This document shows positions 1-29,555 of a stretch of DNA of 29,555 nucleotides, piece by piece. Made by a program: the position numbers and the translations under genes. The stretch covers positions 1 through 29,555 of IMG/VR virus record IMGVR_UViG_3300028027_000170. The stretch is one strand, 5' to 3'. This DNA comes from a virus. The notes below the pieces were generated by a model that worked only from the letters and a program-made list of their open reading frames with translations, was not told the DNA's origin and ran no database searches. The number at the start of each line of letters is the position of its first letter. Position 1 is the first letter of the stretch.

Positions 1-319
1 GGGTATAAGGGATAAAGCTATATAACAAATGTATAACTGACCTGTTCTGGGTACGAGTGGTCACTCTATTAGCTAATGCGCCCTGACAGCTGTTTAAAAA
101 AACAAAAAAGCCGTTTTAATCTGTATCCTGGTGGAAGAATTCATTATCGTTTTCAAGGCGCAAATGAATCAGGCTACAGACTAAAACGGCTTCGTTATCT
201 TCCACGACAACAATTTAATTATGCCATCGTCTGTTCCGATGTGTCAAGGTCTAAAGCTAACCTGGTGAAACACGACCCTTATCATTGTTTGTTTCATGCT
301 TGCTAAAGGCTTAATCAGT
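1..319. other. Non-coding region at window start
   Basis: No convincing gene is seen here. A 76-codon open frame (76-306, plus strand) has no Shine-Dalgarno site, a composition unlike the other proteins, and overlaps the hairpin at 108-192. Small palindromes are visible: gagtg-gt-cactc at 55-66 and acagctgt at 86-93. The stretch is AT-rich and lies downstream of the minus-strand HNH gene. It may hold control signals or untranslated RNA. No tRNA cloverleaf or T-loop consensus was found. Confidence 0.6.
108..192 (-). terminator. Long-stem hairpin followed by T-tract (minus-strand terminator-like element)
   Basis: Bases 108-124 and 176-192 are inverted repeats of 17 bases with one mismatch. Read as minus-strand RNA the mismatch becomes a G-U pair, so the stem is fully paired. 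On that strand the second arm runs straight into TTTTTTGTTTTTTT. This fits an intrinsic terminator for the HNH gene ending at 320. The 51-base loop is far larger than usual and contains a second inverted repeat (attcatt at 139-145, aatgaat at 163-169), so a structured RNA is an alternative. Confidence 0.5.
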
Positions 320-838
320 CTAATGCAACTCAGGCCAGATTTGTTGCCAGTTAGGGATTTCTTTTCTTGACCATTTACCGTTTGATTTCTTTTCTAAATC
401 GGCAGCTAACAAAACTAATTTATTGTTTGGCATACCGTTGTTTCGCCATTGCGACACAGCTGGTGGGCTAATTTGACAAATTTTAGCAACTGCAAATGTG
501 CCGCCCAAACAATCAATAATTTCTGTTGCATCCATTGGTGCAAACAATATTTTTTTAGTTACCGCTTGTCTTTTCTTGTTTAACTTATCTTGCATATTGT
601 CTTTTTGAGTTCCTAAAAACAAATGGTCGGGGTTAACGCATAAAGGCACATCACATTTGTGTAAAACAAACATTCCTGAAGGTATTTCGTGTTTATGCAA
701 CACAAAAGATACCCTGTGAGCATAAATTTCATCATGGTACATAAATTGACCATATTGATAATTGTTTGCGCCAGTCCAAATCCAACATCCATCTGGTTGT
801 TTTTGAACTTTAATCATGAATTTTTCTATGTTTTGCAT
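320..838 (-). CDS. HNH endonuclease fused to YdaS/Cro-like helix-turn-helix domain
   Basis: This is a 172-residue protein counted from the ATG at 838. Residues about 5-85 match the HNH_3-type endonuclease pattern: GCWIWTG (17-23), AHRVS (40-44), VLHKCD (58-63) and CVNPDHLFLGT (67-77). These contain the metal- and DNA-contacting His, Asn and Cys positions. Residues about 104-172 resemble YdaS/Cro-family regulators: IIDCLGGTFAVAKICQIS, then PPAVSQWRNNGMP and a terminal IWPEL. The codons upstream of 838 (GTG at 862, ATG at 853) read MQQMLRYL, which is not part of the HNH pattern; the ribosome site is weak for all starts. It is the only minus-strand gene and is divergent from the early operon, where a Cro or CI gene often sits. 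HNH plus a separate DNA-recognition domain is typical of free-standing homing endonucleases, but a YdaS/Cro-like partner is unusual. A regulatory role is inference. Confidence 0.85.
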   Translation of the reverse strand: MQNIEKFMIKVQKQPDGCWIWTGANNYQYGQFMYHDEIYAHRVSFVLHKHEIPSGMFVLHKCDVPLCVNPDHLFLGTQKDNMQDKLNKKRQAVTKKILFAPMDATEIIDCLGGTFAVAKICQISPPAVSQWRNNGMPNNKLVLLAADLEKKSNGKWSRKEIPNWQQIWPELH

Positions 839-888
839 AAGGTATCTTAACATTTGTTGCACAAAACCCCAAACAAATATTTAACCAC

Positions 889-917
889 TTGCAATATGTG
901 TTTAGTTGGCTTAATAT
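889..917 (+). promoter_or_regulatory. Early promoter for the recombination operon, with shared motif
   Basis: TTGCAA (889-894) and TAATAT (912-917) are separated by exactly 17 bases, a reasonable sigma-70 promoter pointing at the Erf gene at 962. The segment 899-917 (TGTTTAGTTGGCTTAATAT) matches 3159-3177 at 17 of 19 bases, and both lie 43-44 bases before the first start codon of an operon. The motif includes an imperfect dyad, TTTAG-N4-CTTAA, that could be an operator. Confidence 0.5.
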
Positions 918-951
918 CTATCTTACTGGCATACCCGCCAGGACAACATAC

Positions 952-961
952 AGGTGCATAA
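952..961 (+). promoter_or_regulatory. Ribosome-binding leader AGGTGCATAA (copy 1 of shared leader)
   Basis: AGGTGCATAA directly precedes the ATG at 962. Nearly the same leader, AGGTACATAA, precedes the starts at 3221 and 3327. AGG is the likely Shine-Dalgarno core, about 7 bases before the start. The conserved bases after AGG go beyond what ribosome binding requires. Confidence 0.5.
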
Positions 962-1528
962 ATGAAAGAACTAGCAAAAGCATTAGTCACGGCTCAGGCA
1001 GCAATGTCACACGCAGCCAAAGATAGTAAAAATCCCCACTTTAAATCTGCATACTCAAGTCTGGCATCAGTCATTGACGCTGTGCGGCCTGCTCTGTCCG
1101 CTAACGGTTTAGCCTTTGTGCAGATGTTGCATACGGCAGACGGTGGCGTGGCAGTCGAAACAGTCCTTATCCATGAATCAGGTGAGCAACTGTCTTGTGG
1201 CACGTTGTTTATTCCTGCAAGTAAACAAGATGCACAAGGCTACGGTTCAGCAATTTCGTATGCAAAACGCTACAGTTTGCAAAGTGCGCTTGGTATTGCG
1301 TCAGAAGATGATGACGGTAACGCAGCAACCAAAGCACCGCCAGTCAAAGTCATTGAGAAACCAAAAGGCATTGAGCTAGACAACACCATTGCTCAAATGG
1401 CATCAGCGGTTAGTTACGAAAGTTTGAAAGACATATTTAGGGCAGCATGGACTATTTGTTTGAAAGAGCAACAGATTCCATTAAAGGCCGCATACGATCA
1501 ATTTAAAGCAAACTGGGAACAACAATAA
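962..1528 (+). CDS. erf: Erf-family single-strand DNA annealing protein
   Basis: The protein has 188 residues. It should anneal complementary single strands in phage recombination or genome circularisation, as P22 Erf does. The ERF signature is clear: NPHFKSAYSSLASVIDAVRPAL near residues 24-45, then QGYGSAISYAKRYSLQSALGI and the acidic SEDDDGNAA near residues 92-122. The C-terminal 60 residues are a variable tail. The start follows the AGGTGCATAA leader and is the first gene after the promoter at 889-917. Its stop overlaps the SSB start (TAATG). SSB next door and a PD-(D/E)XK exonuclease 0.8 kb downstream fit a complete annealing pathway. Its small size is normal for phage Erf homologues. Confidence 0.93.
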   Translation: MKELAKALVTAQAAMSHAAKDSKNPHFKSAYSSLASVIDAVRPALSANGLAFVQMLHTADGGVAVETVLIHESGEQLSCGTLFIPASKQDAQGYGSAISYAKRYSLQSALGIASEDDDGNAATKAPPVKVIEKPKGIELDNTIAQMASAVSYESLKDIFRAAWTICLKEQQIPLKAAYDQFKANWEQQ

Positions 1529-1968
1529 TGGCAAACGATCTTAACCGCTGCGAGTTTATTGGGCGCTTGGGCAAAGACCCTGAAGTACGTTACACCGCTG
1601 ACTCTAATGCAATCTGTAATTTCTCAATTGCGGTAGGTTATAAGACCGCAACCAAAGAAACGACAGAATGGGTCAGGATCACAACGTTTGGCAAGTTGGC
1701 AGGAATATGTGCCGATTACCTAAAAAAAGGCTCACAGGTCTTTGTGGCGGGTCGTATGACTACTCGCAAGTGGGTTAACAAAGATGGCGTGGATCAATAC
1801 ACAACTGAAGTGGTTGCTGACCAGATGCAGATGCTTGGTGGTCGGCCTGCGGAGGATGCCACGCCAGTTGCTGCGCCTGCTAAACCTAAGTCAGATGGTG
1901 GTTATCGTGCAATGAAAGAAGGCACGTTTGTTCCAATGGAGTCTGACTTTGATGATCCACCGTTCTGA
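1528..1968 (+). CDS. ssb: Single-stranded DNA-binding protein
   Basis: This is a 146-residue bacterial-type SSB. Residues 1-110 form the OB fold, with the typical opening NRCEFIGRLGKDPEVRYT, then FSIAVGYK, WVRITTFGKLAGICADYLKKGSQVFVAGR and a final beta strand ending EVVADQMQMLGG. A flexible linker leads to the acidic tip DFDDPPF, the conserved tail that recruits partner proteins. It coats single strands during replication and recombination. The start overlaps the Erf stop, and its own stop overlaps the next ATG (TGATG), which implies translational coupling. The intact acidic tail suggests that it can also contact host replication proteins. Confidence 0.95.
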   Translation: MANDLNRCEFIGRLGKDPEVRYTADSNAICNFSIAVGYKTATKETTEWVRITTFGKLAGICADYLKKGSQVFVAGRMTTRKWVNKDGVDQYTTEVVADQMQMLGGRPAEDATPVAAPAKPKSDGGYRAMKEGTFVPMESDFDDPPF

Positions 1969-2111
1969 TGACTCAAACAGAAGAAGCAATACTTATTTCT
2001 TGGAGATTGCAGCAATGGTACGAAGGCATGGTTTTAGACACTAGAGCCATGCAAGACCTACAGGATGCAATCGAGATGCTTAAAACATTAGCAAAACAGG
2101 TGAAAAAATGA
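1968..2111 (+). CDS. Small hypothetical protein, early operon
   Basis: This 47-residue frame sits between SSB and the next gene with overlaps at both ends: its ATG shares bases with the SSB stop, and its TGA lies within the following ATGA. The product is predicted to be helical (ISWRLQQWYEGMVLDTRAMQDLQDAIEML) with a basic end. No family is recognised. The tight packing and lack of an alternative frame support it as a real gene. It could be a small partner of SSB or of the exonuclease, but only position suggests that. Confidence 0.6.
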   Translation: MTQTEEAILISWRLQQWYEGMVLDTRAMQDLQDAIEMLKTLAKQVKK

Positions 2112-2305
2112 CTACAGAATATGCTTTCCCGCATGAAAACAACCATACTTACAAAATGACTGGAATGAAATTGCGGGATTATTTTGCTGCAAAAGCGATG
2201 CAAGCAATTGCGGTGGAATCGTTAAAACAAAATTTTGGAGATTTAAAATTATTAACAAAAAATGCGTATCACATAGCTGACGCAATGATGGAGGCACGGA
2301 AATGA
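2108..2305 (+). CDS. Conserved small phage protein
   Basis: The 65-residue product contains MKLRDYFAAKAMQAIA followed by a helix ending YHIADAMMEARK. This pattern (LRDYFAAKA...AYxxADAMxxAR) recurs in small proteins of many phages, usually close to recombination or replication genes; its function is not known to me. It overlaps the previous gene by ATGA and ends in the ATGA that starts the exonuclease gene. A C-terminal helix rich in Ala, Met and Arg suggests protein-protein or nucleic-acid contact. No catalytic motif is visible. Confidence 0.75.
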   Translation: MTTEYAFPHENNHTYKMTGMKLRDYFAAKAMQAIAVESLKQNFGDLKLLTKNAYHIADAMMEARK

Positions 2306-3036
2306 TTATTAAATCAGCAGACTCAGAAAGTGGTCATTGGTACGCAGCTGACGGTTCGCCAGCGTACAAAATCATTGGCAAGAACGGAAAAGAACGCAAC
2401 ACAACGGTTCGTGACGCAAGAGAACTCAAGCTAGTACCGTCGGTGACTACGGTTTTGGGATTGGTTGCCAAGCCTGGCTTATCAAACTGGTTGCAACAAC
2501 AAGTATTACTGGCTGCGCTGACGTTACCACGCATTGCAGGCGAAACAGAAGAAAACTGGCTAGAACGGGTTATGTCAGATAGCAAGAGTACAGGCCGTGA
2601 CGCTATGGATCGTGGCACACAAATGCATGGGGTGCTTGAGCGTTTTTACCGTGGCGAACAAGACGATTACCCTGTTTACGTTAACCAGGTTGATGCGTCA
2701 ATCAGAATCCACTTTGGACATGACCAGACTTGGGAGGCAGAACGATCTTTTGCTTATGAGGGGTTTGGCGGCAAGGTGGATTTGATTGCTGAGAACATCG
2801 TGATTGACTTTAAGAGCAAAGACAAGCTTGACAAGGTTGTGCCGTACCACGAACAATTGATGCAACTGGCAGCGTATCGTGTTGGTCTTGGAAAACCCAC
2901 AGCCAGATGCGCTAACGTGTTCTTTACTGCTGAAGGTGACGTAAAACTGATCGAACATTCAGAGGATGATTTGGCTTCTGCATGGGATTGCTTTCAGTAT
3001 TTATTAGCGTTCTACAAGCGTAAAAACAACCTATAA
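2302..3036 (+). CDS. PD-(D/E)XK exonuclease (RecB/Cas4-like)
   Basis: This 244-residue nuclease carries the motifs of phage RecB-type exonucleases. A His in GTQMHGVLERF (about 104-114) is followed by E147 in WEAERSF, D160 in GGKVDLI, D169 and K171 in VIDFKSK, and Q188-Y192 in QLAAY. These are the metal-binding and QxxxY elements of the fold. It probably resects double-stranded ends to make the single strands that Erf anneals, as exonuclease/annealing pairs such as lambda Exo/Bet do. It overlaps the preceding gene by ATGA and is the last gene before the terminator at 3074-3096. The lack of cysteines around the active site argues against a Cas4-type iron-sulfur cluster. Confidence 0.9.
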   Translation: MIIKSADSESGHWYAADGSPAYKIIGKNGKERNTTVRDARELKLVPSVTTVLGLVAKPGLSNWLQQQVLLAALTLPRIAGETEENWLERVMSDSKSTGRDAMDRGTQMHGVLERFYRGEQDDYPVYVNQVDASIRIHFGHDQTWEAERSFAYEGFGGKVDLIAENIVIDFKSKDKLDKVVPYHEQLMQLAAYRVGLGKPTARCANVFFTAEGDVKLIEHSEDDLASAWDCFQYLLAFYKRKNNL

Positions 3037-3073
3037 TAAATTGTCGGTGTTGTTCACTCCTTGTTCCATCGAC

Positions 3074-3096
3074 CGCCCCTTAATTGGGGCGTTTTG
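3074..3096 (+). terminator. Intrinsic terminator after the recombination operon
   Basis: CGCCCC (3074-3079), a six-base loop TTAATT, and GGGGCG (3086-3091) form a GC-rich stem followed by TTTTGTTGT. It lies 37 bases after the exonuclease stop and before the next promoter region, so it separates two early transcription units. Confidence 0.85.
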
Positions 3097-3139
3097 TTGT
3101 AAAAATCCAAATAAATTAAAAATAATTGTGAAACTAGGG

Positions 3140-3177
3140 TTAACACCTATGCTTTTATTGTTTAGATAGCTTAATAT
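3140..3177 (+). promoter_or_regulatory. Second early promoter region with shared motif
   Basis: TGTTTAGATAGCTTAATAT at 3159-3177 matches 899-917 at 17 of 19 positions and lies 43 bases before the ATG at 3221, nearly the same spacing as in the first operon. A possible -35/-10 pair is TTAACA (3140-3145) and TAGATA (3163-3168) with a 17-base spacer. By analogy with the first operon, TAATAT (3172-3177) could instead be the -10 box. The imperfect dyad TTTAG-N4-CTTAA is kept. Confidence 0.5.
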
Positions 3178-3200
3178 TAGTTATCGCAACAGGCGATCAA

Positions 3201-3221
3201 CCACGATAAAAGGTACATAAA
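3201..3221 (+). repeat. Direct repeat leader, copy A
   Basis: A 21-base sequence beginning CCACGATAAAAGGTACATAA occurs here and again, identical, at 3306-3326. Each copy ends at a start codon (3221 and 3327). It includes the AGG ribosome site and the AGGTACATAA element related to 952-961. Confidence 0.85.
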
Positions 3222-3295
3222 TGGATGCTTATTGGTTTTACGATGAAGATGCTGACGAGTATGTTCGTATTCCCGCTGCTGAAGAACTTGCCTAA
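3221..3295 (+). CDS. Very small acidic peptide (24 residues)
   Basis: An ATG placed right after the shared AGGTACATAA leader opens a 24-residue frame. It begins MDAYWFYDEDADEYVRIP and ends EELA before TAA. The peptide is strongly acidic and aromatic. It is the first frame of the second early operon. The ribosome site matches those of the Erf gene and the next gene, which supports translation. It could be a small inhibitor of a host protein, which early phage peptides often are, or a leader peptide; neither can be shown here. Confidence 0.5.
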   Translation: MDAYWFYDEDADEYVRIPAAEELA

Positions 3296-3305
3296 CAAAA
3301 ACACA

Positions 3306-3326
3306 CCACGATAAAAGGTACATAAA
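3306..3326 (+). repeat. Direct repeat leader, copy B
   Basis: This is an exact 21-base copy of 3201-3221, starting CCACGATAAA and carrying the AGGTACATAA ribosome-binding element, immediately before the ATG at 3327. The two copies are 105 bases apart, with the 24-residue peptide gene between them. Confidence 0.85.
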
Positions 3327-3500
3327 ATGAATAAATTAACTAAAGATTTGATGAAATGGTTTCCATTGTTATCAGAAAACAAAGCCGTAACCGTGCATAC
3401 GGAATTAATGTGTAGCGGCATGGATTTTTCAAGCGTAAGTAACAAAGAACTTAAATCTGAAGCTAAGCGTGTCATCATCGAAATGTTTGGTGAAGAATAA
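3327..3500 (+). CDS. Small hypothetical protein
   Basis: The frame encodes 57 residues (starting MNKLTKDLMKWFPLLSENKA, ending EMFGEE). It has a strong ribosome site within the repeated leader, and its stop overlaps the next start (TAATG). Helical segments and mixed charge suggest a compact soluble protein. No family is recognised. Leader duplication with 3221 implies co-regulation with the small acidic peptide. Confidence 0.65.
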   Translation: MNKLTKDLMKWFPLLSENKAVTVHTELMCSGMDFSSVSNKELKSEAKRVIIEMFGEE

Positions 3501-3760
3501 TGAAATACTCATACATCCAAATGACAGACGAAGGCAAGCGCCAGCTGATGCGTGATCTCAGCTACGAGTTAAGCGACAAAGTGATTGCAGAGTTGATTGA
3601 CAGGTTTGCCGATGGAGTAAAAACAGACTCTACTGGCGAACCTTATATCAAGATCGACCGTGAAGAAGTGCTTGAGTGTGTTTGCCCAATGTTTACCTGG
3701 TGGATTGACATTAATCACATTGAAACCGTGACAGCTAATGAGGAGGACGGTAATGAATAA
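3500..3760 (+). CDS. Hypothetical protein
   Basis: The 86-residue product starts MKYSYIQMTDEGKRQLMRDL and continues with a helix containing DKVIAELIDRFADG, then an acidic C-terminus. The segment ECVCPMFTWW has two cysteines, but there is no paired second site for a zinc finger. No family is recognised. It is coupled to the preceding gene by TAATG, and the ribosome site of the next gene (GGAGG) lies within its last codons. The soluble acidic character fits an early host-interaction or accessory protein, without direct evidence. Confidence 0.65.
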   Translation: MKYSYIQMTDEGKRQLMRDLSYELSDKVIAELIDRFADGVKTDSTGEPYIKIDREEVLECVCPMFTWWIDINHIETVTANEEDGNE

Positions 3761-3950
3761 GCGTAACTGGCCTTTCCTGACTGACTTAGGCGATCCTAAT
3801 TGGACAGGTCGTACCACTCGCATAATGCGTAACCAAACACGCTATTCGGCAGCTGACGAGCGCATACCGCCTATTGCTTGGGTTGTTGGCTTGTTGATGC
3901 TTGCAATGGTATTTGGTTTTTTTCCACTTCTTTCGGTGTTGATGACATGA
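3753..3950 (+). CDS. Small membrane protein
   Basis: The start at 3753 is preferred over an upstream in-frame ATG at 3738 because GGAGG stands just upstream. The 65-residue product has a polar, basic N-terminal part and one strongly hydrophobic C-terminal segment (about residues 42-63, AWVVGLLMLAMVFGFFPLL), predicted to cross the inner membrane. The topology is a single C-terminal anchor. It is far from the lysis and structural genes, so a holin role is not favoured. Superinfection exclusion or membrane modification is possible. It overlaps both neighbours (eight bases, then ATGA). Confidence 0.7.
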   Translation: MNKRNWPFLTDLGDPNWTGRTTRIMRNQTRYSAADERIPPIAWVVGLLMLAMVFGFFPLLSVLMT

Positions 3951-4243
3951 ACCAAGTTGCCCGTAACACCGATCCCGCCACCAGTTGGGCTGCTGCTGAC
4001 TCTGCAAAGTCTTTAGCAGCTCAACACGCCACGATTATCATCCAAGCCTTATGCAAGTATGGGCCACAAGGAAAAGACGGTATAGCCACGATTACAGGAC
4101 TTGATGGCAATCAGGTTGCTAGGCGGCTTAGTGAATTAGAACGCAATCATGAAATCCTGCTAACTGGGCGCAACGTTCAAAGCAAGTCTGGCAGGGCTGA
4201 ACGGGAATGGAAGGTTATGCCAAAACAGATGGATTTGATATGA
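3947..4243 (+). CDS. Winged-helix (MarR-like) phage protein
   Basis: The likely start is the ATG at 3947, overlapping the previous stop as ATGA, rather than a longer frame opening at 3878 within the membrane-protein gene. The 98-residue protein opens ARNTDPATSWAAADSA, a motif common in small phage DNA-binding proteins, followed by a helix (QHATIIIQALCKYGPQG), a recognition-helix-like ITGLDGNQVARRLSELER and a wing (ILLTGRNVQSKSGRAEREW). The arrangement matches winged-helix proteins found near phage replication or methyltransferase genes. It is likely a DNA-binding accessory or transcription factor; the target is unknown. Confidence 0.75.
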   Translation: MNQVARNTDPATSWAAADSAKSLAAQHATIIIQALCKYGPQGKDGIATITGLDGNQVARRLSELERNHEILLTGRNVQSKSGRAEREWKVMPKQMDLI

Positions 4244-5397
4244 ATAAAATCATATTTGGTGATTGTAGAGATACGATGCGCCAGTTAGCGGCAGATGGCG
4301 TAAAGGTTCAAATGTGCGTGACTAGCCCACCTTATTACGGATTGCGTGATTATGGGCATAATGGACAAATTGGGTTAGAAGAAACGCCAGAGCAATACAT
4401 TCAGGCGATGGTTGAGGTATTCCGTTGCGTCAAAGACATACTGGCTGATGACGGTGTGTTGTGGGTAAACATTGGAGATAGTTATTACAACTATAGACCT
4501 GGCAAAGGGCAAGCCTTAGTTAAACAATCGGTTTCAAACACGAGTCAAGATTTGCCTGAAAACTGTGCAAGAAGAGGTAACAAATTAAAAGATTTAAAAG
4601 AAAAAGACCTAATTGGCATACCTTGGATGCTGGCTTTTGCTTTGCGTGCTGACGGTTGGTACTTACGCCAAGACATTATCTGGCACAAGCCAAACCCTAT
4701 GCCTGAGTCTGTCACAGATCGCTGCACCAAAGCTCATGAATATATTTTCTTGCTGTCAAAATCCCAGAAGTATTTTTATGACAACGAGGCAATTAAAGAG
4801 CCAAGCGAACATCCTGAAGATAATAGAAAATCGAGGGTTAACACAAGTACCGCAAAAGATTTTCAAAGAGATGTTGGCAACAAATTGGCGGTTGGTGACA
4901 AAACATATCCATTTAGAAATAAACGCAGCGTATGGACAGTTAATACAAAGCCCTATAGCGGCGCACATTTTGCTGTGTTTCCTGAAGAATTGATTGAACC
5001 TTGCATATTGGCAGGAACAAGTCAACGAGGGCATTGCCCTAAGTGCGGCGTTAGATGGTCAAGACAAGTTGAGCGAGTGATTTCGCAATCGGTTGAATGC
5101 CCAAAAACTCAATTGGCTCACGAAGCGAGAGGCGGTGTTGGAAAACCTACAGGAACAGTTGGGAAATCAGGTGGTGGAAGAATAAATGGGTATACAACAA
5201 CTATGGGATGGGAATCGAATTGCGATTGCGGAGTCGATCCCGTTCAAGACATTGTGCTTGACCCATTCATGGGAAGTGGCACAACAGCGCAAGTTGCTCA
5301 AAAATTAGGGCGCAAGTATCTCGGCTGTGAGTTAAATCACAATTACAAAGCCTTGCAAGATCAACGAGTTGCTCAAACGTCTTTGGAATTAATATGA
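4240..5397 (+). CDS. Orphan DNA methyltransferase, N4-cytosine/N6-adenine type
   Basis: The protein has 385 residues from the ATG at 4240, which overlaps the previous stop. Motif IV, TSPPYYGLRDYG (S29-P-P-Y32), precedes motif I, DPFMGSGTT (about 341-349), the order of beta-class amino-methyltransferases. A probable zinc ribbon lies between them: CPKCG at 266-270 and CDCG at 328-331, also seen in related phage enzymes. It transfers a methyl group from S-adenosylmethionine to an exocyclic amine of adenine or cytosine. SPPY alone does not decide which base. No restriction partner is nearby, so protection from host restriction is the likely role. An alternative upstream start at 4207 is less likely because it lacks coupling. 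Confidence 0.93.
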   Translation: MNKIIFGDCRDTMRQLAADGVKVQMCVTSPPYYGLRDYGHNGQIGLEETPEQYIQAMVEVFRCVKDILADDGVLWVNIGDSYYNYRPGKGQALVKQSVSNTSQDLPENCARRGNKLKDLKEKDLIGIPWMLAFALRADGWYLRQDIIWHKPNPMPESVTDRCTKAHEYIFLLSKSQKYFYDNEAIKEPSEHPEDNRKSRVNTSTAKDFQRDVGNKLAVGDKTYPFRNKRSVWTVNTKPYSGAHFAVFPEELIEPCILAGTSQRGHCPKCGVRWSRQVERVISQSVECPKTQLAHEARGGVGKPTGTVGKSGGGRINGYTTTMGWESNCDCGVDPVQDIVLDPFMGSGTTAQVAQKLGRKYLGCELNHNYKALQDQRVAQTSLELI

Positions 5398-6026
5398 GTT
5401 ACATCATTGGAAACTTACCGCCTATTAAATGCTTTGTACGGCGTGAGTATTTGTACAACTTTGAGAAAGGCCACGGTGAGCTTGAACCTTGCATCTGGGT
5501 AAGCATTAAAGCAATTCGTGGGCAAGTATTCCGCATTGAAAGTTTGTTGCCACGGTATGGCGCTTTGTACGACAAATTGCCTATACAAGCTTATGTGTGG
5601 ACTAAAAATCATAAAAATTTGGAAGTTGACGTATTGCAATTGTGGGATTGCATGGGTTACAGGTTCACAGTCCATGAAAAGATTGGCTTGCGTAACTTTG
5701 GGGTTAAATTCCTAGGCAAAGATAAAGAATGGCATTTTGGCAAATACTTGTTTACTGTAGATTTTTGTGCCGACGGCATGGATGTAGACACAGGATTTAC
5801 TGAAGTTGCAGAGGAACATAAATCATTTAACTTTATCCGGTTAGATAATGGTCAGTTTGCAGCACAACCCAACAATCGTTGTCTTTGGTACGATCAGTCG
5901 TTAATACCGGCTAAGACTGACTTTCCTGATTTCCAAGCATCACGACATATTTGGACAGTAGACGGGTCACGCAAGTGGTCAGCCGGTGACGATTGGTTTT
6001 ACGACATTGGGGAACGGCATGAGTGA
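5394..6026 (+). CDS. Conserved phage protein of unknown function
   Basis: This 210-residue protein shows a pattern I recognise from many phages but whose function I do not know. It opens LPPIKCFVRREYLYNFEKGHG, then EPCIWVSIKAIRGQ, RYGALYDKLPIQAYVW and a C-terminal region with RCLWYDQSLIP and WTVDGSRKWSAGDDWFYD. It is rich in aromatic residues and looks mostly beta. It is coupled to the methyltransferase by ATGA, and homologues often sit next to phage methyltransferases or replication genes. No catalytic signature is evident. Confidence 0.8.
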   Translation: MSYIIGNLPPIKCFVRREYLYNFEKGHGELEPCIWVSIKAIRGQVFRIESLLPRYGALYDKLPIQAYVWTKNHKNLEVDVLQLWDCMGYRFTVHEKIGLRNFGVKFLGKDKEWHFGKYLFTVDFCADGMDVDTGFTEVAEEHKSFNFIRLDNGQFAAQPNNRCLWYDQSLIPAKTDFPDFQASRHIWTVDGSRKWSAGDDWFYDIGERHE

Positions 6027-6348
6027 CTACTCGCCCCATCCTGCAATCGAGTACATTTGGGACAATGCGCCGGCATATGCCAAAGCAAAGGGCGAACTGG
6101 CGCAACTTGAGGCGTTCAAGTCAAGCCTAAAAGCCATCCTGATGAAAGAATCAGGCGAAACTAGCATTGGAGGCCAAGAGCGAGAGGCTTACGCTCACCC
6201 AAAATATCAAACCCATTGTGACGCAATTGGGGCAGCAACCGAGCAGACCGAGTTGCTTAAATGGCGTATGACAAGCGCACAAATGCGATTTGATGCCTGG
6301 CGTACCGAGCAAGCCAGTAACCGACAAATTGAGAAAATAACAAAATGA
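6019..6348 (+). CDS. Conserved helical phage protein
   Basis: The start at 6019 (MSDYSPHPAIEYIWDNAP) is preferred over one at 5986 because GGGGA stands before it and the family pattern begins here. The 109-residue product is almost entirely helical: YAKAKGELAQLEAFKSSLKAILM, then QEREAYAHPKY, and a helix ending RFDAWRTEQASNRQ. I recall this as a small protein common among phages with Erf-type recombination, with no assigned function. It overlaps both neighbours. It may be a coiled-coil partner of a DNA-processing protein. Confidence 0.8.
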   Translation: MSDYSPHPAIEYIWDNAPAYAKAKGELAQLEAFKSSLKAILMKESGETSIGGQEREAYAHPKYQTHCDAIGAATEQTELLKWRMTSAQMRFDAWRTEQASNRQIEKITK

Positions 6349-6518
6349 AAGATTATTCTGAAAGCCTTATTAAACTTAAAAAATTGATGCACCAATATCA
6401 AAACGCAATTTTAAAAGGCCAATACAACGCATCTGCTGATATTGCCGTGGATATGCAAATTGTTGTTGTTGATCTGCAAGAATGGTCGGAGGCTCAAGTT
6501 GAACAAAGTACAACGTAA
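6345..6518 (+). CDS. Small hypothetical protein
   Basis: This 57-residue frame starts at an ATGA overlap with the preceding gene (MKDYSESLIKLKKLMHQYQN). Its last 20 bases overlap the start of the Ref-like nuclease gene. The N-terminal half is a likely amphipathic helix, and the remainder (ADIAVDMQIVVVDLQEW) may be helical too. No family is recognised. The ribosome site of the nuclease gene, GGAGG at 6488-6492, lies inside it, so the two are probably translationally coupled. Confidence 0.65.
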   Translation: MKDYSESLIKLKKLMHQYQNAILKGQYNASADIAVDMQIVVVDLQEWSEAQVEQSTT

Positions 6519-6765
6519 ACACTTTGAGAAACTGGCTAACCTTGGATGTTCATTATGCCGACACTTAGGGTATGGGGAAACACCCAGTCACATCCACCAC
6601 ATCAGAAGATTAGGGATGAAACGTGAAAATGCGCCGGTTATACCGCTATGCCCAAATCATCATACCGGCAATGATGGGGTACATGGACTGGGCAAAAAGG
6701 CGTTTGCTCAAAAGTATGGGGTTACAGAAGAAGATTTATTAGCCCAGACTGAGGTTTTGTTGTAA
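6499..6765 (+). CDS. Ref-like RecA-dependent HNH nuclease
   Basis: The most likely start is TTG at 6499, with GGAGG six bases before it. A longer frame from 6442 would overlap the previous gene and read poorly. The 88-residue protein has a Cys pair (C17, C20), HIHHIRR (31-37), a second site CPNHH (51-55), then VHGLGKKAFAQKYGVTEEDLL. The pattern matches the RecA-dependent nuclease (Ref) family known from phage P1, which cuts at RecA-formed displacement loops. It is shorter than P1 Ref and lacks its N-terminal DNA-binding extension. Together with Erf, SSB and the exonuclease it completes a recombination set. Confidence 0.8.
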   Translation: MNKVQRKHFEKLANLGCSLCRHLGYGETPSHIHHIRRLGMKRENAPVIPLCPNHHTGNDGVHGLGKKAFAQKYGVTEEDLLAQTEVLL

Positions 6766-6769
6766 TTGA

Positions 6770-6798
6770 TTGTCTAGTTTTTAAATTGTTGTTAAAAT
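6770..6798 (+). promoter_or_regulatory. Promoter for the homing-endonuclease gene
   Basis: TTGTCT (6770-6775), a 17-base spacer and TAAAAT (6793-6798; five of six consensus bases) form a good sigma-70 promoter. The expected start of transcription is near 6805, the ATG itself, and no Shine-Dalgarno sequence lies between. This suggests a leaderless transcript. Confidence 0.55.
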
Positions 6799-6804
6799 CA
6801 ATTT

Positions 6805-7671
6805 ATGAAATGGACAAATGAACAAATTGCGTTTTTAACAGAAAATTACCCGAAATATGGGAAACTTTGGTGTTGTGAACAAATGCAATTGCAAGAACAG
6901 CAAATTAGAACAAAAGCATCAAAATTGCAATTAAAAGCAAGAGGTGTAAGCATTGCGTGGCAAGAAAAACAAAAAAAACACGCTCAAAAAATGCAAGGTA
7001 GGGTTAGGCCAGATCATTCTGCTACGATGAAACAAAAATATAAAGATGGTTTAAAACCATTAGTTACATGGGTAAAAGCAAACCGTCAAATTATCTCAAA
7101 TGCTCGCAAAGAATGGTATCAGCATAACCCACATCCAAAAGGCGCAACTGGCATGAAACACACGGCAGAAACTAAAAAAGTTATGTCGGAAAAATCAAAG
7201 CAAATGTGGGCAAATATGACTGAGGAACAATTAGATGCTTATTCAAAACGAGCTTCAATCAATGGTCATAAACAAACAATGAACAGGGCTAACGCATCAT
7301 GGAAATCAGGGTGGCGTGACATTGGCGGGTATAAAAAATATTACAGATCAAGGTGGGAGGCGAATTACGCTCGATATTTAGAGTGGATGAGAACTCAAGA
7401 TTTGATAGCTGGATGGTTACATGAACCTGAAACGTTTTGGTTTGATGGTATCAAACGAGGGTGCATGAGTTATTTGCCAGATTTTAAGATTAAAGAAAAA
7501 GACGGGACAGAGAGTTACCATGAAGTGAAAGGTTGGATGGATGACCGCAGTAAAACAAAAATTAGGCGTATGGCAAAATATCATCCTAAAGTAAAGTTAA
7601 TTGTTATTGACAGTAAACAATACAAATTACTTGAAAACAAATGTAAAACGACCATCCCAGAATGGGAATAG
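6805..7671 (+). CDS. Probable homing endonuclease: SANT/Myb-like, NUMOD3-like and PD-(D/E)XK domains
   Basis: This 288-residue protein has three parts. Residues 1-45 (WTNEQIAFLTENYPKYG ... IRTKASKL) resemble a SANT/Myb-like helix-turn-helix. Residues about 105-150 (PKGATGMKHTAETKKVMSEK) look like NUMOD3 DNA-binding modules. Residues 178-275 form a PD-(D/E)XK nuclease of DUF1064-like type with E185 in SRWEANYAR, D226 in LPDFKI and E240/K242 in HEVKG. Such modules are typical of mobile, free-standing homing endonucleases, although NUMOD3 is best known with GIY-YIG nucleases. The gene is lysine-rich and visibly more AT-rich than its neighbours, has its own promoter and no close ribosome site, and stands alone between two operons. 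These points suggest transfer. Confidence 0.8.
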   Translation: MKWTNEQIAFLTENYPKYGKLWCCEQMQLQEQQIRTKASKLQLKARGVSIAWQEKQKKHAQKMQGRVRPDHSATMKQKYKDGLKPLVTWVKANRQIISNARKEWYQHNPHPKGATGMKHTAETKKVMSEKSKQMWANMTEEQLDAYSKRASINGHKQTMNRANASWKSGWRDIGGYKKYYRSRWEANYARYLEWMRTQDLIAGWLHEPETFWFDGIKRGCMSYLPDFKIKEKDGTESYHEVKGWMDDRSKTKIRRMAKYHPKVKLIVIDSKQYKLLENKCKTTIPEWE

Positions 7672-7688
7672 ATTAAATCAGGCGGCGG

Positions 7689-7709
7689 TTGTACAATTGT
7701 TATAGCTAT
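7689..7709 (+). promoter_or_regulatory. Possible promoter/operator before late genes
   Basis: The 52-base gap before the gene at 7724 contains an extended -10-like TGTTATAGC (7698-7706) and two palindromes, TTGTACAA (7689-7696) and ATAGCTAT (7702-7709). GAGG follows about eight bases before the ATG. No good -35 box is seen. The position at the start of the late block makes a promoter plausible. Confidence 0.35.
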
Positions 7710-7723
7710 CTTGTGAGGTCACT

Positions 7724-8080
7724 ATGGACTATCCTGCCGTTTTCGTGTCTACTTTGTTCCACAGCGGGACAAATGCACACTTTATGCACTTGCAAACCGA
7801 CAGTTACGCCAAGCACGTTGCGCTGAACGAATACTATGACACGATCATTGAGTTAGTCGATAAATGGGCAGAGGCTTATCAAGGCGCTTACTCAATCATC
7901 AAGAGTTACCCCAAAGACTTTCATTTAGCCACCGATCCCGTAAAATACATCACAGGCGTAAAAGCGTTTGTTAAAGACATTCGTGACGAACTGCCCAAAG
8001 ATTCAGAATTACAGAACATTGTGGACGAGATTGCTGATTTGATCGATTCAACCCTTTATAAGCTAAAGGCGTTCAAATGA
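7724..8080 (+). CDS. Conserved helical-bundle phage protein (DUF5856-like)
   Basis: The 118-residue product begins with FHSGTNAHFMHLQTDSYAKHVALNEYYDTI and continues with ELVDKWAEAYQGAYS, a pattern that I place with moderate trust in the DUF5856 family, a ferritin-like or four-helix group found mainly in phages. Spaced His and Glu residues could bind a metal, but this is inference. It starts after a GAGG site, opens the late block and is coupled by ATGA to the next small gene. Confidence 0.75.
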   Translation: MDYPAVFVSTLFHSGTNAHFMHLQTDSYAKHVALNEYYDTIIELVDKWAEAYQGAYSIIKSYPKDFHLATDPVKYITGVKAFVKDIRDELPKDSELQNIVDEIADLIDSTLYKLKAFK

Positions 8081-8232
8081 ATAAGCCTGGACTCTACGCC
8101 AATATTCTTGCTAAACAAGAGCGCATCAAAGCAGGCAGCGGCGAAAAGATGAGAAAGCCAGGTGATCCAGGCGCACCCACGGCTAAAGACTTTAAAGAAT
8201 CAGCCAAAACAGCCAAAGGCAACAAAAAATGA
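8077..8232 (+). CDS. Small basic conserved phage protein
   Basis: The product has 51 residues, beginning MNKPGLYANILAKQERIKAG and containing GEKMRKPGDPGAPTAKDF. The pattern (KPGLYANI...RIKAGSGEKMRKPG...GAPTAKDFK) is strongly conserved in small proteins of many phages. It is lysine-rich and lacks predicted structure beyond a short helix, as expected for a protein that binds nucleic acid or capsid. It overlaps both neighbours by ATGA. Its function is not known to me. Confidence 0.8.
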   Translation: MNKPGLYANILAKQERIKAGSGEKMRKPGDPGAPTAKDFKESAKTAKGNKK

Positions 8233-8516
8233 CAGCGGCTTGGCAACGCAAAGAAGGGCAAAACCCTGCTGGTGGTCTAAATGCCAAGGGTCGAGCGAGT
8301 GCCAAAGCAGAAGGCATGAACCTCAAGCCACCAGTCAAGTCAGGTGATAACCCACGCAGAGCCAGTTTTCTTGCACGCATGGGCAATATGCCAGGGCCAA
8401 TGGAAAAAGACGGGAAACCGACCAGACTAGCCCTAGCCTTAAAAGCATGGGGCGCATCAAGCAAAGAAGATGCTCGATCAAAAGCTAAAAACATAAGTGA
8501 GCGTAACCGTGGCTGA
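8229..8516 (+). CDS. Conserved basic phage protein (probably DUF6321)
   Basis: The 95-residue product shows TAAWQRKEGQNPAGGLNAKGRAS, then DNPRRASFLARMGNMPGP and LALKAWGASSKEDARSKAKNIS. I recognise this as a phage-specific basic family, probably catalogued as DUF6321. Many Lys, Arg and Gly residues suggest nucleic-acid binding. It almost always follows the short KPGLYANI protein, as here. The pair precedes the terminase genes, so a DNA-packaging or head-associated role is plausible but unproven. Confidence 0.8.
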   Translation: MTAAWQRKEGQNPAGGLNAKGRASAKAEGMNLKPPVKSGDNPRRASFLARMGNMPGPMEKDGKPTRLALALKAWGASSKEDARSKAKNISERNRG

Positions 8517-8931
8517 TCCTAAAAAACTTGCTGATTCTTTAAAGTATCAAATGGAGTTGGAAAACGCTTTAAGACCAGCAACGGTCAATCCAACAATCCA
8601 AGCACAAGGCGATGAACGGCGATTTATGTCAGGCATTACCGCATCACCTTGGTATTCAGAATTTCAAAAACAATATGGTGAAGCGCCAAATCTAAGCAAA
8701 AACGCTGATTATGACTACCGCAAAGCATGGGCAGCTGGCATCAGACCTGAACCAGATCCGTTTGACCAAAACCGTCTGCATTGGCCTTCATCCGCACCAT
8801 CTGGCGAAATGCTCAAAGCTGAAAACCATCCAACAGCATGGAAAGAGTATTACATGAGAGCAACAGGACAAAACCCTGACGCTGTAGGTGCAACCCAAGC
8901 AGATTGGGAAGCGATGCAGGGTAATCAATAA
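8509..8931 (+). CDS. Conserved phage protein upstream of terminase
   Basis: The preferred start is GTG at 8509 (reading MADPKKLADSLKYQ), with GTGAG upstream; GTG at 8497 would add four residues. The product has about 140 residues. A recognisable core reads SPWYSEFQKQYGEAPNLS, DYDYRKAWAAGIRPEPDPFD and HWPSSAPSGEMLKAENHPTAWKEYYM. Such proteins recur next to terminase genes in many podoviruses, with no assigned function. It overlaps the previous stop by eight bases. The many Trp and Tyr residues suggest a folded structural protein. Confidence 0.75.
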   Translation: MADPKKLADSLKYQMELENALRPATVNPTIQAQGDERRFMSGITASPWYSEFQKQYGEAPNLSKNADYDYRKAWAAGIRPEPDPFDQNRLHWPSSAPSGEMLKAENHPTAWKEYYMRATGQNPDAVGATQADWEAMQGNQ

Positions 8932-8979
8932 GTAAGCTAAACTCAACCAATCTTAAATCTAAGACCATTGAGAAAAGAT

Positions 8980-9309
8980 ATGGAAATCAGCAAAGTAGTG
9001 AAGTCTGGTGTGCGACCTAAACCACCCGCAGCAGGTATTGGCAGAAAGAAGGGTAGCGTCAACAAGGCAACAAAAGCCTTTAGAGATACCGTTACAGCCT
9101 TGCTTGAGAACAACGCTGACAACGTAGGCAAGTGGTTAGAAACCGTTGCCCACGGTGATGGCGATCAAGTTAAACCAGACCCAAAGGGTGCTTTGACGTT
9201 GATTGCTCAATTGGCTGAGTTTGCCTCACCTAAACTTGCACGAACCGAACATAGTGGCGTGGATAACAGTCCGATTGAACTGATTGTGAAATGGCAAGAA
9301 GGGAAGTAA
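8980..9309 (+). CDS. Putative terminase small subunit
   Basis: The ATG at 8980 is preferred to the TTG at 8968. The product has 109 residues. After a basic N-terminus comes GIGRKKGSVNKATKAFRDTVTALLENNADNVGKWL, a pattern common to small DNA-binding proteins encoded just before large terminases, then a helix ALTLIAQLAEFASPKLARTEHSG. Small terminases recognise the packaging site and load the large subunit. Position, size and overlap (19 bases) with the large-subunit gene support the call; sequence conservation in this class is low, so a role as another packaging accessory is not excluded. Confidence 0.65.
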   Translation: MEISKVVKSGVRPKPPAAGIGRKKGSVNKATKAFRDTVTALLENNADNVGKWLETVAHGDGDQVKPDPKGALTLIAQLAEFASPKLARTEHSGVDNSPIELIVKWQEGK

Positions 9310-10628
9310 CCCTCCCCTACTCTCCACGGGGGGCGTTTAAGTCATTCCACAACCGCACCGAACGTTGGGCTTGCCTTGTTGCACACCGACGAGCCGGCAA
9401 GACAGTCGCAGCCATTAACGACATTGTTCGGGCTGCGCTCATGTGCAAAAGCACAAACCCACTATTTGCTTACATTGCGCCATTCCGCAGCCAGGCTAAG
9501 TCTGTGGCTTGGGATTACCTTAAACACTTTGCTGCGCCAGTTCTAGCGTCAAGCAACGAGGCCGAACTGACCATTGAGCTTATAACTGGCGGCAAGATAC
9601 GCTTGTTTGGGGCTGACAACGCAGACGCAATGCGGGGATTAGGCTTTGATGGCGTGTTTATGGACGAATATGGTGACTTCAGACCTAGCGTGTGGGGTAA
9701 CGTCATTCGACCTACATTGTCAGACAAGCAAGGTTGGGCTGTGTTTGCCGGCACACCAAAAGGCAAGAACCAATTTTGGCAGATATTTGAGCAAGCTAAA
9801 CGAACGCCTGACGAGTGGTTTCACCTTGTCTTAAAGGCTAGCGAGTCTGGTCTGTTGCCTGATACAGAGTTACGAGCAGCTGCCGCACAGATCAGCGATG
9901 ACCAGTTTCTGCAAGAGTACGAGTGTTCGTTTGAGGCGGCTATCCTTGGCGCTTTCTATGGCGAGGACATACGCAAGATCACAGATGCCGGTCAGGTTAG
10001 GCGTGTTGATTACGATCCGCACCTACCCACATACACGGCTTGGGACTTGGGCTATCGTGATGACACGGCTATTTGGTGGTATCAAGTCATCCGCAACGAA
10101 ATCCACATCATTGATTATTTTGCAATAAGTGGTGCAAACATTGCAGAAATCGCTAAAATAGTCGTAGAAAAGCCGTATAAATACGCAAAACATTACCTAC
10201 CGCACGATGCAAGGGCTAAAACTCTAGCAGCAGCGGGTAAGTCAGTCATTGAGCAGTTGAGTGAGTATTTAGGCATCAACAACATGGCTATCGTGCCTGA
10301 CTTGTCGGTGCAAGACGGGATTCAGGCGGTGCGTCAGATGTTGCCGCAATGTTGGTTTGACAGCGAACGAACGCACGATGGGCTAGAGGCTTTACGGCAA
10401 TATCAGCGGGAATACGACGAGGACAAGAAGGCATTTAGGCAAACGCCCAGGCACGATTGGACAAGCCACCCAGCAGATGCGTTCCGAATGTTGGCAATTG
10501 CGTGGAGGCTAGAGCCAAAGGTTAAGCAGCCAGATGTTGTTAAACCATTGATTGTCGGGCCTGAGAACACAGTTACTTTAAATGATATGTGGGCAACCCA
10601 CACCACTAACCGGAGTAGAAGATTATGA
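9291..10628 (+). CDS. Terminase large subunit
   Basis: This 445-residue protein has both terminase domains. The ATPase has Walker A AHRRAGKT (31-38), Walker B VFMDE (122-126) and coupling motif FAGTPKGKN (152-160). The RNase H-like nuclease has TAWDLGYRDDTA (249-260), with D252 as a likely metal ligand, and a late DWTSHPADAFRML with another Asp pair. It pumps DNA into the prohead and cuts it. The first codons overlap the small subunit gene and no strong ribosome site is seen, implying coupling. Length and motifs are normal. Confidence 0.96.
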   Translation: MARREVTLPYSPRGAFKSFHNRTERWACLVAHRRAGKTVAAINDIVRAALMCKSTNPLFAYIAPFRSQAKSVAWDYLKHFAAPVLASSNEAELTIELITGGKIRLFGADNADAMRGLGFDGVFMDEYGDFRPSVWGNVIRPTLSDKQGWAVFAGTPKGKNQFWQIFEQAKRTPDEWFHLVLKASESGLLPDTELRAAAAQISDDQFLQEYECSFEAAILGAFYGEDIRKITDAGQVRRVDYDPHLPTYTAWDLGYRDDTAIWWYQVIRNEIHIIDYFAISGANIAEIAKIVVEKPYKYAKHYLPHDARAKTLAAAGKSVIEQLSEYLGINNMAIVPDLSVQDGIQAVRQMLPQCWFDSERTHDGLEALRQYQREYDEDKKAFRQTPRHDWTSHPADAFRMLAIAWRLEPKVKQPDVVKPLIVGPENTVTLNDMWATHTTNRSRRL

Positions 10629-10936
10629 GCGGTATTCAACATCCATACGAGTATCAATACGAACACGTTGCGGTAAGTCAGACAGCACAAGTGTTAGGGG
10701 GCACAGGCGCAGTTGGTGATTACTTACACAGATTGATTTGCACTGTGTCTACTGCTCTTACAGGTAACGTAATTTTGTTAGATGGTGCATTTTCACACAC
10801 GATTTTGCCAGTGTCAGCTGGAACAGGCGCAAACGTTTACAACATTGAAGTAAACGCTATTTCTCGTAGCGGGCCGTGGAAGGTCACAACTGGCGCAGGC
10901 GTAGAAGTCTTAGCCATTGGCATATTTAGCGCATGA
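10625..10936 (+). CDS. Small beta-rich virion protein
   Basis: The 103-residue product contains AQVLGGTGAVGDYLHRLICTVSTALTGNVILLDG and ends GPWKVTTGAGVEVLAIGIF. The alternating hydrophobic pattern indicates a beta sandwich. Similar proteins lie between terminase and portal in many podoviruses and are probably structural. It overlaps the terminase gene by ATGA and the next gene as well. It resembles in style the small beta proteins at 18419 and 28776, though direct homology cannot be shown by eye. Confidence 0.7.
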   Translation: MSGIQHPYEYQYEHVAVSQTAQVLGGTGAVGDYLHRLICTVSTALTGNVILLDGAFSHTILPVSAGTGANVYNIEVNAISRSGPWKVTTGAGVEVLAIGIFSA

Positions 10937-11523
10937 TCGTAGCAAGCGTATTGCGTTCGGGTGGGGATTTCAAACCTGAACACGTTTATGCGTTGCAAAA
11001 GATGTGCGCTAAGTATCTGCCACCGCATGAGTTTGTGTGTCTGTCGGACGTTGAGTTGGAGTGCAAAACCATCCCTTTGATGCATGACTGGGTTGGTTGG
11101 TGGGCAAAGATGGAATTGTTCAGGCTACCAAGTGCGCTGTATTTTGATCTTGACACGGTGCTAACTGATGACTGTACGGCAATGATTGAGGCGGCAAAGC
11201 AACACGATTTTGTAATTATGCGTGACGTTTATCGGGGTAAGTACAACCCAAAAGCGATGCAGTCGAGCATGATGTATTGGTCGAAACCTGTTGATTTGTA
11301 CGACAAGTTTGCTGCATTACAAATGTATACGGCGGGTGGCGATCAAAGCTACATTGAACACTTTATGCGGGACAAAGTGACGTACTGGCAGGATATATGT
11401 GATGGAATTGTGAGCTTTAAGGCTGATGTGCTGCCCAAAGGGTTAGACGATGCCAAGGTAGTGATATTTCACGGCAAGCCTAGACCGTGGGAACAAACAA
11501 GGATACCGTATGAAATTGGTTGA
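10933..11523 (+). CDS. Glycosyltransferase-like protein (GT-A type)
   Basis: The protein has 196 residues. It begins IVASVLRSGGDFKPEHVYALQKM, then VCLSDVE, GWWAKMELFRLPSALYFDLDTVL, GGDQSYIEHFM and the ending VVIFHGKPRPWE. FDLDT provides a DxD motif that in GT-A enzymes binds the nucleotide-sugar metal, and the late His (FHGKP) fits a metal ligand. I recognise it as a phage family annotated as glycosyltransferase-like. It is coupled by ATGA to the previous gene and overlaps the FkbM gene by 14 bases. It is embedded in virion genes, so a target on the virion or host surface glycan is inferred. Confidence 0.75.
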   Translation: MIVASVLRSGGDFKPEHVYALQKMCAKYLPPHEFVCLSDVELECKTIPLMHDWVGWWAKMELFRLPSALYFDLDTVLTDDCTAMIEAAKQHDFVIMRDVYRGKYNPKAMQSSMMYWSKPVDLYDKFAALQMYTAGGDQSYIEHFMRDKVTYWQDICDGIVSFKADVLPKGLDDAKVVIFHGKPRPWEQTRIPYEIG

Positions 11524-12121
11524 AGGCTGGCAAGTTCCCGATATTGACGAGTGCTGCATTAACGCACTCTTGGTTGAGCTGCCAGACTTAAATGTAAGTT
11601 ATACCCACATGAACCAGTTTCGCACAGTCATTCAGGCCGGTGGCAATATCGGCGTTTATCCCGCTACGATGGCAGGGCAATTTGAGCGTGTAATTACAGT
11701 CGAGCCTGATTTAACCAATTACCAAGCGTTGCTGCTAAACGTTGCAGGCCGTGACAACATAGAGCATCATTGGGCTGCATTTGGTGACAAAATTGGCACA
11801 GCGTCAGTCGATCACCCATACCCTGAGAACATTGGGGCGCATCAATTGAAGGCTGGCAGTGACGTTCGGGTGCTAACTATTGACTCATTTTGCGTAGATA
11901 ACTGCGATTTCATTCAGTTAGACATTGAAGGCTACGAGCATCTGGCTTTGCTTGGGGCTGAGAAAACCATTAAAAAGACACACCCAGTTATCACGCTCGA
12001 GCTTAAAGGCTTGGGCAGTCGGTACGGGTACAGCGACGAGGACACAATCAACCTACTCCAAGATTGGGGCTACGAGATTGTCGGGCGGGTAAACCGTGAC
12101 GTAATTTTTGCGAGATACTAA
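11510..12121 (+). CDS. FkbM-family methyltransferase
   Basis: The 203-residue product fits an S-adenosylmethionine-dependent FkbM fold. VIQAGGNIGVYPATMA (about 40-55) is the SAM-binding glycine-rich loop, VEPDLTNYQALLLNV the second motif, DSFCVDNCDFIQLDIEGYEHLAL the FkbM signature and PVITLELKG the following strand. FkbM enzymes usually O-methylate sugars or secondary metabolites. The overlap with the glycosyltransferase-like gene suggests that the two act in sequence on a glycan. Its target is unknown. The portal gene begins one base after its stop. Confidence 0.88.
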   Translation: MKLVEGWQVPDIDECCINALLVELPDLNVSYTHMNQFRTVIQAGGNIGVYPATMAGQFERVITVEPDLTNYQALLLNVAGRDNIEHHWAAFGDKIGTASVDHPYPENIGAHQLKAGSDVRVLTIDSFCVDNCDFIQLDIEGYEHLALLGAEKTIKKTHPVITLELKGLGSRYGYSDEDTINLLQDWGYEIVGRVNRDVIFARY

Positions 12122-12122
12122 G

Positions 12123-14468
12123 ATGGAAGCATTGACTGGTGTTCAAAAGTGGCTAAACGTAATTAGCCAATACGACAACGAGTTTAAGAAGTGGGAGGCT
12201 CGTACTCAAAAGATAGTTAAACGCTATCGTGATGACAACCGTAACCAAAACACAAACGAAACCGCTAAATTCAACATTCTGTGGTCTAACGTACAGACGC
12301 TGATTCCTGCTGTATATGCCAGGCTGCCAAAGGCTGATGTATCTAGACGCTTTGGCGATAACGACCCAGTTGCCCGTGTTGCTAGCCAGTTAATTGAACG
12401 TGCTTTGGACTTTGAGATCGAGCATTACACCGATTTCAGATCGACCATGAAAAACGCAGTTGAGGATAGGTTCTTGGGTGGTCGAGGCGTGGCATGGGTA
12501 CGCTACGAGCCGCACGTTCGGGCGCAAGACATTCCCGAAGATGGGCTGCAAGTGACTGAAGATGTTGACGAGGTTGACAGTATAGGTCAACAAGTTAAAA
12601 CAGCTATGACGCTTGATGGCGCTATGGGCGAAGAAGTCGAGCCACAAGAAGAAATTGAGTACGAATGTGCGCCAACTGACTATGTGCATTGGAAGGACTT
12701 TGGTCATTCAGTTGCAAGAACATGGGAAGAAGTCACTAGCGTCTGGCGCTGGGTGTACATGACCAAAGACAGCCTCATCGAACGATTTGGCGAGGAAACG
12801 GCTAAATCCATTCCGCTAGATGCAGGGCCGGAAACCAATAAACAGTATTCAACTCAATCCAAAGATTTTACACGGGCTAAGATTTGCGAGATTTGGGACA
12901 AAGAAAGCGGCAAGGTGTACTGGATCAGCAAAAGTTGCCCAAACATTCTTGACGAGCGTGACGATCCATTAGAGCTTGAGAACTTCTTCCCGTGTGCCAA
13001 ACCTTTGTACGCCACAATGACGAGCGACACGCTTGTGCCTGTGCCTGACTTTGTGCTGTATCAAGACCAAGCGACAGACCTAGACATTTTGACTGACCGC
13101 ATTGACGGGTTGGTTAAGGCATTGCGTGTTCGTGGGGTTTATGACGCATCACAACCCACCTTGCAGCGTCTTTTGACTGAGGGCGATAACAACACATTGA
13201 TTCCAGTCGATAAGTGGATGGCGTTCTCTGAAAAGGGCGGTTTAAAAGGGTCGATTGACTTGTTGCCAATTGATGTGTTGGCGGCAACGCTCATGCAATG
13301 CTATCGAGCGATGAATGAAATCAAAAACCAAATCTATGAAATTACAGGTATTAGCGACATTGTTCGGGGGCAAGGACAGGCATCTGAAACCGCTACGGCA
13401 CAACAGATTAAGGGTCAGTATGCAGGACTGCGCTTGCGCTCAATGCAAGAAGATGTTGCCCTGTTTGCGAGTGAGCTATTTCAGTTAAAAGCCCAAGTCA
13501 TTTGCACTAAGTTTCAACCCACAACAATCCTTATGTACGCTGCCGCACAAGGTATGCAGCCGGCAGATCAGGCGCTGATTCCACAAGCCTTGCAGCTAAT
13601 TCAAGACAAACCTTTACGTTCGTTCCGCATCCAAGTGGATTCAGATAGCCTGGTGCAGATCGACGAGAACCAAAACAAACGTGAACGAGTTGAGTTTTTA
13701 CAAGCAATGGGTGGGTTCTTGACGCAAGCGTTGCCAATGGGTCAACAAGCGCCTGAGTTAGTGCCTATGCTGATTGAACTGGTTAAGTTCGGCGTTGCTG
13801 CATACAAGAAGGCCGCACCGATTGAGGGTACGATTGACCAAGCTATGCAACAGTTGCAAGAAAAACAGCAAATGATGGCGCAGCAACCACCACCGCCAAA
13901 CCCTGAAGTCATGAAGATGCAGGCAGAGCAACAATTTGAGCAAATGAAGATGCAAGCTCAAGCCCAAAACGAGCAAATGAAGATGCAGGCCACGGCGCAG
14001 GCTGAACAACTGAGGGCGCAAGCCGATATTCAGGTTGCCCAAGCCAAAGCGCAGGCTGATGTGCAGATGCATCAAATGAAACTGCAAGCAGATGCTCAAC
14101 TTGAGGCGCAAAAACAACAGTATATGCAGGCAATGGAACAAGCCAAGTTGCAAGCTGCCGAACAGTTAGAGAAATGGAAAACTGAGCTAGAGTCTGCAAC
14201 CAAGATTATGGTGGCTAGGATTGGGGCGAACCCAGGCTTAGACTTGCCATTGCTTGAGGCTCAAGAGGCAGCAAGCACCAAGATTGCCGCAGAACTGGGT
14301 GACAATGTGACGCAAGCCATGAACCGCATGGTTCAGATGCACGACAACATGAGCAATATGCACAATATGGCAATGGATAAAATCAACGGCGTGATGACTG
14401 TAATTGCAGCGCCTAAGAAGATTATCCGTGGCGCAGACGGGAGAGCCTCTGGGGTTGAACTTGCATGA
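12123..14468 (+). CDS. Portal protein, P22-like with C-terminal barrel
   Basis: The ATG at 12123 gives 781 residues; a TTG at 12108 would overlap the FkbM gene. The N-terminal domain (RTQKIVKRYRDDN, FNILWSNVQTLIPAVYARLPKADVSRRFGDNDPVARVAS) and the following body match large podovirus portals, including GISDIVRGQGQASETATAQQIKG near residues 408-430. Residues 597-684 are a regular Met/Gln/Ala-rich helical repeat likely to form the long barrel tube, as in P22. Proline-rich residues precede it. Twelve copies make the channel at one capsid vertex through which DNA enters and leaves. The length is large for a portal because of the barrel extension. Confidence 0.92.
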   Translation: MEALTGVQKWLNVISQYDNEFKKWEARTQKIVKRYRDDNRNQNTNETAKFNILWSNVQTLIPAVYARLPKADVSRRFGDNDPVARVASQLIERALDFEIEHYTDFRSTMKNAVEDRFLGGRGVAWVRYEPHVRAQDIPEDGLQVTEDVDEVDSIGQQVKTAMTLDGAMGEEVEPQEEIEYECAPTDYVHWKDFGHSVARTWEEVTSVWRWVYMTKDSLIERFGEETAKSIPLDAGPETNKQYSTQSKDFTRAKICEIWDKESGKVYWISKSCPNILDERDDPLELENFFPCAKPLYATMTSDTLVPVPDFVLYQDQATDLDILTDRIDGLVKALRVRGVYDASQPTLQRLLTEGDNNTLIPVDKWMAFSEKGGLKGSIDLLPIDVLAATLMQCYRAMNEIKNQIYEITGISDIVRGQGQASETATAQQIKGQYAGLRLRSMQEDVALFASELFQLKAQVICTKFQPTTILMYAAAQGMQPADQALIPQALQLIQDKPLRSFRIQVDSDSLVQIDENQNKRERVEFLQAMGGFLTQALPMGQQAPELVPMLIELVKFGVAAYKKAAPIEGTIDQAMQQLQEKQQMMAQQPPPPNPEVMKMQAEQQFEQMKMQAQAQNEQMKMQATAQAEQLRAQADIQVAQAKAQADVQMHQMKLQADAQLEAQKQQYMQAMEQAKLQAAEQLEKWKTELESATKIMVARIGANPGLDLPLLEAQEAASTKIAAELGDNVTQAMNRMVQMHDNMSNMHNMAMDKINGVMTVIAAPKKIIRGADGRASGVELA
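13911..14174 (+). repeat. Eight 11-residue repeats in the portal barrel
   Basis: Codons for portal residues 597-684 divide exactly into eight blocks of 11 residues: MKMQAEQQFEQ, MKMQAQAQNEQ, MKMQATAQAEQ, LRAQADIQVAQ, then four more diverged copies ending AKLQAAEQLEK. The period is 33 bases. Eleven-residue (hendecad) repeats favour long straight or right-handed helical bundles. Early copies are the most alike, so the block may have grown by tandem duplication. Confidence 0.85.
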
Positions 14469-14824
14469 ACGGTTACTGGGACACCGGAACATGGGACGAT
14501 GCGACATGGGATTATGTGCCTGTCATCGTCGAGATGGATATGCACGATGGCGGTAAACGCAAGAAAGAGGAAGAAGAACACCGCAGGGCAGAAGCAGCAA
14601 AGGCAAAAGCAAGGCGAGATGAGGTTTTAGCGTTATTTGAGCAAATAGTAGAGGGTAAACCAAGGATTGCAGAGGAAATTGCAGAACCGTTTGTTATTGA
14701 GGCCACAGCCCAAGCGCCGGCGGTAATCAATTACGATGCAATGTTGGCTGATTTAGATCGTGTAAACCGGATTTACAACGAACACATAGAAATGGATGAT
14801 GAGGACGTTATAGCTCTGTTATGA
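14465..14824 (+). CDS. Hypothetical protein with Trp-Asp N-terminus
   Basis: The 119-residue product begins with a tryptophan-aspartate pattern, YWDTGTWDDATWDYVP, followed by a highly charged helix (KRKKEEEEHRRAEAAKAKARRDEVL) and an acidic C-terminus. W-D spaced patterns are seen in phage structural proteins, including the hub protein of this window (AKWDVALWDVGYW). It is coupled to portal and to the next gene by ATGA overlaps. It may be a head-assembly accessory; no family is recognised. Confidence 0.65.
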   Translation: MNGYWDTGTWDDATWDYVPVIVEMDMHDGGKRKKEEEEHRRAEAAKAKARRDEVLALFEQIVEGKPRIAEEIAEPFVIEATAQAPAVINYDAMLADLDRVNRIYNEHIEMDDEDVIALL

Positions 14825-15141
14825 AAAAAACTTACATATACGTTAATGGCGAATTAGTCGAAAAAGGCTCAAAAGAGCATTACGAGAGCCTTGGCCCAAT
14901 GGTAATGCCAGACATTCAACCCTACAAATCCATGATCGATGGGTCGATGATTACGAGCCGGTCTGTCCATCGTGACCATTTACGACAACATGGTTGCATT
15001 GAAGTTGGCAATGAGAAGATGGAAACCAAGTTGCCACCACCAAAAGACACACGCAGGGAAGTTATGCGGCAGCAGTTGGCAAACATGACGCATAAACAGG
15101 CAAATCAAGTTCTTTCACAACTACGCCGTAAATTTACCTAA
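14821..15141 (+). CDS. Conserved head-region protein
   Basis: The 106-residue product contains the recognisable run MPDIQPYKSMIDGSMITSRS, then HRDHLRQHGCIEVGNE and a basic helical C-terminus. Similar small proteins occur between portal and scaffold genes in many podoviruses. Function is unknown to me. It starts by ATGA overlap and is followed six bases later by the scaffold gene. A His-rich central part could bind metal, but no complete zinc site is visible. Confidence 0.75.
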   Translation: MKKTYIYVNGELVEKGSKEHYESLGPMVMPDIQPYKSMIDGSMITSRSVHRDHLRQHGCIEVGNEKMETKLPPPKDTRREVMRQQLANMTHKQANQVLSQLRRKFT

Positions 15142-15147
15142 AGGGGT

Positions 15148-16068
15148 ATGCAATTGGAAAATACTGAACAGCCAGATCGTCGAGAATTACTGTCACAGCA
15201 GTTCGATGAGGTTCAGAATGAAGCACCAGTCGAGGCAGTAAGGACGCAGGAACAACCTAATCTTGAGCCACCGGCAGAGCCACCAGTTTGGGAAAGACCG
15301 CCAGCATCGTGGAAGAAGGATTATCACGAAGCCTGGACAACTGCTGATCCAAAGCTAAAAGAATATGCTTGGAAACGTGAAGAAGAAATGAAAGCAGGGG
15401 TTCAGCCTTTGCTGTCAAAAGCCCAATTTGCCGATCAAATGCAGCAGGCCATTGAGCCTTATATGCAGAACATTCGTGGGCTTGGCATTGAAGCACCGCA
15501 AGCGGTTAAAGCCTTGATGGAGGCCGACAACGTATTGCGTCACGGCTCACCACAACAAAAACAAGCATATTTTGCCCAATTAGCCCAACAATATGGGATC
15601 AATATGGGCGAGGTGCAGATTCAACCAACTGATCCTAATTTTTACGCCATTCAAAACGAGCTTGCACAAGTTCGTGGCGAGGTGTTAAATTGGAAGCAAC
15701 AGCAGGAAGCGGCACAGAATCAAGCGCTTTTGAATGAAATTAGTGAATTTCAGACAAAAGCAGAGTATTTTGAAGAAGCACGTCCAACAATGATCCAACT
15801 GCTTAACAGCGGTGTGGCGAAGGACTTGGATGATGCGTATCAAAAAGCAATACGCCTAGATAACGACCTGTTTACAAAACATCAGCAAGCCTCACAGGGT
15901 CAAGCAGATGCAGCGAAACGGGAAGCATCGAACAGAGCGGCGAAAGCAGCTAGGGCGGCAGCGGTCAGCGTTAAAAGTTCCACACCAGGGGCGGCAACGG
16001 CAACCAAAGCGCAAGATAGGCGTTCATTATTGATGGAACAGTTTGACAATCTTAATGAGCGTTTTTGA
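15148..16068 (+). CDS. Probable scaffolding protein
   Basis: The 306-residue product is rich in Gln, Glu and Ala, mostly helical, with a proline-rich N-terminal part (PNLEPPAEPPVWERPPASWK) and a basic Ala-rich C-terminal region before MEQFDNLNERF. Scaffolding proteins of tailed phages have this profile, sit directly upstream of the coat gene, and use a basic C-terminus to bind coat. No protease signature is seen. An AAGGGG site lies one base before the ATG at 15148; TTG at 15154 has better spacing and would remove two residues, so the exact start is open. Confidence 0.78.
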   Translation: MQLENTEQPDRRELLSQQFDEVQNEAPVEAVRTQEQPNLEPPAEPPVWERPPASWKKDYHEAWTTADPKLKEYAWKREEEMKAGVQPLLSKAQFADQMQQAIEPYMQNIRGLGIEAPQAVKALMEADNVLRHGSPQQKQAYFAQLAQQYGINMGEVQIQPTDPNFYAIQNELAQVRGEVLNWKQQQEAAQNQALLNEISEFQTKAEYFEEARPTMIQLLNSGVAKDLDDAYQKAIRLDNDLFTKHQQASQGQADAAKREASNRAAKAARAAAVSVKSSTPGAATATKAQDRRSLLMEQFDNLNERF

Positions 16069-16088
16069 TAACCTAATCGGAGATTACT

Positions 16089-17090
16089 ATGGCATTTGCC
16101 AATAGCTCGATCAGCGACATCATTGCGACTAACATTCAAAGCCGCACGGGTGAACTTGCTGACAACGTAACAAATAACAACGCTTTACTGCGCCGTTTGA
16201 AAGAACGTGGCAACGTAAAGACGTTTTCTGGCGGTAACGTGATTTTGCAAGAGATCATGTATAACGACAGCGCAACAGACAACACTAACTCGTATTCGGG
16301 TTACGAAGTCTTGAACGTTAGTCAAAACAGCCCAATTTCTGCTGCTCAATTCTCGATCACTCAGTATGCTGCTGCAATTTCAATCAGCGGCTTGGAAATG
16401 ATCCAAAACAGCGGAAAAGAAGCAATCATCGACTTGCTAGATGGTCGTATGTCTGTTGCTGAGGCACAATTGGCTAACCGTATTTCGCAAGATATTTATC
16501 TTGACGGTACTGGTAACTCAGGCAAGAACATCACAGGCCTCGGCGCTGCTGTTCCTGACGCACCCACAACCGGCACTTACGGTGGCATCAATCGTGCAAC
16601 TTTCACGTTTTGGCAATCTGTTGCCTACTCAGGCGTGACTAACGGCGGCTCTGCTGTTTCGGCATCGAACATCCAGTCTTACATGGACGCTCTTGCTGTT
16701 CAGTTGATTCGTGGAACAGACAAACCTGATCTGATCGTTTGCGACAACAACTATTACAAGTTGTATTTGCAATCGTTGCAATCAATCCAACGCATCACAG
16801 ACGGCGGCAATTCGTCAGCTGGCGCAGGCTTTGCATCGTTGAAATACTACGGCGCTGGCATGGCATCAGATGTGATCTTAGACGGTGGTATCGGTAACGA
16901 TGCAACTGCCAATCATATGTGGTTCTTGAACACGAAATACATTATGTTCCGTCCACACGCTGACCGTAATTTCGTGCCAATCGGCGGCGAGCGTCAAGCA
17001 GTTAACCAAGACGCAATCGTTAAGCTCATCGGATTTGCCGGCAACCTCACTTCTTCAGGCCCGCAATTCTGCGGCGTTCTGATCGCTTAA
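16089..17090 (+). CDS. Major capsid protein, HK97 fold
   Basis: The 333-residue product matches the size and features of HK97-fold coat proteins. It has an N-arm with helix ELADNVTNNNALLRRLKERGNVKTFSGG, an E-loop region (ILQEIMYNDSATDNTNSYSGYE), a spine helix around AIIDLLDGRMSVAEAQLANRISQDIYLDGTG and a P-domain strand DLIVCDNNYYKLYLQSLQSI. GGAG stands a few bases before the ATG. The gene directly follows the scaffold, the usual order. The coat gene is the most highly expressed of the late genes in such phages. Confidence 0.92.
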   Translation: MAFANSSISDIIATNIQSRTGELADNVTNNNALLRRLKERGNVKTFSGGNVILQEIMYNDSATDNTNSYSGYEVLNVSQNSPISAAQFSITQYAAAISISGLEMIQNSGKEAIIDLLDGRMSVAEAQLANRISQDIYLDGTGNSGKNITGLGAAVPDAPTTGTYGGINRATFTFWQSVAYSGVTNGGSAVSASNIQSYMDALAVQLIRGTDKPDLIVCDNNYYKLYLQSLQSIQRITDGGNSSAGAGFASLKYYGAGMASDVILDGGIGNDATANHMWFLNTKYIMFRPHADRNFVPIGGERQAVNQDAIVKLIGFAGNLTSSGPQFCGVLIA

Positions 17091-17101
17091 AGGAAACCAT
17101 C

Positions 17102-17635
17102 ATGGCATATACATTCGACGAACCACGTTTGGGACTTCAGCAAATTGCTCAAGTCAACGACACAGTAGTGACAGCTGGCGGTACAACTATCGTTGCGCCA
17201 CCGGCAGTTTTAGGCAGTATTGTTCGTGCATTTGATCCAGTTTACGGCGAGGGTGAGTTCATCCTGCTGTTAGGCGTGGCATCAACTGTTGTTGGTTCTG
17301 TTGTGCGCTACAACGCTACAACTTACCAAACAACTTTGGTTGTCAACACCGCCGTTCAAGACGTGCCTGTTGCAGTCGCTATGGCGGCTTGCACAGCGGG
17401 TCAATACGGTTGGTATCAAATTGCTGGTAATGCAGTCATCAAGAAAACTGCTGTGACCGTTGCACCTAACGTCACTCTGTTCTTGTCGGCTACAGCCGGT
17501 CGTGTAAAAGTCTTGGCATCTGCCGGCTTGCAAGTTGTTGCTGCTCGTTCAGCAAACTTGACCACCGTCACTTCTACGACTTCAACCATTACCGTGACAA
17601 TTAACCGTCCACATCTCCAGTCACAGATCACCTAA
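17102..17635 (+). CDS. Putative capsid decoration or head protein
   Basis: The 177-residue protein is rich in Val, Thr and Ala with beta character. The core GEGEFILLLGVASTVVGSVVRYN, VPVAVAMAACTAGQYGWYQIAGNAVIKK and GRVKVLASAG recurs in podovirus head genes directly after the coat gene. It is likely a decoration or minor capsid protein on the outside of the shell. AAGGA precedes the ATG, 11 bases after the coat stop. A role in binding host surface is possible because of the Thr-rich C-terminus. Confidence 0.7.
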   Translation: MAYTFDEPRLGLQQIAQVNDTVVTAGGTTIVAPPAVLGSIVRAFDPVYGEGEFILLLGVASTVVGSVVRYNATTYQTTLVVNTAVQDVPVAVAMAACTAGQYGWYQIAGNAVIKKTAVTVAPNVTLFLSATAGRVKVLASAGLQVVAARSANLTTVTSTTSTITVTINRPHLQSQIT

Positions 17636-18403
17636 ATGATTGAAGCTGTACTTGATGTTGTAGGGAACACAGAGCCTGACGTTTTGTTGGGCAATGTGCA
17701 GCGATCCGTAAAAAGGTCGCTGCCTTGGTTTGATTTTGACGAGTCACCCCAAGGCAGCGTCTGTCTTGTTGGCGGTGGGCCAAGTTTGGTTGACACGATT
17801 GACCAGTTAAAAGCCCGTCATCAAAACGGCGCAAAAGTATGGGCAATGAACGGTTCTTACGATCATTTGCAAAGCCAAGGCATTATCCCTGACGTAATGG
17901 TAATGCTTGACGCTCGACCAGAGAACGTGAGATTTGTTCAGAATCCACAACAATCGACTACGTTTTACATTACTAGCCAATGCGACGATGCAGTATTTGA
18001 TGCGTTGGAAGGTTTCAAAGTGGTGCTAGTTCACGCCAATACGCCTGGCGTTTATGAGTTGCTTGAGCATGAAAAGGCTCGACCAGTTCATTTGATGGGC
18101 GGGTTTACAACTGTTGGCATCTTGTCGTTGATATTGGCTAAGTTGCAGGGGTTTCAGCGTATCTTTATGTTTGGCATGGATTCAAGCTACCGAAATGGCG
18201 AACACCATGCATACAAACAAGAAAGTAATGACGCAGAACGTGTAATTGACGCTATGATTAACGATGTGACGTACAAGTGTGCGCCGTGGATGGCACAACA
18301 GGTGACAGATTTTCAGAATGTCGTAGCAGGCTTTGGTGATGTTACGATTGAAGTATGTGGCGATGGACTTTTGCACGAAATGGCAAAAGCGATGAGTAAC
18401 TAA
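17636..18403 (+). CDS. DUF115/MptE-like protein (6-hydroxymethylpterin pyrophosphokinase-like fold)
   Basis: The 255-residue product has the DUF115 signature: VCLVGGGPSLVDTIDQL (42-58), KVWAMNGSYDHL, IIPDVMVMLDARPENVRFVQ, HLMGGFTTVGILSLILAKL and a C-terminal IFMFGMDSSY. The family includes archaeal MptE enzymes, flagellin glycosylation accessory proteins (MAF) and uncharacterised phage proteins. Glycosylation-related function is plausible because MAF proteins transfer nonulosonic acids. The gene starts directly after the decoration-like gene stop (TAA-ATG), without a ribosome site, and is the third sugar-related gene in the structural block. Its substrate cannot be told from sequence. Confidence 0.8.
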   Translation: MIEAVLDVVGNTEPDVLLGNVQRSVKRSLPWFDFDESPQGSVCLVGGGPSLVDTIDQLKARHQNGAKVWAMNGSYDHLQSQGIIPDVMVMLDARPENVRFVQNPQQSTTFYITSQCDDAVFDALEGFKVVLVHANTPGVYELLEHEKARPVHLMGGFTTVGILSLILAKLQGFQRIFMFGMDSSYRNGEHHAYKQESNDAERVIDAMINDVTYKCAPWMAQQVTDFQNVVAGFGDVTIEVCGDGLLHEMAKAMSN

Positions 18404-18418
18404 ACTTTAAGGATTATC

Positions 18419-18781
18419 ATGGCATTTCCATCAAGAATTATGGGCGCAGGCAATTCATCGTTATCGGCTCAAGTAATTTGTGGCGAAGGCGCTGTCGGTC
18501 TAGTCGCACTTGGCACAACCGCAGCAGACGCTTTGCAGCTAAACGTGTCAAACAACACGATTACGACTTCAGCAGCATCGACTGGCGTTAAGTTACCACC
18601 ATGCGAAGTTGGTGCAGAAATGATTATTCGTAATGATTCGGGTCAGACAATTACCGTCTATCCTTTCAATACAAGTACTACAATGAACGCAGCTGCGTCA
18701 AGTGTTACGCTTGCAACGGCTAAAACGATGTTGGTAAAAGCAACTTCCGCAACTACATGGGTAACATTAACAGGGGCTTAA
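18419..18781 (+). CDS. Small beta-rich virion protein
   Basis: The 120-residue product begins FPSRIMGAGNSSLSAQ and has a repeated beta pattern: ALGTTAADALQLNVSNNTIT, ASTGVKLPPCEVGAEMIIRNDSG, ITVYPFNTSTTMN and TAKTMLVKATSATTWVTL. Similar short, Thr- and Ala-rich proteins are common next to coat genes in podoviruses and are likely capsid decoration or stabilisation proteins. AAGGA lies six bases before the ATG. Its stop is two bases before the next start. Confidence 0.7.
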   Translation: MAFPSRIMGAGNSSLSAQVICGEGAVGLVALGTTAADALQLNVSNNTITTSAASTGVKLPPCEVGAEMIIRNDSGQTITVYPFNTSTTMNAAASSVTLATAKTMLVKATSATTWVTLTGA

Positions 18782-18782
18782 A

Positions 18783-19319
18783 TTGGCTTTAGACAGCGAT
18801 ATTCACAGCGCAGACAACCATTTGCACGTTGAATTTTACGTTTACGACAAAGAACCGTATAAAGAAAAGCCGTTTGTTAGAATTACAGTACCAGGCGATA
18901 AGACAAACATTGTTGACCAACCCGTTCGGGAAGATCACAAAAGACGTTTTCCACGCCAATGGTTGCACTTTCAGATGCAAAACAATAACGCAGAAGTTAT
19001 TGGTGTGCCTCTGAGCCAATGGGTAAAAGACGATCCTGAAAACTTTAACGATATGCAGATGGCAGAATTGCAAATCTTTAAGTTTCAGACCGTTGAGCAA
19101 GTTGCTACCGCTACCGACAACCAATTGCAGCGTGTTGGCATGGGTGCGGCAGGCTTGCGAGAGTTGGCAAGGCGTTATTTGCAAGTTAAAAACCAATCTT
19201 CAAGCCAGACTGAGATTGAAAACACTAAGCAGGAACTTGCTCTAGTAAAAGAGCAAATGGCGGCTTTGATGGCTCAGTTGCAGGAAAAGAAGGTTGGGAG
19301 GCCAAAAAAAGAGGAATAA
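18783..19319 (+). CDS. Conserved phage head protein with helix-hairpin-helix-like segment
   Basis: The start is TTG at 18783, with GGGG upstream; no ATG is available in the conserved N-terminal part. The 178-residue product contains DNHLHVEFYVYDKEPYKEKPFVRI, then DQPVREDHKRRFPRQWLHFQMQ, and a segment TVEQVATATDNQLQRVGMGAAGLRELARRYL that resembles a helix-hairpin-helix. A coiled-coil tail (IENTKQELALVKEQMAALMAQLQ) ends in the basic VGRPKKEE. It is conserved between capsid and connector genes of podoviruses; function is not known to me. Its basic tip might contact DNA. Confidence 0.75.
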   Translation: MALDSDIHSADNHLHVEFYVYDKEPYKEKPFVRITVPGDKTNIVDQPVREDHKRRFPRQWLHFQMQNNNAEVIGVPLSQWVKDDPENFNDMQMAELQIFKFQTVEQVATATDNQLQRVGMGAAGLRELARRYLQVKNQSSSQTEIENTKQELALVKEQMAALMAQLQEKKVGRPKKEE

Positions 19320-20228
19320 ATGTCATCAACGATGCTACAGCTAGTCACCCAAGTTACCAATGAATTGGGTGTATCAACGCCAACTACTGTGGCATCGAAT
19401 ACGAACCAAGATGTAATTCAAATCTTGGCGTTGATGAACGCTGCCGGCTATGAGTTCTTGCGAAAGCATGACTGGCGAGAACTAACCAAGCAGCACACAT
19501 TTACCACCGTTTTTAGCGTAACGACTGGCGATGTGGTTGAAAACACATACACAATTACCGGCATCCCATCGACAGCTGGGCTTGATACAACGTATCAGGT
19601 TGTGGGTAACGGTATCTCAAATGCTGCTTATATTGAATCGGTTGACTCGGCTACGCAAGTAACGATCAACTTACCCGCTACAGGAACGTATGTAGGCACT
19701 TCAATTACTTTTGAAAAGGTCAAGTACGATCTACCCACAGATTACGAATCAACCGTACCACGCACCCATTGGGACAAATCTAAACATTGGGAAATGCTTG
19801 GGCCTGAAAGCCCACAGCAATGGGAATGGTTGCTCTCAGGTTTCATTGCTACTGGCCCACGGATTCGTTGGCGTTTGTTGGGTAAATACTTTCAGATTTG
19901 GCCTGGCGTTTCGACTAACGAGTTGTTAGGCTACGAATATCGGTCAAAAGGTTGGGCATTATCGTCAACTGGTGTTGTAAAAAATTCATTTACTGCCGAT
20001 ACCGACACTTGCATTTACCCTGATCGACTGATGGTGTTGGCTACAAAACTCAAGTATTTCGAGGCTAAAGGCTTTGATACCACGGCGATGTATCGCAACT
20101 ATATTGAGGAGTTTGAGATTGTTCGGGCGCAAGATACCTCGGCGGCTAACTTGTCGTTTGCACCACGCCCAGGCACAGTCTTGATCGGTTACGACAACAT
20201 TCCTGACACCGGCTACGGGACAAACTAA
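19320..20228 (+). CDS. Head-to-tail connector (tail-tubular A / gp4-like adaptor)
   Basis: The 302-residue product starts with a helical segment (MLQLVTQVTNELGV ... QDVIQILALMNAAGYEFLRKHDWREL) followed by beta-rich domains. Signature runs include PTDYESTVPRTHWDKSKHWE, GPESPQQWEWLLSG and TGPRIRWRLLGKYFQIWP, with TADTDTCIYPDRLMVLATKLKYFEAKGFD near the C-terminus. These match podovirus adaptor proteins that dock below the portal and start the tail. The product sits between head genes and the hub, the expected place. It starts immediately after the previous stop. Confidence 0.82.
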   Translation: MSSTMLQLVTQVTNELGVSTPTTVASNTNQDVIQILALMNAAGYEFLRKHDWRELTKQHTFTTVFSVTTGDVVENTYTITGIPSTAGLDTTYQVVGNGISNAAYIESVDSATQVTINLPATGTYVGTSITFEKVKYDLPTDYESTVPRTHWDKSKHWEMLGPESPQQWEWLLSGFIATGPRIRWRLLGKYFQIWPGVSTNELLGYEYRSKGWALSSTGVVKNSFTADTDTCIYPDRLMVLATKLKYFEAKGFDTTAMYRNYIEEFEIVRAQDTSAANLSFAPRPGTVLIGYDNIPDTGYGTN

Positions 20229-21757
20229 TGGCAAGCCGACTTGTTCAAGGTACGGCGGCTCGTGTTCAATCGTTGCCTGCCCCTATCGGTGGTTGGAACG
20301 TGCGGGACAGTATCGCAAACATGGATACGCTCGATGCCGTTCAATTAACCAATTTGTTCCCCACAGTCAATAATGTGGTTTTGCGTGGTGGATATACAAA
20401 ATATTCCACCGGCATCACGGGTCAAGTTCAGACTTTGATGGGCTATTCAAGCGGTGCAACTGACGAATTGTTTGCTATTGCAGGAACGTCGATTTACGAC
20501 TGTACTGCTGGCGGTGCAGTTGGCGCAGCGGTCAAGACGGGATTGAGTAACGCAAAGTGGGAATACACCAACGTCACAACCCCTGCCGGCGGCTACTTAT
20601 ATTTGGTCAATGGCGTAGATGCGCCATTACTGTATAACGGGTCAACTTGGACAAATCCAACCATTACTGGCGTAACGGCAAGCAGTTTAAGCAACATTGC
20701 CATTTTTAAAAACCAAGTTTGGTTTACGCAAAATGCAAGTTTAAAAGCATGGTATTTGCCGACTTTGAGTATTTCAGGCGCAGCTGCTGCAATTGACATG
20801 AGTTCGGTTGCCCAACTTGGTGGATTCTTGGTTGCCGTGGGAACGTGGACAATTGATGCAGGCTACGGCGTAGACGATAACTTAGTGTTTATAACGTCCA
20901 ATGGCGAGGTTATTGTTTGGGCGGGTACTGATCCCTCAGACGCTACGAAATGGGCGCTAGTGGGCGTTTGGAGGGTTGGCAAACCCGTTGGTAAGCGATG
21001 CTTACTAAAGTACGGCGGCGATATGCTGATGCTGACTTATAACGGTCTGTATCCACTTGCCGCAAGCCTGCAATCATCTAGACTTGATCCCCGTGTTGCG
21101 CTGTCGGACAAAATTCAAGGCGCATTTACTACTGCAACTCAACAATATGGCGGTAATTTTGGGTGGGACATTATTTTTGACCCACAACATAATGCTTTGA
21201 CGGTCAATGTGCCGGTTGCTGAAGGCCAACAACAGCAATATGTGATGAATAACATCACGAAAGCCTGGTGCAACTTTACAGGCCAAGCTGCTAATTGTTG
21301 GGCAATCTTTGACAACGAGCCGTACTGGGGCGGTAATGGGTTTGTTGCCCATGCGTGGGATGACAATTATGCTGATGACGTTAGCGACATTAATGGTTAT
21401 GCGTTGCAAGCGTTTAATTATTTTGATGCCCGTGGGTACAAAAAGTATTTCACAAGAGCCAGACCGTCAATCTTTACAAACGGAACACCGTCAATATTCA
21501 TTGGTTTAAACATGGATTTTGACTTGGCAGACACAACTGCGGCGCTAAGTTTTAGCCCACAAGTATCTGCCAAATGGGACGTTGCGTTGTGGGATGTTGG
21601 CTACTGGGCTACAGATACGGTCATCACAAACAATTGGCAAGGCGTAACTGGTATTGGATATTGCGCCGCAACACAGTTTAAATCTGCCTCGCAAGGAACG
21701 ACAATTCTATGGGCATCGACGGACATTGTTTACCAACAAGGTTGGGGTGGCATATAA
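20228..21757 (+). CDS. Tail hub/stabiliser protein, beta-propeller (P22 gp10-like)
   Basis: The 509-residue product opens SLPAPIGGWNVRDSIANMDTLDAVQLTNLFP, which in many podoviruses marks the tail hub or stabilisation protein. The repeated beta pattern (VVLRGGYTKYSTG, YLYLVNGVDAPLLYNG, VFITSNGEVIVWAGTDPSD, MLMLTYNGLYPLA) fits a propeller fold. The C-terminus has the W-D run KWDVALWDVGYWATD. It probably forms the hexameric hub below the adaptor ring where fibres or spikes dock. The adaptor gene stop overlaps its start (TAATG). Confidence 0.82.
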   Translation: MASRLVQGTAARVQSLPAPIGGWNVRDSIANMDTLDAVQLTNLFPTVNNVVLRGGYTKYSTGITGQVQTLMGYSSGATDELFAIAGTSIYDCTAGGAVGAAVKTGLSNAKWEYTNVTTPAGGYLYLVNGVDAPLLYNGSTWTNPTITGVTASSLSNIAIFKNQVWFTQNASLKAWYLPTLSISGAAAAIDMSSVAQLGGFLVAVGTWTIDAGYGVDDNLVFITSNGEVIVWAGTDPSDATKWALVGVWRVGKPVGKRCLLKYGGDMLMLTYNGLYPLAASLQSSRLDPRVALSDKIQGAFTTATQQYGGNFGWDIIFDPQHNALTVNVPVAEGQQQQYVMNNITKAWCNFTGQAANCWAIFDNEPYWGGNGFVAHAWDDNYADDVSDINGYALQAFNYFDARGYKKYFTRARPSIFTNGTPSIFIGLNMDFDLADTTAALSFSPQVSAKWDVALWDVGYWATDTVITNNWQGVTGIGYCAATQFKSASQGTTILWASTDIVYQQGWGGI

Positions 21758-22155
21758 CCCAAGGCGCTGAAATAGGCCATTGGGTAGCAGAGCGAGTACA
21801 GGGTAAATATTTTGCAGATGGTTCGCAAGCAATTGGGTTAGAGCGTGACGGTCAGATTATTGCAGGCGTGATTTACGAGAACTGGAATCAAGCCTCAATT
21901 GTGTGCCACATAGCAATTGAAGGACGTATGACAAAAGGGTATTTAAAAGCGATATTTGACTACCCTTTTAAATTTTGTAAGGTAAAAAAGATTATTGTGC
22001 CGGTGAGCAGTACCCATGCAAAAAGCCTAAAATTAGTCACTAAGATGGGTTTTAGCGAAGAAGCAAGGGTTAAGGATGCAGCACCGGATGGCGATATTAT
22101 ATTTTTGACATTGGCAAAAGAAAATTGCCGATTTCTAGGGGTAGAAAATGGGTAA
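21709..22155 (+). CDS. GNAT-family N-acetyltransferase
   Basis: The product has up to 148 residues. The central part, QAIGLERDGQIIAGVIYENWNQASIVCHIAIEG, then FKFCKVKKIIVPVSSTHAKSLKLVTKMGFSEEARVKDAAPDGDIIFLTLAK, has the GNAT beta-strand and the late LKLVTKMGF helix-strand typical of acyl-CoA-dependent acetyltransferases. The first 15 or so residues overlap the hub gene in another frame; the true start may be the ATG at 21709, which has a distant AAGGA, or TTG at 21742. Its target could be a glycan amine or a protein. Similar phage genes occur between hub and ejection genes. Confidence 0.8.
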   Translation: MGIDGHCLPTRLGWHITQGAEIGHWVAERVQGKYFADGSQAIGLERDGQIIAGVIYENWNQASIVCHIAIEGRMTKGYLKAIFDYPFKFCKVKKIIVPVSSTHAKSLKLVTKMGFSEEARVKDAAPDGDIIFLTLAKENCRFLGVENG

Positions 22156-23617
22156 GTCAGCATCAGCACCACCAACACCAGACTACGTTGGCGCAGCCAA
22201 ACAACAAGGTATTGATAACCTTGCGGCGGCTAAACAATCTAACATCATGTCTAACCCAAATATGTATACGCCATTTGGGAATCAAACTGTTTCTTACTCA
22301 AATCCAACATTTGACCAAGGTGCATATGATGCGGCGTTGGCTAAATACAACGCAAGCAATTTAGACCGTAATGCATTTATGCGGCAAGGCAATCCGGAAG
22401 GCGATACAACAACGGGTGCAACATACTTTGACCAAGCCGGTTACGATGCTGCACAAGCAAAACGAGGCGCAGCGCCAACCCGTGAAGGATACATGACCGG
22501 CGGCGGCATTCCGACTGTTACTCAAACCCTTACCCCACAAGCGCAACAAACTTTAGACTCGCAGCAACGTGTACAAACTGCTTTGGCAAACCTTGGTGAA
22601 GTCGGAATTGCCAATGCTTATGACACGCTTTCAAGACCGTTTGTTCCAACTACGACAAAAATTGAACACGATTTTGGTGGTTATGGTGCTGTGCCATTAT
22701 CTGAAAACTTTACTTCTAAATCTGAAGTTCCGTTGCAGTATTCGCTTGATACAAGCAACCTTGCAAGGATGCCAATTAATGCGGGAACAACTGCACAAGA
22801 TTTAATTCTGCAACGCCTAAACCCAACAATTGAGGCTGGCGATACATCTTTTAAACAAGCGTTGGCAAACCAAGGTTTAGCGCCTGGCACTCAAGCCTAC
22901 GATGCGGCATTTCGTAATCGTTCGCAACAGATTAACGACTTGTACAACCAAGCGGCACTCCAAGGTATCAATTTGGACATGGCGGCACGGCAACAAGGAT
23001 TGAACGAGCAGCAAACACTAGGTTCGTTTGCTAATCAAGCGCAACTAGCAGGCGCAGGGCTGTACAACACGGCAATGCAAGACAATTATGGTCGAGGCAT
23101 GACCACCCAAGGCACTCAGTACAGCCAAGGTCTTAATAAAGCTCAGTTTCAAAACACCGCACAGCAACAACAACTGGCGCAAGACATGGCATTACGGGCG
23201 CAACCAATTAATGAAGTTATTGGGCTTTTGGGTGGATCGCAGATTCAATTACCCCAGTTCCAAGGCTATCAAGGTACGAGCGTTGCACCAGCGCCAACTT
23301 TTGCGGGTACGCAAGCGCAGGGTCAAGCTGATATGTCACGTTACGGTATTCAGCAATCAGGTAATAACGCAACCACGCAGGGATTGTTTAGCGCATTAGG
23401 TACAGCAGCAATGCTTGCACCTAAATTTTCAGATAGGCGATTAAAATCAAATATCGTTCAAGTTGGCACTCACCCACTTGGAATTGGTATTTATGAATAC
23501 GACATTTTTGGTAAACGTGAGCTTGGCGTGATGGCAGACGAAGTTGCCAAGGTAATGCCAGAGGCAATCGTGCCGCATGAAAGCGGTTATATGATGGTTA
23601 ATTACGGGAAACTATAA
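22148..23617 (+). CDS. Virion protein with C-terminal S74 intramolecular chaperone
   Basis: The 489-residue product has a polar, Gln- and Ala-rich body with predicted helices and a C-terminal S74 (endosialidase-type) chaperone. S428 and D429 of SDRRLKSNI mark the expected autocleavage site; the 61-residue chaperone follows, with LGIGIYEYDIFGKRELGVMADEV. This chaperone helps a trimeric protein fold, then cuts itself off. The body contains a diverged duplication (FDQGAYDAALAK, FDQAGYDAAQAK). GGGG precedes the ATG. It is near tail genes, but its body is not a typical beta-helical fibre, so it may be a tail-needle or an ejection protein. Confidence 0.8.
   Translation: MGKSASAPPTPDYVGAAKQQGIDNLAAAKQSNIMSNPNMYTPFGNQTVSYSNPTFDQGAYDAALAKYNASNLDRNAFMRQGNPEGDTTTGATYFDQAGYDAAQAKRGAAPTREGYMTGGGIPTVTQTLTPQAQQTLDSQQRVQTALANLGEVGIANAYDTLSRPFVPTTTKIEHDFGGYGAVPLSENFTSKSEVPLQYSLDTSNLARMPINAGTTAQDLILQRLNPTIEAGDTSFKQALANQGLAPGTQAYDAAFRNRSQQINDLYNQAALQGINLDMAARQQGLNEQQTLGSFANQAQLAGAGLYNTAMQDNYGRGMTTQGTQYSQGLNKAQFQNTAQQQQLAQDMALRAQPINEVIGLLGGSQIQLPQFQGYQGTSVAPAPTFAGTQAQGQADMSRYGIQQSGNNATTQGLFSALGTAAMLAPKFSDRRLKSNIVQVGTHPLGIGIYEYDIFGKRELGVMADEVAKVMPEAIVPHESGYMMVNYGKL
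22310..22462 (+). repeat. Diverged tandem duplication in S74 virion protein
   Basis: FDQGAYDAALAK (22310-22345) and FDQAGYDAAQAK (22427-22462) lie 39 codons apart in the same frame and share most residues, each followed by a short polar spacer. The relation suggests a duplicated segment of about 40 residues in the N-terminal body. Confidence 0.55.
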
Positions 23618-23916
23618 TGTTAAACCAATATATCAACATGACTCCGCAACAGAAAATGGCTCAAATGTTGCAACAACAAGCCCAACCAACCCAGTTGCAA
23701 GGTGATATGCAACAGCAAATGCCACAGGCTCAGAACCCGTTTGGCGGCGCACAAGATGCCATGAAAATGTATCAGCAAGCTAGCCAACAAAGTCAGATGC
23801 AAGATTATCAAGATTACATGGCTCGATTGAAACTTGGTCAAGCGCAGACTGGCGGTATGTTTGATCGTGGTAACGCTGTCGGGCCAGATGTAACTGCTAA
23901 CAATTACACGGGGTAA
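23617..23916 (+). CDS. Small Gln/Met-rich virion-region protein
   Basis: The 99-residue product is extremely rich in Gln and Met (MAQMLQQQAQPTQLQGDMQQ), then MKMYQQASQQSQMQDYQDYM and a polar ending. It overlaps the preceding stop (TAATG) and is three bases before the next gene. No family is recognised. Composition and place fit an ejection-complex or tail accessory protein. The neighbouring gene at 23920 shows a comparable Gln-rich stretch, so they may interact. Confidence 0.6.
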   Translation: MLNQYINMTPQQKMAQMLQQQAQPTQLQGDMQQQMPQAQNPFGGAQDAMKMYQQASQQSQMQDYQDYMARLKLGQAQTGGMFDRGNAVGPDVTANNYTG

Positions 23917-23919
23917 GTC

Positions 23920-25533
23920 ATGGCAACTCTTTTCCCTAATGTACCGACTGCTCAAACTTATCGTGCGCCAGGGCCATATGATGAGGATTACCGTTCAATT
24001 GCTCGACGTGAGCAAATGGCGCAAATTTTGCAACAGCAAGCATTGCAACCTATCGAAGTTGGCTCATACCAAGGTATTCAAGCGCCCATTTCTCCGTTGT
24101 CTGGTATTGCTAAAGTTTTGCAAGGTTATTTTGCAGGGCAGCAAATGGACGAAGTGGACAAAGCTCGTCAAGATTTAATGCTTAAAGCAACTAATCAAGA
24201 GTTGGCTTTGAGCAACTTGCCACCAATGGCAGGGCCACAAAAATTAGCTAAAGTATTAGAGCAACAACCAATTGCAAATACTAATTACGGCGAAGGTATG
24301 CCACCGCCAGCACAACCGGCAGAGCCTGTTGCACAAGCCATGCCCATCAGTATGCCTAGTATGGCTCAAGCGCCTATTCAAGCAGGGCAGCAAGTTGCAC
24401 CACAAGCAGGGCAAATGCCTATGTTAAATAGCGACCCACGCATTAACGCAATGCTAGTGCGAAACATGGGTCAACAAGAATATTTAAAAGCGTTGGTTAA
24501 ACAACTTGAGCCAACGTCTGAAATGAAAAATATTGCAGCCGTTTACGGTAGAGATAGTCCTGAATTTAAAAACGCAATGATGAACGTTGCGGCAAAGTCT
24601 GGTTATATTGCGTCAGAAAATTTAGCACCTGGCGCAATTGCATTGAATCCAATAACCAAACAATTTGTGGCAAGCGCACCAAAAGAAGGGGTTCAAGCCT
24701 ACCCTATTGGCAATGGTCAATTTGGCGCAATGGAACAGCCTGGTTACAGAAGCGCTGCTGCAAATATCGCTGGTGAAGAAGCCTTGCAAAAAGGTTTGGC
24801 AACAATGGCAACAACGCCACAAGCAACTTTAAATGAACAAGGGCAACAAGTTACGGGTGGCACTCAGTTTAGTAATATTTACGGCACACCTACACCAACC
24901 TTTTCAGGTACTCAGCCTGCCCCAGCAAATGTTACGCCTAAAGTTTTAGCGCCTAGTCCTGTTATGCAAGCCGCTGATATTGGATTAAATGAAGATTGGC
25001 GTAAAAACGTAGCAGCACCAGTTTTCTTGCAAGGTCAAACAGCACAAAAAACGCTTGATAGCGTGGCTGTATTGCGTAACACCGATCTTCAAACTGGATT
25101 TGGTGCAGAAACTAAAGCGAACATTGCCAATATGCTTGCCGCTGCTGGTGTAAAAGACGCTGAAAAGTTTGCAACAAATGCTCAAATCTTTCAAAAAGAA
25201 GGATCAAAAGCGTTGCTTGATCGTTTGGCATCACAGAAAGGGCCGCAAACAGAACGTGACGCTCTCACAGGTCGTGAAACGTTTGTTACGCTTTCAGATA
25301 CACCACAAGCTAAAGACTTTACGCTTGATCTTGCACAAGCTATGGCATTACAAGATCAACGCAAATCAGGGTATTTCCAAAAAGCGTCAAATATGCCTGA
25401 AGTCCACAAAGGCAAACTTGGATCAATCAGCACCGAATGGTCAAAAATTGAAGGTTCAATATTTGATATGCCGATTGGTAGATCAGCTGATGGCAAACCT
25501 ATTACGATGCGTCAAAAGTACGGGATTAAATAA
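23920..25533 (+). CDS. Putative internal virion / ejection protein
   Basis: The 537-residue product begins with ATLFPNVPTAQTYRAPGPYDEDY, a Gln-rich helix (RREQMAQILQQQALQPIEVGSYQG) and a long Met/Pro/Gln-rich linker (AQAMPISMPSMAQAPIQAGQ). The second half is helical (WRKNVAAPVFLQGQTAQKTLDSVAVLRN ... KEGSKALLDRLASQKGPQTERDAL). Its place between the tail hub and the lysin gene and its low-complexity composition fit internal ejection proteins, which form the channel for DNA entry; no motif proves it. A GGGG site precedes the ATG. Its stop overlaps the next start (TAATG). Confidence 0.6.
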   Translation: MATLFPNVPTAQTYRAPGPYDEDYRSIARREQMAQILQQQALQPIEVGSYQGIQAPISPLSGIAKVLQGYFAGQQMDEVDKARQDLMLKATNQELALSNLPPMAGPQKLAKVLEQQPIANTNYGEGMPPPAQPAEPVAQAMPISMPSMAQAPIQAGQQVAPQAGQMPMLNSDPRINAMLVRNMGQQEYLKALVKQLEPTSEMKNIAAVYGRDSPEFKNAMMNVAAKSGYIASENLAPGAIALNPITKQFVASAPKEGVQAYPIGNGQFGAMEQPGYRSAAANIAGEEALQKGLATMATTPQATLNEQGQQVTGGTQFSNIYGTPTPTFSGTQPAPANVTPKVLAPSPVMQAADIGLNEDWRKNVAAPVFLQGQTAQKTLDSVAVLRNTDLQTGFGAETKANIANMLAAAGVKDAEKFATNAQIFQKEGSKALLDRLASQKGPQTERDALTGRETFVTLSDTPQAKDFTLDLAQAMALQDQRKSGYFQKASNMPEVHKGKLGSISTEWSKIEGSIFDMPIGRSADGKPITMRQKYGIK

Positions 25534-26396
25534 TGGCTAACCCAGAAGATTTTGCCTCGCAATATGCACCTTTGGCAACAAGGGTTGGCGATCAATTGGG
25601 CGTAAGCCCTGATCTTCTGTTAAGTCAATGGGGATTGGAAACAGGTTGGGGTAAGTCGGTAATCCCTGGCACTAACAATCTCGGCAACATTATGGATTTC
25701 TCTGGTGGGGGTGTAGCTGCTGTTGATAACTACACAGGTCGCACCGACAAGTATCGAGCGTTTGAAACTCCAGAAGCGTTCGGTGAGCATTTTGTTGATT
25801 TAATTAGACGTAGATACCCAAGCGTTGTTGGTTCAGGAAGTGATCCAGTTAAGTTTGCAACGGCCTTAAAACAAGGTGGTTATGCAGAACATCCTGAATA
25901 CGTTAATTCTCTTATTGATACGGCGCAAAGTTTTAGAAACCGTCCAAAAGCTATGGGGTTTTTAGCCGGCGCTACAAATTCAGATGCGAACCCACCTACC
26001 ATGAGCAACAATCCTTTTGCATCACTAAACGAAGAATTTAGACTTGGTGTGCCTGAACCTACGCAACAAGCAAATCCGTTTGATACTTTAAACACAGAAT
26101 TTGCTTTGCCAGCATCTGAGCCATATGTTGCACCACCAACGCCAAAACAGCCAACAACTGGCGAAAGCGTTATGGGTTCAATTAAAGAGTTACCACGTCA
26201 AATTGGATTAACAACTCGTTATGGCATGGAAGGATTAGGTGATGTTGGCTCAATGTTGCTTGCGCCGTTTCAAGTTCCAATGAACGCTGCATCTCAAGCC
26301 TTAGGCGGGCCACCTGTTGCATCATTGCGTCAAATGGCAACAGCAGGCGCAAATGCTATTGGTTTGCCAGAGCCACAAGGAAACTTGAAAATGTAG
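25533..26396 (+). CDS. Virion-associated FlgJ-like glucosaminidase; C-terminus cut by frameshift
   Basis: The 287-residue product has an N-terminal FlgJ-like glucosaminidase (GH73-type) domain: LLLSQWGLETGWGKSVIPGTNNLGNI with E36 as likely catalytic acid, then TDKYRAFETPEAFGEHFVDLIRRRY and YAEHPEYVNSLIDTAQSF. A linker carries two NPFxxLNxEF motifs, then helical sequence. The frame ends TTG-AAA-ATG-TAG, but the -1 frame continues from there into the gene at 26417 (NVVGDVTRGMTGAATG), the natural extension of this protein. The hydrolase probably opens peptidoglycan during DNA entry. The stop may come from a one-base loss in an A run, or the pair may be joined by frameshifting. Confidence 0.82.
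   Translation: MANPEDFASQYAPLATRVGDQLGVSPDLLLSQWGLETGWGKSVIPGTNNLGNIMDFSGGGVAAVDNYTGRTDKYRAFETPEAFGEHFVDLIRRRYPSVVGSGSDPVKFATALKQGGYAEHPEYVNSLIDTAQSFRNRPKAMGFLAGATNSDANPPTMSNNPFASLNEEFRLGVPEPTQQANPFDTLNTEFALPASEPYVAPPTPKQPTTGESVMGSIKELPRQIGLTTRYGMEGLGDVGSMLLAPFQVPMNAASQALGGPPVASLRQMATAGANAIGLPEPQGNLKM
26010..26102 (+). repeat. Tandem NPFxxLNxEF motifs in lysin linker
   Basis: NPFASLNEEF (26010-26039) and NPFDTLNTEF (26073-26102) lie 21 codons apart in the same frame. Both are flanked by Pro- and polar-rich linker sequence. Repeated short motifs in a linker suggest binding sites for a partner. Confidence 0.7.
26388..26396 (+). other. Frame junction at AAAA followed by TAG
   Basis: The gene at 25533 reads TTG-AAA-ATG-TAG here. 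One added A in the run at 26388-26391, or a -1 slip at this point, gives NLKNVVGDVTRGM and joins the frame open from here to 28195. No classical X-XXY-YYZ slippery site with a strong downstream stem is evident by eye. Confidence 0.65.
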
Positions 26397-26416
26397 TTGG
26401 CGATGTAACTAGAGGA

Positions 26417-28195
26417 ATGACCGGCGCAGCAACTGGCGCACGTTTAGCAGGTTTATTGACGCAAGGCATGACTGCTTTAGCGCCAACAAGATTAGCGGGA
26501 TTAACTGCGCCTGAATTAGCTGCTGCACCTGCCGCAGTTTCACCAACAGTTACGCAAAAAGTTATTGAACAATTGGCTCAAGCGCCAGTTATGCAAACTA
26601 TTGCAGGTGGTACAGCATCTGGTGCGGGAAGTACAACAAAAGCATTTGGTGGTGGCCCTGCTGCTGAGTTTGGCGCAACGGTTGCTGGCGCATTAGCGCC
26701 TGGCGGTGCAAGTGCAGCAGCGGGTAAAACTTACAAACTTGGTCAATCTGCAATTCAACCTTTATATGAAGGCGGCAGAAATCAAATTCTTGCTAATGTT
26801 TTAAGAAACGTTATTCCTGAAGATAGAGTTGGCGATATTGTTGAAAAGTTAACCGCAGCTAAATCTTTAGTGCCAGGGTCAATGCCTACTGCGGCAGAAG
26901 TTGCTGAAAGTGGTGGTATTGGCGCACTTCAACGGTCTGCTGCTGCTGCATTTCCTGAACCTTTTACACAAAGAGGTTTAGAGCAAAATGCAGCTAGAGT
27001 ACAGGCATTGCGTGGCGTTGCAGGTGATGAAGCATCATTAGCAGCAGCAGAATTGGCTCGTAAAACAAAAACGCAACCGTTATACGAACAAGCTAAACAA
27101 TCAACAGCTCAAGTTGACTCAACGAGAGTAGTTAATTTAATTGACAGATTGTCAGCTAAAAACTCAGGCAGACCGCAATTAGTTAAAGAGCTTAATCAAA
27201 TTCGTGAAACATTGTTTGAACCTTATCCTGCACAACAACGAGGTGCTGATGCTTGGAAACAATTAGATGAAACATTAACAAAGAGAATGTCAGATGCAGA
27301 TTCTGATGCGGTTAGAACTGCTAGAACTGTAATGGATCGAATCCGTAAAGGATCAATTGATGCTGAAGAAGGTTTAGCGCAATTAAAAGGATTATCAGGT
27401 ACAAGCAAAACCGCAAACGAAGCAATTGATTATGCTAGAGCGCAATTGAAAACGCCTGATTATGTGTTGAGAGATAAGCCTCAAAACATTATTTCTTCAA
27501 TTGGTGGCATCAAAGACATACTTGCAACAACAGAAAATCCGTTATTAAAACGTGAATTATTAACAGTTAAACGAGCTTTAGAAAATCAATTAAGTAAAGT
27601 TGAGCCATCTTTTAAAGCAGCAGAACAAAATTTTGCACAGCTTTCGCAACCAATTAATCAAATGCAAATTGGGCAAGAACTGCTCAATAAAATGCAACCC
27701 GCATTAGCTGATTATGGCGCTTTAGGATCAGAAACCGCTGCAAAATATGCCCAAGCATTGCGTAATGCTGATCAAACAGCAAAAACAGCAACTGGATTTA
27801 AAGGTGCAACATTAGAACGCACAATGACTCCAGAGCAAATGGGTACATTAAATTCTGTTGCTCAAGATTTAGCCAGAAAAACAAATGCTCAAAATTTAGG
27901 CCGTGGCCCTGGCTCTGATACTTTCCAAAAATTATCAATGGCAAATATGGCTCAACAAGTGGGTATGCCGATTGGTTTAGTGGAATCTGTTGGAAAAATA
28001 CCTGCAATTGGTGGTTATTTAACTCGTATATATGGCGAGGCAGATACGTTAATGCAGCAAGCCTTGGCAAAAGCATTGTTAGACCCACAAGCAACGGCTA
28101 AACTGATTGCACAAGCAAACCCAGCAGATAGAAGTCGATTGATGGCTGACGCTTTGCGTGGAACTTTAACGCCATCGTCTTTTATGAACCAATAA
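26417..28195 (+). CDS. Large internal virion protein (possible continuation of the lysin gene)
   Basis: This 592-residue frame starts at an ATG 20 bases after the upstream stop; AGAGGA lies directly against the ATG, too close for an efficient ribosome site. Codons in the same frame before it (NVVGDVTRG) look coding. The N-terminus is Ala/Gly/Thr-rich and hydrophobic (ARLAGLLTQGMTALAPTRLAGL), followed by GGTASGAGSTTKAFGGG, then helical, charged sequence with long coiled-coil stretches. This resembles the large ejection proteins of podoviruses that cross membranes. Leu codons are often TTA and Arg codons AGA, unlike the coat gene. If joined to the gene at 25533 the protein would be close to 890 residues. 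Confidence 0.7.
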   Translation: MTGAATGARLAGLLTQGMTALAPTRLAGLTAPELAAAPAAVSPTVTQKVIEQLAQAPVMQTIAGGTASGAGSTTKAFGGGPAAEFGATVAGALAPGGASAAAGKTYKLGQSAIQPLYEGGRNQILANVLRNVIPEDRVGDIVEKLTAAKSLVPGSMPTAAEVAESGGIGALQRSAAAAFPEPFTQRGLEQNAARVQALRGVAGDEASLAAAELARKTKTQPLYEQAKQSTAQVDSTRVVNLIDRLSAKNSGRPQLVKELNQIRETLFEPYPAQQRGADAWKQLDETLTKRMSDADSDAVRTARTVMDRIRKGSIDAEEGLAQLKGLSGTSKTANEAIDYARAQLKTPDYVLRDKPQNIISSIGGIKDILATTENPLLKRELLTVKRALENQLSKVEPSFKAAEQNFAQLSQPINQMQIGQELLNKMQPALADYGALGSETAAKYAQALRNADQTAKTATGFKGATLERTMTPEQMGTLNSVAQDLARKTNAQNLGRGPGSDTFQKLSMANMAQQVGMPIGLVESVGKIPAIGGYLTRIYGEADTLMQQALAKALLDPQATAKLIAQANPADRSRLMADALRGTLTPSSFMNQ

Positions 28196-28205
28196 GAGGT
28201 AATCA

Positions 28206-28772
28206 ATGAGCTATAACGGCAGCGGTACATTTGTAATTAATTCAACTGGTCAACCAGTTGTTACAAACACAGTCATTTCGTCTACGGCGTTTAATGCGCT
28301 GACTGCTGATCTTGCAACTGGTTTAACAACGGCGCTGACTAAAGACGGTCAAACAACACCGACAGCCAACATTCCCATGGGAACATTTAAGCTCACAGGG
28401 CTTGGTGTTGGTTCTGCGGCAACTGACTCTGCAAACATTTCGCAAGTGCAAAGCTCGTTTGGTTCGTTTTTAACGGCAGCCGGCACAGACACAATTACAG
28501 CGTCGGTTAGCCCATCATTGACTGCGTATGCTGTTGGTCAAACGTTTAAGTTTATTGCGGCGGCGACAAACACAGGCGCAGTCACGATAAACATCAGTTC
28601 TCTTGGTGCTAAATCCATTCTTAAAAACGGGTCAACACCGTTATCTGCGGGTGAATTAGTTAGCGGTTCAATGTATCAAATTGTTTATGATGGCACTAAT
28701 TTTCAACTTATCGGGGCTGGCGGCGTTACAGCTGGCAAAGCAATTGCTTTTTCAATCATTTTTGGACTATAA
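28206..28772 (+). CDS. Tail-fibre-like protein, proximal
   Basis: The 188-residue product opens SGTFVINSTGQPVVTNTVISSTAFNALTADLATGLTTALTKDGQTTPTANIPMGTFKLTGLGVGSAATD, a run frequent at the N-terminus of phage fibre proteins. The rest is Thr/Ser/Ala-rich beta (ATNTGAVTINISSLGAKSILKNGS) and ends with FIIGAGG-like turns (QLIGAGGVTAGKA). It may form the shaft or the virion attachment part of a fibre. AGAGG stands before the ATG. The short length suggests that the fibre is built from several proteins, including the two following genes. Confidence 0.75.
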   Translation: MSYNGSGTFVINSTGQPVVTNTVISSTAFNALTADLATGLTTALTKDGQTTPTANIPMGTFKLTGLGVGSAATDSANISQVQSSFGSFLTAAGTDTITASVSPSLTAYAVGQTFKFIAAATNTGAVTINISSLGAKSILKNGSTPLSAGELVSGSMYQIVYDGTNFQLIGAGGVTAGKAIAFSIIFGL

Positions 28773-28775
28773 ATC

Positions 28776-29150
28776 ATGGCCGCACCTAATATTGTTAACG
28801 TTAGCGCAATTTATGGCAAAGTCGTAACTGCCGATCTAACCTCAACCTCTGCAATTTCAGTTTTAAGCAATGCTGCATCAAGTGGCAAAGTGTTTAAAGT
28901 TGATTCGCTTGTAGTGGCTAATATTGATACTGTTAATGCTGTAAACGTTACGGTTAATCACTACTCAGCTGCGGCGCTTGGTGGAACTGCTACACCTATT
29001 GCGTCAACTATTTCTATTCCTGCTAATTCAAGCCTAATTGTGATTGATAAAACAACCATGATTTATCTTGAAGAAAATATGTCAATTGGCGCAACTGCCG
29101 GCACATCAAGCAAATTGAAAGTCGTTTGCTCTTATGAGGACATTTCGTAA
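28776..29150 (+). CDS. Small beta-rich tail or fibre protein
   Basis: The 124-residue product begins AAPNIVNVSAIYGKVVTADL and continues NAASSGKVFKVDSLVVANIDTVNAVNVTVNHYS, a pattern shared by many phage proteins encoded between fibre genes. It is Val/Ala/Ser-rich with regular strands. It could be a fibre connector or small appendage. No ribosome site is obvious, but the start lies three bases after the preceding stop. It is coupled to the glycine-rich gene by TAATG. Confidence 0.7.
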   Translation: MAAPNIVNVSAIYGKVVTADLTSTSAISVLSNAASSGKVFKVDSLVVANIDTVNAVNVTVNHYSAAALGGTATPIASTISIPANSSLIVIDKTTMIYLEENMSIGATAGTSSKLKVVCSYEDIS

Positions 29151-29555
29151 TGGCTCTAGGCAATCAAGGACAAATTGGCAAATATCGTGCGCCAACAAGC
29201 GGGATGTTGCGTTTGAGTTCTTTGCAACAAGGTGGCCCTTATGCAGCTACATATATTGTTGTAGCGGGTGGAGGCGGTGGGGCTAGTGCGCCTGGTGCAG
29301 CAAACCCTCCTGGTGGTGGTGGTGCTGGTGGATTGCTTACTGGCGGTGTGCTGTTAAATCCAAATACTGTTTACACAGTAACGATTGGCGCAGGCGGTGC
29401 AGCGGGTGCTACTGGCGTTGGTGCTAATGGTTCAAACGGATCAAATTCTGTATTTGGTGCTATTACCGCAACTGGCGGTGGTGGTGGTGGTTATGGTGGT
29501 GCAGCGAACGCTGGTGGATCAGGTGGTGGTGGACACGCAGCAAGTGCAGTAGGTG
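29150..29555 (+). CDS. Glycine-rich tail fibre/adhesin, 3' end outside window
   Basis: The frame starts at 29150 (TAATG overlap, GAGGA upstream) and is open to the window end, giving 135 visible codons. The N-terminus ALGNQGQIGKYRAPTSG attaches to the structure; then IVVAGGGGGASAPGAANPPG, GGLLTGGVLLNPNTVYTVTIGAGGAAGATG, GSNGSNSVFGAITATGGGGGG and repeated glycines follow. Runs of glycine flanking short strands are typical of phage adhesins, where polyglycine helices present receptor-binding loops, as in phage S16. The gene is incomplete, so the receptor-binding tip is not visible. Confidence 0.82.
   Translation, partial: MALGNQGQIGKYRAPTSGMLRLSSLQQGGPYAATYIVVAGGGGGASAPGAANPPGGGGAGGLLTGGVLLNPNTVYTVTIGAGGAAGATGVGANGSNGSNSVFGAITATGGGGGGYGGAANAGGSGGGGHAASAVG

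Follow-up and report, generated by a model that had tools for sequence, protein, structure and literature searches.

One freshwater phage carries a gene in which an HNH_3 nuclease is joined to a complete P22-type Cro repressor in one uninterrupted frame of 172 aa. The gene was found at positions 320-838 of the minus strand in IMG/VR record IMGVR_UViG_3300028027_000170, the whole analysed stretch of which (29,555 nucleotides) is called the window hereafter. This HNH-Cro fusion is genuine and sits at a precise position, and no second example is known so far. It is read here, with a probability of roughly 0.55, as a self-regulating repressor with a homing nuclease attached, born from the in-frame insertion of an HNH_3 homing endonuclease at the start of an early cro gene.

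The fusion was composed of the nuclease (residues 1 to ~90), a floppy linker (93-99) and the complete Cro (102-172). In profile searches, HNH_3 matched residues 39-83 (E 1.1e-11; 44.7 bits, cut-off 24.8) and PHROG 1872 (endonuclease) covered residues 4-95 (5e-31). The C-terminal part matched several transcriptional regulator PHROGs and, with the whole protein as query, P22_Cro over residues 105-137 (26.2 bits); the isolated Cro half (102-172) gave E 1e-6 and 29 bits against P22_Cro (PF14549), slightly under the cut-off of 30.2. A profile built from the family of the Cro half retrieved P22 Cro 1rzs (3e-4), XPH1 and the Cro of Xylella prophage Xfaso 1. AlphaFold2, supplied with a 32-row alignment, produced two confident domains (mean pLDDT 84), namely an HNH domain at residues 1-90 and a helical Cro domain at 102-152, separated by a disordered linker (93-99, pLDDT <50); single-sequence AlphaFold reached a pLDDT of 36. 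A Foldseek search of the PDB with the fusion model placed I-HmuI at the top, followed by Cro proteins, with every E above 0.001. An upstream GTG at 862 is an unlikely start, because the conserved cro operator separates it from the ATG at 838.

The earlier note on this DNA had recognized an HNH_3 nuclease in the N-terminal half and a YdaS/Cro regulator in the C-terminal half of a single frame. The open 172-aa frame, the HNH_3 and PHROG 1872 matches, P22_Cro and the AlphaFold2 model bore this arrangement out, and searching the two halves separately by profiles and structure, as the note had proposed, recovered HNH_3 and a P22-type Cro as two confident domains. The Cro part of its C-terminal label stood, while YdaS (3e-5 on the Cro half) fits less well than P22-type Cro. 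A YdaS toxin/antitoxin identity of the Cro half was rejected, since P22_Cro scored higher and the locus and operators suit Cro.

The Cro half (residues 102-172 and the stop codon, 320-535, minus strand) was delimited by this profile and by its identity of 70-85 % to a stand-alone cro gene of ~71 aa in relatives, the first methionine of which aligned with M102. Relatives were taken from IMG/VR, and their Erf proteins were mostly 76-100 % identical. Their stand-alone cro occupied the slot divergent from erf, in agreement with the earlier placing of the window gene where Cro would lie; the divergence from the early operon that had been claimed was equally confirmed, erf, ssb and a PD-(D/E)XK exonuclease (identified by Pfam and PHROGs) being located at 962-3036 on the plus strand, opposite the fusion. 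The same stand-alone gene was present in MW202520.1 (UOF78188.1), annotated as 'putative antitoxin'. Orthologues scored 28-36 bits against P22_Cro, passing the cut-off in eight out of 15 genomes searched. Cro stood alone in about a hundred relatives fetched. None of the cro loci of relatives displayed an in-frame HNH upstream (134 entries, of which 60 were distinct, since two scans brought in many contigs twice). When 60 cro genes were placed in a tree, that of the window fell inside the family and clustered with L142 and L156 (support 100/96).

The recognition-helix stretch SPPAVSQWRNNG was unaltered in the window Cro. Residues invariant in 59 relatives were replaced at three positions (N2D, T3A and V22I) and R21Q was also observed; these replacements could affect binding. 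Two of the formerly invariant positions carrying replacements lie beside the old start, as expected if that segment became linker. Pairwise comparison of the window cro with its relatives gave a dN/dS of ~0.1, a value mostly reflecting the time before the fusion. Codon changes on the window branch (10 silent and nine replacement, some of which belong to sister branches) suggest a weaker constraint than between relatives.

The cro ATG of relatives comes immediately after TGTTAAG-N7..9; at the equivalent place in the window, TGTTAAGATACCTT precedes the HNH ATG. The HNH ATG thus stands where the cro ATG of relatives stands, right after the cro operator, which indicates an insertion of 303 bp at the start of cro. 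This insert, encoding the HNH_3 half and linker (residues 1-101; 838 to 536, minus strand), separates the cro operator from the reading frame of cro and was absent from the same locus in all relatives fetched. It was found at the centre of a tract without close match in any of them (381-900, approximate bounds, ~480-520 bp). According to a 40-bp block scan, the best identity to any relative was 0.00-0.93 inside this tract versus 0.97-1.00 in both flanks, which matched some relative at 97-100 % from about 41 to 360 and from 921 onwards. The last 63 nt of the window cro were identical to a relative; the first 150 nt reached just 80-87 %. The pattern is possibly that of a homing or co-conversion tract, and ordinary mosaic recombination could produce the same.

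Residues H60, N68 and H72 of the HNH motif were intact and aligned with those of homing endonucleases. Among 44 HNH relatives that were read, most displayed a short HTH after a KLT motif and some a CKRGH zinc module, while none carried a convincing Cro after the HNH domain. This usual accessory module, common though not universal, was missing from the fusion and Cro was found in its place; the suspicion that the C-terminal half might be a common HNH accessory module thus did not hold. HNH_3 genes were present in seven out of 15 genomes of the family at varied places, which shows that they move within it. A different HNH gene (40 % identical) was located between ssb and erf in three relatives, on the minus strand (L008:4025-4270, L025:3730-3975 and L031:4016-4261).

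The fusion gene lies at a divergent early control region that contains dyad operators. A weight matrix made from the erf-side site of relatives gave 26.0 for operator O_erf (TATTAAGCCAACTAAA, 901-916, minus strand), which lies upstream of erf and was present in all relatives read, and its maximum, 27.2, for O3 (TATTAAGCTATCTAAA, 3161-3176, minus strand), upstream of the next early genes. The next-best site in the window scored 8.9 and 10 shuffles did not exceed 11.6. These are the sites of the only two copies in the window of the 16-bp motif TATTAAG-N4-CTAAA. The third operator, O_cro (TTAAGATACCTTAT, 837-850, minus strand), is cro-type and abuts the HNH start codon, occupying the same place as in relatives with respect to the cro ATG. 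Both regions in which binding had been proposed to be tested (880-961 and 3140-3220) hence contained one strong family operator, and the site at 837-850 had been omitted.

The 16-bp motif was found in 15 out of 15 genomes searched, usually in exactly two copies; in almost every near-complete relative, the second lay at a distance of 2.0-3.3 kb from O_erf. The reversed control pattern gave no match in these 15 genomes. Exceptions were one genome with a single copy and one with three, due to its apparently repeated ends. The operator core TTAAG-N4-CTWAA resembles the P22 c2 operator CATTTAAGATATCTTAAATA (PMC9976882). A sigma-70 consensus promoter scan of 300-1000 gave no match at threshold and, consequently, promoter positions are not claimed.

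The fusion was the sole P22_Cro-type gene in the window record, which is shorter than most relatives searched, so that a gene may be missing from it. Neither an HTH_3 repressor, nor an S24 repressor, nor a tyrosine integrase was matched in the window record and 14 relatives, some of which may be incomplete, and these records gave no sign of a CI-type partner with which Cro would form a lysis-lysogeny switch. In this phage family, the role of Cro seems confined to that of a lytic early repressor. Degenerate DNA patterns and protein or alignment scans, which required exact peptide or codon patterns, revealed no second HNH-Cro fusion in IMG/VR, GTDB genomes, phage records and plasmids, collections that may lack near copies of the window record; the matches obtained were unrelated or ordinary HNH proteins. 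The list of proteins with both domains called for by the earlier note is limited, among collections scanned by exact patterns, to the window fusion itself. No report of such a fusion was found in the open-licence papers searched.

Just downstream of cro, a conserved structured RNA was observed on the minus strand (95-250; MFE -65.9 kcal/mol, z -8.0), with a TTGACA-N18-CATAAT-like sequence before it and a T run after it. It displayed a long stem and a hairpin whose loop pairs into the stem, forming a pseudoknot. In an alignment of 22 sequences, 98.4 % of cells were paired and 18 pairs displayed two-sided changes; the pseudoknot helix was 100 % paired, with five out of six pairs covarying. Rfam gave no match at gathering threshold, and sub-threshold matches look like chance. 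The element is probably an undescribed phage small RNA. An ORF of 76 aa at 76-306 (plus strand), antisense to it, recurs in L017, and its conservation probably reflects the structured RNA rather than a protein. A gene at 5394-6023 (plus strand) adjoining a DNA methyltransferase (4207-5397) matched PHROG 3704, labelled 'ferredoxin' (E 1.4e-75).

The following course of events is proposed. A free-standing HNH_3 homing endonuclease would have entered the early cro in frame at its start codon, whereby a whole Cro protein replaced the usual C-terminal DNA-binding module of the endonuclease and the cro promoter came to drive expression of the fusion. Operators of the TTAAG-N4-CTWAA type at the promoters of cro, of erf and at 3.2 kb would still be bound by the Cro half; the fusion would thus remain the early repressor and repress itself. 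In co-infecting relatives lacking the insert, the same tethering would keep the nuclease half close to the cro/erf control region, and a nick or break there, repaired from the fused allele, would amount to homing. The domain make-up, orthology, insertion point, operators and divergent tract are established, and DNA binding, cleavage, homing and autorepression by the fusion are steps that we infer. A guided homing nuclease and a recruited regulator had been opposed in the earlier note; these two roles need not exclude each other and both may be true. That the operator code conserved across the phage family aims the nuclease at co-infecting relatives, while the fusion runs early transcription of its carrier, is put forward tentatively, at less than even odds.

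The combined reading, repressor and homing nuclease in one, is favoured by the orthologous cro at the locus, the HNH ATG following O_cro, the unaltered recognition helix and operators scoring far above chance, and further by the sole Cro in the record, the intact H-N-H residues, the divergent tract, the mobility of HNH_3 genes and the precedent of I-TevI. Counted against it were the single example from one virus record, the replacements in Cro, the weaker constraint on the window branch and a tract that possibly results from ordinary mosaicism. No cleavage site was identified and, since the carrier's operators have themselves remained intact, something must keep a nuclease tethered to them from cutting its own genome. 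These last two points would be accommodated if the fusion served as Cro only, the HNH half being a domesticated or idle N-terminal extension such as a DNA-clamping or spacing domain. The conserved operators and recognition helix and the absence of another Cro in the record agree with this explanation, which is nevertheless considered unlikely: HNH motif residues and fold are intact, whereas drift should have eroded them unless the fusion is recent.

Conversely, the Cro half might merely target the nuclease, repression being lost or irrelevant. Domain shuffling among phage homing endonucleases is documented, and swapping an accessory HTH for another DNA-binding domain would be typical of their modularity (PMC10448857); the substitutions in the Cro half would fit as well. 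However, the operators of the phage's own genome are intact and it would lose its conserved early repressor, which renders a pure homing element rather improbable. A recent, non-selected in-frame capture without function of its own would account for the single example in the collections searched but hardly for an insert placed precisely behind the operator, at the start of cro, 172 open codons and intact catalytic and recognition residues, and is regarded as very unlikely. An assembly chimera might be suspected because the fusion is known from one virus record. It would, however, need two junctions, one precisely at the start of cro and one behind the operator, and the divergent tract reaches into both flanks and matches no relative fetched; an artefact is thus hardly credible.

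If the combined reading is true, early gene regulation and selfish spread are joined in one protein, and a homing endonuclease has gained both a promoter and a target code through fusion to a repressor. Since close relatives keep the ancestral stand-alone cro, a before/after comparison is readily available and the origin and consequences of the fusion are directly testable. Within the phage family, the stand-alone P22-type Cro (e.g. that of L012 or MW202520.1) is an orthologue of 71 aa with the same slot and the same operators; it differs by the lack of the HNH half, and its start is the methionine equivalent to M102. Free-standing HNH_3 homing endonucleases (PHROG 1872; 44 read) display an HNH domain ~40-53 % identical to that of the fusion, but this is followed by a KLTxxxV...ELAxxFGVS HTH, a CKRGH zinc module or nothing instead of Cro. 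I-HmuI, an HNH enzyme (1u3e), was the best overall fold match in the PDB (E 4.7e-3), although it is intron-encoded, is 15 % identical over the alignment and has a C-terminal part unlike that of the fusion. I-TevI of phage T4 binds its homing site as well as an operator and autorepresses (PMC3943268, PMC2988022). It is likewise a nuclease with a C-terminal DNA-binding domain doubling as operator autorepressor, binding and cleavage being putative for the fusion. I-TevI nonetheless belongs to another nuclease family (GIY-YIG), is located in an intron and uses a DNA-binding domain of its own, in contrast to the fusion, which carries the early repressor of the phage.
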